From the NCBI GenBank assembly GCA_947165135.1, contig CAMUZE010000007.1, positions 1 to 55,144 on the forward strand: DNA of 55,144 nucleotides. The letters run 5' to 3'. The notes under the pieces were generated by a model. That model did no database searches, was not told where the DNA came from, and was given only the letters and a program-made list of their open reading frames with translations. Below, one piece after another: positions 1 through 55,144 of this stretch (the stretch's first letter is position 1; each line of letters begins with the position of its first letter). The position numbers and the translations under genes were made by a program. The DNA comes from an uncultured Clostridia bacterium. GTDB lineage: Bacteria > Bacillota_I > Bacilli_A > RF39 > UBA660.

Positions 1-47
1 ATCTTGGTTGTTCTACACAATGCAGATTCGTACCAAATAGATAATTA

Positions 48-71
48 CTCTGACACCACGTCAGAGTTTTT
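48..71 (+). terminator. Rho-independent terminator of an upstream transcript
   Basis: A 7-bp stem CTCTGAC/GTCAGAG with loop ACCAC is followed by five T. It would end a transcript entering from the left edge. A short open frame (2-40) stops just before it and could be the 3' end of that gene, but 12 residues are too few to identify. Confidence 0.75.
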
Positions 72-84
72 ATATGTCATGGTA

Positions 85-135
85 CGGAATATAGTAATAT
101 TCCGAACATTATAGTTTGAAAATTTGTGGTATAAT
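85..135 (+). promoter_or_regulatory. Extended -10 promoter with upstream palindrome
   Basis: The extended -10 box TGGTATAAT lies at 127-135. Just upstream, at 85-104, is a perfect 8-bp inverted repeat CGGAATAT-AGTA-ATATTCCG, placed at or just above the -35 region. Such a position suits an operator for a redox- or stress-responsive repressor of the flavodoxin gene. The regulator is not in the window and the role is inferred. Confidence 0.6.
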
Positions 136-161
136 ATTTATGGATAGTTAGGAGGAATATA

Positions 162-626
162 ATGAATAAAATATTAGTTAGTTATTTTTCAGCAAGTGGT
201 ACTACAAAAAGAGTTGCGGAAAAAGTTGCAACTGCTATAAATGGTGATTTGTTTGAAATTGAACCAAAGAAAAAATATACAGAAGAAGATTTAGATTGGA
301 CAAATAAACAAAGTAGATCATCAATTGAGATGAATGAAAATATAAAACCAGAAATAGTAAGTAAAGTATCAAATCTAGATGATTATGATACAGTCGTTTT
401 AGCATTTCCAATTTGGTGGTACAAGGAACCAACAATCATAGATAAATTCTTTGAAGAAAATGATATGAATGGTAAAAAGATTTATGTTTTTGTAACAAGT
501 GGATCATCACCAATAGACTCTACTTATAAAAATTTAAAAAATAATTTCCCTAATTTAAATTTTATAAGTGGTAAAAGATTTACTGGTACTGAATCAGTTG
601 AAGATTACAAATCATGGATTATATAG
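162..626 (+). CDS. Flavodoxin family protein (cytoplasmic)
   Basis: This 154-residue protein is a short-chain flavodoxin-fold electron carrier or NADPH-quinone-reductase-like flavoprotein that should bind FMN in the cytoplasm. The N-terminal strand ILVSYFSASGTTKRVAEKVA (residues 4-23) carries the S-x-[ST]-G-T-T phosphate-binding loop. The segment AFPIWWYKEPTIIDKF contacts the flavin ring in this family, and a later VTSGSS loop completes the site. There is no signal peptide. The start follows a clear TAGGAGGAA ribosome binding site. The next gene encodes an exported paralogue, so the two may act in related redox steps on the two sides of the membrane. The redox partner is unknown. Confidence 0.88.
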   Translation: MNKILVSYFSASGTTKRVAEKVATAINGDLFEIEPKKKYTEEDLDWTNKQSRSSIEMNENIKPEIVSKVSNLDDYDTVVLAFPIWWYKEPTIIDKFFEENDMNGKKIYVFVTSGSSPIDSTYKNLKNNFPNLNFISGKRFTGTESVEDYKSWII

Positions 627-634
627 GTAGAATT

Positions 635-1228
635 ATGAAAAAGAAAATATTTTTAAGTTTGTTAGTTTTATTGGCATTATTCACAATAACTGGATGTGGG
701 ACTAAAAATGAAACCGCCAATAATTCTAATTCTAATAATTCATCTAATGAGATTAAGGAAAATAGTAAATCAGTAGTTTTATATTTTTCAGCTACTGGAA
801 CTACTAAATCTATAGCAAAAAGAATTGCCACACAATCTAATAGTGACATTATTGAAATAATACCAAAAGAAAAATATAAGAGTGAAGATTTAAATTATAA
901 TAGTGATTGTAGGGCTAATAGAGAACAAAATGACCCTAAAGCAAGACCAAAAATAGAAAATACTATTGATATTACTAAATACGATACTATTTATTTGGGA
1001 TATCCGATTTGGTGGGGAACAAATCCTAAAATAATATTAACTTTACTTGATAAATATGACTTTACTGGTAAAACAATAATTCCATTTTGTACATCTGGAA
1101 GTACTGGAATAAGTAATAGTGTCGGTGATTTAAGAAATTATAATTCTAAACTAAATATAAAAGATGGAAAAAGGTTTTCTTCAAATGATAGTGATGATGT
1201 AATAAAAGATTTTATTAATGACAATTAA
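635..1228 (+). CDS. Exported flavodoxin-domain lipoprotein
   Basis: The preferred start is the ATG at 635, because the reading then begins with a textbook lipoprotein signal: KKK, a hydrophobic stretch, and lipobox ITGC with the modified cysteine at residue 21. An upstream in-frame ATG at 614 overlaps the previous gene and would spoil the signal. After an Asn/Ser-rich linker (about 22-50) comes a flavodoxin domain with the FMN loop YFSATGTTKSIAKRIA, the YPIWWGTNPK segment and PFCTSGSTG. Predicted location is the outer face of the membrane. It sits 8 nt downstream of the cytoplasmic flavodoxin with a poor ribosome binding site, so the two are probably co-transcribed and perhaps translationally coupled. 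An electron-transfer role at the surface is inferred. Confidence 0.85.
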   Translation: MKKKIFLSLLVLLALFTITGCGTKNETANNSNSNNSSNEIKENSKSVVLYFSATGTTKSIAKRIATQSNSDIIEIIPKEKYKSEDLNYNSDCRANREQNDPKARPKIENTIDITKYDTIYLGYPIWWGTNPKIILTLLDKYDFTGKTIIPFCTSGSTGISNSVGDLRNYNSKLNIKDGKRFSSNDSDDVIKDFINDN

Positions 1229-1240
1229 ATAACAATACTA

Positions 1241-1266
1241 AAGGAAGATAAAAATCTTCCTTTTTT
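1241..1266 (+). terminator. Rho-independent terminator after the flavodoxin pair
   Basis: The 9-bp stem AAGGAAGAT/ATCTTCCTT has a 4-nt A loop and continues into T's. The T-run leads directly into the next promoter (TG at 1268). Confidence 0.85.
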
Positions 1267-1267
1267 A

Positions 1268-1276
1268 TGATATAAT
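1268..1276 (+). promoter_or_regulatory. Extended -10 promoter, mini-leader type
   Basis: TGATATAAT sits only 15 nt before the ATG at 1292. Transcription should start near 1283, at the GTGAT that serves as ribosome binding site. Confidence 0.65.
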
Positions 1277-1291
1277 GTCTGTGTGATTAAA

Positions 1292-1708
1292 ATGAAATTA
1301 AGTAAATATGATAATAAATGCGTAAGAATATTAGATTATTGGAATCATGAATATGAAGGAAATTGTATATTCAATTGTAGAGAATATAATGAACATGAAA
1401 TTGGTAGAAATGAAGAAAGTCTTCAAATATTAAATTATTTGTTTTTCAAAAGTGATATTAAAAAAATAACGATTTTAGAAAATGGTTTCACTGACGATTA
1501 TGGCTTACTAGAAGAAGAAATTGTTAGTGAAGGATTGGATGATATAATCGATGCTATTGAATATGAAGATGATGAACATACTTGTAGAATTATTAAATGT
1601 ATAAAAGACAGTAATATTAATAATAAAGAAGAAATAATCAATAGAATAAAAGATCTTTTAAAAAATAATAAAGATGAAAAAATAATCAATGAATTGAGAG
1701 AACTCTAA
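1292..1708 (+). CDS. Small conserved protein of unknown function
   Basis: This is a 138-residue soluble protein. The N-terminal part (LSKYDNKCVRILDYWNHEYE and following) has alternating hydrophobic strands that could form a small Sm/SH3-like barrel. The C-terminal half is acidic and then helical and basic. The ATG at 1292 is preferred over GTG at 1283, because GTGAT at 1283-1287 can pair with the AUCAC of the 16S rRNA tail and because transcription is predicted to begin there. No catalytic motif is visible and the function is unknown. It is transcribed alone, between its own promoter and terminator. Confidence 0.7.
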   Translation: MKLSKYDNKCVRILDYWNHEYEGNCIFNCREYNEHEIGRNEESLQILNYLFFKSDIKKITILENGFTDDYGLLEEEIVSEGLDDIIDAIEYEDDEHTCRIIKCIKDSNINNKEEIINRIKDLLKNNKDEKIINELREL

Positions 1709-1727
1709 TAATTATTAGAGTTTTATT
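1701..1727 (+). terminator. Terminator overlapping the stop codon
   Basis: A perfect 22-bp inverted repeat, AACTCTAATAA/TTATTAGAGTT, is followed by TTTTATT. It contains the last codons and the TAA stop of the preceding gene. Confidence 0.8.
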
Positions 1728-1752
1728 CTATATTATTAAAAATTTATTTTTA

Positions 1753-1777
1753 TGATATAATACTTTTATAAGGAGAT
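1753..1777 (+). promoter_or_regulatory. Extended -10 promoter and RBS of lipoprotein gene
   Basis: TGATATAAT at 1753-1761 is followed by AAGGAGAT at 1770-1777, well spaced for the ATG at 1784. Confidence 0.7.
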
Positions 1778-1783
1778 ATATTT

Positions 1784-2713
1784 ATGAAGAAAAAAATTTT
1801 AGTGAGTCTTTTAGTTTTTGTGATGTTATTTATTATTGCTGGATGTGATAAAAAACAAGCTGAAAATAATTCAACACCTAATAAAGAAAATAATACAAAT
1901 ACTGAAGTCGATAATAATAAAACAGATAATACTAATAAGATAGAAGATAATTCTAAAACTATTACTGACTCATTATCCATATCAGAAGTTAAAGGATCAT
2001 ATATGAATGATCTTCCATTAGGACTTGAAACTAAATACGTTAAAGTAAATGGAAGTGAAGTGGTAATAAGAGTTCAAACAAGCGGAAGTTCAAAACAGCA
2101 GGCTAATGGTCCATATTATATTTATTACAACGTTTATGTAGGAAATGATACTATTGGCTTTAATTGTATAAGAGATGCAATCTATCATCTTGAAGGATTT
2201 GGTATAACAATGTTAAAAGAGTTTGATGAAGAAGAAGATATGGGAGTTAATCATGAGTTCTTTGAATGGGATTTTACTTCTTCAACACATAAAGGTAAAG
2301 ATAAGGAATATGTTGCAATATCTCTTCCAGCTGGAATAGAAGATAAAAATCAAGCAAGTCTTATGATAACTACTGATAATGGAAAACTATTAGGAGAATT
2401 TATAGCAGATGTTGTACATGGTACCAATTTAGCAGGACCAGATGTAGAGAAATATAGAAATCATAGTGGAGATATTGTTTTTAATTCAATAAAAAATGGT
2501 AATATTACTTATTTAACCCCAACTGAAGCAATGTATATAACTGATTCAAATGGTAAAAAAATAATAAATACTTCACTTGATGCAATTGAATTAGAAGAAC
2601 ATTCTGTCACTATTAATAATAATAAAGTTACAGATACGAAGACTGATAATATATATAAAATAACTAATGCTACTGGAAAAATATTTAATTTTGGAGAATT
2701 TAGACATTTATAA
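1784..2713 (+). CDS. Putative lipoprotein of unknown function
   Basis: This 309-residue protein has a lipoprotein signal peptide with lipobox IAGC (Cys21), followed by a low-complexity Asn/Thr/Lys linker (about 22-65) that would lift the mature domain off the membrane. The remaining 240 residues look like a secreted mixed alpha/beta domain, with no motif I recognise. The signal peptide resembles that of the flavodoxin lipoprotein upstream, but the mature domain does not. It is a single-gene unit with its own promoter and terminator. Surface location is well supported; the function is unknown. Confidence 0.8.
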   Translation: MKKKILVSLLVFVMLFIIAGCDKKQAENNSTPNKENNTNTEVDNNKTDNTNKIEDNSKTITDSLSISEVKGSYMNDLPLGLETKYVKVNGSEVVIRVQTSGSSKQQANGPYYIYYNVYVGNDTIGFNCIRDAIYHLEGFGITMLKEFDEEEDMGVNHEFFEWDFTSSTHKGKDKEYVAISLPAGIEDKNQASLMITTDNGKLLGEFIADVVHGTNLAGPDVEKYRNHSGDIVFNSIKNGNITYLTPTEAMYITDSNGKKIINTSLDAIELEEHSVTINNNKVTDTKTDNIYKITNATGKIFNFGEFRHL

Positions 2714-2718
2714 TATTC

Positions 2719-2740
2719 AAAGGCTCTTTAGAGTCTTTTT
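2719..2740 (+). terminator. Rho-independent terminator
   Basis: The stem AAAGGCTC/GAGTCTTT (one G-U pair) has a 4-nt loop and is followed by a long T-run. Confidence 0.75.
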
Positions 2741-2853
2741 TTGTTTGTAAAATTCTTGCTTAATAAACACTTATTATTTTTATGCACATTTTTTTGTGTA
2801 ATATGAGAAAGTTTTCTTGGACTATATAGTTTGAGCTTTTTTATTGATAAAAA

Positions 2854-2902
2854 AATGATGTTGAAAAAAATAAATATTTATGATACAATATACGACATCA
2901 TT
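2854..2902 (+). promoter_or_regulatory. Promoter flanked by inverted repeat arms
   Basis: TTGAAA at 2861-2866, a 17-nt spacer and TACAAT at 2884-2889 with a TG extension form a good sigma-A promoter. It is bracketed by AATGATGT (2854-2861) and ACATCATT (2895-2902), perfect 8-bp inverted arms extendable to 10 bp with one mismatch. This looks like a two-site operator or a looping element for the ATPase gene. The regulatory role is inferred. Confidence 0.55.
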
Positions 2903-2919
2903 AGGGGGGATATATTAAA

Positions 2920-3894
2920 ATGATACATAGAATAACAATTAATTCATCAACAAAAACATCAAAGATATTATTCTTTAATGAAATGGATTTAGATACACTT
3001 CCAGATCCAAGAATTGTTCCACTATTTGGGACTAATGGCGTAGGCAAAAGCACTTTGCTTGAAGCTTTAGCTAATTGCACACTTTCTAGAGAGCATTTTT
3101 TTGCTAAGTCTGCAAAAATGGATGATGCCGAGGCTACTAGTATACATCCATGTAATTTTTTGCTATTTTATACTAGAGATATATATAGGAATAATATGAG
3201 AGGAATAGATTTCGTAGATTTTGAACGTATTAAAACTGGTAGAACAATAAAAATAGAGATCGACAATGATTATATTATCAAAAAGGAATATTTTAATAGT
3301 ATTGATAATTTTAAATCTGGTTATGCTCGAGTAATTGGTGAAGAAGAACAATATCGTAATCGTAAACATGATATTGAAGGTAATTCCGAAGGACAAAGTA
3401 TTCTAATTTCTATTTTTGATTGGCTTGATCAATTAAATAATATTCCAAAAGAACATATGGGCGTTTTAACAGATGGTACAAAAACACTTTATTTAATATT
3501 ATTAGATGAAATTGATTCAGGATTATCTGTTGATAATATTGATATCGTTATGGAAAAAATTAAAAGTATTATGCAAACTTTGGGTGATAATGTTCAAATA
3601 TTTATGAGTTTTAACAATCCTAGAGTATTAAAACATTTTCCATTTGTATTATCAATGTATGATGGTAAAGTAAAAGAAATGCATACAGATGAAGATATGT
3701 TAAGAGAAATAAAAGCAAATATGTGTATGTTTGATAGGGTAAGGAAAGACGAAAATGGCAATCCTATAATACACGATAATGCCAGAGAAGATTATGACTT
3801 TAGGGGACTTCAGTATGAAAATGATAGACAAATTGAAGAACCAGAACCTGCAATATTAATTCGAAAGCCAAAAAAAAATAATTTTGATAAATAA
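2920..3894 (+). CDS. ABC-type (AAA_21/SMC-like) ATPase, stand-alone
   Basis: This 324-residue soluble protein has an SMC/RecF-like ATPase head. The Walker A motif is GTNGVGKST at residues 37-45, a signature-like NSEGQS lies at 155-160, and the Walker B motif LYLILLDEID lies at 190-199 followed by a GLS D-loop. There is no membrane segment and no neighbouring permease, so it is not a classical transporter. Similar lone ATPases occur in phage-defence and DNA-repair contexts, but no nuclease or other effector domain is visible here. The C-terminus ends in a basic tail containing LIRKPKKN, like many proteins in the next 16 kb. The biological role is unknown. Confidence 0.75.
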   Translation: MIHRITINSSTKTSKILFFNEMDLDTLPDPRIVPLFGTNGVGKSTLLEALANCTLSREHFFAKSAKMDDAEATSIHPCNFLLFYTRDIYRNNMRGIDFVDFERIKTGRTIKIEIDNDYIIKKEYFNSIDNFKSGYARVIGEEEQYRNRKHDIEGNSEGQSILISIFDWLDQLNNIPKEHMGVLTDGTKTLYLILLDEIDSGLSVDNIDIVMEKIKSIMQTLGDNVQIFMSFNNPRVLKHFPFVLSMYDGKVKEMHTDEDMLREIKANMCMFDRVRKDENGNPIIHDNAREDYDFRGLQYENDRQIEEPEPAILIRKPKKNNFDK

Positions 3895-3910
3895 CATATA
3901 ATTTTTCAAC

Positions 3911-3945
3911 AATAAAAAAACACTATTTTGTAGTGGATTTTTTAT
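3911..3945. terminator. Bidirectional terminator between convergent genes
   Basis: The stem CACTA/TAGTG with loop TTTTG is flanked by A-rich sequence on the left and T-rich sequence on the right, so it can work for both the ATPase gene and the ASCH gene. Confidence 0.6.
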
Positions 3946-4376
3946 TTATTGATAGAAGTATTTGGTTTTAATTTTCTTGTTAAATTTTGAACTTTTTTAA
4001 CTTTAATAGCAACCGCACCACGTTCTTTTTCCATTTCTGGAGTATAGAACTTTCTTATTTCAGTTTGAACTATTTCTTCTGTTTCTCTTCCTTCGAATCC
4101 AGTATCTTTCTTTGGTAGTGAATCGTATAGATGAGTAAAATCTTCAAATTCAATTTTATCTTCTATTTCAAGCATTATACTATCATCTGGTACTATTCCA
4201 GCTTCTTTTTCTTCTGGGGTTGCTTCTCTTCTTAAACAAATGAGATCTCCAACTTTCATAGCTTTTCTTCTTGCATCATTAGTTCTAGCTTCATATATTT
4301 TTGTTCCATTAACTACTAAATCATAATATTCTGGTCTAATAGTCATATCATGAACAACTCTTTCGTCTTCTAACAT
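3942..4376 (-). CDS. ASCH-domain protein
   Basis: This 144-residue protein has an ASCH (PUA-like) fold, a putative RNA-binding or nucleotide-modification domain. The family pattern is visible: an N-terminal strand, then GTKIYEARTNDARR (G-x-K-x-x-E-x-R), then KVGDLICL (GD box), and a C-terminal strand near GAVAIKVKKV preceded by FYTPEMEKERG. The start is the ATG behind an AGGAGG site; a closer ATG is out of frame. It has its own promoter at 4398-4426 (minus strand). The tail ends LTRKLKPNTS, the clearest example of the basic C-terminal motif found across this block. The exact substrate is unknown. Confidence 0.8.
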   Translation of the reverse strand: MLEDERVVHDMTIRPEYYDLVVNGTKIYEARTNDARRKAMKVGDLICLRREATPEEKEAGIVPDDSIMLEIEDKIEFEDFTHLYDSLPKKDTGFEGRETEEIVQTEIRKFYTPEMEKERGAVAIKVKKVQNLTRKLKPNTSINK

Positions 4377-4397
4377 ATACCATTACCTCCTAATAAC

Positions 4398-4426
4398 ATT
4401 ATAATTGTTTTTATTATTGATTGCAA
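4398..4426 (-). promoter_or_regulatory. Promoter of the ASCH gene
   Basis: On the minus strand TTGCAA (4421-4426) and TATAAT (4398-4403) are separated by 17 nt. Confidence 0.65.
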
Positions 4427-4440
4427 TATTTTAAAATAAA

Positions 4441-4469
4441 CTTAAAATAAAATGGTATTTAGTTATAAT
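4441..4469 (+). promoter_or_regulatory. Promoter of the 4492 gene
   Basis: TATAAT at 4464-4469 has a weak -35 (CTTAAA) 17 nt upstream. It is divergent from the ASCH promoter. Confidence 0.5.
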
Positions 4470-4491
4470 ATAAAGACATAAGGGAGAGCTT

Positions 4492-4893
4492 ATGATAGAA
4501 ACTAATAGATTATATTTAGGTAGAATTTATGGTTCTGAATTATTTGATTCTAGTTATTATCGTATAGATAATAAATATAGAATGTTTTATTTTGTAAGTC
4601 ATAAATTTTATATAAGTAAAGAGGATGGATTTAAAGAAATCGAATCTAGAAAATATTATCCAACAAGTTTTAGAGTTTCAAATAATTATTTTGTTCCTGT
4701 TGACGGGGTAATACCAATAAGAGATTTTTTTCCTACGGTTAATTTTCCAAGTAAATTAACTAAAAAACAGTTAACATCATTAATATATTTATCAAATAAA
4801 ATGCAATGTGAAACATATAACAAAGACGAGTCAGAACAAGAAAAAATAGAACTTGCTACTGCAGAAGAAATAATGAAAAGAGTATTGAAATAA
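4492..4893 (+). CDS. Hypothetical protein
   Basis: This 133-residue soluble protein is rich in aromatic residues in its first half (Tyr/Phe strands, residues 5-70), followed by a helical, charged C-terminus. It has no Cys pairs, no HExxH and no membrane segment. An AGGGAGAG ribosome binding site supports the ATG at 4492. It stands alone between the divergent ASCH promoter and a terminator region. Unlike most neighbours it does not end in the L-T-R-K type tail (end: MKRVLK). Function unknown. Confidence 0.65.
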   Translation: MIETNRLYLGRIYGSELFDSSYYRIDNKYRMFYFVSHKFYISKEDGFKEIESRKYYPTSFRVSNNYFVPVDGVIPIRDFFPTVNFPSKLTKKQLTSLIYLSNKMQCETYNKDESEQEKIELATAEEIMKRVLK

Positions 4894-4936
4894 TGAAGGA
4901 TATAATGTAGCAATGAGCTATTTTTTTTAAGATATT

Positions 4937-4957
4937 AGTTGTTTATCAACTTTTTTT
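4937..4957 (+). terminator. Weak Rho-independent terminator
   Basis: The 5-bp stem AGTTG/CAACT is followed by a run of T's. A smaller hairpin TAGC/GCTA plus T8 lies just before it at 4908-4928. Confidence 0.5.
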
Positions 4958-5000
4958 GTCTTAAAATAAAATATATTTATGACTAATTTTTTTGCTATTA

Positions 5001-5028
5001 AAAAGCCATAGCTTTGATTTTGCTATGG
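5001..5028 (-). terminator. Terminator of the minus-strand finger gene
   Basis: The stem CCATAGC/GCTATGG (7 bp) reads into CTTTTT on the minus strand, downstream of the gene at 5052-5627. Confidence 0.75.
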
Positions 5029-5051
5029 AAACTTTATTAACAAAAACCATT

Positions 5052-5627
5052 TTATTTTTTAGTAGTAGGTTTTCTTGATAATACATTTCTTTTTTCTTTA
5101 TTTTCTTTTATTCCATCATTTATCATACGATAAACTAATCTACGCCTGAAGTATTCTTCTAATTCATCATCACTAATATTTGGATGTGATTCCTTTACTT
5201 CTAAATATACTTGTCTAGCTAAATCAAATTCACTCTCAATATCAATGTAAATTCCTCTTTCATAGATGTGTTTTTTTAAATATTCAAGCATTATTTCTTG
5301 ATCTAATGTTAATTTAGAATTGTTTTCAGTTAGATGAAAAACTCTTTCATCTAGTCCGCATTTTACGCAGCCACAATAATTATAAGAGCGTCCTTCAACA
5401 CTATCATATTCATGAAGAACATAAACCCACATATGATCACAAAAATAATATTCATCAAACTTAATCTTCTTATATAGATCTATTTCTTCTTTTGATAATT
5501 CAACATCTCTTTTACATAATCTCAAGTATTTTTTAACACTATCATTTTTTCTTAAACTAGCAATTTGTTCTGCAACTTTTTTTCTTTTTGACAATATTTT
5601 TTTATATTCGCTTTTTAATTCTTCCAT
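5052..5627 (-). CDS. Hypothetical protein with a Cys/His finger
   Basis: This 191-residue protein begins with a basic coiled-coil-like helix (about 1-45), followed by a compact putative zinc site: C63-D-H65-x-W67 and C87-V-K-C90-G91, with C85 nearby. The rest is charged and helical. A comparable C/H...C-x2-C-G arrangement appears in two other proteins of this block (12326-13039 and 17060-17599). The tail ends VLSRKPTTKK. It is monocistronic on the minus strand. The start ATG lies about 10 nt behind an AAAGG site, so the start is less certain. Function unknown; nucleic-acid or protein binding is a guess. Confidence 0.65.
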   Translation of the reverse strand: MEELKSEYKKILSKRKKVAEQIASLRKNDSVKKYLRLCKRDVELSKEEIDLYKKIKFDEYYFCDHMWVYVLHEYDSVEGRSYNYCGCVKCGLDERVFHLTENNSKLTLDQEIMLEYLKKHIYERGIYIDIESEFDLARQVYLEVKESHPNISDDELEEYFRRRLVYRMINDGIKENKEKRNVLSRKPTTKK

Positions 5628-5736
5628 AAAACCATAACCTTTCCCTATACATTTATTATATATTAATCAAAAGATAAAATCTAGGATTTTTTAAATTTTA
5701 AAATACAAATTAATAATGAATCATAATAAAGAATAT

Positions 5737-5744
5737 GATATAAT
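5737..5744 (+). promoter_or_regulatory. Extended -10 promoter
   Basis: TGATATAAT, with the TG at 5736-5737 and TATAAT at 5739-5744, lies 27 nt before the ATG at 5772. A GGAG site is at 5760. Confidence 0.6.
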
Positions 5745-5771
5745 TTACATATAACTAATGGAGATTTATAA

Positions 5772-6578
5772 ATGAAAGAATTAGAAAAATTTAGCTCACT
5801 TTTAGAAAAAATGAACGCGTTTAAAAAGGGTAAAACAGAGAATATTATAAAAATTGGAAGAAAAAATACTTTTCATATAATAATATCAGATAAGTTAACT
5901 AACATGTCTAAATCACAAAAAGAAGAAGTTGAAAGGAAAATAGTTAATTTTTTAAATTTAGCTATGAAGTGCCCATTTTTTTCAATATCTAAATTTAAAG
6001 AAAGATTTACCAATTTAAAAATTGTATTTGATAATTCAGAAAAATCCATATCATGTTATAATGCTAGATCATCAAAAGATAATGAACTACATATATCTAA
6101 CAATATGTCATTAGAACATGAATTATTTCATATTTCTTCGGATAAGAAAAGTGACGAAGTTGTTAATGTCGGTTTTGCGTATAAAAATAATACACAAAGT
6201 TTAGGATTTGGCATTAATGAGGGTTACACTGAGTATTTAAATGAAAAATATTTTGAGCATCATATGCCAGGATATTATGATTATTTTATGCTAGTAGCAA
6301 AAAAAGTAAGTGATTTATTTGGAGAAGATGTCATCAATAATATTTATTTTAATGGAAGTATATATGATTTAATAAATATAATAGCTGAAAAATCTTCATT
6401 GGAAATGGCAAAACAATTCATAAATGATATGGATGAAGCAGTTGAGGCTTATTATGATTTTGCTAAAAGTGATAATAAAGAGAGATATCAACAATATTTT
6501 AATAAAATAACAGCTGCATATGGTTTTATAGATAGATTAGAAAAAAATATATCTAACAATGGTAGTTTAAAAAAATAA
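5772..6578 (+). CDS. Putative zinc metallopeptidase (HExxH), uncharacterised
   Basis: This 268-residue soluble protein contains HELFH at residues 116-120, preceded by a strand ending in ELHISNNMSLE, and the motif NEGYTEYL at 149-156. The glutamate of that motif (E150 or E154) could be the third zinc ligand, as in gluzincins. No secretion signal is present, so it should act in the cytoplasm. Similar small HExxH plus N-E-G proteins of unknown substrate are frequent in gut Firmicutes. It ends NNGSLKK, a weak form of the local basic tail. Catalysis is supported by motif only; the substrate is unknown. Confidence 0.65.
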   Translation: MKELEKFSSLLEKMNAFKKGKTENIIKIGRKNTFHIIISDKLTNMSKSQKEEVERKIVNFLNLAMKCPFFSISKFKERFTNLKIVFDNSEKSISCYNARSSKDNELHISNNMSLEHELFHISSDKKSDEVVNVGFAYKNNTQSLGFGINEGYTEYLNEKYFEHHMPGYYDYFMLVAKKVSDLFGEDVINNIYFNGSIYDLINIIAEKSSLEMAKQFINDMDEAVEAYYDFAKSDNKERYQQYFNKITAAYGFIDRLEKNISNNGSLKK

Positions 6579-6607
6579 CATACGATATTACTATATTAAA
6601 AAAAAAT

Positions 6608-6632
6608 CAAATTATTTCTAAAGTAATTTTTT
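6608..6632 (+). terminator. Probable terminator
   Basis: The stem AAATTATTT/AAGTAATTT (one G-U pair) with a short loop ends in a T-run. Confidence 0.5.
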
Positions 6633-6669
6633 GAAGTATAGTTTTAAATTTGACTATTAATTATGATTT

Positions 6670-6697
6670 TGATATAATACGTTGACAAATTGGAGAG
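6670..6697 (+). promoter_or_regulatory. Extended -10 promoter and RBS for acyltransferase gene
   Basis: TGATATAAT at 6670-6678 is followed by GGAGAG at 6692-6697, which fixes the GTG at 6704 as the likely start (6-nt spacing). Confidence 0.65.
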
Positions 6698-6703
6698 AAT
6701 ATT

Positions 6704-7603
6704 GTGGAAAATCATAGAATTAATGCAAAACTATCAAGTATTTTAAATTTATTAATGACAAGATTATTATACCCAATTAAAGAATATGATAAAAATAATT
6801 TAACTGATAGTTCTTATATATTTACACCAAATCATACTAATAATTTAGATGGATATATTATATGGTGCTTATTAAGTAAGTATTATGATATTGATACTTT
6901 TATGTACAGGGAATTTTGGGAAAATTATCCTAGAATATCAAAACTACTTCCTATATTCAATGTATATCCAATAACAAGAGATAGACTAGTATTAAGTGAA
7001 ATTAAAGATGAACTAAAAAAACTTAGAGATGATAATCATTCACTTGTAATATTTCCACAAGGAAGGCATGTAGATCCAGAGATAATGTTAAGATTAAAAG
7101 ATTATCATTTGAATACCATTCCTGGAGGAGCATTTTATTTTTCAGCAGAAAGTAATAAAAGTTTTGTGCCAATATATATGGAACCTCAAAAGCCATTAGA
7201 AAAGAGTGTTGTGGTTTATGGTAAACCAATTAATCCAAATGACTATGACATTAAAAAAGAAAATGGAAAAGTAGATTTGAAAAAATTATATTATTTGAAA
7301 AGAGCATGGCTGGATGAAATAAATCGTTGTTATTTACTTGCATCCGAATTGGAAAATAGAAAGATGAAGCCATATGTTATAAAAGAAAAATACATGGATG
7401 CTAGTGGCTCAAATCATAAAATATCTGATCCCAATAGGATAGTTAATTATATTTACGAAGTAGAAAAAATAATTGAATTAAGGGAACAAACTGGTGTGGA
7501 AAATATTGAAGAGTTGTGTCATATGTTAAATTTAAATGATAATGACACAAGCATTATAGTTGAGTGTGCAAATATTTATAAAGAACACTTACTTAGAAAA
7601 TAA
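6704..7603 (+). CDS. PlsC-family 1-acylglycerol-3-phosphate acyltransferase-like protein
   Basis: This 299-residue protein with a GTG start has the glycerolipid acyltransferase pattern. Block I is NHTNNLDG (catalytic H44-x4-D49), block III is FPQGRH at 117-122 in the place of the usual FPEGTR, and block IV is VPIYME. These enzymes acylate lysophosphatidic acid or related lipids at the membrane. The extra C-terminal region (about 190-299) is helical and charged and not typical of PlsC. The Glu-to-Gln change in block III makes the acceptor uncertain. It is monocistronic and ends EHLLRK. Confidence 0.75.
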   Translation: MENHRINAKLSSILNLLMTRLLYPIKEYDKNNLTDSSYIFTPNHTNNLDGYIIWCLLSKYYDIDTFMYREFWENYPRISKLLPIFNVYPITRDRLVLSEIKDELKKLRDDNHSLVIFPQGRHVDPEIMLRLKDYHLNTIPGGAFYFSAESNKSFVPIYMEPQKPLEKSVVVYGKPINPNDYDIKKENGKVDLKKLYYLKRAWLDEINRCYLLASELENRKMKPYVIKEKYMDASGSNHKISDPNRIVNYIYEVEKIIELREQTGVENIEELCHMLNLNDNDTSIIVECANIYKEHLLRK

Positions 7604-7651
7604 TTTGTAATATTTAAATTAGATTGTTCTTAATGATTTAAAATAATGAAT

Positions 7652-7683
7652 AAAAGATATTGATTCACAAATCAATATCTTTT
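7652..7683 (+). terminator. Terminator, copy A of the AAAGATATT/AATATCTTT family
   Basis: A 14-bp perfect stem beginning AAAAGATATTGATT, with loop CACA, ends in TTTT. Similar hairpins follow the genes ending at 11364, 12220 and 13742. Confidence 0.85.
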
Positions 7684-7687
7684 AATT

Positions 7688-7717
7688 TTGAAATATAACT
7701 TAAAAAAATGTTATAAT
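7688..7717 (+). promoter_or_regulatory. Promoter of the NUDIX gene
   Basis: TTGAAA at 7688-7693, an 18-nt spacer and TATAAT at 7712-7717, with TG at 7709-7710. It follows directly on the terminator. Confidence 0.7.
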
Positions 7718-7740
7718 TATATTAACAGAGGTGTAAATTT

Positions 7741-8145
7741 ATGAATGTTGTTGGAACAATGTTTTTTAAAGATAAAAAATTATTAATAGATAAACCAAGA
7801 AAAAGACAAACTTATCAGATGATAGGCGGTAGAGTGGAAGATGGTGAAACTCCACTTGAAGCCGCTATTAGAGAATGTCATGAGGAGTTAGGTGATAAGG
7901 CAATATTTAATCCAAAACTAATTAATTTAGTAATGGAATTTGATGAAATAGCAACAAGTGATGGAAAAACACCTATCCATTTTTATGTGTTTCAATACGA
8001 TGGATTATTACAAGGAAAGCTTACTGAATCAGAAGAAATTGAAAGTTTTAAATGGTATCAATCAAGTGATGGCACAGATATATTATCTAATACTTTAAAA
8101 AATGAAGTAGTACCATATTGTTTAAAAAATGGATTAATAAAATAG
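7741..8145 (+). CDS. NUDIX hydrolase
   Basis: This 134-residue protein has a complete Nudix box. G30-x5-E36-x7-R44-E45-x2-E48-E49-x-G51 is present (GG...DGE...REC.EELG), which binds Mg2+ and positions a nucleoside-diphosphate-linked substrate for hydrolysis. The N-terminal strand MNVVGTMFF and the strand near PIHFYVFQYDG complete the fold. The substrate (damaged nucleotide, nucleotide sugar or cap-like molecule) cannot be told from sequence. A GAGGTG site precedes the ATG. The gene downstream starts 53 nt later without an obvious terminator, so co-transcription is possible. Confidence 0.9.
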   Translation: MNVVGTMFFKDKKLLIDKPRKRQTYQMIGGRVEDGETPLEAAIRECHEELGDKAIFNPKLINLVMEFDEIATSDGKTPIHFYVFQYDGLLQGKLTESEEIESFKWYQSSDGTDILSNTLKNEVVPYCLKNGLIK

Positions 8146-8197
8146 TTTTATTATAAGGTTTTAAATTACTTTTAAAATATTTAAGGGAGATTTTGTT

Positions 8198-8902
8198 ATG
8201 AATAAAACAACCGAATTATTTATAGCTTATAAAAATGAATTTGAAAAAAGTTCTTTAAGAAATAATGAGTTAATTGAATTTTCAATACCTTTTACATATT
8301 CTGATTTAAGAAATATTACAAATGGAACTATATATTTAAAAAGTTGTAATAAAAAAATATCTATTAAAGAATCAATAGAAAAATTAGAAAATGCAATTAA
8401 AAATAATAATAAATTAAGAGTATGGAGCAGTCATGTAGATCCAGATAATTATTTGTTTTTATTATTTATTTGTTACTATGTTAAAGACAAAGTTGATTTT
8501 ATAGAAGTATTATACTCAGATGAATATAACAATGAATGTATAAATACAGGAGTGATGACTAGTGAAGAATTAGATGAACTTTCATCACTTGAACATAAAT
8601 TAGATAAAAATGAAATTAACAATTTAGCTAATAAATGGAATGAATTAACAAAAGACGGAAGCAAATTACATATTTTTATAAATAATAAGTTAATAGAAAT
8701 TGAATATGAATATATTTATAAAGAAATTATAAACATTATAAAGGAATATGAAAAAATATCAATTGTAGAAATAGTTTTAATTCTTTTAAAAAAATATAGA
8801 ATTTTTACAGAATATTTAATTGAGAATCTTATAAAAGAAAAAAGAATTCAATTTATTCAAGAAGATAAGATTTTTTCAAAATGTATAGTTGGACTAAATT
8901 AA
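8198..8902 (+). CDS. DUF1835/DUF3658-like protein
   Basis: This is a 234-residue soluble protein. The segment RVWSSHVDPDNYLFLLFICYY resembles the W-S-x-x-x-D/E core of DUF1835, and the WNELTKDGSKLHIFINNKLI segment resembles the W-x-x-L...L-R-x-x-x-n-g segment of DUF3658. The two often occur together in Bacillota proteins of unknown activity. The C-terminal third is a predicted winged-helix-like helical region (EYLIENLIKEKRIQFI). It lies 53 nt behind the NUDIX gene with a GGGAG site. Family assignment is from memory of the pattern and is moderate; the function is unknown. Confidence 0.55.
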   Translation: MNKTTELFIAYKNEFEKSSLRNNELIEFSIPFTYSDLRNITNGTIYLKSCNKKISIKESIEKLENAIKNNNKLRVWSSHVDPDNYLFLLFICYYVKDKVDFIEVLYSDEYNNECINTGVMTSEELDELSSLEHKLDKNEINNLANKWNELTKDGSKLHIFINNKLIEIEYEYIYKEIINIIKEYEKISIVEIVLILLKKYRIFTEYLIENLIKEKRIQFIQEDKIFSKCIVGLN

Positions 8903-8915
8903 CAATATCTTTTTT

Positions 8916-8943
8916 TTGAAATATATATTTGACAGTGTATAAT
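8916..8943 (+). promoter_or_regulatory. Promoter in repeated spacer, copy B
   Basis: TTGAAA at 8916-8921, a 16-nt spacer and TATAAT at 8938-8943. The sequence AATATCT plus T8 just upstream (8904-8917) matches the 3' arm of the local terminator family, but no left arm is visible. Confidence 0.6.
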
Positions 8944-8963
8944 TAAGTTGTAAGGAGATTAAA

Positions 8964-9302
8964 ATGAATAAAGTTTTTAAAAGAAATATTGATGTATTTC
9001 CATATACTGGAGAAAGAGAAGTTAAAGGATTTTTAAAGATATCTGAAAGAGAATTTCTGAATCCTTGGTTTAATGAAAATAATGAGGATTTAAAGAATAT
9101 AAAAAGAGGTAAAATATATAGAGTTATAAAAGCAATAGGATATGGTGATGTTGAAGATTTTGTTATTATTGATGATAATGGTGAAGAATTAATGTTGGGA
9201 AGTTTCTTTTTTGAAGAACTTACTGAAGAAGAATATCAAAAAGTTATTAATAATCAAGAAGGAATATCTTTATCATTAAAGCCAAATACAAAAATATCAT
9301 AA
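8964..9302 (+). CDS. Small hypothetical protein with basic tail
   Basis: This 112-residue soluble protein has a central beta-rich part, about 48-80 (GKIYRVIKAIGYGDVEDFVI then DDNGEELML), resembling a small SH3/PUA-like barrel. A strong AAGGAG site supports the ATG. The C-terminus is ISLSLKPNTKIS, closely parallel to the ASCH protein tail (LTRKLKPNTS), although the two proteins share no other similarity. Single-gene unit. Function unknown. Confidence 0.65.
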   Translation: MNKVFKRNIDVFPYTGEREVKGFLKISEREFLNPWFNENNEDLKNIKRGKIYRVIKAIGYGDVEDFVIIDDNGEELMLGSFFFEELTEEEYQKVINNQEGISLSLKPNTKIS

Positions 9303-9311
9303 TTGTTTAAC

Positions 9312-9341
9312 TTGAAATTTTTAAATTCAATATTGTATAAT
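9312..9341 (+). promoter_or_regulatory. Promoter of the 9364-11364 operon
   Basis: TTGAAA at 9312-9317, an 18-nt spacer and TATAAT at 9336-9341. The -35 lies in a near palindrome, TTGAA...TTCAA (9312-9330), a possible operator. Confidence 0.65.
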
Positions 9342-9363
9342 GAAATTACTATGAGGAGGGTTT

Positions 9364-9900
9364 ATGATCGATTATGAATCTTATAATAAAATAATTGAAT
9401 ATTTGGGTAAAAATGATTTAAATAAATTAAGACAATATGTAGATCGAGAAAAAGCAAAATATTATTTAAAAAATGCAAGAAATGCATTATCTTCTTATCT
9501 AGTTAATAATTTAGGGCTTGGCTATATTGATGAAAATAAAATTATTTTAACAAATGGATTAAGTTTATATATTTTAAATTCTGATGAGATATTAACTCAA
9601 AAGCAAAAAGATTCAGAGCAAACTATGCCTATAAAAAATATAACTTTTCTCCTTGATCAATTAGAAAAATATGAGAAAAAGCAATATGTTGTAATAGGTG
9701 AAACTAAAAATCCAATTCCTTCAGAAAAAAAAGTTATTAGTGTAGATGGAAGTGTATGTTACTTTTTCTCACAAAGAAGTTTTAATTACTCTAAAAAGTT
9801 CTTAGGTGAAGATGCATTATATAAAATGTGTGTTGATACACCTGCATGCTTGGCGGAATCTGAAAAAGGTAAAGGCCTTATATTAGGCTTAAGAAAATAA
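9364..9900 (+). CDS. Hypothetical protein, first gene of three
   Basis: This 178-residue soluble protein has a helical N-terminus (1-50) and a strand-rich C-terminal region with a hydrophobic VVIGETK segment and Cys-containing SVCYFFSQ and KMCVDTPACLAE segments. I recognise no known family. It has a GAGGAGG site and is the promoter-proximal member of a tight three-gene operon (gaps of 23 and 22 nt). It ends GLILGLRK, a weak form of the local tail. Function unknown. Confidence 0.65.
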   Translation: MIDYESYNKIIEYLGKNDLNKLRQYVDREKAKYYLKNARNALSSYLVNNLGLGYIDENKIILTNGLSLYILNSDEILTQKQKDSEQTMPIKNITFLLDQLEKYEKKQYVVIGETKNPIPSEKKVISVDGSVCYFFSQRSFNYSKKFLGEDALYKMCVDTPACLAESEKGKGLILGLRK

Positions 9901-9923
9901 TTTTTAAATATAAAGGAGAAGAT

Positions 9924-10529
9924 ATGAATAATAAAGAATCATTAACAGAATTACTTGCTTATGCTAATAAATATATGAATAGTCAATATGAATGTAATAT
10001 TGTTTTGGGAGAAGCTTCATATAAGAATATAGATTTATTGATTGTATATAGAATAAATGAACTATATCAATCAAAAAGAATAAATGAAGAAGAGAGAAAT
10101 CGTTTATTAAACTTACATTATAAAAAAATAGTATTAGAACAAAAATTAGATGACGCCAAAACAGAAAAAGAGCAAGAAGAAATAGAGAAAAAGTTAGCTA
10201 AAATTTTGGAAGATTTAATTCCATATGGATTAAATGAAGAAATATCAATTGAAACTTTAATTAGTAATACAAATAATTACCCTAGGAAACTAATGGATAC
10301 TAATTTATTAACAGCACTTATACTTATAAGTGATAAATTAAGAAATGAATATAATTTAAGTGCTTTAGAAGCTGCTGAATGTATTAATTCATATGGTGAT
10401 ATTCTTTATATCAATGAAAGCGCTGAGAACATTGAATATTTTTTACATACTGATTTGAATACATGGGCTAAATTAATGTATGAGAATTACAAAGGCAAAT
10501 CAAGAAATTTAACAAAGAACGATAAATAA
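9924..10529 (+). CDS. Hypothetical helical protein, second gene of three
   Basis: This 201-residue protein is predicted to be almost entirely helical, with a charged coiled-coil stretch rich in K/E at about 70-95 (KLDDAKTEKEQEEIEKKLAK). There are no membrane segments and no metal motifs. An AAAGGAGAAG site precedes the ATG. It probably forms a complex or pathway with the genes on either side, judging from the operon. It ends SRNLTKNDK, matching the local L-T-K tail. Function unknown. Confidence 0.65.
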   Translation: MNNKESLTELLAYANKYMNSQYECNIVLGEASYKNIDLLIVYRINELYQSKRINEEERNRLLNLHYKKIVLEQKLDDAKTEKEQEEIEKKLAKILEDLIPYGLNEEISIETLISNTNNYPRKLMDTNLLTALILISDKLRNEYNLSALEAAECINSYGDILYINESAENIEYFLHTDLNTWAKLMYENYKGKSRNLTKNDK

Positions 10530-10551
10530 ATTAAAATAAAAGGAGAAATAT

Positions 10552-11364
10552 ATGTCAGCAATAAAAAACATTCATAGCTTACCAGTTTCTAGATTATCTT
10601 TTATGGTATTGTCTAAAGATTTAAGTGATGAAGATGAGAATAGAGCGTATGCTGAAATTAAAAAAAGATTATCTTCAGGAAGTAGTATTCATGAATTTAT
10701 GGAATACGAAGAAGAAGCTGTTCAAAAAAGAGGAAATGATATAAATAAATATTTAATCCAAGATAACCCTGATGCACAATTACTTATGTATTTATATTTT
10801 ACAAAAGTTTATAACAAAGGATGCTCTCAACATGGTAATTTAATGTATAGTGAAAATATGCTATGCAATAGCGATAGTCAAAAAAGTTTTTTTACTAAAT
10901 TTATTAGAAGAGAATTAAATAATATAAGAGATAGAATTAATTCTGGAAATGAGTCAGAAGAAGACATTGCTAGATTAAAATTGGCTCAATTATGTTTAGA
11001 AAAAAGATATAATAAAAAACAATCACCTTGGTATGAAAACTCTCTTACAGATTGCGTTATGGATACTGTAGTTACAAGGTCATCATTAATGAGCATTAAA
11101 AAAGAAAAAAATTTAGAAGCAAAAACTAAAGAAGGTTCTAATATGTCAATGGCTCAAGCAATTTTTTATGGTGTTAAGTACATGGTATATGATAATGAAC
11201 TATTAGATTATTTAAATATGATGAGAGTTGCTGAAAAAGATGTAATAAGATTATTAAAGCAGAAAAGATCAATAATAATGTCTATGAAATCACCTATTGA
11301 TTATTCATTTTTAGATGAAGTAAAAATAGAAAGTAGTAGTCCATCATTAGTAAAAAGAAAATAA
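10552..11364 (+). CDS. Hypothetical protein, third gene of three
   Basis: This 270-residue soluble, mainly helical protein is rich in charged residues, with no motif I recognise. It has an AAAGGAGAAA site and closes the operon with a terminator at 11382. It ends SPSLVKRK, again a short basic tail after a Leu-Val. The other two operon members are equally unknown, so context gives no function. Confidence 0.65.
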   Translation: MSAIKNIHSLPVSRLSFMVLSKDLSDEDENRAYAEIKKRLSSGSSIHEFMEYEEEAVQKRGNDINKYLIQDNPDAQLLMYLYFTKVYNKGCSQHGNLMYSENMLCNSDSQKSFFTKFIRRELNNIRDRINSGNESEEDIARLKLAQLCLEKRYNKKQSPWYENSLTDCVMDTVVTRSSLMSIKKEKNLEAKTKEGSNMSMAQAIFYGVKYMVYDNELLDYLNMMRVAEKDVIRLLKQKRSIIMSMKSPIDYSFLDEVKIESSSPSLVKRK

Positions 11365-11381
11365 TATATAGAATTTATAAG

Positions 11382-11416
11382 AAAGATATTGGTTATCGTA
11401 GCTAATATCTTTTTTT
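11382..11416 (+). terminator. Terminator, copy C of the repeated family
   Basis: AAAGATATT (11382-11390) pairs with AATATCTTT (11404-11412), followed by TTTT. It shares both arms with copy A. Confidence 0.75.
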
Positions 11417-11427
11417 AAAATGTAAAC

Positions 11428-11456
11428 TTGAAATAAATAATAGAAAGTGTTAATAT
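11428..11456 (+). promoter_or_regulatory. Promoter in repeated spacer, copy C
   Basis: TTGAAA at 11428-11433, a 17-nt spacer and TAATAT at 11451-11456. The flanking AAACTTGAAAT is nearly repeated at copy D. Confidence 0.6.
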
Positions 11457-11482
11457 ATAGGACTATATAGAGAGGGATAATT

Positions 11483-12220
11483 ATGAATAAAGGTTATATT
11501 TGCGTTGATGATAAAGTAATCATTTCAGATGAGAATGGTAAGCAAACTGAAAATGATTATTGTGATAATTTAAATGAAATATTAGTTAAAGAAAACGTTG
11601 TTGAAAAAATAGAAAGTGAGATTAGTTCTTTAGAAAAACAGAAGAAAATGGCATTATTCAATTCAACATTTGAAAAAATAATTGCATTATTATTTCCTAT
11701 AATAGCTATAGTAGGGACACCAATATTAGAACTATTAATGGGGATTAATCCACTTGAAACAAGTGCAACTACTATATTTGGCTTTAATGGTAATAATTGG
11801 TTTGCACCAACAGTAATTGGATTAATTTTTTCATTACCATGTACAGGTATTTCTTTATTAGGTAGCCATTCATCAAAGAAAAAATCTAAAGGATTTAAAA
11901 GCTCAATTGATGGTTTACAAAAGCAATTAGAAAAAGAGAAAACTAAATTAGATGAATTAAATAAATCAAAAAAAGATAGTAAACCTGAAACTTTACATAA
12001 AGCAATATTAATTGATGATTCTAAAGAATTGGAAAAAGTTGATAAACAATCTCAAATGTATTATGATTTAGAATCTTATAAAAGAAAATTAAAAAGACTT
12101 TATAAAAAAGGCAAATTAGAAGAATATCTTCAATCACAGTACAATGCAAATCAAGATGACATTAAATATGCTCAAGAGTGTTTAGAAGAAAAAGGTCTAA
12201 CTTTAACAAGAAAAAGATAA
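11483..12220 (+). CDS. Two-TM coiled-coil membrane protein
   Basis: In this 245-residue protein a soluble N-terminal part (1-60) leads through a helical stalk into two transmembrane segments, at about 64-87 and 107-127. The short loop between them contains an FNGNNWF segment. After that come a Lys-rich coiled coil (135-170) and a helical C-terminal tail. Both ends should face the cytoplasm. This topology is seen in membrane-anchored scaffolds, but no family is recognised. It ends GLTLTRKR, one of the cleanest forms of the local tail, here on a membrane protein. Monocistronic. Confidence 0.65.
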   Translation: MNKGYICVDDKVIISDENGKQTENDYCDNLNEILVKENVVEKIESEISSLEKQKKMALFNSTFEKIIALLFPIIAIVGTPILELLMGINPLETSATTIFGFNGNNWFAPTVIGLIFSLPCTGISLLGSHSSKKKSKGFKSSIDGLQKQLEKEKTKLDELNKSKKDSKPETLHKAILIDDSKELEKVDKQSQMYYDLESYKRKLKRLYKKGKLEEYLQSQYNANQDDIKYAQECLEEKGLTLTRKR

Positions 12221-12222
12221 TT

Positions 12223-12262
12223 AAAAAAGATATTAGTTTTAATCAAAATTGATATCTTTTTT
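12223..12262 (+). terminator. Terminator, copy D of the repeated family
   Basis: AAAAAAGATAT pairs with ATATCTTTTTT; the inner GTTTT/AAAA stretch can pair further. It starts 3 nt after the stop codon. Confidence 0.8.
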
Positions 12263-12271
12263 AATATAAAC

Positions 12272-12300
12272 TTGATATTAAAGTAATTATTAATTATAAT
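12272..12300 (+). promoter_or_regulatory. Promoter in repeated spacer, copy D
   Basis: TTGATA at 12272-12277, a 17-nt spacer and TATAAT at 12295-12300, close to consensus. Confidence 0.7.
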
Positions 12301-12325
12301 AATAAATTATATAGGAGGGTTTTAT

Positions 12326-13039
12326 ATGAAATATGATGAACAAATTTTTAATCTAAGTATGGAAGCATACAATATGTCAGAACCAACGAAAGCTATAAGT
12401 ACAGAAGAAAAGAAGAAACAAAATCATTTACTTAAAATATTACTTAAAAAATTTGAAGAAAAATTAAAATCAAAAGAAAGTGTAGGGAACGGAATTTTAA
12501 CAATTAGAATTAGAAGCCCATTTTTTTGCAAATCTGATGAAGGATATGAAGAAATTCGTGCATTAGGATTTGATGGCTTTAATTCCTTTGCAAGTGAATA
12601 CTGTATGTATTTGGGAGATATAGAATATAGGTCTGATGAATGGCATACTGCTTATTATGAAATTATATGGGATTATAAGACTTATTTTGAGCAAGTAAGG
12701 GAAACAAAAATGGGAATTGATTCAATAAAGTCAGTAAATAATTCTAAAATTAATGCTAAACGAAAAATGTGCAAAGCTAATGGTCATGAATGGGGACCTT
12801 GGAAGGAGATAATAGGTACTAAAACAGTTTCATCTGGTCCAACTGATATTACTGATAGAGGATTTTATAAAGAAACTTCAAATCAAGTACAGATTCCTAA
12901 ATGGCAAAGAAAATGTATGAATTGTGGATGCGCTAGCACAGTAGAGAATAAACCACCAGAAGTCGAAATAGATGAACTTAAAGAACAAATACAAAAATTA
13001 CAAAGAAAAATTCCTAATAAAAAAAATAACAATGCATAG
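12326..13039 (+). CDS. Hypothetical protein with a C-x4-H-x-W...C-x2-C finger
   Basis: This is a 237-residue protein. The N-terminal 140 residues are mixed alpha/beta with no known motif. A likely zinc site follows: C149-x4-H154-x-W156 (CKANGHEWGPWK) and C197-x2-C200-G. The C-x4-H-x-W plus C-x2-C-G arrangement recurs in many hypothetical proteins of gut bacteria and phages. The end is a helical stretch and the tail LQRKIPNKKNNNA. The next gene's AGGAGG overlaps its stop codon, so the two are co-transcribed. Function unknown. Confidence 0.7.
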   Translation: MKYDEQIFNLSMEAYNMSEPTKAISTEEKKKQNHLLKILLKKFEEKLKSKESVGNGILTIRIRSPFFCKSDEGYEEIRALGFDGFNSFASEYCMYLGDIEYRSDEWHTAYYEIIWDYKTYFEQVRETKMGIDSIKSVNNSKINAKRKMCKANGHEWGPWKEIIGTKTVSSGPTDITDRGFYKETSNQVQIPKWQRKCMNCGCASTVENKPPEVEIDELKEQIQKLQRKIPNKKNNNA

Positions 13040-13055
13040 GAGGGATTTATAAAAG

Positions 13056-13742
13056 ATGATATATTTTGAAGATGGCGGTGACAGAATTAAAAAATATAAT
13101 GTGGGTTTTAATAGAACTGAATTAAAAAAAATTGTATTAGATTTGATAAATAATTGTGGTATAAAAGAACACATAATAGAAGAGCGCTGTTCTGATCCAA
13201 AGGGAGAGCCTAGAAAAAGTAAAGTATATGTTACTTCTAAAACAAATACTGGAAAAACTCATTCGTATGGAGATTGTGGAAGTGATGAGCCTGTATATAA
13301 ATATGATTATATTATTATACATTATCCAAGATTAGCTGAGTTAATAGAGACGTTATTAGAAGGAAATGAAAGTGCTTTATATGATATTGTGCAATATGTA
13401 GTTGAAGAACCAAAAGTTTGTAATGTAAATTTGGAAAACTATAAAGTCAGAATAAACGAATTGCTTGATAGTAATCCAACAGCGGCTATTAAATTAATAG
13501 AGAACTTAAATAAAGAAAAAGAGTTTGTTAAACTAAATCAAGGGTTACAATCAACCCAAAAATATTATGAAGCTTTAATGAATTCATTTAATTTTGTTTT
13601 TCTTGATAGTATGGAAAAACGTACAATAATGGAATATAATGATTTTTGTAAAACTGAAAGTGGTAATGCTGAATTTTATTTCCCAGTTTCAGATAAGGAA
13701 AATATTTTATTATTAAGACCTATAAAACATACGTTATCGTAA
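13056..13742 (+). CDS. Hypothetical protein, co-transcribed with the finger protein
   Basis: This 228-residue soluble protein has a strand-rich N-terminal part (about 1-90; KVYVTSKTNT, YKYDYIIIHYPRLAELI) and a mostly helical remainder. No motif is recognised. The AGGAGGG site at 13038-13044 overlaps the upstream stop codon, and the ATG at 13056 is 11 nt away. That is slightly long but the only good choice. It ends IKHTLS, without the basic tail common around it. Function unknown. Confidence 0.65.
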   Translation: MIYFEDGGDRIKKYNVGFNRTELKKIVLDLINNCGIKEHIIEERCSDPKGEPRKSKVYVTSKTNTGKTHSYGDCGSDEPVYKYDYIIIHYPRLAELIETLLEGNESALYDIVQYVVEEPKVCNVNLENYKVRINELLDSNPTAAIKLIENLNKEKEFVKLNQGLQSTQKYYEALMNSFNFVFLDSMEKRTIMEYNDFCKTESGNAEFYFPVSDKENILLLRPIKHTLS

Positions 13743-13746
13743 GTAA

Positions 13747-13785
13747 AAGATATTTAGTTTTAATATTAATTAATATCTTTTTCTT
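13747..13785 (+). terminator. Terminator, copy E of the repeated family
   Basis: AAAAGATATT (13747-13756) pairs with AATATCTTTT (13774-13783); the interior repeats the TTAGTTTTAAT of copy D. Confidence 0.75.
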
Positions 13786-13838
13786 TTATAAAAATACACT
13801 ATATATTTAATATTTTTATTAATGGAGGATGTTCTATT

Positions 13839-14252
13839 ATGAATGATAAAGATTTAGATAAAACTATAGAAGTAAGTGACATGATTTTAGAAGAATATAA
13901 TAGATTAAATAAAGATGGTATTCTTGTTATAGAATATACTGGTTCAATGCGTAATCCAAATCTATATCACATATTAGTATGGTACATCAGTTATGAAAAT
14001 GGTCGAAGTAAAATGCATTTTGATAATAGACACTTTAATTATTGTAGATTAATTGAAATATTAAATAATAATGCTATTGAATATATAGATCATCATATTA
14101 GCTATGAAGCAATTAATAAATATTTTGAAAACAGCGTTGTAATATACAATTCAATGCAAAGAGATTTTGAAACTGTATCAAAATTTTATTTGGCAGATAA
14201 TGTAGGAGAAAAAATTATGACTAGAAAGTTATATAAAGGATTTAAATTATAA
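13839..14252 (+). CDS. Small hypothetical protein
   Basis: This 137-residue soluble protein has an N-terminal helix (1-22), then strands around GILVIEYTGSM and YHILVWYISYE, then helices. No family is recognised. A GGAGGA site lies 9 nt before the ATG. Its stop codon overlaps the stop codon of the convergent 900-residue gene (shared 14247-14252) and no terminator separates them, so the two transcripts must overlap at their 3' ends. The end IMTRKLYKGFKL contains an M-T-R-K variant of the local tail. Confidence 0.65.
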   Translation: MNDKDLDKTIEVSDMILEEYNRLNKDGILVIEYTGSMRNPNLYHILVWYISYENGRSKMHFDNRHFNYCRLIEILNNNAIEYIDHHISYEAINKYFENSVVIYNSMQRDFETVSKFYLADNVGEKIMTRKLYKGFKL

Positions 14253-16949
14253 TTTTCTAACAAGTTTTTGGCCATTTTGTTCATGTGCAAAACTATTTTT
14301 AAATTCTTCTAAAGCAGTATTATATTCAATTATAGCTCTTTCATCATATTTTAAATAGTCTCCATAAATATTTCCATTATATGTCTCTACAATATACCAA
14401 TCATCATTATATATACAATAAACAATATCATGTCTTCCACATGATTTAAAATTCTCTAGTTGTTCTAAATCTGAGTTAGCATATCTAATTGCATTAATTA
14501 CCTTTAATGCTTTTTCTTGTTCATTTTTTGAATCATGCATAAAATCACAATAAGAAATTTGAGTTCTTGGATCTTGATAACTACATTTTGGATTTCCATA
14601 TTTTATTTTAGTTAAATCTAAATTAGGCTTTTTATATATTATGGTTAAATGTCCATGGTATTGATCAGTATCTCTATATTTTGCATCATTTTTTTCATAA
14701 ATTGTTGGTGTTTTAATATCACTAGGAAATGGTGTTCCGTTTGGTTTAGCATACGCTTCAGTTCCTATGCATACCAAACTAATAGGACTATCTTCATCTT
14801 TATTATTTTGAGATACATTAACAATGTCTTTAATTGCCTCAGAAAATGCTATTATTGCTTGATCATTTTTTACTTTATGAGTGCACTCTATACTATTAGC
14901 AATTAATACTTCGCCATTTCTTTTTAAAGGGGCAAATCCAGCAATTTCATTATTATTATCATAAATAATTAATATTCTGCCATTTCTACATAATGTAGCA
15001 TGTAGTAAGTGATTATGTGCTATATCATTTGTTCTTATACAACAATTTCCTTTATAACCTAATGTAAATGCAATTGGATCATTTAATTTCATCATTTCAT
15101 AAGAGTAACCATTTGAGCAATTACCTTTAACATAAGGAATGCTAGATTCTGTTCTTTTTTTCATTTGTTCATAAATATCCAATACTGATTTATATATTTC
15201 ACCATTAGAATATCTTGTTTTATTACCAAGACATATATCATTTAAAATATCATTTTCTGTTAATTTATAATTATCCGGAGAAACATCATTAATATCTCTT
15301 GATGGAGAAAACTTTTTAAATATAATATTTAATTTTTTTAAAGTAATTAATCCATGACATTTTTCTTTTAATTCATCAAAATTGTTATATAAATAACTCC
15401 AATATTTGTTTAAATCACTCGTTGGATTATTAAGCATATCAATAAAGTGATTGCTTTTTTGATTTGCAAACATAAAATTAATAAATTCATTAGATATATT
15501 GGGTAAATATTTATTTCCTTCTTTTGTAAATTTAATACCATTAACTTTTAGAGAACTAACATTATTAAAAAATGTTCTATTTAAATTACCATAATCACCA
15601 TTTAATATTTTTAAAGTTCTTTCTAATCCAAAGGTTAAATATAATTTTATTGCATAGCTATATGTATTTGATAATTCATCTTCGTTATCAATATTTAGTA
15701 ATTTTAATATTTGGTTAATATGCTTAACATTTAAAAGCATTATTTGCTTAAATGATATACCATTTAAATAATCCATTCTGTGTGATGTTTTACCAAATTT
15801 TAAGTAAAATATAGTTTTTAATATATTAGGAGAGTAGAATAGTTTTTGATAATCTTCTTTTGTGATTGCATTTATTTTCATTCTATTATACAATGCATTT
15901 TTTACAATTCTAACTTCATTTTCATCTAATTCTTGTGTGTTACATAAGATTCTATATACAAAATCTATAAAATTATTTTTTATTACTTCATTTTTTTCAC
16001 ATTCTTCAATAATTACACCAAAGTATATATAATCAATATTATTAAAACATAAATATTTACCATTTAATAAATGTGAAAATATTTTTTTAAAATCATAATT
16101 GTTATTTTTAAGATACTCAGGAGTATCTTTTTCTAAAAATTCTTTTATAAAATTTGTATCAACATTTTCAAATTCTAACAGTTCATTTATCATTTCACTT
16201 GTCATTAGGGATAAAGTTCTTTTATCTACAATAACTTTTTCTTTTTCAAAAGATTTCCATCTTTTCCATTTGATAAGTCCTACTGGATTTACAACTTTAT
16301 CATAATCATCAGCTAATAAGATATGATTACTTACTCCATTAAGTATTTCATGAATAGCTTTTTTTCTATAAACTTTTGTTTTATATATCTCATCGTCATA
16401 AATCATATTATAAAATAATTTTTCTGTATTCATTCCTCTAAAAAAAGATGGCTTTAGCTCTTCTTCAGAACATAATGCAACAATTCTTTGAAAGTATTTG
16501 CTTTCAATAACTTGATCATATATTTTTGGACTTTTTATTGTATGTAAAAAGTTTGCTAATGATCTTAATTCTTTCTCATTAAAAAATATGGTACTTGTGT
16601 TATATATTTCGAATAATTTTTTTCTAGTTAATGATTGTCTAGGTGCTAATAGATGGTCCTGTATTTTTTCATTACTAAACATTATTTCTTGAAAAAATGC
16701 TGGAACTTTCCTAAAAATAGTTCTTAATATTTCAGTATTTTCAATACCAAAAATAGCACTTTGAACTTCTGGATTATTAAAAATTATTTTTGCTTCTTCT
16801 TCTGTTATACTTGGTAGAATTTTTATAGCTTTTCCATTTCTTGTTTTTTGAAAATTATTACCCATGTTACTTTTAGCATAATAATTATAAGATCGGCTTA
16901 ATATAAAAATTTTTTTATCCAAAGTTAGTGTTTGATTATCTTGCTCCAT
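14247..16949 (-). CDS. Large hypothetical protein (900 aa) with C-terminal GNCC-containing domain
   Basis: This is the longest gene of the block. Residues 1 to about 580 are helical and Asn/Lys/Leu-rich, without a known motif. The last 320 residues look like a folded alpha/beta domain. It contains LGYKGNCCIRTND (C636, C637) followed by strands NGRILIIYDNNNEIAGFAPL and RNGEVLIANSIE, which recall an acyltransferase-like or PcfJ-like core, but I cannot assign it. Further Cys residues (PKCSYQ, KSCGRH) could join a metal or active site. The start follows a GGGGGG site, and the promoter has an extended -10 (TGTTATAAT, 16985-16990 region). It ends QKLVRKL. Transcribed opposite to its neighbours. Confidence 0.7.
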   Translation of the reverse strand: MEQDNQTLTLDKKIFILSRSYNYYAKSNMGNNFQKTRNGKAIKILPSITEEEAKIIFNNPEVQSAIFGIENTEILRTIFRKVPAFFQEIMFSNEKIQDHLLAPRQSLTRKKLFEIYNTSTIFFNEKELRSLANFLHTIKSPKIYDQVIESKYFQRIVALCSEEELKPSFFRGMNTEKLFYNMIYDDEIYKTKVYRKKAIHEILNGVSNHILLADDYDKVVNPVGLIKWKRWKSFEKEKVIVDKRTLSLMTSEMINELLEFENVDTNFIKEFLEKDTPEYLKNNNYDFKKIFSHLLNGKYLCFNNIDYIYFGVIIEECEKNEVIKNNFIDFVYRILCNTQELDENEVRIVKNALYNRMKINAITKEDYQKLFYSPNILKTIFYLKFGKTSHRMDYLNGISFKQIMLLNVKHINQILKLLNIDNEDELSNTYSYAIKLYLTFGLERTLKILNGDYGNLNRTFFNNVSSLKVNGIKFTKEGNKYLPNISNEFINFMFANQKSNHFIDMLNNPTSDLNKYWSYLYNNFDELKEKCHGLITLKKLNIIFKKFSPSRDINDVSPDNYKLTENDILNDICLGNKTRYSNGEIYKSVLDIYEQMKKRTESSIPYVKGNCSNGYSYEMMKLNDPIAFTLGYKGNCCIRTNDIAHNHLLHATLCRNGRILIIYDNNNEIAGFAPLKRNGEVLIANSIECTHKVKNDQAIIAFSEAIKDIVNVSQNNKDEDSPISLVCIGTEAYAKPNGTPFPSDIKTPTIYEKNDAKYRDTDQYHGHLTIIYKKPNLDLTKIKYGNPKCSYQDPRTQISYCDFMHDSKNEQEKALKVINAIRYANSDLEQLENFKSCGRHDIVYCIYNDDWYIVETYNGNIYGDYLKYDERAIIEYNTALEEFKNSFAHEQNGQKLVRKL

Positions 16950-16984
16950 ATTTTTATTTTCCCCCCTTTGATAAATCGTCCTAT

Positions 16985-17035
16985 ATTATAACACATTTTA
17001 TATTACTTGAAAATAAAAAATAAAATGTATATAAT
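16985..17035. promoter_or_regulatory. Divergent promoters
   Basis: On the minus strand TGTTATAAT (TATAAT at 16985-16990) serves the 900-residue gene. On the plus strand TTGAAA (17007-17012), a 17-nt spacer and TATAAT (17030-17035) serve the 17060 gene. The two promoters lie within 50 bp and could be co-regulated. Confidence 0.65.
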
Positions 17036-17059
17036 ATTAAAACATATGGGAGGTTTATT

Positions 17060-17599
17060 ATGGGTGATTATTGTTATTATAGTGATGATTATAGAAAAAA
17101 ATTAAATGAAAGAGTATTAAAACAATTAAAAGCAACTAGAAATAAATTGAAAGCTGCAACCACGGATAAGCAAACTGATGAATCAAACAAAGAAGATTTG
17201 AGAAATTTTGGTGTGCAAAATAATTTTCCACATTTAAATGATGAACAGAAAAGAAAACTTAACGATTTATTTTATAAAAGAGAGTTTTATGCAAGAAGAT
17301 TTTATGATGCTGTCGAAAGTGTAGATGATAGCATATCTTACTTAAAAGGATGTCAAAAAGATTTTTTTAAGGTTAATGATGAAATTTGTGTAATTCAAGG
17401 ACATAGATTATCAAATGGTGCAGAACTAGTAAATGTCGATGGAGAAATGAGAGCTAAAAGGACATGCATAATATGTGGAAAAGAAGTATATGATAGTACA
17501 ATTTCATGCAAGGATGTAGTTGTAGATCTTCCTAAACAGCAAGCAGCTAAAAGAGTTCTTTCAAAAGGAAAAAAAGGTTATGTTTTTTTCTGGGAGTAA
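17060..17599 (+). CDS. Hypothetical protein with a C-x4-H...C-x2-C finger
   Basis: This is a 179-residue protein. A basic helical N-terminus (10-45) and a charged helical middle are followed by a putative zinc site: C110-x4-H115 (CVIQGHRL) and C136-x2-C139-G (CIICGKEV), with C150 nearby. It is the third member of the finger set in this block. The tail carries VLSKGKKGYVFFWE, a variant of the local basic end with an aromatic extension. It has a strong GGGAGG site and starts an operon with the nucleotidyltransferase gene 3 nt downstream. Function unknown. Confidence 0.7.
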   Translation: MGDYCYYSDDYRKKLNERVLKQLKATRNKLKAATTDKQTDESNKEDLRNFGVQNNFPHLNDEQKRKLNDLFYKREFYARRFYDAVESVDDSISYLKGCQKDFFKVNDEICVIQGHRLSNGAELVNVDGEMRAKRTCIICGKEVYDSTISCKDVVVDLPKQQAAKRVLSKGKKGYVFFWE

Positions 17600-17602
17600 T
17601 AT

Positions 17603-17992
17603 ATGTTTAATAAAGAAAGATTTAAAGAATATTTAGAAAGTTTAAATCTAAATAATAAAGATTTTATTATAGTGGCTGGAGGTAGCCTATTACTTCAAAA
17701 TGTTAAAGATACTACAGAAGATATTGATTTATATGTGAATAATAAAGCATTTAATGAGTTAAATAGGCTATTTGAAATTAAAAAAAGTAATAAACCATAT
17801 CCAAATCATTATGTGGTTAATGATAATTTAGAAGTAGTTTTAAAAGATAATTTAGAAGAAATCGATTATGTATTAATTGATGGATACAAATGTTCAACAT
17901 TAGAATATGAGTATGAATGGAAGAAAAAGCAAAATAGACTAAAAGATAAAGAAATATTAAAACAATTGGAGAAAAAATTAAAGAATAATTAA
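17603..17992 (+). CDS. Minimal nucleotidyltransferase-fold protein
   Basis: This 129-residue protein has the core of a DNA polymerase beta-like nucleotidyltransferase. GGS lies at 26-28, then TEDIDLYV carries the metal-binding pair D40/D42, and a third carboxylate probably lies in the strand LEVVLKDN or EEIDYVLID. The C-terminal helix KDKEILKQLEKKL resembles the K-D-x-x-D/E helix of AbiEii/MNT-type proteins. Such proteins can be antitoxins, toxins or nucleotide-adding enzymes, but no HEPN or AbiEi partner is adjacent. It follows the finger gene by 3 nt with a GGGAG site. Confidence 0.7.
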   Translation: MFNKERFKEYLESLNLNNKDFIIVAGGSLLLQNVKDTTEDIDLYVNNKAFNELNRLFEIKKSNKPYPNHYVVNDNLEVVLKDNLEEIDYVLIDGYKCSTLEYEYEWKKKQNRLKDKEILKQLEKKLKNN

Positions 17993-18020
17993 AATAAGTT
18001 TAATGAAAGGAGAGATAAAA

Positions 18021-18326
18021 ATGGAACTATTATTAGCAGCAGTAGCTATTGGAATCATTTGTATGGCAACAACCGTAATTTATTGCATAGTTGCTGGTCG
18101 TAAAGAAAGTAAGCATGCACCTAGTGTTTATTGTCAATTTGTTAGTGAAAAACCAAAAAGTAGTCCTAAATCTTATGAGATTAAGGAAATAAAACATATG
18201 AATATACAACAAAGTAAGTCTAAAAGAAACAATATAGTTAATAATACTCCGAGTTATAGTGAAAATAACAGTGAAAAAGGAAGAGGAAGAGTAAAAAAAA
18301 TTAATATTGAAGGCTTTTTAAAATAA
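18021..18326 (+). CDS. Small single-pass membrane protein
   Basis: The start is placed at the ATG 18021, 7 nt behind AAAGGAGA (18006-18013), rather than at an upstream in-frame ATG that lies before the ribosome binding site. The 101-residue product has one N-terminal transmembrane helix (about 2-25, LLLAAVAIGIICMATTVIY) followed by GRKESKH, so the rest is a basic, Ser/Asn/Lys-rich, probably disordered cytoplasmic tail. It is 28 nt after the nucleotidyltransferase gene and likely in the same operon. Function unknown. Confidence 0.6.
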   Translation: MELLLAAVAIGIICMATTVIYCIVAGRKESKHAPSVYCQFVSEKPKSSPKSYEIKEIKHMNIQQSKSKRNNIVNNTPSYSENNSEKGRGRVKKINIEGFLK

Positions 18327-18363
18327 TAATGTAATGTTTTAATTTTACAAAAATGATTAAATA

Positions 18364-18372
18364 TGTTATAAT
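18364..18372 (+). promoter_or_regulatory. Extended -10 promoter
   Basis: TGTTATAAT lies 25 nt before the ATG at 18398. An AAAGGGGGA site follows. Confidence 0.65.
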
Positions 18373-18397
18373 AAACAGCCGTTAAAGGGGGATAATT

Positions 18398-19189
18398 ATG
18401 AAAAAACAAAATTTAAAAGAAAATTTATTTAAAAAAATATGTCTTGAAGATTTATCAACATTTGCTGCTGATTGTTTAGAAGGTACTTTAAAAAAAAATA
18501 CTATACCAGTATTTGCTGTTAAAGAAGTAACACGAACAGATGGTAACATCACTTTACCAAAATTACAATTAGTATGTTGTATAGATTATGATAAATGGTA
18601 TCAAACAAGAGATAATACACAGAATTGTAAAATGACAGGTTGGTTTAATGATAAAAATAGTGTTGATATAATAATACGTCGTGGACAAAGAGTAGCTAAT
18701 AAAGGAATTAGTGAATTACAAATTATACATGGTAAAGTTGTTCCAGCAGATATATCAATTTATGGAACTGAAATGTATATAATTCATATGATTCCTGGTA
18801 AAAATGGTGAACCCACAACAATTGAAACAAAACACTATAAAGATATTTCACCAATATATGATTCTTATTTAAAATTAAGTGTTGAACAAGAGACAACTAA
18901 TTTAAATACAGAGCCAAAAATAAGAAACTCTAATGTTAAGGTTGCTAAGTACTGGTTTGAAGCTTGTTTAACTCAAGATATTGATTATTGTTATGATGAA
19001 TTAGCAAGATATGATATTTCTCCAGATGAAGTTAGAGTTAATAATGTAAAACCTGGTGAGGAAACTATAGCAATAAATAGAATAGTTAAAGATCCATTTG
19101 CTGTTATAAGAAGATTTGAACAAATAGAAGAGTCTAAAAAAGAAAATGGACCTAAATTAACAAAAAAATCAAATAAAAGAAATAATTAA
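18398..19189 (+). CDS. Hypothetical protein with basic tail
   Basis: This is a 263-residue soluble protein. The middle (about 35-140) is strand-rich with several Cys (QLVCCIDYDKWY, QNCKMTGW) and a charged IIIRRGQRV segment. The C-terminal third is helical. No motif is recognised. It ends GPKLTKKSNKRNN, a good match to the local tail, and is the last gene of the tailed block. It has its own promoter, and the terminator begins inside the last codons. Confidence 0.65.
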   Translation: MKKQNLKENLFKKICLEDLSTFAADCLEGTLKKNTIPVFAVKEVTRTDGNITLPKLQLVCCIDYDKWYQTRDNTQNCKMTGWFNDKNSVDIIIRRGQRVANKGISELQIIHGKVVPADISIYGTEMYIIHMIPGKNGEPTTIETKHYKDISPIYDSYLKLSVEQETTNLNTEPKIRNSNVKVAKYWFEACLTQDIDYCYDELARYDISPDEVRVNNVKPGEETIAINRIVKDPFAVIRRFEQIEESKKENGPKLTKKSNKRNN

Positions 19190-19215
19190 ACTCGAACGAA
19201 TATGTTCGAGTTTAA
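19186..19215 (+). terminator. Rho-independent terminator
   Basis: A 12-bp perfect stem (TTAAACTCGAAC and its complement) with a 6-nt loop ends in AATTTTA. It overlaps the stop codon of the gene before it. Confidence 0.85.
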
Positions 19216-19220
19216 TTTTA

Positions 19221-19229
19221 TGCTATAAT
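19221..19229 (+). promoter_or_regulatory. Extended -10 promoter, mini-leader type
   Basis: TGCTATAAT lies 17 nt before the ATG; GGTGAT at 19236-19241 is the ribosome binding site. Confidence 0.7.
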
Positions 19230-19246
19230 AATCATGGTGATTAGTT

Positions 19247-19714
19247 ATGAATCAATATATGAAAGTTGCTAAAGAATTAGCAGATGATAATTTAAAAACA
19301 AATGTAGGAGGACCTTTTGGCGCTTGTATAGTAAAAGATGGAAAAATTATTGGAAGAGGTTCTAATCACGTTTTAAAAAATAATGATCCCACAGCACATG
19401 CTGAAGTGATGGCAATAAGAGATGCATGTAAAAATATTAATTCATATGATTTAAGTGGTTGTGAATTATATACTTCTTGTTTTCCTTGCCCAATGTGTCT
19501 TTCAGCATCAATTTGGGCTAATATTAAAAAAATATATTATGGTAATACTTCTGTTGATGCAGAGAATATCGGATTTAGAGATGATTTTATATATGATTTT
19601 ATTAAGAATATGAAAGATAATAATGAAACTTTAGAATTAAAATGTATTGACCATGATGAAACTATTAAAACATTTAATGAATTTAAAAATAAAGAAGATA
19701 AGACTATTTATTAA
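19247..19714 (+). CDS. guaD: Guanine deaminase
   Basis: This 155-residue protein is a cytidine-deaminase-fold enzyme that converts guanine to xanthine, very like the short Bacillus GuaD (156 residues). Zinc ligands are in TAHAEV (H51, catalytic E53) and PCPMC (C81, C84). The GGPFGACIVKDGKIIGRGSN start and the GFRDDFIYD segment near 125 match the GuaD subfamily rather than TadA, in which the latter differs. Cytoplasmic purine salvage, alongside deoD and pdp elsewhere in the window. It is a single-gene unit with a very short leader. Confidence 0.88.
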   Translation: MNQYMKVAKELADDNLKTNVGGPFGACIVKDGKIIGRGSNHVLKNNDPTAHAEVMAIRDACKNINSYDLSGCELYTSCFPCPMCLSASIWANIKKIYYGNTSVDAENIGFRDDFIYDFIKNMKDNNETLELKCIDHDETIKTFNEFKNKEDKTIY

Positions 19715-19736
19715 ACTCTAATTGATTAGAGTTTTT
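19713..19736 (+). terminator. Terminator overlapping the guaD stop codon
   Basis: The 9-bp stem AAACTCTAA/TTAGAGTTT with loop TTGA is followed by T's. The left arm includes part of the TAA stop (19712-19714). Confidence 0.85.
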
Positions 19737-19742
19737 ATTTTA

Positions 19743-19751
19743 TGATAAAAT
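19743..19751 (+). promoter_or_regulatory. Extended -10 promoter, mini-leader type
   Basis: TGATAAAAT lies 16 nt before the ATG at 19768. GGTGA at 19758-19762 coincides with the predicted transcription start. Confidence 0.6.
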
Positions 19752-19767
19752 AAAATAGGTGAAGAAT

Positions 19768-21150
19768 ATGAAAAAAATAATAATTCCATTAATACTAGTT
19801 ATATTACTTTTAGTAGTGGGAGTATATGGTTATGTAGAGCATATTAATAATCAAATAATTTCTATAATAACTTTAGATATTAATCCTAGTATTGAAATTA
19901 ATTTAAACAAAGATAATAAAGTAGTAAAAGTTATTGCTTTAAATGATGATGCTAAAGATATTATTAATAATAATTTAAAAGGTAAAACTTTAGATGAAAC
20001 ATTAAAATCAATTACTAATAATGTAATTGAAAAAGGTTATGCCGAAAAAGATTATGTTGCAATAATTTTATATTCAAAAGGAAATGTTGATAATGAAAAA
20101 GTAAAACAAAACATAGAAAAAAATTTTGAAGTTAAACAAAAAAGAGTAGAGATTGTTGTAGTGGAATCAGTTACCAAAGAAGATGAAGAACTTGCTAAAA
20201 AGTATAATATTAGTCCTGCCAAAGTATCTTATATTGAAACTATAATAAGTGATAAAGAAAATATTAGTGTTGAAGATTTCTCTAATAAACCAGTAGATGA
20301 ACTTAAAGATACTAAAGAAACTGGTAATTATTGTCCTGATGGATATATGTTAGAAGGATCTTGGTGTTTTAAGGAAGCTGGTAAAAAAGCAGCAAGAAAT
20401 GGTGAGGTATGTCCAAGTGGGTATTTTGAATATAAAGGAAAATGTTATGAGGAAACAGGTGTAATAGACACTGGAAATGTTTCATGTCCAGATGGATTTA
20501 CTCTAGAAGCCAATGATTGTATAAAGAAAAACTATATTAATGCATCAGTAGAAAGTTATATATGCTCTAAAGGTATGGTAAAAACAAAAGGTGAAGTTGG
20601 CATGGCTCCTATGGAATCTGGTCCTGCTAGAGAAGTAGTATGTGTTGATACAAAAACTACACGTCCAGTTACTGTTTGTAATTTACCAGCAAGTGATCCA
20701 ACAGAACGTATGTCATATAATGGAAAATGCTATTGGCATAAGGCTCCAGTTATATCTTCTGGTTGCCCTGGAAAAATAAAAGTAAAAGGTTTCTGTTGGG
20801 ACTCAGCAGAAGGTGTATACATGTGCCCAAATGGTTATAATAGTAATAAGAGAACAAAAGATGATGAGTGTTATACAGTACTAAAAAATGTTAAACCAAT
20901 AATAAGTGGCTATAAGTGTGATGATGAAAATATGATTCTTGAAGGTAATAAATGTATAGTTATAGAAAAAGCTGGTCTAATACATGAAAGAATGTGCCCA
21001 GATAAAGCAACTTTAATTGATAATGATCACTGTATCAATTTAGATAAAATTATTGATAAAGTATCGGGATATATTTGTGATGAAGAGCATACAAGATTAA
21101 AAGGTAATGAATGTATTATATATGAACAAATTGAGTCATTACATTATTAA
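19768..21150 (+). CDS. RsgI-like extracellular protein with Cys-rich repeats
   Basis: This is a 460-residue protein. The ATG at 19768 behind GGTGA is preferred to an in-frame GTG that forms part of the ribosome binding site. Only three residues precede a transmembrane helix (about 4-24), so the cytoplasmic anti-sigma domain of true RsgI is absent. Residues 30-110 (SIITLDINPSIEINLNKDNK, KVIALNDDAKDI) match the extracellular middle domain of RsgI-type anti-sigma factors. From about 185 to the end lie repeated Cys modules of the form C-P-x-G-Y/F-x-L/Y-x-x-x-x-C (CPDGYMLEGSWC, CPSGYFEYKGKC, CPDGFTLEANDC and looser copies), resembling oocyst-wall-type repeats. It is a likely surface protein stabilised by disulfides. 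No sigma-I gene is adjacent. Confidence 0.75.
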   Translation: MKKIIIPLILVILLLVVGVYGYVEHINNQIISIITLDINPSIEINLNKDNKVVKVIALNDDAKDIINNNLKGKTLDETLKSITNNVIEKGYAEKDYVAIILYSKGNVDNEKVKQNIEKNFEVKQKRVEIVVVESVTKEDEELAKKYNISPAKVSYIETIISDKENISVEDFSNKPVDELKDTKETGNYCPDGYMLEGSWCFKEAGKKAARNGEVCPSGYFEYKGKCYEETGVIDTGNVSCPDGFTLEANDCIKKNYINASVESYICSKGMVKTKGEVGMAPMESGPAREVVCVDTKTTRPVTVCNLPASDPTERMSYNGKCYWHKAPVISSGCPGKIKVKGFCWDSAEGVYMCPNGYNSNKRTKDDECYTVLKNVKPIISGYKCDDENMILEGNKCIVIEKAGLIHERMCPDKATLIDNDHCINLDKIIDKVSGYICDEEHTRLKGNECIIYEQIESLHY

Positions 21151-21180
21151 AAGTTCGAACTGTCAAATTCGAACTTTTAA
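21147..21180 (+). terminator. Terminator after the Cys-rich protein gene
   Basis: A 13-bp stem (TTAAAAGTTCGAA and complement) with an 8-nt loop. It overlaps the stop codon. Confidence 0.75.
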
Positions 21181-21192
21181 TTTATTTTAATA

Positions 21193-21201
21193 TGATATAA
21201 T
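21193..21201 (+). promoter_or_regulatory. Extended -10 promoter
   Basis: TGATATAAT lies 20 nt before the ATG at 21222, with a GAGAGGA ribosome binding site between. Confidence 0.65.
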
Positions 21202-21221
21202 ATTATTAGAGAGGACTTTAT

Positions 21222-22667
21222 ATGAAGAAAGATATTATTAAAACATTTGTTTTATCATTTATATTATTTATTATATCTTTTGTTGTTATTCTAATATTTG
21301 GAAGAACTTATAATCTAAGCTTTGATACAAATGGAAAAGAAGTAAATAATATTGAAATAATTAGTGATTCTGGTGAAATAGAAGTTTTGGAAGAAATAAA
21401 AAATAATGATAAATATATTATAAAAATTAAATCTAAAAAACCAGGTAGAGTATTTTTAAGTTCTGATTATGGTGATTATAAAGAAAAAAAATTATTATAT
21501 GTCCATAAGAGTATGATAATAACAGATAATAATTATTTTGGTAAATCAACTGCTTCTGAAATAATTCCAATATCATTAACAATATTATTAGTATATATTT
21601 TATATATTCTTATTAGTAGATATAGAAATTTTAAAAAAGAAAATTTATATCAATATAAAAATATTGCATATCTAGGTATTATAATATTTATTTCATTTTT
21701 AACTTTAAGTAATTTTCTTTCAATATTTAATTATTATGGATTGTTTGATACAATTGAAAAAACTATTAAATCTATGTCATTTATATCATACATTTTATTT
21801 CCAATAGCTGTAATTACATTTATTTTAGTAACTATTAGTAATATTAATTTAATTAGAAAAGAAGGATTATCATTAAGAAATCTATTAGGATTATTTCTTG
21901 GAATCTTTATTTGTTTATCAACATTATTACCTGATTGGGTATATGGTATTTTAATGAAATCACAAAAAATCGATATTTACAATTTAAATGGACCAGGACC
22001 ATATATATACAGTTTTGTTGAAACACTAATTTATTTAAATATTGCTTATTTAGAATGTATACTTATTGGAACAATTGTAATTGCGATTAAATCTGTAAGA
22101 AAGAAAATTAAATATAACAAAGACTATATTATAATCTTAGGATGTCAAATTAAAAAAGATGGAACATTAACCCCATTATTAAAAGGTAGAGTTGATAAAG
22201 CAATTGAATTTAGAAATAAACAATTAAATGAAACTGGTAAAGACTTAATATTTATACCATCTGGTGGAAAAGGCAATGATGAAGTTATTTCTGAAGCTGA
22301 AGCTATGAAAAATTATTTATTAAAAAGTGGTATAAGTGAAAAAAATGTTTTAATGGATTCTAAATCTAAAAACACTTATGAAAATATTAAATTTTCAAAT
22401 AAATTAATCAAAAAGAAAAATGCAAATATAGCATTTTCTACAACTAATTATCATGTTTTAAGAGCAGGTTTAATTGCAACAGAACAAGGATTAATATTAG
22501 AAGGTATTGGTTCTAAAACTAAAGTATATTTTTGGATTAATGCTTTTATTAGAGAATTTATTGGAACATTATATTCAGAAAAGAAAAAACATATATTAGT
22601 ATTTATTTTAATCATAATTACTATTATAATTATGATTGGAATAACATATATTGCAAATAATATTTAG
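21222..22667 (+). CDS. YdcF/DUF218-family membrane protein
   Basis: This 481-residue protein has one N-terminal transmembrane helix (about 8-28), an outer beta-rich segment (30-95), and then several transmembrane helices (about 105-290). A DUF218 (YdcF/SanA/ElyC) domain follows at about 300-455 and a last helix at the C-terminus. The DUF218 pattern is present: YIIILGCQIKKDGTLTPLL, IPSGGKGNDE, SEAEAM, and SKNTYENIKFS with TTNYHVLRAG. The family is tied to cell-envelope functions, but its chemistry is not settled. The gene is followed 9 nt later by an ABC exporter, so it leads an operon running to 25538. Confidence 0.8.
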   Translation: MKKDIIKTFVLSFILFIISFVVILIFGRTYNLSFDTNGKEVNNIEIISDSGEIEVLEEIKNNDKYIIKIKSKKPGRVFLSSDYGDYKEKKLLYVHKSMIITDNNYFGKSTASEIIPISLTILLVYILYILISRYRNFKKENLYQYKNIAYLGIIIFISFLTLSNFLSIFNYYGLFDTIEKTIKSMSFISYILFPIAVITFILVTISNINLIRKEGLSLRNLLGLFLGIFICLSTLLPDWVYGILMKSQKIDIYNLNGPGPYIYSFVETLIYLNIAYLECILIGTIVIAIKSVRKKIKYNKDYIIILGCQIKKDGTLTPLLKGRVDKAIEFRNKQLNETGKDLIFIPSGGKGNDEVISEAEAMKNYLLKSGISEKNVLMDSKSKNTYENIKFSNKLIKKKNANIAFSTTNYHVLRAGLIATEQGLILEGIGSKTKVYFWINAFIREFIGTLYSEKKKHILVFILIIITIIIMIGITYIANNI

Positions 22668-22676
22668 GAGGAACGT

Positions 22677-23399
22677 ATGAACTCAATTGAAGTTAAAAAT
22701 CTTACTAAAAAATTTAAAGATAAAGTAGCAGTAAATAGTATTAATTTAGAAATAAAAGAGGGAGAATTATTTGCTTTATTAGGGGTTAATGGAGCAGGTA
22801 AAACTACTACAATAAAAATGTTATCTGGACTAATATTACCAACAGATGGTGATATTAAAATAGAAAAAATGGATATGAAGAAAGATATATTTAAAATAAA
22901 AGAAATATTAAATGTATCTCCTCAAGAAACTGCTATAGCGCCTAATTTAACTGTTAAAGAAAATTTAGAATTTATGGCTGGTGTTTATCAAATAAAAAAT
23001 AAAGATAAAAAGATAGATGAATTAATTAAATTATTTAAATTAGAAGAAGTATTAAATAAAAGAGCAAAAACTTTATCAGGAGGATGGCAAAGAAAAGTAT
23101 CTATTGCAATTAGTTTAATAAATGATCCTAAAATATTATTTTTAGATGAACCAACTCTTGGACTAGATGTTATTGCTAGAAAAGATTTATGGAAAATAAT
23201 TACTTCTTTAAAAGGTAAAATTACTATTATTTTAACAACTCATTATATGGAAGAAGCTGAAAACTTATCAGATAGAATAGGTATTATGGTGAATGGAAAA
23301 TTAGTAGATATTGGAACATCTAAAGAATTAATAAAGAAAACTAAAGCAAAGAATTTTGAAGATGCATTTGTAAATATTGCTACTGGGGGTGAATTATAA
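22677..23399 (+). CDS. ABC exporter ATP-binding protein
   Basis: This 240-residue ATPase of the drug/antibiotic exporter type (CcmA/NodI-like) pairs with the ABC-2 permease encoded next. Walker A is GVNGAGKTT at 36-44, the Q-loop lies near SPQET (81-85), the signature is LSGGW at 133-137, Walker B is ILFLDEPT at 153-160, and the switch His is in TTHYMEE. It overlaps the permease start by one base (TAATG). The substrate is unknown. The YdcF-like gene upstream may be functionally linked. Confidence 0.92.
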   Translation: MNSIEVKNLTKKFKDKVAVNSINLEIKEGELFALLGVNGAGKTTTIKMLSGLILPTDGDIKIEKMDMKKDIFKIKEILNVSPQETAIAPNLTVKENLEFMAGVYQIKNKDKKIDELIKLFKLEEVLNKRAKTLSGGWQRKVSIAISLINDPKILFLDEPTLGLDVIARKDLWKIITSLKGKITIILTTHYMEEAENLSDRIGIMVNGKLVDIGTSKELIKKTKAKNFEDAFVNIATGGEL

Positions 23400-24130
23400 T
23401 GAGAATGTTAAATTTTGCCAAAAGAAATTTTAAAGAGCTTATTAGGGATCCACTAAGTTTAATATTTGAAATAGCATTACCAATATTTTTATTATTCATA
23501 TTTCAACAATTTGATATACCAGAAGAAGCATATAAATTAGAAAACTTTACTCCAGGAATTATATTATTTGGATTTTCATTTATAACATTATTTACTTCAA
23601 CTTTAGTAGCAAAAGATAGGGGTACTTCACTATTGATAAGACTTGGAACATCTCCAATGAAATCTAGTGATTATATTCTTGGATATATATTATCATTGGT
23701 TCCAATTATACTTGTTCAAGATGTTTTATTCTTTATAGTTGCGATATTATTAGGGCTTAAATTTAGTATAAATATTCTATTTACTATTTTAATATCATTA
23801 GTAGTATCTATATTATTTATTTCACTTGGTATATTAATTGGAAGTATAGTTAGTGAAAAAGCATCTGGTGGTGTAGGTAGTGTAATAGTTCAGTTAGTAT
23901 GTTTTACAAGTGGTATGTATTTTTCAAAAGATTTAGTAGGAAAAGGATTTGCCAAAATATGTGAAATATTACCATTTGAAAGTGCTCTTAATATAATCAA
24001 AGGAATACTTAATAATGATTTGAGTATTATATCTTTAAGAAATATTATTGTATTTTCTATATATACCTTAGTTGTATTAATAATATCAATTATAGTGTTT
24101 AAAAAGGAAATGGTTAGTGACAATAAATAA
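23399..24130 (+). CDS. ABC-2 type permease
   Basis: This 243-residue integral membrane protein has about six hydrophobic helices. An ABC-2-type central region contains LVAKDRGTSLLIRLGTSPM, the cytoplasmic R-E/D-x-G-T coupling segment typical of Yad/NodJ-like permeases. A late loop, FTSGMYFSKDLVGKGF, matches the family too. It completes a two-gene exporter with the ATPase, and translation is coupled by the TAATG overlap. Substrate unknown. Confidence 0.88.
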   Translation: MRMLNFAKRNFKELIRDPLSLIFEIALPIFLLFIFQQFDIPEEAYKLENFTPGIILFGFSFITLFTSTLVAKDRGTSLLIRLGTSPMKSSDYILGYILSLVPIILVQDVLFFIVAILLGLKFSINILFTILISLVVSILFISLGILIGSIVSEKASGGVGSVIVQLVCFTSGMYFSKDLVGKGFAKICEILPFESALNIIKGILNNDLSIISLRNIIVFSIYTLVVLIISIIVFKKEMVSDNK

Positions 24131-24139
24131 GGAGATAAT

Positions 24140-24682
24140 ATGAAAAATGTTGGTTTAAAACGTGGATATCTTGAAATAATGGACTACAGAGATGATTATA
24201 ATGAAATATATGAATCTGAAAAAAAAGAATTATTAAGAATTTATTGTAATAAAATATTTCAAATTGATCATGTTGGAAGTACTAGTATAAAAAATATTAA
24301 GTCTAAACCAATAATTGATATAAATATTCAAACTGATGATTTAGAAGACTTTAAAGTATTTACTGAATCAAAAGTTGAAGGAGAAATATATACAGTAAAA
24401 AAAGAACCAACAATGGGAGGAGACTATCTAATTCGTAAAGAAGAAGATGGAAAAGTAAAAGCATTTATTCATGTGTATAAAACAGGAGATATTAATGCAA
24501 TAAAACAAATTGCTTTTAGAGACTATTTAAATAAACATGAAGATGAAAGAAAACGTTATGAAAAATTAAAAATAGAATTATATGAAAAATATAAAGATGA
24601 TAGGAATCAATATACTTTAGGAAAAGACAAATACATAAAAGAAGTAACTGAAAAAGCAATGAAAGAAATAGAGGAAAAGTGA
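24140..24682 (+). CDS. GrpB/UPF0157 family nucleotidyltransferase-like protein
   Basis: This 180-residue cytoplasmic protein has the family hallmark IDHVGSTSIKNIKSKPIIDI (about 43-62), carrying the G-S-T-S nucleotidyltransferase loop and the D of the metal site, and a later strand with RKEEDGKVKAFIHVYKTGD. The C-terminal helix FRDYLNKHEDERKRYEKLK is also typical. It lies 9 nt behind the permease with a GGAG site, and ends in TGA, one of the few UGA stops here. The biochemical role of the family is poorly defined. Confidence 0.85.
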   Translation: MKNVGLKRGYLEIMDYRDDYNEIYESEKKELLRIYCNKIFQIDHVGSTSIKNIKSKPIIDINIQTDDLEDFKVFTESKVEGEIYTVKKEPTMGGDYLIRKEEDGKVKAFIHVYKTGDINAIKQIAFRDYLNKHEDERKRYEKLKIELYEKYKDDRNQYTLGKDKYIKEVTEKAMKEIEEK

Positions 24683-24683
24683 T

Positions 24684-25538
24684 ATGAAAAAACTATTTGG
24701 AGAAGTAAATTTAACATGGAAAAAAATAATTATTGCGGCAGTGGTAATTGGAATTAGTGTTGGACTATTAAATAGTATTCCCAGTTTATTTGATACAACT
24801 ATAACTGATGTGGCAACTTATTTCGATTTTTGGATATTATGTGGAATATTTATAATAATGAATTCTAAATCCAATAAAGAAGCAGCTATTAAATGTTTTG
24901 TATTCTTTTTAATAAGTCAGCCTTTAATTTATTTGGCTGAAGTTCCATTTAACAGATTGGGATGGCATATATTTGTTTATTATAAATACTGGTTTATATG
25001 GACAATACTTACATTACCAATGGGTTATATTGGATACTATATGAAGAAAGAAAAATGGTATAGTTTATTAATATTACTTCCTATGTTAGTTTTGTTAGGG
25101 TATGGTGTTGGTAATTCATTATCAGGTTTAATTTATTCCTTCCCACATCATTTAATTAATTTAATATTTGTAGTGTTTACTTTAATTATGTATCCATTAG
25201 TTATATTTAATAATAAGTATTTAAAATATATTGGACTAACTGTAAGTATTATTTTAATATTATTCTTTGGAATAAAGCCATTATTAAAAGCTCCTGTTTA
25301 TGAGACAACATTAAGATGCAATAGTGAAAAAACACCTTTTAATGATACATATAAAACATATTTAACTAATAGTGATTTAGGAGAAGTATATGTTAGATAT
25401 GAAAAGGATTTAGATGATTATTGTATAAGTGCTAAATTCTATAAAACTGGAAATACTAAATTAATCATTGAAAGTCCTAATGGTGAAAAACAAGAATATA
25501 ATTTAACAATAGGAAAAAGTACATATACTTTAGAATAG
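24684..25538 (+). CDS. Multi-pass membrane protein with extracytoplasmic C-terminal domain
   Basis: This 284-residue protein starts 1 nt after the upstream stop codon. About six to seven hydrophobic helices span residues 13-205, with an NxxG-type loop (GVGNSLSGLIYS) in the middle. The last 75 residues form a soluble, probably outside, beta-rich domain with two Cys (LRCNSE, DDYCIS) that may form a disulfide. No family is recognised with confidence. It closes the operon beginning at 21222, so a cell-envelope role is a reasonable guess only. Confidence 0.7.
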   Translation: MKKLFGEVNLTWKKIIIAAVVIGISVGLLNSIPSLFDTTITDVATYFDFWILCGIFIIMNSKSNKEAAIKCFVFFLISQPLIYLAEVPFNRLGWHIFVYYKYWFIWTILTLPMGYIGYYMKKEKWYSLLILLPMLVLLGYGVGNSLSGLIYSFPHHLINLIFVVFTLIMYPLVIFNNKYLKYIGLTVSIILILFFGIKPLLKAPVYETTLRCNSEKTPFNDTYKTYLTNSDLGEVYVRYEKDLDDYCISAKFYKTGNTKLIIESPNGEKQEYNLTIGKSTYTLE

Positions 25539-25567
25539 AACATTAGTCTTATGACTATTGTTTTTTT
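25539..25567 (+). terminator. Rho-independent terminator
   Basis: The stem AACATTAGTC/GACTATTGTT (one mismatch) with loop TTAT ends in T7, which runs into the next extended -10 box. Confidence 0.75.
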
Positions 25568-25568
25568 A

Positions 25569-25577
25569 TGTTATAAT
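25569..25577 (+). promoter_or_regulatory. Extended -10 promoter, mini-leader type
   Basis: TGTTATAAT lies 15 nt before the ATG at 25593, with GGTGA at 25584-25588. Confidence 0.6.
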
Positions 25578-25592
25578 TTTATTGGTGAGCTT

Positions 25593-26275
25593 ATGAGAAA
25601 AGTACTCAATAATTCTATTATAGAAAGTAAAATATATATTTCGTATTTTGATGATATTGTTTCTTGTATAAATGAAAATGAAAAAAGAATATTTAAATTC
25701 TTTAGATTAAAAAAGCTATCTAATAAGGTTAATATTAGAATAGTAGAATTTAATGAATTTAAAAAATATATAATTTCTAAATATGGTGAGTATCATGATT
25801 ATGTAAGAGCAGATACAGATAAAAATACTAATACAATTATGATATAGTAGATTTATCTAATTGTGATTTTGAATCATTAAAGAATAATTTTAATGGTAAT
25901 TATAAATACGCTTATACAATAGTTAATTATATTATTAATAATTATTTATCAGATGAAATTTATAAGTTAATATGTGATTCAAATTACTTACGTAAAAGAA
26001 GTGATGAAATATTTAATGATGTATGTAAGAATTTAAAGATAAATGATTTATTGTCTAATTTATCTAAATTACATACTACCAAATTGGGAGAAAACAGAAT
26101 TAAAAGAAATCTTAAAATAGATGAAGATGTAGTTAATTATTGTAAAAATAAATTATTAAATAATAATTGTAAAATGTATAAAAATGGAAAGAATTGGTAT
26201 TGTGAAATAGATAATATTATTTTTACAATAAATTCACATAGTTGTACAATAATTACAGCGCATTTATTAAAATAA
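25593..26275 (+). pseudogene. Broken gene, probable internally deleted peptidase-like family
   Basis: The first part (25593-25847) encodes 84 residues ending KNTNTIMI. A second part continues in another frame from about 25832 to 26275: YDIVDLSNCDFESLKNNF, then a run of over 140 sensible codons to HLLK. The two pieces read like the start and end of one soluble protein, joined out of frame. In proteins of this kind that I recall, a middle section with an HExxH site lies between the N-T-I-R-I strand and the Y-D-I-V-D-L segment. No HExxH is present here. An internal deletion plus frameshift is the simplest reading. The promoter and GGTGA site upstream are intact. Confidence 0.6.
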
Positions 26276-26277
26276 TG

Positions 26278-26286
26278 TGATATAAT
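26278..26286 (+). promoter_or_regulatory. Extended -10 promoter
   Basis: TGATATAAT (TG 26278-26279) begins 2 nt after the broken gene's stop codon and drives the rhodanese gene. A GAGGTGA site is at 26305-26311. Confidence 0.65.
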
Positions 26287-26315
26287 AAATTGGTAAAAGA
26301 TTTTGAGGTGAAGTT

Positions 26316-26996
26316 ATGAAAAAATTAATTTATATTTTATGTGGTTTTGTTATTGGAGGATTAATAACTTATTGTATATTTGGATGTAATAATTTAAGAC
26401 CTCTACCAGCACAAGAAAAATCTGAAGGCTTAAGAGGAGTTTATGATATAGATAAAAACATCAATGAAAAAACTATTGATAATTATTTAGATAGAAGTGA
26501 TGTTGTGTATCGTGATGTTAGAATGCTTGAAGATACTGCAACATGGGAGAATAAAGGTGGAGAAAGAAATCTAACTGGATTTGTTCGTGGATTTGAAGTA
26601 ATTCCTTATGCATATTTAACAGAATTCCCAGAAGAATATGTAGAACAAAAAAGACAGGAAAATGTAAGTGGTTTATATAGTGGTAAAACATTATTTAGAT
26701 TAGAAAATGGCAAATATGTTGCGAACTATAAAGAATCAATGGAAATACTAGAATATATATTTCCAAAAGATAAAACTATATTCTTAATGTGTGGAGCAGG
26801 TGGATATGCTAACTTTACAAAACAGATGTTAGGGGCACTCGGATGGGATACATCAAAAATATATAACGTTGGTGGATTTTGGAGTTATGATGGTAAAAAT
26901 GCTATTAGTACTGTAATTGAAGGAACAAACAAATGTGATTTTTCTAAAGTTCCATATCATAATATAGATTTTAGTAGACTTACAGAGGTTAAATAA
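26316..26996 (+). CDS. Exported rhodanese-like lipoprotein
   Basis: This 226-residue protein has an N-terminal hydrophobic signal ending in the possible lipobox IFGC (Cys24), so it is likely anchored outside the membrane. The rhodanese fold is visible: DVVYRDVRM (first strand and conserved D-x-R), VIPYAYLTEFPEE, and the active-site loop FLMCGAGGYA with C159, followed by LGALGWDTSKIYNVGGF. Rhodanese-like domains carry persulfide or act on thiols. The next gene, overlapping by one base (TAATG), encodes a thioredoxin-like lipoprotein, which suggests a joint extracytoplasmic thiol function. Confidence 0.85.
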   Translation: MKKLIYILCGFVIGGLITYCIFGCNNLRPLPAQEKSEGLRGVYDIDKNINEKTIDNYLDRSDVVYRDVRMLEDTATWENKGGERNLTGFVRGFEVIPYAYLTEFPEEYVEQKRQENVSGLYSGKTLFRLENGKYVANYKESMEILEYIFPKDKTIFLMCGAGGYANFTKQMLGALGWDTSKIYNVGGFWSYDGKNAISTVIEGTNKCDFSKVPYHNIDFSRLTEVK

Positions 26997-27442
26997 TGTA
27001 TAAGAAAGTTTTAATATTAATAGTTTGTATTTTCATGTTAGCTGCTTGTTCTTCTAAAACTATTGGAGATGTTGAACTTGATAATATATATTATGGTAGT
27101 AATGATTATATTGAAATAACAAGTGATTATTTTGAAGATACAAACCCTAAAAATTATGTAGTATTTGTTCATAATACTTTTTGCTCACTAAGAGTCCCAT
27201 GTCAAAATATATTTAAAGAATATATGGAAAAATATAATATTAGTTTTCTATCAATAAACATAGATGAATATAAAAAAACATCTCTATATAAGGATGTTAA
27301 ATATGTTCCAACTGTAATAGTAGTTAGTGATAATAAAATAGTTGCATATTTAGATGCAGAAAAAGATGAAGATTTAGATAAATATCAAGATATTAATGAA
27401 TTTGAATCTTGGATTAATAAGTATATTAAATATAATAAATAA
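26996..27442 (+). CDS. Thioredoxin-like lipoprotein with a C-x5-C site
   Basis: This 148-residue protein has a signal peptide with lipobox LAAC (Cys18). The mature part has a thioredoxin-like order of strands and helices (YVVFVHNTFC, then FLSINIDEY, then KYVPTVIVVSDNK with the cis-Pro position). The cysteines lie at C63 and C69, in FCSLRVPC. This is C-x5-C rather than C-x2-C, so a standard dithiol active site is not present. It is translationally coupled to the rhodanese gene, and the terminator hairpin overlaps its stop codon. Confidence 0.75.
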   Translation: MYKKVLILIVCIFMLAACSSKTIGDVELDNIYYGSNDYIEITSDYFEDTNPKNYVVFVHNTFCSLRVPCQNIFKEYMEKYNISFLSINIDEYKKTSLYKDVKYVPTVIVVSDNKIVAYLDAEKDEDLDKYQDINEFESWINKYIKYNK

Positions 27443-27461
27443 CTCAGTAATGAGTTTTTTA
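27441..27461 (+). terminator. Rho-independent terminator
   Basis: The 6-bp stem AACTCA/TGAGTT with loop GTAA is followed by T's. Confidence 0.75.
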
Positions 27462-27476
27462 TTTTGTACGAATATA

Positions 27477-27485
27477 TGTTATAAT
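27477..27485 (+). promoter_or_regulatory. Extended -10 promoter
   Basis: TGTTATAAT lies 21 nt before the ATG at 27507. Confidence 0.65.
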
Positions 27486-27506
27486 TGTTTAGGAAAGTAG
27501 GTAATT

Positions 27507-27722
27507 ATGAAAAAAGAAAAAGTATCATATATAATTTCTATTTTATTAATAGTTGTATTTGTTGTTGTTACATTAATAGATTATTCAAAGTATGATATTA
27601 CTTATTCAGCACCATTTAGTGCAAATATATTAGTAAGAGCATTAGAATTTATATTACCAAGTTTGATTATATTAATAATTGCATTATTAATTAGAAAAAA
27701 GAGGAAAAATGAAAACAAGTAA
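27507..27722 (+). CDS. Small two-TM membrane protein
   Basis: This 71-residue protein has two transmembrane helices (about 7-25 and 44-63) joined by an outside loop rich in Ser/Tyr, and ends in the cytoplasmic anchor RKKRKNENK. The last 14 nt overlap the next gene, so the two are translationally coupled. No family is recognised. Such small proteins often assist a partner membrane protein, here perhaps the one encoded next. Confidence 0.65.
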   Translation: MKKEKVSYIISILLIVVFVVVTLIDYSKYDITYSAPFSANILVRALEFILPSLIILIIALLIRKKRKNENK

Positions 27723-28380
27723 AATTATTATAGTTGTTATTTTATGCATATTAGCTTCCATTATTATGAGAATATTATTTGTTATTGGGCTTGTATTGTT
27801 ATCTTTTTTAGGAAAATATGATACAGTAGAGGGAATAGATAACTATAATAAGTACATTTATCTTAATGAATATGGTGGTGATTTGGATTCTGAATTATCA
27901 ATATTTCCTGAAGATAGTTCTAATATGCAAGATGCATTTTTTACTTCATCTTTAAAAACTAATCTTTTGGACACTGATGGATATATAATTTTAAGAGCAA
28001 AATATAATGATGAGATGTTTGAAAATGAAATTGAAAGACTTAGCAATATAAATATAACTATATACGAAAGTTGTTCATCTGATTCAAACTATTATACCAA
28101 TAATATTAAATATGATAATTCATCATATAATTATCCCGCTTATATAACTATTGATGGATTTGCTCATAAATATGAATACGCATTAATAGATAGAGAAAAT
28201 AATGAAATTATATATATTTATATATCATATCCAGGGGATAATGTTTCTAAATATAAAGAATATTTAAAAAAAGATGAAACTGAATATTCTAAAGATGACA
28301 CATTAGGATTATTCTCAATTTATAATAATTCATTTGATAATGGAAGAACTTTTATGGAAGCAATGGATTGTGCAGAGTAA
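27709..28380 (+). CDS. Membrane-anchored extracytoplasmic protein
   Basis: This 223-residue protein has one N-terminal hydrophobic segment (about 5-34) that could be a signal anchor, followed by an acidic extracytoplasmic domain with mixed strands and one Cys pair region (ESCSSDS; AMDCAE at the end). The start overlaps the upstream small membrane protein gene, with a GAGGAAA site inside it. No family is recognised. It is probably a surface protein. Confidence 0.65.
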   Translation: MKTSKIIIVVILCILASIIMRILFVIGLVLLSFLGKYDTVEGIDNYNKYIYLNEYGGDLDSELSIFPEDSSNMQDAFFTSSLKTNLLDTDGYIILRAKYNDEMFENEIERLSNINITIYESCSSDSNYYTNNIKYDNSSYNYPAYITIDGFAHKYEYALIDRENNEIIYIYISYPGDNVSKYKEYLKKDETEYSKDDTLGLFSIYNNSFDNGRTFMEAMDCAE

Positions 28381-28454
28381 AGTTTACATTTTTAATTTAA
28401 AAATAATTTTTAATAGCAAGAATATTAAGTTATAATTATACTGGAGGATAGGTT

Positions 28455-29426
28455 ATGAAATATAAAAAAATAGTAGTCGCAGGTGGTGGGGTTTTAGGAA
28501 GTCAAATAGCATATCAAAGTGCATATTCTGGATTCGATGTAACAATATTAATTCGTGTGGAGGATTCTAAGGAAGATGTACATAATAGATTAAAGAAAAT
28601 ACATCACACATATCTTGAAACAATTAAACTTATGGCCACTGAAAAGGGAAAAAGTAAAGATAATTGGGCAAGAGGTATTGCTGATATAAATAAGTTTAAA
28701 AAAGAAGAATGTGTTGATAGAGCAAATAAAGCAATTAATAACATTAAAATTGTAAATGATCAAAGCGAAGCATTAAAAGATGCTGATTTAGTAATTGAAT
28801 CTATTACTGAAATATTTGATGTTAAAACTGCTTTCTATGAACAAATCTCATCATTACTTCCTGAAAAAACTGTTATTGTAACTAATTCATCAACATTATT
28901 ACCATCTAAGTTAGCTAAATATACTAAAAGGCCTAATAAGTATTTGGCAATGCATTTTGCAAACTCTATTTGGAAAAATAATATTGCTGAAATAATGAAG
29001 CATAGTGAAACTGATGATAAATACTTTAATGAAATAATTGAATTTGCAGAAGCAATTCACATGGTCCCTTTAGCAGCAAGAGAAGAAAAATCTGGATATT
29101 TATTGAATTCTATGTTAGTTCCATTCTTACTTTGTGCGATGGATTTAGTTGCTAATGGAGTATCTGATCCAGAAACTATTGATAAAGCATGGACTCTTGG
29201 TACAGGAGCACCTCATGGACCTTTCCAAATACTTGACGTTGTTGGTTTAGAGACAGCTAAAAATATAGTATTGCAATATCAAAAAGTTCCAAACTTATTT
29301 GATCCAATTTTAAAGAAAATGATGTTACCTTATAATTATGATGGTATGTTAGAAATATTAAATAAATATATTGAAGAAGGTAAATTAGGAAAAGCTACAA
29401 AAGAAGGATTTTATAAATATAAATAA
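28455..29426 (+). CDS. 3-hydroxyacyl-CoA dehydrogenase
   Basis: This 323-residue NAD-dependent enzyme oxidises or reduces 3-hydroxyacyl-CoA. The Rossmann dinucleotide loop is VAGGGVLGSQIA near the start. VTNSSTLLPSKL and AMHFANSIWKNNIAEIM (containing the catalytic-region His) follow, and the C-terminal helical domain has SGYLLNSMLVPFLL and GAPHGPFQILDVVGLET. The length is that of short stand-alone HBD-type enzymes. No thiolase, crotonase or acyl-CoA dehydrogenase is adjacent, so its pathway is unclear. A TATAAT at 28431-28436 and a GGAGGA site precede it. The small lipoprotein gene follows by 9 nt. Confidence 0.85.
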   Translation: MKYKKIVVAGGGVLGSQIAYQSAYSGFDVTILIRVEDSKEDVHNRLKKIHHTYLETIKLMATEKGKSKDNWARGIADINKFKKEECVDRANKAINNIKIVNDQSEALKDADLVIESITEIFDVKTAFYEQISSLLPEKTVIVTNSSTLLPSKLAKYTKRPNKYLAMHFANSIWKNNIAEIMKHSETDDKYFNEIIEFAEAIHMVPLAAREEKSGYLLNSMLVPFLLCAMDLVANGVSDPETIDKAWTLGTGAPHGPFQILDVVGLETAKNIVLQYQKVPNLFDPILKKMMLPYNYDGMLEILNKYIEEGKLGKATKEGFYKYK

Positions 29427-29435
29427 GGGGGAAGT

Positions 29436-29642
29436 ATGAAGAAAAATATTATTATATGTGTTTTAGCAATACTAATGTGTTTACTTTTAGTGGGATGCGG
29501 AGAAAAAGATGATAACAAAGAAACAAATAATACCACTAATGAAATAGATCAATCTACATATACATATAGTGAAGATGATGATATTTATGGTGAAGGTTTA
29601 GAAGAAGAATATGATGAAAATGCATATGAAGAAGAAAATTAA
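29436..29642 (+). CDS. Small acidic lipoprotein
   Basis: This 68-residue protein has a complete lipoprotein signal (lipobox LVGC, Cys21). The mature part of about 48 residues is very rich in Asp, Glu, Asn and Tyr and probably disordered. It has a GGGGGA site 9 nt after the dehydrogenase gene. Too short for a catalytic domain. It is possibly a cation-binding or spacer surface peptide, though that is a guess. Confidence 0.7.
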   Translation: MKKNIIICVLAILMCLLLVGCGEKDDNKETNNTTNEIDQSTYTYSEDDDIYGEGLEEEYDENAYEEEN

Positions 29643-29644
29643 AA

Positions 29645-29675
29645 AATAAACTCATTTTAGAGTTTATTTTTATTT
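29645..29675. terminator. Bidirectional terminator
   Basis: The 9-bp stem AATAAACTC/GAGTTTATT with loop ATTTTA lies between convergent genes, A-rich on the left and T-rich on the right. Confidence 0.8.
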
Positions 29676-31709
29676 GTTATTATAAATTATTAAATGATGT
29701 TGACTACGAGTACATGATACATAGTATAAATATCTTTCTTCATAAGTATATTTATTATCTTTATTTGTATAAATAATTGTTGCATCAAATTCTAATCCTT
29801 TTGCCATATAAGATGGAAGAACTACTAGTTTTCTTGAAAATGTTTTTGAATTATTACTAATTAGTGTTAAATCTTCTAAATCTTTATGTAATAAATTATA
29901 TATTTTATTTGCTTCAACATCATTTTTAGTTATTATTGCAATACTTTTATTATCATTAGTAAGAGAATTTATATCTTTTATTAATTGTTCCTTTAGATTA
30001 TCTTCTTCTCTAAATTCAACTGGTATTTTTGTATCCCTTCTAATAGCAGAAACTAAGTTAAGTCCGAGTATTTTATTCGCATGTTCAATTATTTCTGGAC
30101 TAGATCTATATGTTTTAGTTAATTCTATATAATTACTTCCGTCTTTGAATACTGTTTTTAAATCTTCTAATGATTTGTATTGATAATAAGGATTAATTGT
30201 TTGATTTATGTCTCCAAGTATAGTGAATTTACTTTTCTTTAATATTTTCTTAAGAAGAATATATTGAAGTATATTATAATCTTGTGCTTCATCTATTATT
30301 GTTTGTTCAATTGAATAATCATTTCCTAAGAATGTTAATAAACTTTTCATATATACAAATAAGCATGCATCTTCAAATGATATATTTTTTTCATCAAGCC
30401 TATTTATATAACTATCTGGCAATTCTTTTCCATAAGAATCTATAAATTCTTTGCTTTTAAAGAATGCTTTATATATTTCTTTCATATCTAAGGAAATATT
30501 AATTCTTTCTCTTAACCATTTTCTAACTTGTCTTGCTTTAGATTTGTTACCTCTAAATTCCATTTCTGATATTTTATTTGCTATTTCATCTATTCTTTCA
30601 AATAGTGGAATAGAGGAGTATCTTTCTTTTAAGAAGTAATTTAATTTGTCTTTTTCTATATAAAGTTCATGATTAAATATTTCATCTGTGAAGGCTGCTT
30701 TATTTACATAATTCTTTATATATTCTTCTATAACAGGTATTATTTCATTTGATTGTTTAAATCTTATTAAATCAATAAATTGTTCTTCATATTTATAATA
30801 TCTTTCTATAAATGATGTGAATGATTCTATTGATTTATATTCTGTTATATATGTTTCTAAGAAATCACTAAATGTTGTTTCTTTTGTATTTTCTTCTCCT
30901 AATTCTGGAAGTACATTTGAGATATATTCACTAAACACTTTGTTAGGTGCGAATATTAATACTTTATCGCTTGTTAAATTTTTAATTTTATATAGTAAGA
31001 ATGCAATTCTATGGAGCGCTACTGAAGTTTTACCTGAACCTGCAATTCCTTGTACTATTAAGTTTTTATCTTTTACATTCCTTATAATTGCATTTTGTTC
31101 TGTTTGAATAGTGTTAACAATATTCTTCATATATTCATCAGTTTTATTAGCAAGTACTTCTTGTAATAATTCATCTTGAACATTTAATTTTGAATCAAAA
31201 ACTCTTTTTATTTTTGCATCTTCAATTGTAAATTGTCTTTTATTATGAAGATATCCTTCAATTATTCCGCCTGGAGCTTCGTATGATGCTTTACCACTTT
31301 CATAATCATAGAAGATACTTGAGATTGGTGCTCTCCAGTCATAGATTATGTTATCTTGATCTTTTGTTAAATAGGTAAGTCCAATATAAATATCTTTCTT
31401 TCCATCATCTTTAGTCTCAAAAACTATTTTTGCAAAATATGGTGAATTTTGTATTTTATAAAGTTTTCTATAATATTTTGCCTTCATTTCTAAGTTGTCT
31501 ATTTCTTGATCATTATTTGAAAGAATAGTTTTCATTTCAGTCGGATCAAGTTCAGCTCGCGTATCCCACACGAACTTTTTAAATTCCAGTTGCTTTTCTT
31601 CATCATCATATAAGTCTTGAGCAAGAGCAGATATTTGCTTTCTTAAAAGTTTTAAAGTTAAGTCTAGATGTTTCTTTTCTTTTGAAAATTCCTCTTCACT
31701 TAAATTCAT
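29670..31709 (-). CDS. helD: HelD-like RNA polymerase recycling helicase
   Basis: This 679-residue UvrD/Rep-like ATPase matches HelD, which removes stalled RNA polymerase from DNA in Bacillota. An N-terminal long coiled-coil arm (about 1-90) comes first, then YIGLTYL and NIIYDWRAPISSIFYDY, both typical of HelD. Walker A is GIAGSGKTSVALHR (K227), and motif II is DEAQD. GDINQTINPYYQYKS and LTKTYRSSPEI follow, and near the C-terminus SYMAKGLEFDATIIY and YVSCTRSQHHL. It is about 100 residues shorter than the B. subtilis protein. It has an AGGAGGG site and a near-consensus promoter upstream. Monocistronic. Confidence 0.88.
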   Translation of the reverse strand: MNLSEEEFSKEKKHLDLTLKLLRKQISALAQDLYDDEEKQLEFKKFVWDTRAELDPTEMKTILSNNDQEIDNLEMKAKYYRKLYKIQNSPYFAKIVFETKDDGKKDIYIGLTYLTKDQDNIIYDWRAPISSIFYDYESGKASYEAPGGIIEGYLHNKRQFTIEDAKIKRVFDSKLNVQDELLQEVLANKTDEYMKNIVNTIQTEQNAIIRNVKDKNLIVQGIAGSGKTSVALHRIAFLLYKIKNLTSDKVLIFAPNKVFSEYISNVLPELGEENTKETTFSDFLETYITEYKSIESFTSFIERYYKYEEQFIDLIRFKQSNEIIPVIEEYIKNYVNKAAFTDEIFNHELYIEKDKLNYFLKERYSSIPLFERIDEIANKISEMEFRGNKSKARQVRKWLRERINISLDMKEIYKAFFKSKEFIDSYGKELPDSYINRLDEKNISFEDACLFVYMKSLLTFLGNDYSIEQTIIDEAQDYNILQYILLKKILKKSKFTILGDINQTINPYYQYKSLEDLKTVFKDGSNYIELTKTYRSSPEIIEHANKILGLNLVSAIRRDTKIPVEFREEDNLKEQLIKDINSLTNDNKSIAIITKNDVEANKIYNLLHKDLEDLTLISNNSKTFSRKLVVLPSYMAKGLEFDATIIYTNKDNKYTYEERYLYYVSCTRSQHHLIIYNNK

Positions 31710-31767
31710 TAACCCTCCTATAAAAATAAGTGCTTACACTCTAGATTAAATTTACCGTATGCAAAGA

Positions 31768-31796
31768 ATATTACCAAATAAAAAAAACTTTGTCAA
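31768..31796 (-). promoter_or_regulatory. helD promoter
   Basis: On the minus strand TTGACA (31791-31796) and TAATAT (31768-31773) are separated by 17 nt. The leader of about 50 nt contains the small palindrome AGTG-TAAG-CACT (about 31730-31741). This is one of the few consensus -35 boxes in the window. Confidence 0.75.
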
Positions 31797-31824
31797 CACA
31801 TTTTTGGATATTTTTTAATATTCA

Positions 31825-31929
31825 TTTACATTTTAACTATTTTATTATACTATTTCTATGAGAACAACTGATTTTCGAATGTCAGGTGTTACTTTGTAGA
31901 CCTAACTAATTCTAGTTAGGTGCTTTTTT
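31825..31929 (+). ncRNA. Putative small antitoxin RNA with its promoter and terminator
   Basis: A promoter-like TTTACA (31825-31830) and TATACT (31846-31851), with a short 15-nt spacer, is followed about 50 nt later by a strong terminator: ACCTAACTA/TAGTTAGGT with loop ATTC, then GCTTTTTTA (31900-31930). There is no open frame between. The expected RNA (about 31858-31929) is convergent with the hydrophobic peptide gene on the other strand and touches its stop codon. Its 5' sequence GAACAAC-TGATT resembles the 5' leader of the toxin mRNA. This is the layout of a type I antitoxin RNA. Confidence 0.5.
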
Positions 31930-32011
31930 ATATTAAAACTACAAAAAGTAGAATAATAAGTAAGAGAATAAGAAAGATTAATGATGAAATCAGAAAATCC
32001 TTTTTAGTCAC
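31928..32011 (-). CDS. Putative type I toxin peptide (27 aa, hydrophobic)
   Basis: The peptide starts MTKKDFLISSLIF and continues as one Leu/Ile/Val-rich helix to its end, that is a charged start plus a single membrane span, as in small holin-like or Fst/TxpA-type toxins. The GTG start lies 8 nt behind AAAGGAGGTGAT (32016-32027), a perfect 12-nt match to the 16S rRNA 3' tail. An in-frame ATG at 32017 lies too close to that site. ATCACATC just upstream can fold back on GAGGTGAT and hide the site. Membrane action is inferred from family resemblance. Confidence 0.6.
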   Translation of the reverse strand: MTKKDFLISSLIFLILLLIILLFVVLI

Positions 32012-32030
32012 TTGCATCACCTCCTTTAAA

Positions 32031-32273
32031 AAGATGTGATAACACCTAACAATCTGTTGTTCAGTAAAAAATAAATCAGATTGGTAAAATTTAATTATTG
32101 ATATACTATTTAGACCTAAAATTTAATAATCTCTAAGAGATTTTATTATTTTAAATATCAAATCAAAGTATAAAATTAAATAATTAGTTATTTCTAATAA
32201 AATGTAAAATTAAGGATTATTCCTTATTTTATTTTGGAAAAGACTACAAAAATATTTATTTATGTGCTAAAAT
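32031..32273. other. Gene-free stretch upstream of ezrA
   Basis: No convincing open frame is present. The region holds the predicted toxin leader (minus strand, 32031-32065). A hairpin AATCTC-TAA-GAGATT with T-rich tail lies at 32128-32150, about 15 nt after an extended -10-like TGATATACT (32099-32107). A second hairpin AAGGA-TTAT-TCCTT lies at 32206-32230 and can act on either strand. The ezrA promoter TGCTAAAAT is at 32265-32273. Confidence 0.5.
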
Positions 32274-32290
32274 GATATATGGAGGATATT

Positions 32291-34003
32291 ATGAATAAGA
32301 CAACATTAATAATTGGAATAGTATTTTTGTTATTAGTAATATTTTTGACTATTTTAATAGTTATTTTTAAGAATAAAAAGAAAAAAAATATTCTTAATAA
32401 TTTAGACAAATTAAATACTGAAAAAAATCTTATAATATCTTCTACATTGATAACTGATTTAGATAAAGCAGAGAAACTTGCTAATAATAAGAAAATACAA
32501 GCAGATGTTAATGATTGGAAAAAAAGATTCGATGAACTTGAAAAAGTAGATTTACCATTTTTAACAGATGAACTTGTTGAAGCAGAAACTGCATGTGTTA
32601 ATGCTGATTATGATCAAGCAAATACATTACTTTTAAATGCAGAAAAAGACATATTTCATGTTAAAGCTAAATCAATTAAATTATTAAGCGAAATTAAAGA
32701 TTTAACAGAAAGTGAAGAAAGAAATAGAGAAACAGTAACTAAATTAAAGAGTTTATATAGAGAAGTAGTATTCAAATATAATAAACATAAAAATGATTAT
32801 AGTGGAGTTACTACTCCAATAGAATTACAATTTGAAAATATTGATAAATTATTTAGTGCATTTGAAGTTGCTATACAAAAGAAAAGTTATGATGAATTTG
32901 GACGTATAGTAAAAGCATTAGATGACATGATTAATAATATTAATATTGTTGTAGAAGAAGCTCCTACAATTCTTTTGATATCTAACATGATTCTTCCTAA
33001 AAAGATGAAAGATATTGAAAATATTGCAGAAAAATTAAAAAGAGATGGATATAATATTGAATACTTAAATATTGAGTATAATATAGCAGAAACAAATAAA
33101 AAGATAAGTGAAATACTAGATAGATTAAAAGTATTAAATTTACAAGATTCAGTATTTGATTTAAAAACTTTAGTTGATTATTATGAAAAAATATATACTG
33201 ATTTTGATAATGAGAAACGTGGTAAAAGAGAATATGAAAGAGGAATAATTAATGTTGGTGAAAGATTAAATAAAATGTCATCAATTGTTAGAAATTTATA
33301 TTCTGAAATAGATAATATTAAAGATACATATGACTTATCAAATGAAGAAATAAAAGTTGTAGATGAAATTAATAAAGAACTATTAGAAGTTAAAGAAAGT
33401 TTTAAATTAATTAATGATAGAACTTTAGCAAGAGTAATGCCATATTCAAAATTAAATAATGAATGCGAGTTAGTAGCAGTCAGTTTATCTAAAGTAGAAG
33501 ATAAACTAGAAACAACTCTTAAGAATTTAGGTAGTTTAAAAGAAGATGAAGCACGTGCTCGTGAACAATTATTTGAAATTAAAAATATAATTAATAATTC
33601 TAAATATAAAATTAAAGATTATAATTTACCAGTAATACCTGAAAAATTTTATATTGAACTTAAAGAAGCAGTTGATGCTATTGGTGAAATAAATAAAGAA
33701 ATTGAAAAAAAACCAATATCAATTAAAACACTTAATTTAAGAGTAGATACTGCTCAAGATTTAGCATTAAAACTTTATCAAACAGCATCAAGTGCCACTA
33801 AAACTGCCGCAATGGCTGAAATGGCAATAGTATATGGTAATAGATATAGATCAACAAATAGAGAAGTAGAATTAGGATTAATTGCCTCAACTAAAGCATT
33901 TACAAAAGGAAAATATAAAGAATCCTTAGAAATAATACTAAATGCACTTAATATTGTTGAACCCGGTATTCATAAAAAACTTCTTAGTAAGATGGAAAGT
34001 TAG
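32291..34003 (+). CDS. ezrA: Septation ring formation regulator EzrA
   Basis: This 570-residue protein has a single N-terminal transmembrane helix (about 5-28, out-to-in orientation with KNKKKKN after it). The rest is a long run of spectrin-like coiled-coil helices, the usual EzrA size and layout. EzrA binds FtsZ at the membrane and limits or organises Z-rings. The ATG at 32291 is taken as the start, because the ATG at 32279 precedes and overlaps the GGAGGA site. It lies 8 nt before ftsK, so both division genes appear co-transcribed with deoD. Confidence 0.82.
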   Translation: MNKTTLIIGIVFLLLVIFLTILIVIFKNKKKKNILNNLDKLNTEKNLIISSTLITDLDKAEKLANNKKIQADVNDWKKRFDELEKVDLPFLTDELVEAETACVNADYDQANTLLLNAEKDIFHVKAKSIKLLSEIKDLTESEERNRETVTKLKSLYREVVFKYNKHKNDYSGVTTPIELQFENIDKLFSAFEVAIQKKSYDEFGRIVKALDDMINNINIVVEEAPTILLISNMILPKKMKDIENIAEKLKRDGYNIEYLNIEYNIAETNKKISEILDRLKVLNLQDSVFDLKTLVDYYEKIYTDFDNEKRGKREYERGIINVGERLNKMSSIVRNLYSEIDNIKDTYDLSNEEIKVVDEINKELLEVKESFKLINDRTLARVMPYSKLNNECELVAVSLSKVEDKLETTLKNLGSLKEDEARAREQLFEIKNIINNSKYKIKDYNLPVIPEKFYIELKEAVDAIGEINKEIEKKPISIKTLNLRVDTAQDLALKLYQTASSATKTAAMAEMAIVYGNRYRSTNREVELGLIASTKAFTKGKYKESLEIILNALNIVEPGIHKKLLSKMES

Positions 34004-34011
34004 GTGTAGAA

Positions 34012-36240
34012 ATGGCTAAAAGAAAAAAACAATCAGGAGAATCTAAAAAAGGATTTCAATATTCGAAAGAAATTCAAGGACTAATATTAATACTTTTTTC
34101 ATTAGTAGGTCTTGGAGATTTTGGAATAGTTGGAAGTGTTGTTAAGAAATTTTCTATTTTCTTATTTGGAACTTGGTACATTTTAGTGCTTATTGTTACA
34201 TTATTTTTAGGTATATTCTTTATTGCAAAAAGAAGTAAACCAGATTATTTTTCTGGTAGACTTATAGGAATATATGCAATAATTTTAGCATTATTGTTAT
34301 TTTCACATGTAAATTATATACGAGAAAATAATAATATAAGAGGAAAAGAAATAATTATCAATACATATGAAAATATTAGAACTTCTTTTGATGTTGAAAG
34401 TGAAATTAGAAATACAGGTGGAGGTATTATCGGAGCGTGTGCTTCTTGGGTATTTGTTTCATTATTTGATGTTGAAGGAACAAGCGTTGTTATGATCGTA
34501 ATTGCTGGATTTGGACTTATAATGATATTTGATATAACCATTGCTGATATATTTAGATCTATTGGATCAGCAATTAAGAAGATATTTAGTAGAGAAGAAA
34601 AAGAAGAAGTAGAGCACAAAAAACTTAATGTTCATGAAATAGAAGAAGAGGAAGAACCAGAAGTTGATAAGAGAGTAGTTATTACTAGTGTTGAAGAACT
34701 TGAACAAAAAAAGCCTGATACAATCGGAAATATGGAAAAACCTATTGAAATAAAAACAGAAGAAGAAAGTAATGAAATTTATGTTAAACCTCCGGTTGAA
34801 TTACTTAATTTAAATAAAAATAAAGGTAAAGTTAACTCAACTGAAATTATTGCTAATAATACAAAGACTCTTGAAAGAGTATTTATGGATTTTGGTATGA
34901 GAGCTAAGGTAATTGAAGTACATGTGGGACCTGCTGTTACTCAATATGAGATGGATTTAGAACGAGGAACTAAAGTAAATAAAGTATTAAGTATTTCACG
35001 TGAAATTGCTCTTGCTTTAGCGGCAAAAGAAGTTAGAATCGAAGCCCCAATTCCAGGAAAAAATACAGTTGGTGTTGAAATACCTAATCAAACAGTTATT
35101 CCTGTTTCTATGAGAGAAATAATGGAAGCAATGAGACACGAAAAGAAATTAGAAGGTTCTATATTAGCAGCTCCATTAGGTAGAGACATAATGGGTAACG
35201 TTAAATATGTTGAAATAAATAAAACACCTCATATGTTAGTAGCAGGTGCTACTGGAGCTGGTAAGAGTGTTTGTATTAACAATATTATTATTTCAATATT
35301 AATGAGATCAACTCCAGATGAAGTTAAAATGGTATTAGTTGATCCTAAAAAAGTAGAATTTAACGTTTATGAAGGAATCCCACATTTATTAATGCCAGTT
35401 GTAACTGATCCTAAAAAAGCAAGTGCTGCTCTTCAAAGAATAGTAGTTGAAATGGATGAACGTTATGAAACATTTAAAAATAGTGGAACTAAAAATATTC
35501 AAACATATAATGAATATGTAGAAAAAGAACTAAAGAAAAGACCAGAATGTGGTCTTAAAAAGATGCCATTCATTTTGGTAATTATAGATGAACTTGCTGA
35601 TTTAATGTTAGTTGCGGCTAAAGAAGTTGAAGAATCTATTATGAGAATTACTCAACTTGCTAGAGCAGCAGGAATTCACTTGATTGTCGCAACACAAAGA
35701 CCATCAACTGATATTATTACAGGTGTTGTTAAATCAAACATACCAACTCGTATTTCTTTTGCAGTTTCATCATCAATAGATTCACGTACTATTTTAGATA
35801 TGACAGGTGCAGAGAAATTACTTGGAAAAGGAGACATGTTATATAAACCAATGGATAACAATACTCCTACAAGAATTCAAGGAAGTTTTGTATCAGATGA
35901 TGAAATAGCAAGAGTTGTTGATTTTGTAAAAGAAAGAAGTCATGGACCTAGATATAGTGATAAATTTACTAATTTAGATAGTAATGGTGAAGGTGCTTCT
36001 AGTGTACAAGGTGGAGGAAGTGCTCCTGCTGAACAAAAAGATATACTTTATGATGAAGTGTTAAATTATGCCATTCGTATGGGACAAATAAGTGCATCAT
36101 TGATTCAAAGAAAATATAGTATAGGTTATAATAGGGCGGCTCGTATTATGGATATGTTTGAAGAAAAAGGTATAGTTGGTCCTGCTAAAGGAAGTAAACC
36201 TAGAGACGTATTAGTAAAATTAGAAGAGCCTAATGAGTAG
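34012..36240 (+). CDS. ftsK: DNA translocase FtsK/SpoIIIE
   Basis: This is a 742-residue protein. N-terminal hydrophobic helices (about 25-185) form the membrane anchor, and a short acidic linker (190-270) follows. The alpha-beta motor domain has Walker A GATGAGKS at 412-419 (K418), Walker B in LVIIDELADLM, and ATQRPSTDIITG. The C-terminal winged-helix gamma domain is SLIQRKYSIGYNRAARIMDM and following. It pumps chromosomal DNA at the division septum. It is close to the B. subtilis SpoIIIE length, with a short linker. Translation is probably linked to ezrA. Confidence 0.93.
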   Translation: MAKRKKQSGESKKGFQYSKEIQGLILILFSLVGLGDFGIVGSVVKKFSIFLFGTWYILVLIVTLFLGIFFIAKRSKPDYFSGRLIGIYAIILALLLFSHVNYIRENNNIRGKEIIINTYENIRTSFDVESEIRNTGGGIIGACASWVFVSLFDVEGTSVVMIVIAGFGLIMIFDITIADIFRSIGSAIKKIFSREEKEEVEHKKLNVHEIEEEEEPEVDKRVVITSVEELEQKKPDTIGNMEKPIEIKTEEESNEIYVKPPVELLNLNKNKGKVNSTEIIANNTKTLERVFMDFGMRAKVIEVHVGPAVTQYEMDLERGTKVNKVLSISREIALALAAKEVRIEAPIPGKNTVGVEIPNQTVIPVSMREIMEAMRHEKKLEGSILAAPLGRDIMGNVKYVEINKTPHMLVAGATGAGKSVCINNIIISILMRSTPDEVKMVLVDPKKVEFNVYEGIPHLLMPVVTDPKKASAALQRIVVEMDERYETFKNSGTKNIQTYNEYVEKELKKRPECGLKKMPFILVIIDELADLMLVAAKEVEESIMRITQLARAAGIHLIVATQRPSTDIITGVVKSNIPTRISFAVSSSIDSRTILDMTGAEKLLGKGDMLYKPMDNNTPTRIQGSFVSDDEIARVVDFVKERSHGPRYSDKFTNLDSNGEGASSVQGGGSAPAEQKDILYDEVLNYAIRMGQISASLIQRKYSIGYNRAARIMDMFEEKGIVGPAKGSKPRDVLVKLEEPNE

Positions 36241-36255
36241 GAAAGGAAGTAAAAG

Positions 36256-36969
36256 ATGGGAACAGTACATATTGAAGCAGAAAAGGAAGATATTGCAAAG
36301 AAAGTTTTAATGCCTGGAGATCCAAATAGAGTTAAATATATTGCAGAAAAATATTTAACTGAAGCAAAACTTGTTAATAGATTACGTGGGGAACTTGCAT
36401 ATACTGGATATTATAAAGGCGTTAGAGTAACAATTTTCTCAAGTGGAATGGGTATTCCAAGTATGGGAATATATAGTCATGAATTATTTGATTATTATGA
36501 TGTTGATGAAATAATTAGGATAGGTACTGCAGGTAGTTATTTAGAAGATTTAAAACTATATGATTTGTTACTTGCAGATTCAGCTTATTCTAAAACATAT
36601 TTTGATGAAGAAGCTGGAAGAGAAGGAGATAATGAAGAAATAATTAATTCTTCTCAGGAATTAAATGGAGTTATTACCAATACTGCTAGAATAAGAGGTA
36701 TTCCAATCACTCAAGGAAGAGTACATACATCACTTGCATTCTATACTGGGCAAAGCAATATTTCTAAATATGTAGATTTAGAATGTAAAGCTGTTGAAAT
36801 GGAGACATATGCTCTTTTATATAATGCTAAGAAGTTCTATAAAAAAGCAACTTCTATTCTTACAATAAGTGATAACTTAGTAACCCATGATATAATTGAC
36901 CCAATGGAAAGAGAACAAAAATTAGATCAAATGATTGTACTTGCTCTTGAATCTATAATAAAATGTTAA
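36256..36969 (+). CDS. deoD: Purine-nucleoside phosphorylase DeoD
   Basis: This 237-residue hexameric-type (NP-I family) phosphorylase cleaves purine (deoxy)nucleosides with phosphate to the free base. Visible motifs are MPGDPNRVKYIAE (phosphate binding), RGELAYTGYYKGVRVTIFSS, SGMGIPSMGIYSHEL, IRIGTAGSY, the substrate loop VDLECKAVEMETYALL, and TISDNLVTHD in place of the usual S-D. It has a GGAAGG site, 15 nt behind ftsK, and a strong terminator after it. Its product guanine can feed the guaD step. Confidence 0.92.
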   Translation: MGTVHIEAEKEDIAKKVLMPGDPNRVKYIAEKYLTEAKLVNRLRGELAYTGYYKGVRVTIFSSGMGIPSMGIYSHELFDYYDVDEIIRIGTAGSYLEDLKLYDLLLADSAYSKTYFDEEAGREGDNEEIINSSQELNGVITNTARIRGIPITQGRVHTSLAFYTGQSNISKYVDLECKAVEMETYALLYNAKKFYKKATSILTISDNLVTHDIIDPMEREQKLDQMIVLALESIIKC

Positions 36970-36984
36970 AAAATGTAAATAATA

Positions 36985-37013
36985 AAAAAGAAGATATCAA
37001 GTATCTTCTTTTT
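36985..37013 (+). terminator. Rho-independent terminator after deoD
   Basis: A 12-bp stem AAAAAGAAGATA and complement, with loop TCAAG, ends in T's. Confidence 0.85.
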
Positions 37014-37023
37014 AAAATATATT

Positions 37024-37032
37024 ATGTTATAA
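37024..37032 (+). promoter_or_regulatory. Extended -10 promoter of the first M16 pair
   Basis: TGTTATAAT lies 23 nt before the ATG at 37056, with GGAAGAGG between. Confidence 0.65.
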
Positions 37033-37055
37033 TATAACACAGGAAGAGGTATAAT

Positions 37056-38312
37056 ATGGAATATAAGAAAATAACTAATGATAATTATACTATTCATTTT
37101 ATTAATACAAATAGATTTAAAACAGTAAGTATTGTTATTTTTTTAACTAAAGAGTTTAATAAAGATGATATTCCTTATGGAAAATTATTAACTCAAAATT
37201 TACTTTATACATCTAAAAAATATAATACTAAAGATAAAATGGCAGGAGTAGTTGAAGATTTATATGGATCAAAAGTATCCATATTTTATGGTATGACTGG
37301 GCAATGTAATTCATACGCTATTTCTCTTGATTTATTAAATCCAAAATATATTGAGAAAAAATATTTAAAGAAATGTTTAAATTATTTTGAAGAAGTACTA
37401 TTTAATCCTAATGTAATTGATAATCATTTTGACAATGAATATTTTGATATGCTAAAAGAAGATGCTATATCAAGTGTTAAAGCAGTGAAAGATAATCCAA
37501 GGACATATGCAAGCATTAAATATGCTGAACTTATGTATAAAGGAACACCTAGTGAATATAGTCTTTATCCAGAAGTAAAAGATCTAGAAAAAATAGATTC
37601 TTATAAACTTTATGAATACTATAAAACTTTATTTGATGGAAATTATAAAATAGACGTTGCGATATTAGGTGAAGTAGACATATCAATAATTGATGAATTA
37701 AAACCGATATTAAAACATTTAAAAGGAAACAATAAAAAATTAAGGTTTACAATTGATCATAAATATAGTAGTAGATTAATAGAAAAAATAGATACTCTTT
37801 CTTTTAATCAATCTAGATTATATATTGGATATAGACTATTAAATATGAATTTCCATGAATTAAATCATGTACTTAGAGTATATAATACAATACTTGGCAC
37901 AATGAATGATTCAATATTGTTTAATATAGTTAGAGAACAAAATTCGCTTTGCTATTCAGTAGGTTCTTATTATTCAAAACATAATCCTTCATTAACCATA
38001 TATGCTGGTATTAATAAAAAGAATTATGAAAAGACAGTTGAACTTATTAAAAAATGTGTAGAATCTATGTCAGATAAAAAAGCAGTTGAAAGATTATTTG
38101 ATTCTGCTAAAAAAACAATTAATACTTATTTAAATAACTATTATGATGATTTATCTGCGCAAATAGATACTTATTACAATAGAGAATTTGAAACAATAGA
38201 GGATATTGAAACTTTAAGAGAAAATGTTAATAATGTTACAATTGATGAAGTAATTAATCTAAATAATAAAATAAAATTATCTACTATTTATTTACTTAAG
38301 GGGGATAACTAA
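37056..38312 (+). CDS. M16-family protein, inactive subunit (YmfF-like)
   Basis: This 418-residue protein has an M16 (insulinase/pitrilysin) fold over its whole length but no HxxEH zinc site, as in the YmfF partner of B. subtilis. The segment DAISSVKAVKDNPRTYASIK and the C-terminal half RLYIGYRLLNMN, LFNIVREQNSLCYSVGSYYS (the R/Y-rich substrate-contact strand of M16 beta-type subunits) support this. It overlaps the active partner gene by one base, so a heterodimer is expected. Its place shortly after ftsK/spoIIIE parallels the B. subtilis gene order. The substrate is unknown. Confidence 0.82.
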   Translation: MEYKKITNDNYTIHFINTNRFKTVSIVIFLTKEFNKDDIPYGKLLTQNLLYTSKKYNTKDKMAGVVEDLYGSKVSIFYGMTGQCNSYAISLDLLNPKYIEKKYLKKCLNYFEEVLFNPNVIDNHFDNEYFDMLKEDAISSVKAVKDNPRTYASIKYAELMYKGTPSEYSLYPEVKDLEKIDSYKLYEYYKTLFDGNYKIDVAILGEVDISIIDELKPILKHLKGNNKKLRFTIDHKYSSRLIEKIDTLSFNQSRLYIGYRLLNMNFHELNHVLRVYNTILGTMNDSILFNIVREQNSLCYSVGSYYSKHNPSLTIYAGINKKNYEKTVELIKKCVESMSDKKAVERLFDSAKKTINTYLNNYYDDLSAQIDTYYNREFETIEDIETLRENVNNVTIDEVINLNNKIKLSTIYLLKGDN

Positions 38313-39577
38313 TGATAAAGAAAACATTCGAAAAAGTAAATGAAGATTTATATTGTGAAAAGTTAAATAATGGACTAGAAGTGTATTTATATAAAACAGA
38401 TAAAACTAAGAATTTCTATATAACAATAAGTGTTAAATATGGAGCTAATGTTACTAAATACAAATTAAATAATAAAATATATAATGTAGTACCAGGAAGT
38501 GCTCATTTCTTAGAACATAAAGTTATGGCACTATCAGAAAATCCAGAAATATCTAAAAGAATAAATGATTTAGGTAGTTTAGCTAATGCATGGACTAGTT
38601 ATTATGGAACAAATTATAATATTTTCGGAAGTATTAATTTAATTGAAAATTTAAGATTATTGTTAGATATATTTTATAATACAGATATTAACGAAAAGTG
38701 TGTTGAAGAAGAAAAAGGTATAATTGGAGAAGAAATAGATATGTATAAAGACAGAATTGATAGCCTTATGTCAGATCATTTATACAAGAATTTATTCTTT
38801 GATACATATATTAAAAATACAGTGGTTGGTGAAAGAAGTGATATAGAGAAGATTACTGCAAAAGATTTAAATAGAATATATAATGATTATTATGTACCAA
38901 ATAATACATTTATAGTTGTATGTGGTAATTTTGATCCTAATGAAGTTATGGAAGTAATTAGTGAATATATTTCTAATTTAAATTTAAAGCCAAAAACTCT
39001 TCCTAAAAGAATAAAAGAAAAAGAAAAAGAAATAGTTAAAATACCATATGAAGAAATACAAAAAGATATAGAAGAACCTAGAGTTAAATATTCAGTTAAA
39101 ATGAATAAAAAAATATTTGGAATCAAAGAAGATAGTGTTTTAAAAGATTATATCAATTTTATATTAAATAGTAATTTTTCTTCATCATCAAAATTGTTTG
39201 AAAAGTATAAATTAAAAGGAATAGTTTATGGTTTAAATTATAGTTCTAGTATTATTGATGATTATTTAGTAATAAATATTAGTGCTGTTTGTAAAGATCC
39301 AGATATATTTATTAAAAACATTAGAAAAGATATCAAGAAGATTAATATTTCTAAAAAAGAGTTTGAAAGAAATAAAAAGAGATATATTAGAAATTATATA
39401 TTAGATTTTGATAATATAGAGGATATTGAATATGATATTACCATGGAATTACTTGTAGATAATAAAATTGATTTTAATGCTTATACATATTGTATGAATA
39501 CTAAATATGAAGAAGCACTAAGAATACTTTCATTAATTAAATTTGATAATGAATGTATAATTAAAACTATAAAATAG
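38312..39577 (+). CDS. M16-family zinc peptidase (YmfH-like)
   Basis: This 421-residue protein carries the inverted zinc motif HFLEH (H65, E68, H69) within PGSAHFLEHKVM. The downstream acidic helix EEEKGIIGEEIDMYKD supplies the third ligand. It pairs with the zinc-less subunit encoded just upstream (one-base overlap), as YmfF/YmfH-type proteins do. There is no signal peptide, so it is cytoplasmic. A second, diverged pair lies at 51804-54279. The stop codon falls inside a terminator stem. Confidence 0.88.
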   Translation: MIKKTFEKVNEDLYCEKLNNGLEVYLYKTDKTKNFYITISVKYGANVTKYKLNNKIYNVVPGSAHFLEHKVMALSENPEISKRINDLGSLANAWTSYYGTNYNIFGSINLIENLRLLLDIFYNTDINEKCVEEEKGIIGEEIDMYKDRIDSLMSDHLYKNLFFDTYIKNTVVGERSDIEKITAKDLNRIYNDYYVPNNTFIVVCGNFDPNEVMEVISEYISNLNLKPKTLPKRIKEKEKEIVKIPYEEIQKDIEEPRVKYSVKMNKKIFGIKEDSVLKDYINFILNSNFSSSSKLFEKYKLKGIVYGLNYSSSIIDDYLVINISAVCKDPDIFIKNIRKDIKKINISKKEFERNKKRYIRNYILDFDNIEDIEYDITMELLVDNKIDFNAYTYCMNTKYEEALRILSLIKFDNECIIKTIK

Positions 39578-39597
39578 AAACTTAATGTTTCTATTTT
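39571..39597 (+). terminator. Terminator overlapping a stop codon
   Basis: The 11-bp stem AAAATAGAAAC/GTTTCTATTTT with loop TTAAT includes the TAG stop at 39575-39577. Confidence 0.85.
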
Positions 39598-39607
39598 AAT
39601 TTACATG

Positions 39608-39616
39608 TGTTATAAT
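39608..39616 (+). promoter_or_regulatory. Extended -10 promoter
   Basis: TGTTATAAT is followed by AAGGAG before the ATG at 39643. Confidence 0.65.
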
Positions 39617-39642
39617 CTTAATAGAATAATAAGGAGTTATAT

Positions 39643-41406
39643 ATGTTTGGTAATATTATATCAATTATAGATGAGTATATTAAAGTAGAAAATGCCACTA
39701 AAAAAATAGAATCAAACCTTATTGGGATGCACATTGTCTTTGAAAAAGAACATAAAATAGTCTGTGAAATATTATCTATAACAAGAGATGAAATCAACTG
39801 TATTATGATTGGTGAATTTAAAGACAATAGTTTTTTAAGTGGTGTAATTCATAAACCAAATTATGACTCTGTTATTAGACTTATTAATAAAGAAGAAGCA
39901 GTTATATTGCTTGGTAGTCAAAGTGTAGATGATAAAGATAATATATATCTTGGTAAATCTGTTACATATGAAGGATTTAACGTATCTGCTGATATTGATA
40001 GATTCTTTTCAAATCATTTTGCAATATTAGGAAACACTGGTAGTGGAAAGAGTTGCACAGTAGCAAGATTATTGCAAAATTTGTTTTATAGGCCTAATAA
40101 TCCTCCATATAATGCAAATATAGTTTTATTTGATGTTTATGGTGAATATAAACCAGCACTTGATATGATAAACAAAACTCAAAAATGTAGATGTAAACAA
40201 TATACAACTAATATAAAAGCTGGAACTAGTGAGATAATTAAATTACCATTATATTATTTAGATACTGATGATATAGCTCTTTTGTTAAATGCTGATAGTC
40301 AGTCACAAATACCTATTATTGAAAAAGCTTTAAGATATGTTTATTTGTTTACTGAAGAAGAAGATAAAGTATTAGAATATAAAAATAATATTATTGCTAA
40401 AGCATTAATGGACATCTTAACAAGTGGTAGAGCACCTACACAAATTAGAGATCAAATAGTCGCTGTACTTACAAACTTTTACACAAAGGATATTAATTTA
40501 GAAAGTAGAATTATTCAACCTGGATATATTAGAACAATAAGACAGTGTTTAAATGTAGATCAAACTGGAAAAATAAATGCAATACAACTTGTAATTGAAT
40601 ATTTAGAGAGATTTATTGATGATAAATTACAACTTAATTCAAAAATGAAACCTAGAAAATATAAGTTAAAAGATTTATATGATGCATTTGAATTTGCACT
40701 AATAAGTGAGGGAGTGTTAAAAAGCGATAAAATTTATGATATAAATAACATATTAAAGGTAAGATTAGATGCAATTATAAATAGTGGCTATGGAACATAT
40801 TTTGATACAGATGAATTAATTTCAAAAGAAGATTATATCAAAAGATTATTCACAACTCGTTCTGGAGAGAAAGCTCAAATAATTAATTTTAATTTGAATT
40901 ATGTAGATGAAAGATTTGCAAAAACAATAACTAAAATGTATTCTAAATTATTTTTAAATTATGGAATAGAGATTGAAAGTAGGGGTGGATTTCCAGTTCA
41001 AATAATGCTTGAAGAAGCCCATAGATATGTTCAAAATGATAATGATATAAATGTTATTGGATATAATATATTTGATAGAATAACTAAAGAAGGAAGAAAA
41101 TATGGAATTATTTTAGGACTTATTACTCAAAGACCTAGTGAACTTTCTAAAACTGCATTAAGTCAATGTTCTAACTATATAGTACTTCGTATGTTTCATC
41201 CAGATGACTTGGATATTATTAAAGGAATAACACACAGCGTGTCACAATCTGATATTGAAAAACTAAAAGTATTAAGACCTGGAGTTGCATTATGTTTTGG
41301 AAATTCATTAAATATCCCATTATTTGTAAAAATGGATAAACCAAATCCAACGCCAGATTCAAATAATGCCCATATTAAAGTTGAGTGGTTTAAAAACAAT
41401 GCATAA
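39643..41406 (+). CDS. HerA-like (DUF87) ATPase
   Basis: This 587-residue protein of the HerA/FtsK superfamily has an N-terminal beta-barrel-like domain (about 1-100), then Walker A GNTGSGKS at 130-137 and the strand NIVLFDVYGEYKP. A large insertion follows, and then Walker B with EEAHRYV and the sensor segment ITQRPSELSKTALSQCSNYIVLRM. HerA motors act on DNA ends with NurA nuclease in archaea, or with SIR2 or other effectors in bacterial defence. No nuclease or effector gene is adjacent, and it is transcribed alone. The role here is unknown. Confidence 0.85.
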   Translation: MFGNIISIIDEYIKVENATKKIESNLIGMHIVFEKEHKIVCEILSITRDEINCIMIGEFKDNSFLSGVIHKPNYDSVIRLINKEEAVILLGSQSVDDKDNIYLGKSVTYEGFNVSADIDRFFSNHFAILGNTGSGKSCTVARLLQNLFYRPNNPPYNANIVLFDVYGEYKPALDMINKTQKCRCKQYTTNIKAGTSEIIKLPLYYLDTDDIALLLNADSQSQIPIIEKALRYVYLFTEEEDKVLEYKNNIIAKALMDILTSGRAPTQIRDQIVAVLTNFYTKDINLESRIIQPGYIRTIRQCLNVDQTGKINAIQLVIEYLERFIDDKLQLNSKMKPRKYKLKDLYDAFEFALISEGVLKSDKIYDINNILKVRLDAIINSGYGTYFDTDELISKEDYIKRLFTTRSGEKAQIINFNLNYVDERFAKTITKMYSKLFLNYGIEIESRGGFPVQIMLEEAHRYVQNDNDINVIGYNIFDRITKEGRKYGIILGLITQRPSELSKTALSQCSNYIVLRMFHPDDLDIIKGITHSVSQSDIEKLKVLRPGVALCFGNSLNIPLFVKMDKPNPTPDSNNAHIKVEWFKNNA

Positions 41407-41407
41407 A

Positions 41408-41438
41408 AAAATTATTGATTAATTCAATAATTTTTTTT
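41408..41438. terminator. Bidirectional terminator
   Basis: An 11-bp stem AAAATTATTGA/TCAATAATTTT with a 5-nt loop and T8 lies between convergent genes. Confidence 0.85.
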
Positions 41439-41440
41439 AG

Positions 41441-42571
41441 TTATTTAATTATATATGGTTCACTCATAGTGCCAGTTCCTACCACATAAAATGTTTTAGT
41501 ATTTAAGAATGCACTTGGCATTATATTTTTTTCCATATATGCACTTTCTAAATCATAATGAGATCCGTTAAAACTTAACACTTCATAATCATTAGTAATT
41601 GTAGCTGATAAAGTCCATTCATCATTTTGATCAGATTTTAAGAAATTATAATTTGAACAAGATAAACTTGTTGTATCTTTACAATTATCATCTAAGCTAA
41701 TTCTCATATATTCATATGGAGAAAGTAAATCATAATAATATTTATCGTTACTCATTACTGAACATTCAACACTTCCATCTTTTGATGTATCAGCAAGTTC
41801 TCTTCTACCAATACATAACTTTTTAGCAATTAATTTACTTTTATATTCTTCATCCATTATAATTGGTTTTTTAATAAGTTCTGCTAGAGTATCTTTAATT
41901 CTACTCATTTCAAATTTATTATATCCGTAATTGTTTTCTTGAGTTTCATTATATCTATCATCCCAAGTGTAACTATCTTCAGTGTTTTTTGTCGCTCTAA
42001 TCTTTACTGTATTATCTTTTTCGATACTTAATATTCTCCAAAGATTATCAACTTCTTCTCCATAGTTATCGATAGTTCCTAGTTTAACATAATTGTTAGT
42101 TACCTCGCCTCTAAAGTAATAACCACCATTTCCATCGCTATAAAGTCCACTGCCAGAAGTAACAACTGGATTATTCTTTAGAATAACTTTATATAGTTCT
42201 TGAGTTTCATAACTACCAGGACAATTAATATATGGTGCATAATCATAATTTGATGCTACATTGCTTACAACAACATATGCACTACATTTATCTCCATCTT
42301 TAATCATTTTATTTAGTGGTTTAATATAATCTTCAGTAACTAAAGTATCATAATTTAAAGTTGCTTCTTGGTCTTCAGTAGGTAATAATTTATGATTTTT
42401 AGAATAATACTTTTTGGCTGCTTCAACCATTTTTGTTTCTAAAGTCTCATATGTTACATAATGACCTTTAGCAAGTGAAGTAATCCAAACAATTAGTAAT
42501 ATTAATAATACAAATCCTAATATACCTCCGCCAACAATTAAAAGTGTTTTTAAACTTGTTGATTCTGACAT
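41441..42571 (-). CDS. Membrane-anchored extracytoplasmic protein (pseudopilin/DUF6273-like)
   Basis: This 376-residue protein has one transmembrane helix near the N-terminus (about 10-32, GGGILGFVLLILLIVWI). The large outside domain has paired Cys. The central segment GGYYFRGEVTNNYVKLG then NLWRILSIEKDNTVKIRA matches the Y-F-R-G...N-Y-V...W-R-I-x-x-I pattern of secreted proteins common in gut Firmicutes, often linked to pilin-like or surface display systems. The early helix YETLETKMVEAAKKYYSKN recalls a pilin stalk. It has a GAGGGA site and is monocistronic. Surface location is firm; the function is not known. Confidence 0.65.
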   Translation of the reverse strand: MSESTSLKTLLIVGGGILGFVLLILLIVWITSLAKGHYVTYETLETKMVEAAKKYYSKNHKLLPTEDQEATLNYDTLVTEDYIKPLNKMIKDGDKCSAYVVVSNVASNYDYAPYINCPGSYETQELYKVILKNNPVVTSGSGLYSDGNGGYYFRGEVTNNYVKLGTIDNYGEEVDNLWRILSIEKDNTVKIRATKNTEDSYTWDDRYNETQENNYGYNKFEMSRIKDTLAELIKKPIIMDEEYKSKLIAKKLCIGRRELADTSKDGSVECSVMSNDKYYYDLLSPYEYMRISLDDNCKDTTSLSCSNYNFLKSDQNDEWTLSATITNDYEVLSFNGSHYDLESAYMEKNIMPSAFLNTKTFYVVGTGTMSEPYIIK

Positions 42572-42625
42572 TATTTATCACATCCCTCTACAATTTATTA
42601 TACAATACAAATAATTATTTCTCAA

Positions 42626-42991
42626 TTATTTTGTTAATTCTTCGTATATTTTTTTAACGCTTCTTTTTGATTTTTTTGAATAAGTTGGAATTATATGTAA
42701 ATGATAGTGTTTAACTTCTTGTATAGTGCCATTATTTTGTTGTAATTTAAATCCTATTGGATTTAATTTTTTTTGTAATAAATTTAATATTATTTTTTCT
42801 GCTTTATTAATTTCTAACATATAATTTTCATCAATATCAAAGGCATCTTTAAAATGTTTTTTAGGTATTATTAAAGTATGACCATTTGAAAGAGGATTAA
42901 TATTTAAAAAACATTTAACATAATCATTTTCATACAAAGTATAAGAAGGTAATTCTCCTTTAATAATTTTACAAAATACACAATTCATTTT
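42626..42991 (-). CDS. HIT family nucleotide-binding protein
   Basis: This 121-residue protein has the histidine triad EVKHYHLHII (H-x-H-x-H) that hydrolyses or transfers nucleoside phosphoramidates or dinucleotides. CVFCKIIKGELPSYTLYEND at the start and HTLIIPKKH are both family features. The ATG at 42991 (minus strand) behind GGTGATT is preferred over the in-frame GTG at 43000, which is itself part of the ribosome binding site. The promoter TATAAT lies only 16 nt from the start, the mini-leader arrangement. The substrate is not predictable. Confidence 0.88.
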   Translation of the reverse strand, partial: KMNCVFCKIIKGELPSYTLYENDYVKCFLNINPLSNGHTLIIPKKHFKDAFDIDENYMLEINKAEKIILNLLQKKLNPIGFKLQQNNGTIQEVKHYHLHIIPTYSKKSKRSVKKIYEELTK

Positions 42992-43093
42992 AATCACCAA
43001 ATTTATTATATATCAAATAATATTTAACTTCAATTATTATGTTTGTTATATTTATTAATTAAAATATTGAGTATATTATATTGGGTGATACAT

Positions 43094-44278
43094 ATGAAAG
43101 ATGATAATTCTTTTCCAATGAAAGAGAAAGATATTATATATTTTGATAATGCTGCGACTACATTTAAGCCTTATAGAGTCATTAAGAAAATGATGGATTA
43201 TTATGAAAATTATACTGCCAATTCACATAGAGGAGATTATGATATTAGTTTTAAAGTAGATGATATGTTAGATTATACTAGAGATAATGTAAAAAATTTT
43301 ATTAATGCAAAAAGAAAAGAAGAAATAATTTTTACTAGAAATACAACTAATTCATTAAATATGATTGTTTTTGGATTTTTTTTAAATTATTTAAAAAGTG
43401 GTGATGAAATAATACTATCTAGTAGTGAGCATGCATCTAATATTCTTCCCTGGTTAATCTTATCAATTAAAAAAAATATAAAAATTATATTTATCGATTC
43501 TACTCATGAAAAATTAAATATTGATGATTTAATTAATAAAATAACAGATAAAACAAAAGTTATATCTATAGCACATATCACTAATGTAAGTGGTGATAAA
43601 AGAAATATTAAAAAAATATGTGAAATAGCGCATTCTAAAAACATTTTAGTAGTGGTAGATGGTGCTCAGAGTGTACCTCATATTAAAGTTGATGTGCAAG
43701 AATTGGATATTGATTTTCTTGCATTTTCAGCTCACAAAATGTGTGGTCCGACTGGAGTAGGTATTCTTTATGGTAAATATGAATTACTGAGTAAAATGAC
43801 TCCTTTTGAATATGGCGGAGGAATGAATTTAAATTATAATGAAAATTCATTAAAACTATTAGATATTCCATATAGATTTGAAGCAGGTACTCTTGATATA
43901 GGATCAATAATTGGATTTGGTGAAACAATTGATTTTTTAAATGAAATTGGAATTCAAAATATTGAAAAGAAAGAAAAAGAATTAAAAAAATATTTGATAT
44001 CTAAATTAGGAAAAATACCATATATAAAAATGTATAATAAGAATTGTGAAGGAAGTACTATTATAATTAATATTGATGGAATATTATCAGGAGATCTAGG
44101 GCTTTATTTAAATAGTAAAAAAATATGCGTAAGAAGCGGAAAACATTGTGCTAAAATGGGTGATAATAAAGAAGATACTGTTAGAATAAGTTTATATTTT
44201 TATAACACATTTGAAGAGATTGATTATTTAATTGAAGTTTTAAAAAATAAAGAAGAAATAGAAAAATTTTCAAAATAG
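43094..44278 (+). CDS. Cysteine desulfurase (SufS/Csd type)
   Basis: This 394-residue PLP-dependent class V aminotransferase-fold enzyme releases sulfur from cysteine as persulfide. It shows YFDNAATTFKP at the start, NSHRGDYD, TRNTTNSLN, SSEHASNILPW, VVVDGAQSVPH, the PLP lysine in FSAHKMCGPTGVG, and the catalytic cysteine loop VRSGKHCAK. The ATG at 43094 with GGTGAT is preferred; an upstream in-frame start would add an unneeded hydrophobic extension. No sufU, sufB or other sulfur gene is adjacent, so its acceptor is unknown. Confidence 0.9.
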   Translation: MKDDNSFPMKEKDIIYFDNAATTFKPYRVIKKMMDYYENYTANSHRGDYDISFKVDDMLDYTRDNVKNFINAKRKEEIIFTRNTTNSLNMIVFGFFLNYLKSGDEIILSSSEHASNILPWLILSIKKNIKIIFIDSTHEKLNIDDLINKITDKTKVISIAHITNVSGDKRNIKKICEIAHSKNILVVVDGAQSVPHIKVDVQELDIDFLAFSAHKMCGPTGVGILYGKYELLSKMTPFEYGGGMNLNYNENSLKLLDIPYRFEAGTLDIGSIIGFGETIDFLNEIGIQNIEKKEKELKKYLISKLGKIPYIKMYNKNCEGSTIIINIDGILSGDLGLYLNSKKICVRSGKHCAKMGDNKEDTVRISLYFYNTFEEIDYLIEVLKNKEEIEKFSK

Positions 44279-44343
44279 TATAAAATTAAAAAATAAGTAA
44301 AAAAACTATAATTATTTTTAAAATTTGTCTTAAAAGAAAATTA

Positions 44344-44376
44344 AAAAATAGACTAAAAAAATAGTCTAATTTTTAA
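44344..44376 (+). terminator. Probable terminator
   Basis: The 7-bp stem TAGACTA/TAGTCTA with an A6 loop is followed by ATTTTT. Confidence 0.7.
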
Positions 44377-44438
44377 ATTATCCCAATTTGTTAACATTTT
44401 TTTAATATGTTATATTGCCTTTGAAAGGAGGTAAGGAT

Positions 44439-44774
44439 ATGTTAAATCAAGTGGTAATAGCTGGAAGACTTGTTGCAAATCCAGAAATAGTTACAACTGA
44501 AAATAATAAAAAGAGAACACTTATTACAGTTGCTGTTCCAAGAGCATATAGAAACATAGATGGTAATTATGAAACAGATTTTATACCATGTGTTTTGTGG
44601 GATGGTATAGCAGAAAATACATGTGAGTATTGTAAAAAAGGTGATGTAATAGGTGTAAAAGGAAGAATACAAACATCAAGCTATGAAAAAGATGGCAAGA
44701 AAAAGTATTCTATGGATGTTATAGCAGAAAAAATATCTTTTTTAAGCAGCAAAAGACAAGAAGAAACAGAGTAA
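44439..44774 (+). CDS. ssb: Single-stranded DNA-binding protein (short SSB)
   Basis: This 111-residue OB-fold protein begins MLNQVVIAGRLVANPEI, the standard SSB start. TLITVAVPRAYRN, TDFIPCVLWDGIAENTCEY, KKGDVIGVKGRIQTSSYE and KYSMDVIAEKISFL follow. It lacks the long disordered tail and the acidic D-D-D-I-P-F tip of the main replicative SSB, so it may be a secondary paralogue. The start is the ATG behind AAAGGAGG (44424-44431). Expected to coat single-stranded DNA in replication or repair. Monocistronic. Confidence 0.85.
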   Translation: MLNQVVIAGRLVANPEIVTTENNKKRTLITVAVPRAYRNIDGNYETDFIPCVLWDGIAENTCEYCKKGDVIGVKGRIQTSSYEKDGKKKYSMDVIAEKISFLSSKRQEETE

Positions 44775-44786
44775 TCTGTTTCTTTG
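44762..44786 (+). terminator. Terminator with the ssb stop codon in its loop
   Basis: The 10-bp stem AAGAAACAGA/TCTGTTTCTT has loop GTAA, with the TAA stop spanning 44772-44774 or the loop edge. Confidence 0.8.
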
Positions 44787-44828
44787 TACTAAAAGACTAT
44801 TTTTATTAGAACAATTTATAAATTAGTG

Positions 44829-44837
44829 TGATATAAT
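44829..44837 (+). promoter_or_regulatory. Extended -10 promoter, mini-leader type
   Basis: TGATATAAT lies 17 nt before the ATG at 44855, with GGTGAA at 44845-44850. Confidence 0.7.
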
Positions 44838-44854
44838 TAAACTTGGTGAAAAAT

Positions 44855-45739
44855 ATGAGAAGTAAATATACAGGCAGGCAAATAGCTATTTTTTCAGATA
44901 CGCATGGTCTTTTAGAACCATTAGTTTCAACACTTGAAGATATTAAAAAAAGAAAAATTACAGAGATATATTCATTAGGAGATAATATTGGAGTGGGGCC
45001 TAATTCTAGTGAAGTATTAGATCTTTTAAATAAATATAATGTGAATTGTATTAATGGTAATAGTGAAGAATATTGTATTCTTGGAATAGAACCATTTAAA
45101 GTATATTTTTATGAAAATAAAACTAAAAATCAAGAATGGACTATGTCAAAATTATCTAAAAAACAAATTGAATCGTTAAAGAAAAATAAACATAGTTATG
45201 ATTTACTAGTTGGTGGTAAAAAAATAGGATTATGTCATTTTATTAATGATGTTAGATTTGACTATAACACTAATAGTGTATGGAATTATCAAAAAGCAAT
45301 TAAAGAAAATGATCCTAATCCTCAAAAACAATTTTATAATGCAAATACTTTTGAGCAATTAGAATTTTTAAAATCAAAATCTAAAAGTAAGCTAAAAAAA
45401 GATAGAGGGTATGTATCTGCATATAAAGATCCTATATTCGGTGGTAAAACAGTAGATTATTATGATGAAATTATACAAGGACATGCTCATTTTAAATACT
45501 ATACAGAAGATAAAAACGTTAAAGTAAGATCAATAAGAGCTTTGGCACTTGCATATGAAGATAATCCATATGATTTAGCATATTATATAATAATTAAAGA
45601 AAAAAATAATGGATATGACATAGAAGAAGTATATGTTCCATATGATAGAAAAAAGATGTTAAAAAGTATAGACGACTCTAATATACCAGATAAATCTGTT
45701 ATTAGTTTATATACATATAAAGATGTAGAAAATAAATAG
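44855..45739 (+). CDS. Calcineurin-like metallophosphoesterase
   Basis: This is a 294-residue protein. The family metal site is complete: SDTHG (D-x-H), LGDNIGVG (G-D), INGNSEEY (G-N-x-E/H), LCHFIND (H) and QGHAHFKYY (G-H-x-H). These enzymes hydrolyse phosphomonoesters, phosphodiesters or cyclic nucleotides. The small YfcE/DevT-like domain is enlarged by an insertion around 140-200. The ATG at 44855 is preferred to earlier in-frame TTG/GTG codons that belong to the ribosome binding site. No signal peptide, so cytoplasmic. Substrate unknown. Confidence 0.87.
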   Translation: MRSKYTGRQIAIFSDTHGLLEPLVSTLEDIKKRKITEIYSLGDNIGVGPNSSEVLDLLNKYNVNCINGNSEEYCILGIEPFKVYFYENKTKNQEWTMSKLSKKQIESLKKNKHSYDLLVGGKKIGLCHFINDVRFDYNTNSVWNYQKAIKENDPNPQKQFYNANTFEQLEFLKSKSKSKLKKDRGYVSAYKDPIFGGKTVDYYDEIIQGHAHFKYYTEDKNVKVRSIRALALAYEDNPYDLAYYIIIKEKNNGYDIEEVYVPYDRKKMLKSIDDSNIPDKSVISLYTYKDVENK

Positions 45740-45791
45740 TAATTAATGTATAATATAAATATAGAATAGAGTTTTTAGGAGTTGATTTAAA

Positions 45792-47069
45792 ATGAAAGCA
45801 ATTGAAATAACTTATAAAAAGAATAATAAAGAAAAATTATCTTATGAAGAAATAAGATATATGGTAAATAGTTATGTTAAGAATAAAATATCTGATCAAA
45901 CTATGAGTGAATTTTTATGGGCTATTTATTATAATGGGCTTTCAATGGATGAAACTTACTATTTAACTGATGTAATGATTAAAAGTGGTGAAACAATAGA
46001 TTTATCTAAATTAAAAAAGAAAGTTGTTGATAAACATTCTACTGGTGGAGTTGGAGATAAAATAACATTAATTGTTTCTCCAATAGTTGCTTGTACTGGA
46101 GTATGTGTCCCAAAAATGAGTGGAAGAAGTTTAGGACTTACTGGTGGTACAGTAGATAAACTTGAAAGCATTACAGGATATAAATTAAAAATATCAAAAG
46201 AGGCATTTATAGATGAATTAAAAACTGTTGGATGTGCAGTTATTAGTCAAAGTGATAAAATTGCTGTAGCAGATAAAAAAATATATGCACTTCGTGATGA
46301 AATTGGAGCAGTAGATTCAATTCCTTTGATAGCTAGTTCAATAATGTCTAAAAAAATAGCCAGTGGAAGCGATGTAATTATTATTGACTTAAAAGTAGGT
46401 GCTGGTGCATTTATGAAAAATATCAAAGATGCAACCAAACTTGCTAAAACAATGGTTAATATTGGAAAATATTATAATAAAAAAGTAATATGTACATTAA
46501 GTGATATGGACAGCCCTTTAGGTCTTAATATTGGAAACTCTCTTGAAGTAAAAGAAGCTATTGATTTCTTTAATGGAAAATATGATAAAAGACTATATGA
46601 ACTTTCTGTTTATATATCTAGTCTTATGATAAGTGCAGCTAAAGGAATTACACAAAAGCGTGCTAAAGAAATAGTTATTAATTTATTAGAAAGTGGACAT
46701 GCTAAAAATAAATTTAAAGAATGGATTAAATATCAAGGTGGAGACTTAAAGAATCTTAAAGATAAATGTAAGAAGTATGCAGTAATATCTCATCAAAATG
46801 GTTATATAAATAAAATAGATTCATTGAAATTAGCAACTCTTGTTTATGATTTAGGAGCAGGACGTCATAAAAAAACTGATAGAATTGATTACGCAGTAGG
46901 TGTTTCATTAAATAAAACTATAGGGCAAAGAGTACGTGAAGGAGAAGTTTTAGGAACTATTTACTATAATAAGAGAGTTAAAAACTTTGAAGAAAGATTT
47001 GTAGATGCTTTTAAAATAGAAAAAAAGAAAAAGAAAGTTAAAAAAATAATTATTAAAACAATTAAATAG
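45792..47069 (+). CDS. pdp: Pyrimidine-nucleoside phosphorylase
   Basis: This 425-residue family NP-II phosphorylase cleaves uridine, thymidine or deoxyuridine with phosphate. It shows the family signature VCVPKMSGRSLGLTGGTVDK, the phosphate loop KHSTGGVGDK, ALRDEIGAVDS, ASSIMSKKIASG and LKVGAGAFMK. The length is normal for the B. subtilis Pdp type. Promoter TATAAT at 45749-45754 and AGGAG at 45777-45781. It probably continues into the surface-protein gene 33 nt downstream. Together with deoD it supplies bases and ribose phosphates. Confidence 0.92.
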   Translation: MKAIEITYKKNNKEKLSYEEIRYMVNSYVKNKISDQTMSEFLWAIYYNGLSMDETYYLTDVMIKSGETIDLSKLKKKVVDKHSTGGVGDKITLIVSPIVACTGVCVPKMSGRSLGLTGGTVDKLESITGYKLKISKEAFIDELKTVGCAVISQSDKIAVADKKIYALRDEIGAVDSIPLIASSIMSKKIASGSDVIIIDLKVGAGAFMKNIKDATKLAKTMVNIGKYYNKKVICTLSDMDSPLGLNIGNSLEVKEAIDFFNGKYDKRLYELSVYISSLMISAAKGITQKRAKEIVINLLESGHAKNKFKEWIKYQGGDLKNLKDKCKKYAVISHQNGYINKIDSLKLATLVYDLGAGRHKKTDRIDYAVGVSLNKTIGQRVREGEVLGTIYYNKRVKNFEERFVDAFKIEKKKKKVKKIIIKTIK

Positions 47070-47102
47070 AATATAAAAACAAATTAAGTAAATAATATTA
47101 AT

Positions 47103-47792
47103 ATGAAAAAAATATTATTTGCTTTTTTTATTATGTTTTTATCTTTTAAAGTATATGCTATAGAAAATATTAAAATAAATGGAGAAAATATAATTCCTAA
47201 TTATGATAAAAATATTAAAAAATATAACTATTTTACAGATAATAATGAAATAATAATTAAAGTAAAAACTGAAAAAGATGAAATTATTACTGGTGATGGT
47301 CTATTTCTTGTAAGTGATGGTATTAACAAGTATATAGTTAATTCAAATTTATATGGTGATTATGAAATAAATGTATACAAAAATTATAAAGAAGACAAAG
47401 AAACTTTAGGAGTACTTAATAATTTAACAATTAAAAATTATGATATCAATTTTTCAAAAGATGTATTTGAATATGAAATAGTTATTAATAATGAAGATAA
47501 TTTAGAAATTGAGTATGATTTATTAAATGACTCGTCTTATGTTGATATAATAGGTAACGGTAACTTTAATAAAGATAAAAATGTAATAGAAATAAATGTT
47601 GATAATATTAATACATATAAAATAAATGTTTTGAAAACTAGTTCAGTTTTTAAAAGAATGGAAAATATTAATAATACTACTAATGAAATGAGCCCAATAA
47701 AAAAAGAAATAGTTAAATTACTAATTATTACTATTTCTTGCATTATTGTGTTTTCTGTTTATTATTTGTTGTTCATTAAGAAACTATTTTGA
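47103..47792 (+). CDS. Surface protein with cadherin-like beta-sandwich repeats
   Basis: This 229-residue protein has a cleavable signal peptide (about 1-19, ending VYA). Two domains of the bacterial cadherin-like beta-sandwich type follow: NIKINGENIIPNYDKNIKKY and, more clearly, LGVLNNLTIKNYDINFSKDV then FEYEIVINNEDNLEIEYD. After a linker comes a C-terminal transmembrane helix (about 203-224) ending in the basic IKKLF. The mature protein is thus anchored with its repeats outside. The ribosome binding site is poor, so translation may depend on readthrough from pdp. Its 3' end overlaps the convergent vanY-like gene by 9 bp. Confidence 0.75.
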   Translation: MKKILFAFFIMFLSFKVYAIENIKINGENIIPNYDKNIKKYNYFTDNNEIIIKVKTEKDEIITGDGLFLVSDGINKYIVNSNLYGDYEINVYKNYKEDKETLGVLNNLTIKNYDINFSKDVFEYEIVINNEDNLEIEYDLLNDSSYVDIIGNGNFNKDKNVIEINVDNINTYKINVLKTSSVFKRMENINNTTNEMSPIKKEIVKLLIITISCIIVFSVYYLLFIKKLF

Positions 47793-48758
47793 ATGTTTAA
47801 CTAGATATTCTTCATAAGTTCCACCATCTAGATATACATCAGTAGCAAGTTCTATTCCTAAATATCTATAATGCCATGGTTCAAATCCATATCCTGTTAT
47901 GAATTCTTTTCCCTTCGGATATCTTTCAATAAATCCATATTTATATGAGTTTTCTTTTAACCAAGCATATTCTTTAGTATTTTCAAAGTGTGCTTTAGAT
48001 GATGCATTATTTAAATCAACTGCTAAACCTAATTGATGTTCTGAATGTCCTGGCTTTGCAGAGTATAATAATGCATGCTCTAGTCCATCACTATTTTTAG
48101 AATTATTAAATAAGGATCTTTGAGTACTTTCTGTTCTATATGCAGATACTACCCATAATTTAATATTATCTTTTGAAGCAGCATCAATCATTTTATATAG
48201 TGCATCTGCTGCTTTACTCCTTAATTTATAATTATAACTTGATTTTTTATATTTACTATCAATACTTACTAAATCTTTTGCTTCAAAATTATCGGGTAAT
48301 TTATAATATTTATTTACTACTGCGTCATAATCATCATAGTTAGTTATTTCTGTTATATTAGTATAAAATTCTATATCAAGTCCAATCTCAACATATATAA
48401 CAGTATCATCAAATGAAAAATCTTTATTTTTTGAATAATAGTTTTCATATCTACTAATATTTTCTATTTTAAAATAAGGTGACTTTAATAATTCTGTTAA
48501 GTGATCATATTTTTCTGATAGAAGATATTTTTTAACATCAGAATTACTTATTTTAGATTCAATTGTATTTATTTCATTAACATTGTATCCTAAAACAAGA
48601 AGTTCTTCTTTATATATATATTCTTCTTTTGTAATATCTTTTCCATCAGGAACTATTTCTTGATCATTTCCTTTTATTTTATATAAATAAACATAAGTTC
48701 CAAATAAAATTAAAGCAGCAACAATAATAAGAGATACTCCTAAAAATCCTTTTTTCAT
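47784..48758 (-). CDS. D-alanyl-D-alanine carboxypeptidase, VanY family
   Basis: This 324-residue protein has an N-terminal signal anchor (about 7-27) and acts on peptidoglycan stem peptides outside the membrane. Zinc ligands fit the family: SEHQLGLAVD (H241, D248) and EPWHYR (H296), with catalytic E293 and the conserved SAYRTESTQ. The 150-residue region before the catalytic domain (about 45-180) is an LysM-free, mixed domain seen in other gut VanY-like proteins. GGTGAT ribosome binding site. It probably trims D-Ala from cell-wall precursors; nothing suggests vancomycin resistance. Confidence 0.88.
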   Translation of the reverse strand: MKKGFLGVSLIIVAALILFGTYVYLYKIKGNDQEIVPDGKDITKEEYIYKEELLVLGYNVNEINTIESKISNSDVKKYLLSEKYDHLTELLKSPYFKIENISRYENYYSKNKDFSFDDTVIYVEIGLDIEFYTNITEITNYDDYDAVVNKYYKLPDNFEAKDLVSIDSKYKKSSYNYKLRSKAADALYKMIDAASKDNIKLWVVSAYRTESTQRSLFNNSKNSDGLEHALLYSAKPGHSEHQLGLAVDLNNASSKAHFENTKEYAWLKENSYKYGFIERYPKGKEFITGYGFEPWHYRYLGIELATDVYLDGGTYEEYLVKHSK

Positions 48759-48833
48759 ATAATCACCTTTTTCTTAATATAATTATACTATATATAATAA
48801 TAAAAATACTAAGGATTTATTATTAATTTACAT

Positions 48834-48862
48834 AAAAAGTACTAAATTTTTAGTACTTTTTT
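48834..48862 (-). terminator. Terminator embedded in the PAP2 gene end
   Basis: On the minus strand AAAAGTACTAAA and TTTAGTACTTTT form a 12-bp stem followed by T's. The last codons and TAG stop (48842-48844) of the PAP2 gene lie inside it. Confidence 0.75.
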
Positions 48863-49477
48863 CAATTTATTATTTTCTTTATAAAATATTTTTACTAAAA
48901 CATATACAACTAATGCAAGTATATCTCCACTAACTAAATCTATGAATACATGTTGTTTTACAAATAGAGTAGCTATCATAATAAGAATAGATATTAATGA
49001 AATAATTATTTTAACTGGATAATTTATATTCTTGTTTTCAAACATAAATAATATAAACATCATACTCATCGCACAATGAAGTGATGGAAAACAATTAAGA
49101 ACAGGTGTATCTATTGCAAATATTATTTTAGCAGTTAATGTTAGTAATCCTTTTACTACAACATCGGGTCTATCTACTGTAGATGGATAAATAACAAATA
49201 TTATATTAGCTATTATAGTCACAATTATATAAGTAAAAATATATCTCATAAATGAATCTTTATTTTTTTTATATAAAAAGTATGGAACTATAAATATTAA
49301 TAAATACCAAATAAAATAAGGAATAATAAACCATATATTAAATGGTATTTTAGCGTCAATTGAATTTCCAATTAAATGTGGAGTACCTTGGAATAATTTA
49401 GAAAAGAAAAAACATACTGTTTGAAATACTATTAATAATATTGTTGTAATTAAAGGTTTAAACTCAATTTTTTTCAT
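48842..49477 (-). CDS. PAP2-family membrane phosphatase
   Basis: This 211-residue protein has about six transmembrane helices. The lipid-phosphatase motifs are present: FPSLHCAMS (P-S-x-H, H134) and KQHVFIDLVSGD (H176, D180), with DRP near 102-104 as a short first motif. It belongs to the inositolphosphotransferase/PAP2 type and could dephosphorylate undecaprenyl or other lipid phosphates. A GGTGATG site and TATAAT (49494-49499) precede it with a very short leader. It is followed by the VanY gene on the same strand, but an intervening terminator separates them. Confidence 0.83.
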   Translation of the reverse strand: MKKIEFKPLITTILLIVFQTVCFFFSKLFQGTPHLIGNSIDAKIPFNIWFIIPYFIWYLLIFIVPYFLYKKNKDSFMRYIFTYIIVTIIANIIFVIYPSTVDRPDVVVKGLLTLTAKIIFAIDTPVLNCFPSLHCAMSMMFILFMFENKNINYPVKIIISLISILIMIATLFVKQHVFIDLVSGDILALVVYVLVKIFYKENNKLKKVLKI

Positions 49478-49634
49478 AATACATCACCACTTAATTATAC
49501 AATAAAGTGTAAATAAAATCAAAGCATCATTGTTGATATATTTATTATAATATATAATTATATTGTAGAATTTATACTAGATATTTATTTAAAAATGAGT
49601 TATAATCTATTGCATTAAAAAGGAGGTCATTATT

Positions 49635-50948
49635 ATGCGTCAAACAATTTGTTTAGTTGGAAGACCTAATACAGGTAAAAGTACTTTATTTAATAGAATA
49701 GTAGGTAAAAAAGTTGCAATTATAGAAGATGCACCTGGTGTTACTAGAGATAGAATATATAGTCAAGCAACATTTAAAGATAAACCATTTTATTTAATTG
49801 ATACTGGTGGTATTGATTTAAGTGATGGACAGTTTAATGATGAAATTCGTATGCAAGTAGAAATTGGTATTAATGAAGCAGATACTATAATTTTTGTTGT
49901 AGATGCTAAAGATGGCCTTACTACAAGTGATTTATTAATTCGCGATATGTTAAAACGTCAAAATAAAAAAGTAATAGTTGCTATTAACAAAATAGATAAT
50001 AGTATATCTAAAGATACAATATATGAATTTTATTCTTTAGGATTTGATGATTATGTTGGTATATCTGCAGAACATGGTACTGGTGTTAATGATTTATTAA
50101 AACTAGCAACTGATGAATATACAGAAGGATATGAAGAAGAAGATAATAATATTAAAATAGCAGTTATAGGAAGACCTAATGTAGGTAAAAGTAGTTTAGT
50201 AAATGCACTTTTAAATGAAGATAGAGTAATAGTAAGTAATGTTGCTGGTACTACAAGAGATGCAATAGATACAAAGTTTACTTATAATAAAGAAGAGTAC
50301 ACTTTAATTGATACAGCTGGTCTTCGTAAAAAAGGTAAAATATTTGAAGCAGTAGAAAAATATAGTCTACTTCGAAGTATGAAAGCAATTGATAGAAGTG
50401 ATGTATGTCTTTTAGTACTTGATGCTACTACAGGAATAGTAGAGCATGATAAACATATCGCAGGTTATGCTCTTGAAGCGGGTAAACCAGTAGTAATAGT
50501 AGTTAATAAATGGGATACTATTGAAGAAAAAGATGAAAGCATGAAAGAATGGAAAAAAGATATTAAGAATAATTTCCAATTTATGGACTTTGCTAAAATA
50601 GTTTTCTTAAGTGCAGAAACTAAAAAAAGAATTCATACATTAATGCCAGAAGTATTAACTTCATACAATAACTCTATTAAGGAAGTTAAAACAAATATAA
50701 TAAATGATATTATAAGAGATGCTTTTATTGAAACACCACCTCCTGCTTTTAAAGGTAAAAAATTAAAAGTATATTTTACTCATCAATCTGGAATTAAACC
50801 TCCTAGATTTGATATAGAAGTTAACTCTAAAGAATTAGTTCATTTTAGTTATTATAGATATCTTGAAAATAAAATACGTGAGAATATTGACTTTAGCGGA
50901 ACACCAATATTAATTCAATTTAAAAATAAAGGTGAAAGAGAATTATAA
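49635..50948 (+). CDS. der: Ribosome biogenesis GTPase Der (EngA)
   Basis: This 437-residue essential GTPase for 50S subunit assembly has two G domains in tandem. The first is GRPNTGKST (8-16), DTGGID and NKID; the second is GRPNVGKSS, DTAGLRKKG and VNKWD. They are followed by the KH-like C-terminal domain (NDIIRDAFIETPPPAFKGKK and FTHQSGIKPPRFDI). The length is typical. AAAAGGAGG site. Promoter TATAAT at 49601-49606. It overlaps tlyA by one base (TAATG). Confidence 0.95.
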   Translation: MRQTICLVGRPNTGKSTLFNRIVGKKVAIIEDAPGVTRDRIYSQATFKDKPFYLIDTGGIDLSDGQFNDEIRMQVEIGINEADTIIFVVDAKDGLTTSDLLIRDMLKRQNKKVIVAINKIDNSISKDTIYEFYSLGFDDYVGISAEHGTGVNDLLKLATDEYTEGYEEEDNNIKIAVIGRPNVGKSSLVNALLNEDRVIVSNVAGTTRDAIDTKFTYNKEEYTLIDTAGLRKKGKIFEAVEKYSLLRSMKAIDRSDVCLLVLDATTGIVEHDKHIAGYALEAGKPVVIVVNKWDTIEEKDESMKEWKKDIKNNFQFMDFAKIVFLSAETKKRIHTLMPEVLTSYNNSIKEVKTNIINDIIRDAFIETPPPAFKGKKLKVYFTHQSGIKPPRFDIEVNSKELVHFSYYRYLENKIRENIDFSGTPILIQFKNKGEREL

Positions 50949-51730
50949 TGACAAGGTTAGATATAGAACTTGTTAATAGAGGACTATTTGAAACTAGAAG
51001 TAAAAGTCAAAATGAAATTAAAAACAAAGTGGTTTTTGTAAATAATAAATGCATTGATAAGCCATCTTTTAATGTAAATGATTCTGATAAAATTGAAATC
51101 ATTGGAGAAACTTTAAAATATGTATCACGTGGTGGATTAAAATTAGAACATGCCATAAAAGAATTTAATATTGATTTAAAAAATAAAATAATGATAGATA
51201 TTGGATCTTCTACAGGAGGTTTTTCCGATTGTGCACTACAAAATAATATATCTAAAATATATGCTATAGATGTAGGTAGTAATCAATTTAGTGATAAATT
51301 AAAAAATAATAAAAAAATTTTTCTATATGAAAACACTGATTTTAGAAATATAGATAATAACATTGTTATAGATGCTAATATTTGTACAATAGATGTTTCA
51401 TTTATATCAGTAACTAAATTATTAAATAAAATTAGTGAATTAAACATAAATGAGATAATTTGTTTAATAAAGCCTCAGTTTGAATGTGGAATAGATATAT
51501 CAAATAAATATAAGGGCATACCTCTAAATAAAGATGTACATTTTGAAGTGATAAATAATGTAGTGAATGCATTTAAAAAGATATATTTTTATTTAAATAA
51601 TATTACTTATTCACCAATTAAGGGTGGCAATGGAAATATAGAATATCTTGCATATTTTACTAAGACTAAAGCAAATAACAATTGTAAATATAGAGATTTA
51701 ATTGATAAAACATTTAAGATTTTAAAATAA
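50948..51730 (+). CDS. tlyA: TlyA family rRNA methyltransferase
   Basis: This 260-residue protein has an S4 RNA-binding domain at the N-terminus (about 1-60, RLDIELVNRGLFETRSKSQN) joined to a FtsJ-like Rossmann methyltransferase. It shows YVSRGGLKLEHAI, the SAM loop DIGSSTGGFSDCAL, IDVGSNQ, IDVSFIS and LIKPQFECG. Members methylate 16S/23S rRNA 2'-O positions; the old name haemolysin is a family misnomer. Coupled to der through TAATG, consistent with a joint ribosome role. Confidence 0.88.
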   Translation: MTRLDIELVNRGLFETRSKSQNEIKNKVVFVNNKCIDKPSFNVNDSDKIEIIGETLKYVSRGGLKLEHAIKEFNIDLKNKIMIDIGSSTGGFSDCALQNNISKIYAIDVGSNQFSDKLKNNKKIFLYENTDFRNIDNNIVIDANICTIDVSFISVTKLLNKISELNINEIICLIKPQFECGIDISNKYKGIPLNKDVHFEVINNVVNAFKKIYFYLNNITYSPIKGGNGNIEYLAYFTKTKANNNCKYRDLIDKTFKILK

Positions 51731-51766
51731 CTTAAATGTTTTTAAATTGACTAGTTTTTTATCATG

Positions 51767-51801
51767 TGTTATCATAAGTTTCATTAGAAAAGTGGGGGGA
51801 G
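51767..51801 (+). promoter_or_regulatory. Extended -10 promoter and RBS of the second M16 pair
   Basis: TGTTATCAT at 51767-51775 is followed by GGGGGGAG at 51794-51801, 2 nt before the ATG at 51804. The GGGGG core is better spaced than the last bases. Confidence 0.55.
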
Positions 51802-51803
51802 TT

Positions 51804-53039
51804 ATGGATTTATCAAGACTTATTAATGATAATGGGATGTATTTATATCAAGATGATAGCTTTAATACAATTAATATGCAATTATGTTTTAATAGTAAAA
51901 ATGGAAATAGAGAAGATGCTATTAACTATGTATTATGCAAATATTTAATGCATTCAAATGAAGTGCATGAATCAACAGCTAAAAGAATGAAAGAACTTTA
52001 TTCGGCAGAAGTATGGTTTTCTCCACAAAAAATAGGAAAAATCAGTAATATACTTTTATGTGTTGATTTAGTTTCTCCTTCTGTAGTAGAAGATGATTAC
52101 TTAGAAGATGCTTTTAAATTTGTAAGTGATATATTATTACATCCTGATTTTACTGATAATGAACAATTAGAAATTATTAAAAGATCATATATATCTGATT
52201 TACTTCATAGAATATCAAATTCAGGTAATAGAGCAAGTAGACTTTTTTTAGATAGTGTATTTGAAGATGAAAATAACAAATATGGATGTTCAGTAGATAA
52301 AGAATATATAAAAAATACCATTAATTCTATAACTATGGATGATATAAAAGAAGCATATTATAATACGATTAACGAAAATAGTTTTTATAGAGGAATAGTA
52401 TTTGGAAATATTTCTACTGATGAATTTAAATTACTCAGAAAGATTATTCCATATAAAAATAATAAAGGTTTAATAGACTACTTGCCACAACCTAATATAG
52501 TAGAAGGTGATAGTGAAGTGTCTGATCCTGATATTAATGAATCTATTTTATATGTAACATATGAAATAGATGATATAGATGAGGGATTAACAAAAATACT
52601 TGGTTCTATATTTAATGGAAGAAATGGATTATGTCATCAAATATTAAGAGAAAAGTATGGACTTGTATATTCATCATATGTTTCGATTTTCTATTATAGA
52701 AAAGCATTTGTTTTTAAAGCAAAGATTGATAAAAATAATAAACAAAAAACATTAGATGCTATAAATGAAATAATTTCTATTGCTCAAGATAAAACAAAAT
52801 TAATAGATTTACTTAAGTATGCAAAAGAATATATTAAAACTGAAGATTATTTATTAAGTGAAAATAAAACAGATATGGTTGATTATTTAGATGATTATAT
52901 TCGTGGTATTGCAGGGGATTTTAATTATTCTGAGTTTATTAAAAATTTAGATAGTTATACTGAAGAAGATATAGCTAGTCATATGAAATCTTTAAGATTA
53001 AAAAATATATTTATGTATAAGGGGGATAAAAATGCGTAA
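51804..53039 (+). CDS. M16-family protein, inactive subunit (second pair)
   Basis: This is a 411-residue protein. The ATG at 51804 behind GGGGGGAG is chosen; an upstream in-frame start would add a hydrophobic stretch that crosses the predicted promoter. It has an M16 fold without HxxEH. The first half has the degenerate site region AINYVLCKYLMHSNEVHEST. The second half has LCHQILREKYGLVYSSYVSI, the R/Y strand of M16 beta-type subunits. It overlaps the zinc-bearing partner by 8 nt. A diverged paralogue of the 37056-38312 gene, or an independent pair. Confidence 0.78.
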   Translation: MDLSRLINDNGMYLYQDDSFNTINMQLCFNSKNGNREDAINYVLCKYLMHSNEVHESTAKRMKELYSAEVWFSPQKIGKISNILLCVDLVSPSVVEDDYLEDAFKFVSDILLHPDFTDNEQLEIIKRSYISDLLHRISNSGNRASRLFLDSVFEDENNKYGCSVDKEYIKNTINSITMDDIKEAYYNTINENSFYRGIVFGNISTDEFKLLRKIIPYKNNKGLIDYLPQPNIVEGDSEVSDPDINESILYVTYEIDDIDEGLTKILGSIFNGRNGLCHQILREKYGLVYSSYVSIFYYRKAFVFKAKIDKNNKQKTLDAINEIISIAQDKTKLIDLLKYAKEYIKTEDYLLSENKTDMVDYLDDYIRGIAGDFNYSEFIKNLDSYTEEDIASHMKSLRLKNIFMYKGDKNA

Positions 53040-54279
53040 TTATAAAAAAATAATTTTAAATAATGGTATTCCTTTATACTTATATAATGACAAATCATTA
53101 AAACAAACTTTTGTAAGCTATATTGTTAAATATGGTTCCAGTGGTAGATGGTTTGATTTTAAAATGGATGGTAGACTTTATAGTGTTGGTTCTGGATATG
53201 CTCATTACCTAGAACATTTACTTGGAGAACATTCAAAGCATGGTAATATCTATACTAATTTTGATGCTAGATATTATAATTCTAATGCATATACTGCAGA
53301 TGACCATACTTGTTATCATTTTGTTGGAGTAGATAAAATTAAAGAATCTATTAAAGAATTAATTGAAGCAATAGACTGTCCAGTCTTTGATAAAAAAGAT
53401 GTTAATCAAAGTAGACATGCAATTTGTGAAGAATCATCTACTTGGCAAGATAACTTCGACGTTCATGCGGTTCATTTAGTTGAAAAAAATTTATTTAGTG
53501 CATATAGTGAATACGATTATACATTATCACCTATAGGTAGTAGAAAAACTACAAATGAAATGACTATGAAAAAACTATATGACTGTTATAATGCATTTTA
53601 TTCAGATGATAATAAAATTCTTGTTATAGCAGGAAATGTTAATGAAGAAGAATTAGTTGATTATTTAAATAATATTTATGCAAATATTGAAAGTCATAAA
53701 AGAAAAGTAATTCTTCCTGAATTTGATTTGGATCCTATTCGTAAAAAGGAAGAAGAAATAATAAGAAAAGTAGATATCGATATTAATAGTTTAGGTATTA
53801 AAATAAAAAAACCAGAAGGTGTAACTAAAGAAGAGCTTAATATTTGTTTATATTTTCTATATAATTACCTATTAAGCAGTGAAAATGATTTTTATCATTA
53901 TTTAAAAAGTAAAAATTTATTAGATTTAATTTATTATCGTTATATTAAATGGCATGATGATTATGCTCAATTAATACATAGTTATGTTTCTAATAATCCA
54001 AAAGAATATTTAAAAGTAGCTAGAGATAAATTATATAGAATGGATATGAGTTTTGCAGATTTTGAAGGAATTAGAAGATCATTTATAGCAGAAGAGGTAA
54101 GAAATCTTGATGATAAGTACGGTAACCCGGCTGATTTTGGTAAAAGATTAGCTTTTACTGATAACTATTCTGATTTAGAAATATATAAAAAATTAACTTA
54201 TGAAAGATTTATGGAAATACTGAATATGTTAGAATTTGATAAATATACAATAGGTAAGGTAAGACAATTAAAAAAATAA
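53032..54279 (+). CDS. M16-family zinc peptidase (second pair)
   Basis: This 415-residue protein has HYLEH (H58, E61, H62) in GYAHYLEHLLGEHSKHG. The ligand-bearing helix around VNQSRHAICEESSTWQDNF supplies the E of the third site, although it is shorter than the E-E-x-x-x-x-E-E of the first pair. It is cytoplasmic. The gene starts inside the last codons of its zinc-less partner (ATGCGTAA overlap), so the subunits should be made in balance. The pair sits just before the str operon, an unusual place. Confidence 0.83.
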   Translation: MRNYKKIILNNGIPLYLYNDKSLKQTFVSYIVKYGSSGRWFDFKMDGRLYSVGSGYAHYLEHLLGEHSKHGNIYTNFDARYYNSNAYTADDHTCYHFVGVDKIKESIKELIEAIDCPVFDKKDVNQSRHAICEESSTWQDNFDVHAVHLVEKNLFSAYSEYDYTLSPIGSRKTTNEMTMKKLYDCYNAFYSDDNKILVIAGNVNEEELVDYLNNIYANIESHKRKVILPEFDLDPIRKKEEEIIRKVDIDINSLGIKIKKPEGVTKEELNICLYFLYNYLLSSENDFYHYLKSKNLLDLIYYRYIKWHDDYAQLIHSYVSNNPKEYLKVARDKLYRMDMSFADFEGIRRSFIAEEVRNLDDKYGNPADFGKRLAFTDNYSDLEIYKKLTYERFMEILNMLEFDKYTIGKVRQLKK

Positions 54280-54304
54280 AAGAATAATAATTTTTACAAA
54301 AAAT

Positions 54305-54344
54305 AAACTTAATGTGAAGAAAGATATTGACATTAAGTTTTTTT
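54305..54344 (+). terminator. Terminator overlapping the rpsL promoter
   Basis: The 11-bp stem AAACTTAATGT/ACATTAAGTTT with a 14-nt loop is followed by TTTT. The TTGACA -35 of rpsL (54327-54332) lies across the start of the 3' arm. Confidence 0.75.
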
Positions 54345-54387
54345 AATGATATCATTATGTAGATTTGTGGTTTTCCCTAGGGAAAAC
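54327..54387 (+). promoter_or_regulatory. rpsL-rpsG operon promoter and leader palindrome
   Basis: TTGACA (54327-54332), a 17-nt spacer and TATCAT (54350-54355) with a TG extension (54347-54348) form the strongest promoter in the window. The leader begins with a perfect 18-bp palindrome (54370-54387, half-site GTTTTCCCT), within about 10 nt of the predicted transcript start. It could be a DNA operator or an RNA element for ribosomal-protein feedback. Confidence 0.75.
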
Positions 54388-54446
54388 TAATAAAAATAGT
54401 GATTTTGATACGCCTGGAAATGTGTATTAAGAAAGGAGAAAAATTC

Positions 54447-54860
54447 ATGCCTACAATTAATCAATTAGTTAGAAAAAGAAGAGGACAAAAAACTAAAAAG
54501 AGTAAAAGCCCAGTATTAAATATTGGATATAACTCAAAAGACAAATTAAAAACAAATAATACTTCACCACAAAAACGTGGAGTATGTACTCGTGTTTCAA
54601 CTAAGACACCTAAAAAACCAAACTCAGCTTTAAGAAAAATAGCCAGAGTAAAACTAAGTAATGGATATGAAGTTACTTGTTATATTGGTGGAGAAGGACA
54701 TAATCTTCAAGAACATAGTGTTGTTCTAATTAGAGGTGGACGTGTTAAAGACCTTATCGGTGTTCGTTATCATATTGTTCGTGGTACTTTAGATACTGCT
54801 GGTATTGATAAGAGACGTCAAGGAAGAAGTAAATACGGAACTAAAAAACCTAAGAAATAA
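54447..54860 (+). CDS. rpsL: 30S ribosomal protein S12
   Basis: This 137-residue protein forms part of the decoding site. The ATG at 54447 behind AAAGGAGAA (54432-54439) starts [13 protein letters not shown], the universal S12 N-terminus. A longer in-frame reading from 54399 is an artefact. Conserved blocks are [40 protein letters not shown] and [15 protein letters not shown]. The usual streptomycin-site lysine region TPKKPNS is intact, so no resistance substitution is evident there. First gene of the str operon. Confidence 0.97.
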
Positions 54861-54893
54861 AAAATAATACTTTAAGAAAGGAGATAAATAAAC

Positions 54894-55144
54894 ATGCGTA
54901 AGAGACAAGCAATTAAAAGAGATGTTTTAGCAGATCCTATATACAATTCTAAAATGATTACAAAACTTATCAATGGAATCATGATTGGTGGTAAAAAAGG
55001 TACTGCTCAAAAAATATTATATAGTGCACTTGATATAGTTAAAGAAAAAACAAAACAAGATCCTATAGAAGTTTTAAATAAAGCATTTGAAAACATTAAA
55101 CCAGCTTTAGAAATTAGAAGTAGACGTATTGGTGGAAGTAACTA
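54894..55144 (+). CDS. rpsG: 30S ribosomal protein S7, 3' end outside the window
   Basis: The reading frame starts at the ATG after AAAGGAG (54877-54883): MRKRQAIKRDVLADPIYNSK, followed by GGKKGTAQKILYSALDIV and EIRSRRIGGSN. These are hallmark segments of S7, which nucleates assembly of the 30S head and autoregulates the str operon in some bacteria. Only the first 83 codons are present. It lies 33 nt after rpsL, the standard order, with fusA expected next. Confidence 0.95.
   Translation, partial: MRKRQAIKRDVLADPIYNSKMITKLINGIMIGGKKGTAQKILYSALDIVKEKTKQDPIEVLNKAFENIKPALEIRSRRIGGSN

Follow-up and report, generated by a model that had tools for sequence, protein, structure and literature searches.

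SEAL work published in PNAS in 2023 is said to have found that RsgI fragments remain together until they are pulled apart. The RsgI papers, in the parts available to us, present the SEAL-type domain as the self-cleaving input stage of a sigma-factor switch, and the accessible portion of one of them describes autocleavage of the periplasmic domain, first-strand separation, and RseP and ClpXP steps (PMC12203970). According to the same portion, C. thermocellum RsgI8, which is without the self-cleavage motif and does not cleave itself, was nevertheless degraded by ClpXP in that study, and signalling by B. subtilis RsgI is not completely stopped when cleavage is blocked (PMC12203970); cleavage is therefore not always the key step. 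Among the RsgI sensor domains listed in the available part of that paper, there is no Cys-rich repeat (PMC12203970).

Here we describe a protein encoded in a 55,144-nucleotide stretch of DNA (the window) that shares with RsgI of B. subtilis and C. thermocellum (PF23750) the domain sequence, the predicted fold, the juxtamembrane place and the Asn-Pro site. In contrast to RsgI, this protein, SEAL-Cys20, has a three-residue cytoplasmic tail and lacks the features by which RsgI is recognized as an anti-sigma factor, namely an RsgI_N domain, an adjoining sigI gene and a SigI in the genome (91% complete). We propose, with a probability of about 0.5, that SEAL-Cys20 is a surface protein whose self-cleaving SEAL domain would act as a releasable anchor and not as a sigma-factor switch.

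The SEAL-Cys20 protein and its predicted cut site

SEAL-Cys20 consists, in order, of the MKK tail, one transmembrane helix and a juxtamembrane SEAL domain, from which a helical linker leads to a C-terminal part containing 20 cysteines (Table 1). Ile4 sits between MKK and the transmembrane helix of the AF2 model, and a GTG at 19759, given as the start in the list of open reading frames, overlaps the AGGTGA ribosome-binding site. Cytoplasmic tails in the 25 aligned members are about three to eight residues long as read, with the start codons of L097, L100, L109 and L115 picked by hand; in-frame ATGs lie further upstream in L097 (+6 residues) and L100 (+36 residues), and the starts of L109 and L115 require GTG and TTG.

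Table 1 Features of the SEAL-Cys20 gene (positions in the window).
Feature	Position	Strand	Basis
Extended -10-like promoter element TGATAAAAT	19743..19751	+	comparison across 25 members
Ribosome-binding site AGGTGA	19757..19762	+	sequence
Tail-less SEAL-Cys20 gene, 460 aa + stop	19768..21150	+	ATG start; full-length relatives
Cytoplasmic tail MKK	19768..19776	+	short throughout 25 aligned members as read
Transmembrane helix, aa 5-27	19780..19848	+	AF2 model
RsgI_M / SEAL domain, aa 32-157	19861..20238	+	Pfam PF23750; PDB RsgI chains by profile and fold
Predicted self-cleavage site Asn39/Pro40, inside DINPS	19882..19887	+	25/25 members; PDB chain starts
20-Cys ectodomain, aa 189-460, ten Cys pairs	20332..21147	+	sequence; predicted to be mostly beta strands

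The initial annotation recognized the middle domain of RsgI in this protein, and a domain search bears this out. PF23750 (RsgI_M) scores 86.2 bits in the protein scan and 89.3 bits in the genome scan, against a cut-off of 25.3, and the match spans positions 2-132 of the 133 in the profile; it is the sole RsgI_M match of the genome at E<=0.001, a search that very divergent SEAL domains may escape. Six RsgI entries of the PDB are matched by the 25-member profile (E 1e-7 to 1e-11). For the AF2 model (mean pLDDT 83.7), the top ten Foldseek matches are all RsgI (E 9e-6 to 4e-4), and VIA gives Z of 10.9-12.5 against the six RsgI entries, with the next row at 5.6. By sequence and predicted fold, then, the RsgI part of SEAL-Cys20 is a genuine SEAL domain.

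The Asn39-Pro40 pair falls after the first strand, as does the scissile pair of RsgI_M / SEAL domains. Moreover, Pro40 aligns with the first residue of PDB chains 8her_B, 8hdj_B, 8heq_B, 8hep_B and 8u9o_B, as expected of an outer fragment after cleavage; the sixth RsgI entry, 8t9n, is the GGG mutant of B. subtilis RsgI, with its insert directly before NPS. Residues T35, D37, I38, N39, P40 and S41 are invariant among the 25 aligned members, and DINPS is kept in all of them while most of the SEAL domain varies.

By analogy with RsgI biochemistry, the chain would cut itself between Asn39 and Pro40, and a 39-residue stub comprising the tail, the transmembrane helix and the first strand would retain the 421-residue outer part via the beta-sheet. 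If the ectodomain were then pulled or bound, the outer part could peel off, resulting in shedding or detachment, and the stub might be exposed to a site-2 protease after release, with no transcription response. The part that would signal to transcription is missing and the tail and transmembrane helix are little constrained, whereas the cut site and outer part are strictly kept. Most simply, then, what is useful here is the cut-and-hold joint itself. Such a joint is said to be useful by itself in the SEA domains of eukaryotic mucins, which cut themselves, are held together non-covalently and shed the ectodomain; their likeness to SEAL-Cys20 is one of idea only. A cut site that is kept without a cytoplasmic output separates the joint from the switch and makes the usefulness of the joint directly testable, and SEAL-Cys20 provides a compact model protein with which to study how bacterial ectodomains are released under force. 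Sortases are predicted to be absent from some reduced, thin-walled orders of Bacilli (RFN20 and ML615J-28), according to the accessible part of one source (PMC10868615), and in these orders another way to hold or drop surface proteins could matter.

SEAL-Cys20 could instead be static, with the SEAL domain a mere stalk that lifts the Cys part above the membrane and any cleavage without a role. A protein of this kind would fit a gene that has no partner, a -10-like element of its own and a neighbourhood kept only among close relatives, and other Cys-repeat proteins of the lineage manage with plain transmembrane helices or lipobox-like starts. A mere stalk needs no scissile pair, however, so the invariance of DINPS amid a variable domain counts against this reading, which we consider doubtful.

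In 24 of 25 members, the highest-scoring -10-like element is found 20-30 bases 5' of the start, 22 of these with TG; the mean score is 6.2, compared with 5.06 in single-base shuffles and 5.4 for the top of 300 shuffles. We take this extended -10 to be of the SigA kind. Because it is seen in the upstream regions of most relatives, expression driven by sporulation, and with it a sporulation role, is not favoured, despite the sporulation sigma factors retained. An operon with the downstream DUF218 and ABC genes was also rejected, as that gene order is common only to the window and its closest relative, L090; other shared gene orders were seen in the close pairs L102/L107, L105/L106 and L112/L114.

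Sigma partners and sigma-linked relatives

According to the initial annotation, only three residues lie inside the cell, the sigma-binding part of RsgI is missing and no sigI is adjacent. These observations stand: MKK is all that precedes the helix apart from Ile4, RsgI_N (PF12791) is not matched at E<=0.001 anywhere in the window's genome (43 contigs totalling 1.24 Mb; completeness 90.8%, contamination 5.2%), and no sigma gene was found in the window, in 10 wider loci or in 26 related loci that extend up to 8 kb per side, some of them cut short. Seven long-tail SEAL loci served as a control for the sigma search, and six of them scored (L087 gave none); four of these six had helped to build the sigma profile, so that L118 and L130 are the independent ones. 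A second profile, which combined the sigmas of this genome with SigI and was run without a control, had no matches at the loci. A sigma partner may have been missed, given a genome completeness of 91% and flanks shorter than 1.5 kb on one side of four of the 26 related loci.

The best SigI candidate anywhere in the window's genome reaches 42 bits, compared with the TIGR02895 cut-off of 185; the initial annotation had named a sigI-like gene elsewhere, together with a conserved interaction motif in the short cytoplasmic end, as a finding that would speak against it, and no SigI over the cut-off was seen. It had also suggested surveying genomes for the fusion and for sigI. This survey found the fusion in 10 of 337 genomes, and nine of these ten carriers are without SigI over the cut-off and without an RsgI_N match, the exception in both searches being G154. 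In G154, a canonical SigI-RsgI pair (L008, G154:C49) lies on a 4.7-kb contig separate from the SEAL-Cys20 gene, and this contig is possibly contamination.

Six sigma-70 proteins in the window's genome fit best to SigA, SigG, SigE, SigK, SigH and SigF, that is, to housekeeping or sporulation types, although at this level only SigA and SigK exceed the cut-off. None of the six was recognized as ECF-type, and a profile of 16 SEAL-linked sigmas gave at most 16 bits on any of them. The weakest, the SigH-like L006 (about 100 bits), is preceded by an rRNA methyltransferase-like gene, a known neighbourhood of sigH. As a side observation, a sporulation-type sigma set (H, F, E, G and K by best match; L002-L007) is retained in this 1.24-Mb genome.

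A sigma-independent role of the SEAL-Cys20 family is thus supported, as far as sequence can tell, because there is no cytoplasmic domain, no sigma gene was found at the loci and nine of ten carriers show neither SigI over the cut-off nor RsgI_N. The initial annotation proposed such a role, structural or sensing, for the lineage; this holds for the SEAL-Cys20 family and fails lineage-wide, since long-tail SEAL genes directly follow sigma genes in the same bacterial family, so that sigma-linked and sigma-free SEAL proteins coexist. In these other proteins, the cytoplasmic tail runs to roughly 45 residues, and their genes come directly behind a small sigma gene; Pfam finds Sigma70_r2 and r4 in all seven of these preceding genes that were tested, and three tested long-tail SEAL proteins have RsgI_M scores of 90-103 bits and a PepSY ectodomain. 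Judged by these domains, the sigma/SEAL-PepSY pairs are a variant of SigI-RsgI. They share the SEAL domain with SEAL-Cys20, whereas the tail of ~45 residues, the PepSY domain and the upstream sigma gene are theirs only. Sigma/SEAL-PepSY loci were seen at L088 8506-10588, L089 8739-10588 and L023 755-2523, with similar ones at L014, L018, L027 and L035. More divergent SEAL-like families of the same bacterial family (L046-L076) have INP followed by other residues, and the repeats of some of these proteins look InlB-like by eye.

Tail-less SEAL proteins also occur next to sigma genes. Thirteen loci were picked for having two SEAL genes, so their number is not a frequency. Each encodes a small sigma factor (Sigma70_r2 matched in 13/13), a longer-tail SEAL protein (doubtful in L163) and a short-tail SEAL protein; judged by eye, 12 of the 13 short-tail proteins begin in a lipobox-like way. 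Such trios of sigma, long-tail SEAL and tail-less SEAL genes, found in Bacilli and related bacteria, include L167 7315-10502, L168 21-3342, L156 7331-10541, L126 6341-8627 and L165 3148-6338, as well as L153, L163, L197, L199, L205, L207, L210 and L213. The long-tail and short-tail SEAL proteins of L209 are closely similar, as they would be if a gene had been duplicated and one copy had then lost its tail. Among the papers listed in literature searches, no title or abstract mentions tail-less SEAL proteins, although an earlier mention may have escaped these searches.

For a quick SEAL tree, 157 of 168 distinct matches were kept (profile span >=100), giving 158 rows with the window. The SEAL-Cys20 family forms one group (SH-aLRT 99; 25 rows, L114 among them), and it nests in a larger group (support 93, not starred) in which 48 of the 87 rows are long-tailed, with tail classes assigned by a simple script and no topology predictor. 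Because of this nesting, descent of SEAL-Cys20 from a sigma-linked SEAL ancestor is favoured by the tree, although not proven. Tail classes, so assigned, switch many times across the tree. More broadly, and as a tentative extension that we would not yet bet on, the SEAL domain freed from sigma control may be a general, self-cut and force-breakable quick-release joint with which a bacterium of reduced genome puts up and sheds Cys-laced surface rods, and tail-less SEALs may be a widespread second class, derived several times over from SEAL genes of anti-sigma type, with some kept as trio partners.

SEAL-Cys20 might also be a sensor that has no dedicated sigma factor: loss of the ectodomain would let a site-2 protease cut the stub, and the signal would be passed on by the peptide set free or by a partner protein in the membrane; elsewhere, tail-less SEALs may tune an adjoining sigma/long-tail pair, and the trios in other Bacilli would suit this idea. 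The protease is at hand, with a site-2 protease match in all ten carriers and an RseP-type length (frames of 347-439 aa) in nine, the window's genome included. Yet SEAL-Cys20 is the genome's one RsgI_M match, divergent SEALs aside, none of its six sigmas was recognized as ECF-type, and the tail and transmembrane helix are little conserved among members and show no constraint (dN/dS ~1.1, on nine changes only). We therefore regard a sensor of this kind as improbable and retain the releasable anchor as the preferred reading.

Distribution and the cysteine-rich ectodomain

SEAL-Cys20 is a conserved but patchy family. A contig scan yielded 26 relatives with the Cys part (L090-L115) among the 80 kept of 186 relatives; a separate, earlier search had listed 80 places, of which 71 were read. 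The Cys-part relatives comprise 25 with a single open frame and L114, whose frame is interrupted; leaving out L114 and L106, whose protein is identical to that of L105, and adding the window gives the 25 aligned members. A ruminant is named in the record titles of 14 of the 26 loci. Searched for alone, the Cys part gives 11 matches, spread over 10 of the 337 genomes surveyed from the order (E<=4e-80; next match 7e-13). Across 395 genomes of the class, there are three full-length matches, all of the same family, among the matches listed, and the others listed end by residue 212. The sole genome of the same genus in the sample, G632, has no match, and the gene therefore looks accessory. Comparison with the nearest relative gives dN/dS of 0.23 overall, 0.31 for the SEAL part and 0.17 for the Cys part; these substitution ratios show SEAL-Cys20 to be under purifying selection.

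The 20 cysteines lie at aa 189-449 and are invariant at 20/20 positions among the 25 aligned members, as against 9/254 other ectodomain positions. The pairs are regularly spaced, and in 23 of 25 members the first three are C-x10-C, spaced by 14 and 13 residues. About eight C-P-x-G-Y/F modules had been reported here; the strict C-P-x-G-[YF] motif was counted four times in the window's protein and 0-3 times in other members, and ten Cys pairs are the better description of this part of the sequence. Although VKOR and DsbA families have no match at E<=0.001 in any of the ten carrier genomes, the presence of 20 ectodomain cysteines in every one of the 25 members, in the regular pairs that ten disulfides would be expected to give, makes it very improbable that they bind metal or store thiols in an anaerobe in place of forming disulfides.

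A separate model of the ectodomain (pLDDT 87.8, pTM 0.45) consists mostly of beta strands. It has no match in the PDB at E<=0.001, an absence that does not show a new fold; VIA gives a best Z of only 2.4, and two BFVD matches below 0.001 have TM-scores of at most 0.12. Pfam searches with the Cys part of 11 members returned nothing at E<=0.01 except one Sushi match (E 0.0083, 1/11), and the EGF-like/cEGF search gave 14 bits for cEGF, under the cut-off of 26.6. A viral origin was rejected, as no relative was seen among viral contigs, and no second copy of the Cys part was found in the same genome. The initial annotation likened the modules to oocyst-wall-type repeats. In the oocyst wall proteins (COWP) of apicomplexans, type I repeats have six cysteines each, according to the available part of one paper (PMC4514997); they share regular Cys spacing with SEAL-Cys20, which has two-Cys units and 20 cysteines in total, and the likeness is visual only.

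The profile of the Cys part matches 76 of 337 genomes at E<=0.001, mostly weakly, and all 20 regions fetched (20/20) contain an open frame with at least eight cysteines and three units; many of these frames have a transmembrane helix near the start and some a lipobox-like start. The two-Cys unit thus recurs in other proteins and is surface material shared across the lineage, here placed on a SEAL anchor. The lineage-wide two-Cys repeat (C-P-x-G-Y..C) occurs in long proteins at L232-L251, many with an N-terminal transmembrane helix, and at L244 and L245 also in neighbouring lipoprotein-like genes of ~240 aa. Finally, positions 26316-27442 of the window hold two adjoining genes whose products have secretion-type starts. 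The second is thioredoxin-like (23.7 bits) and has a CxxxxxC stretch, and the pair possibly encodes extracellular redox proteins.
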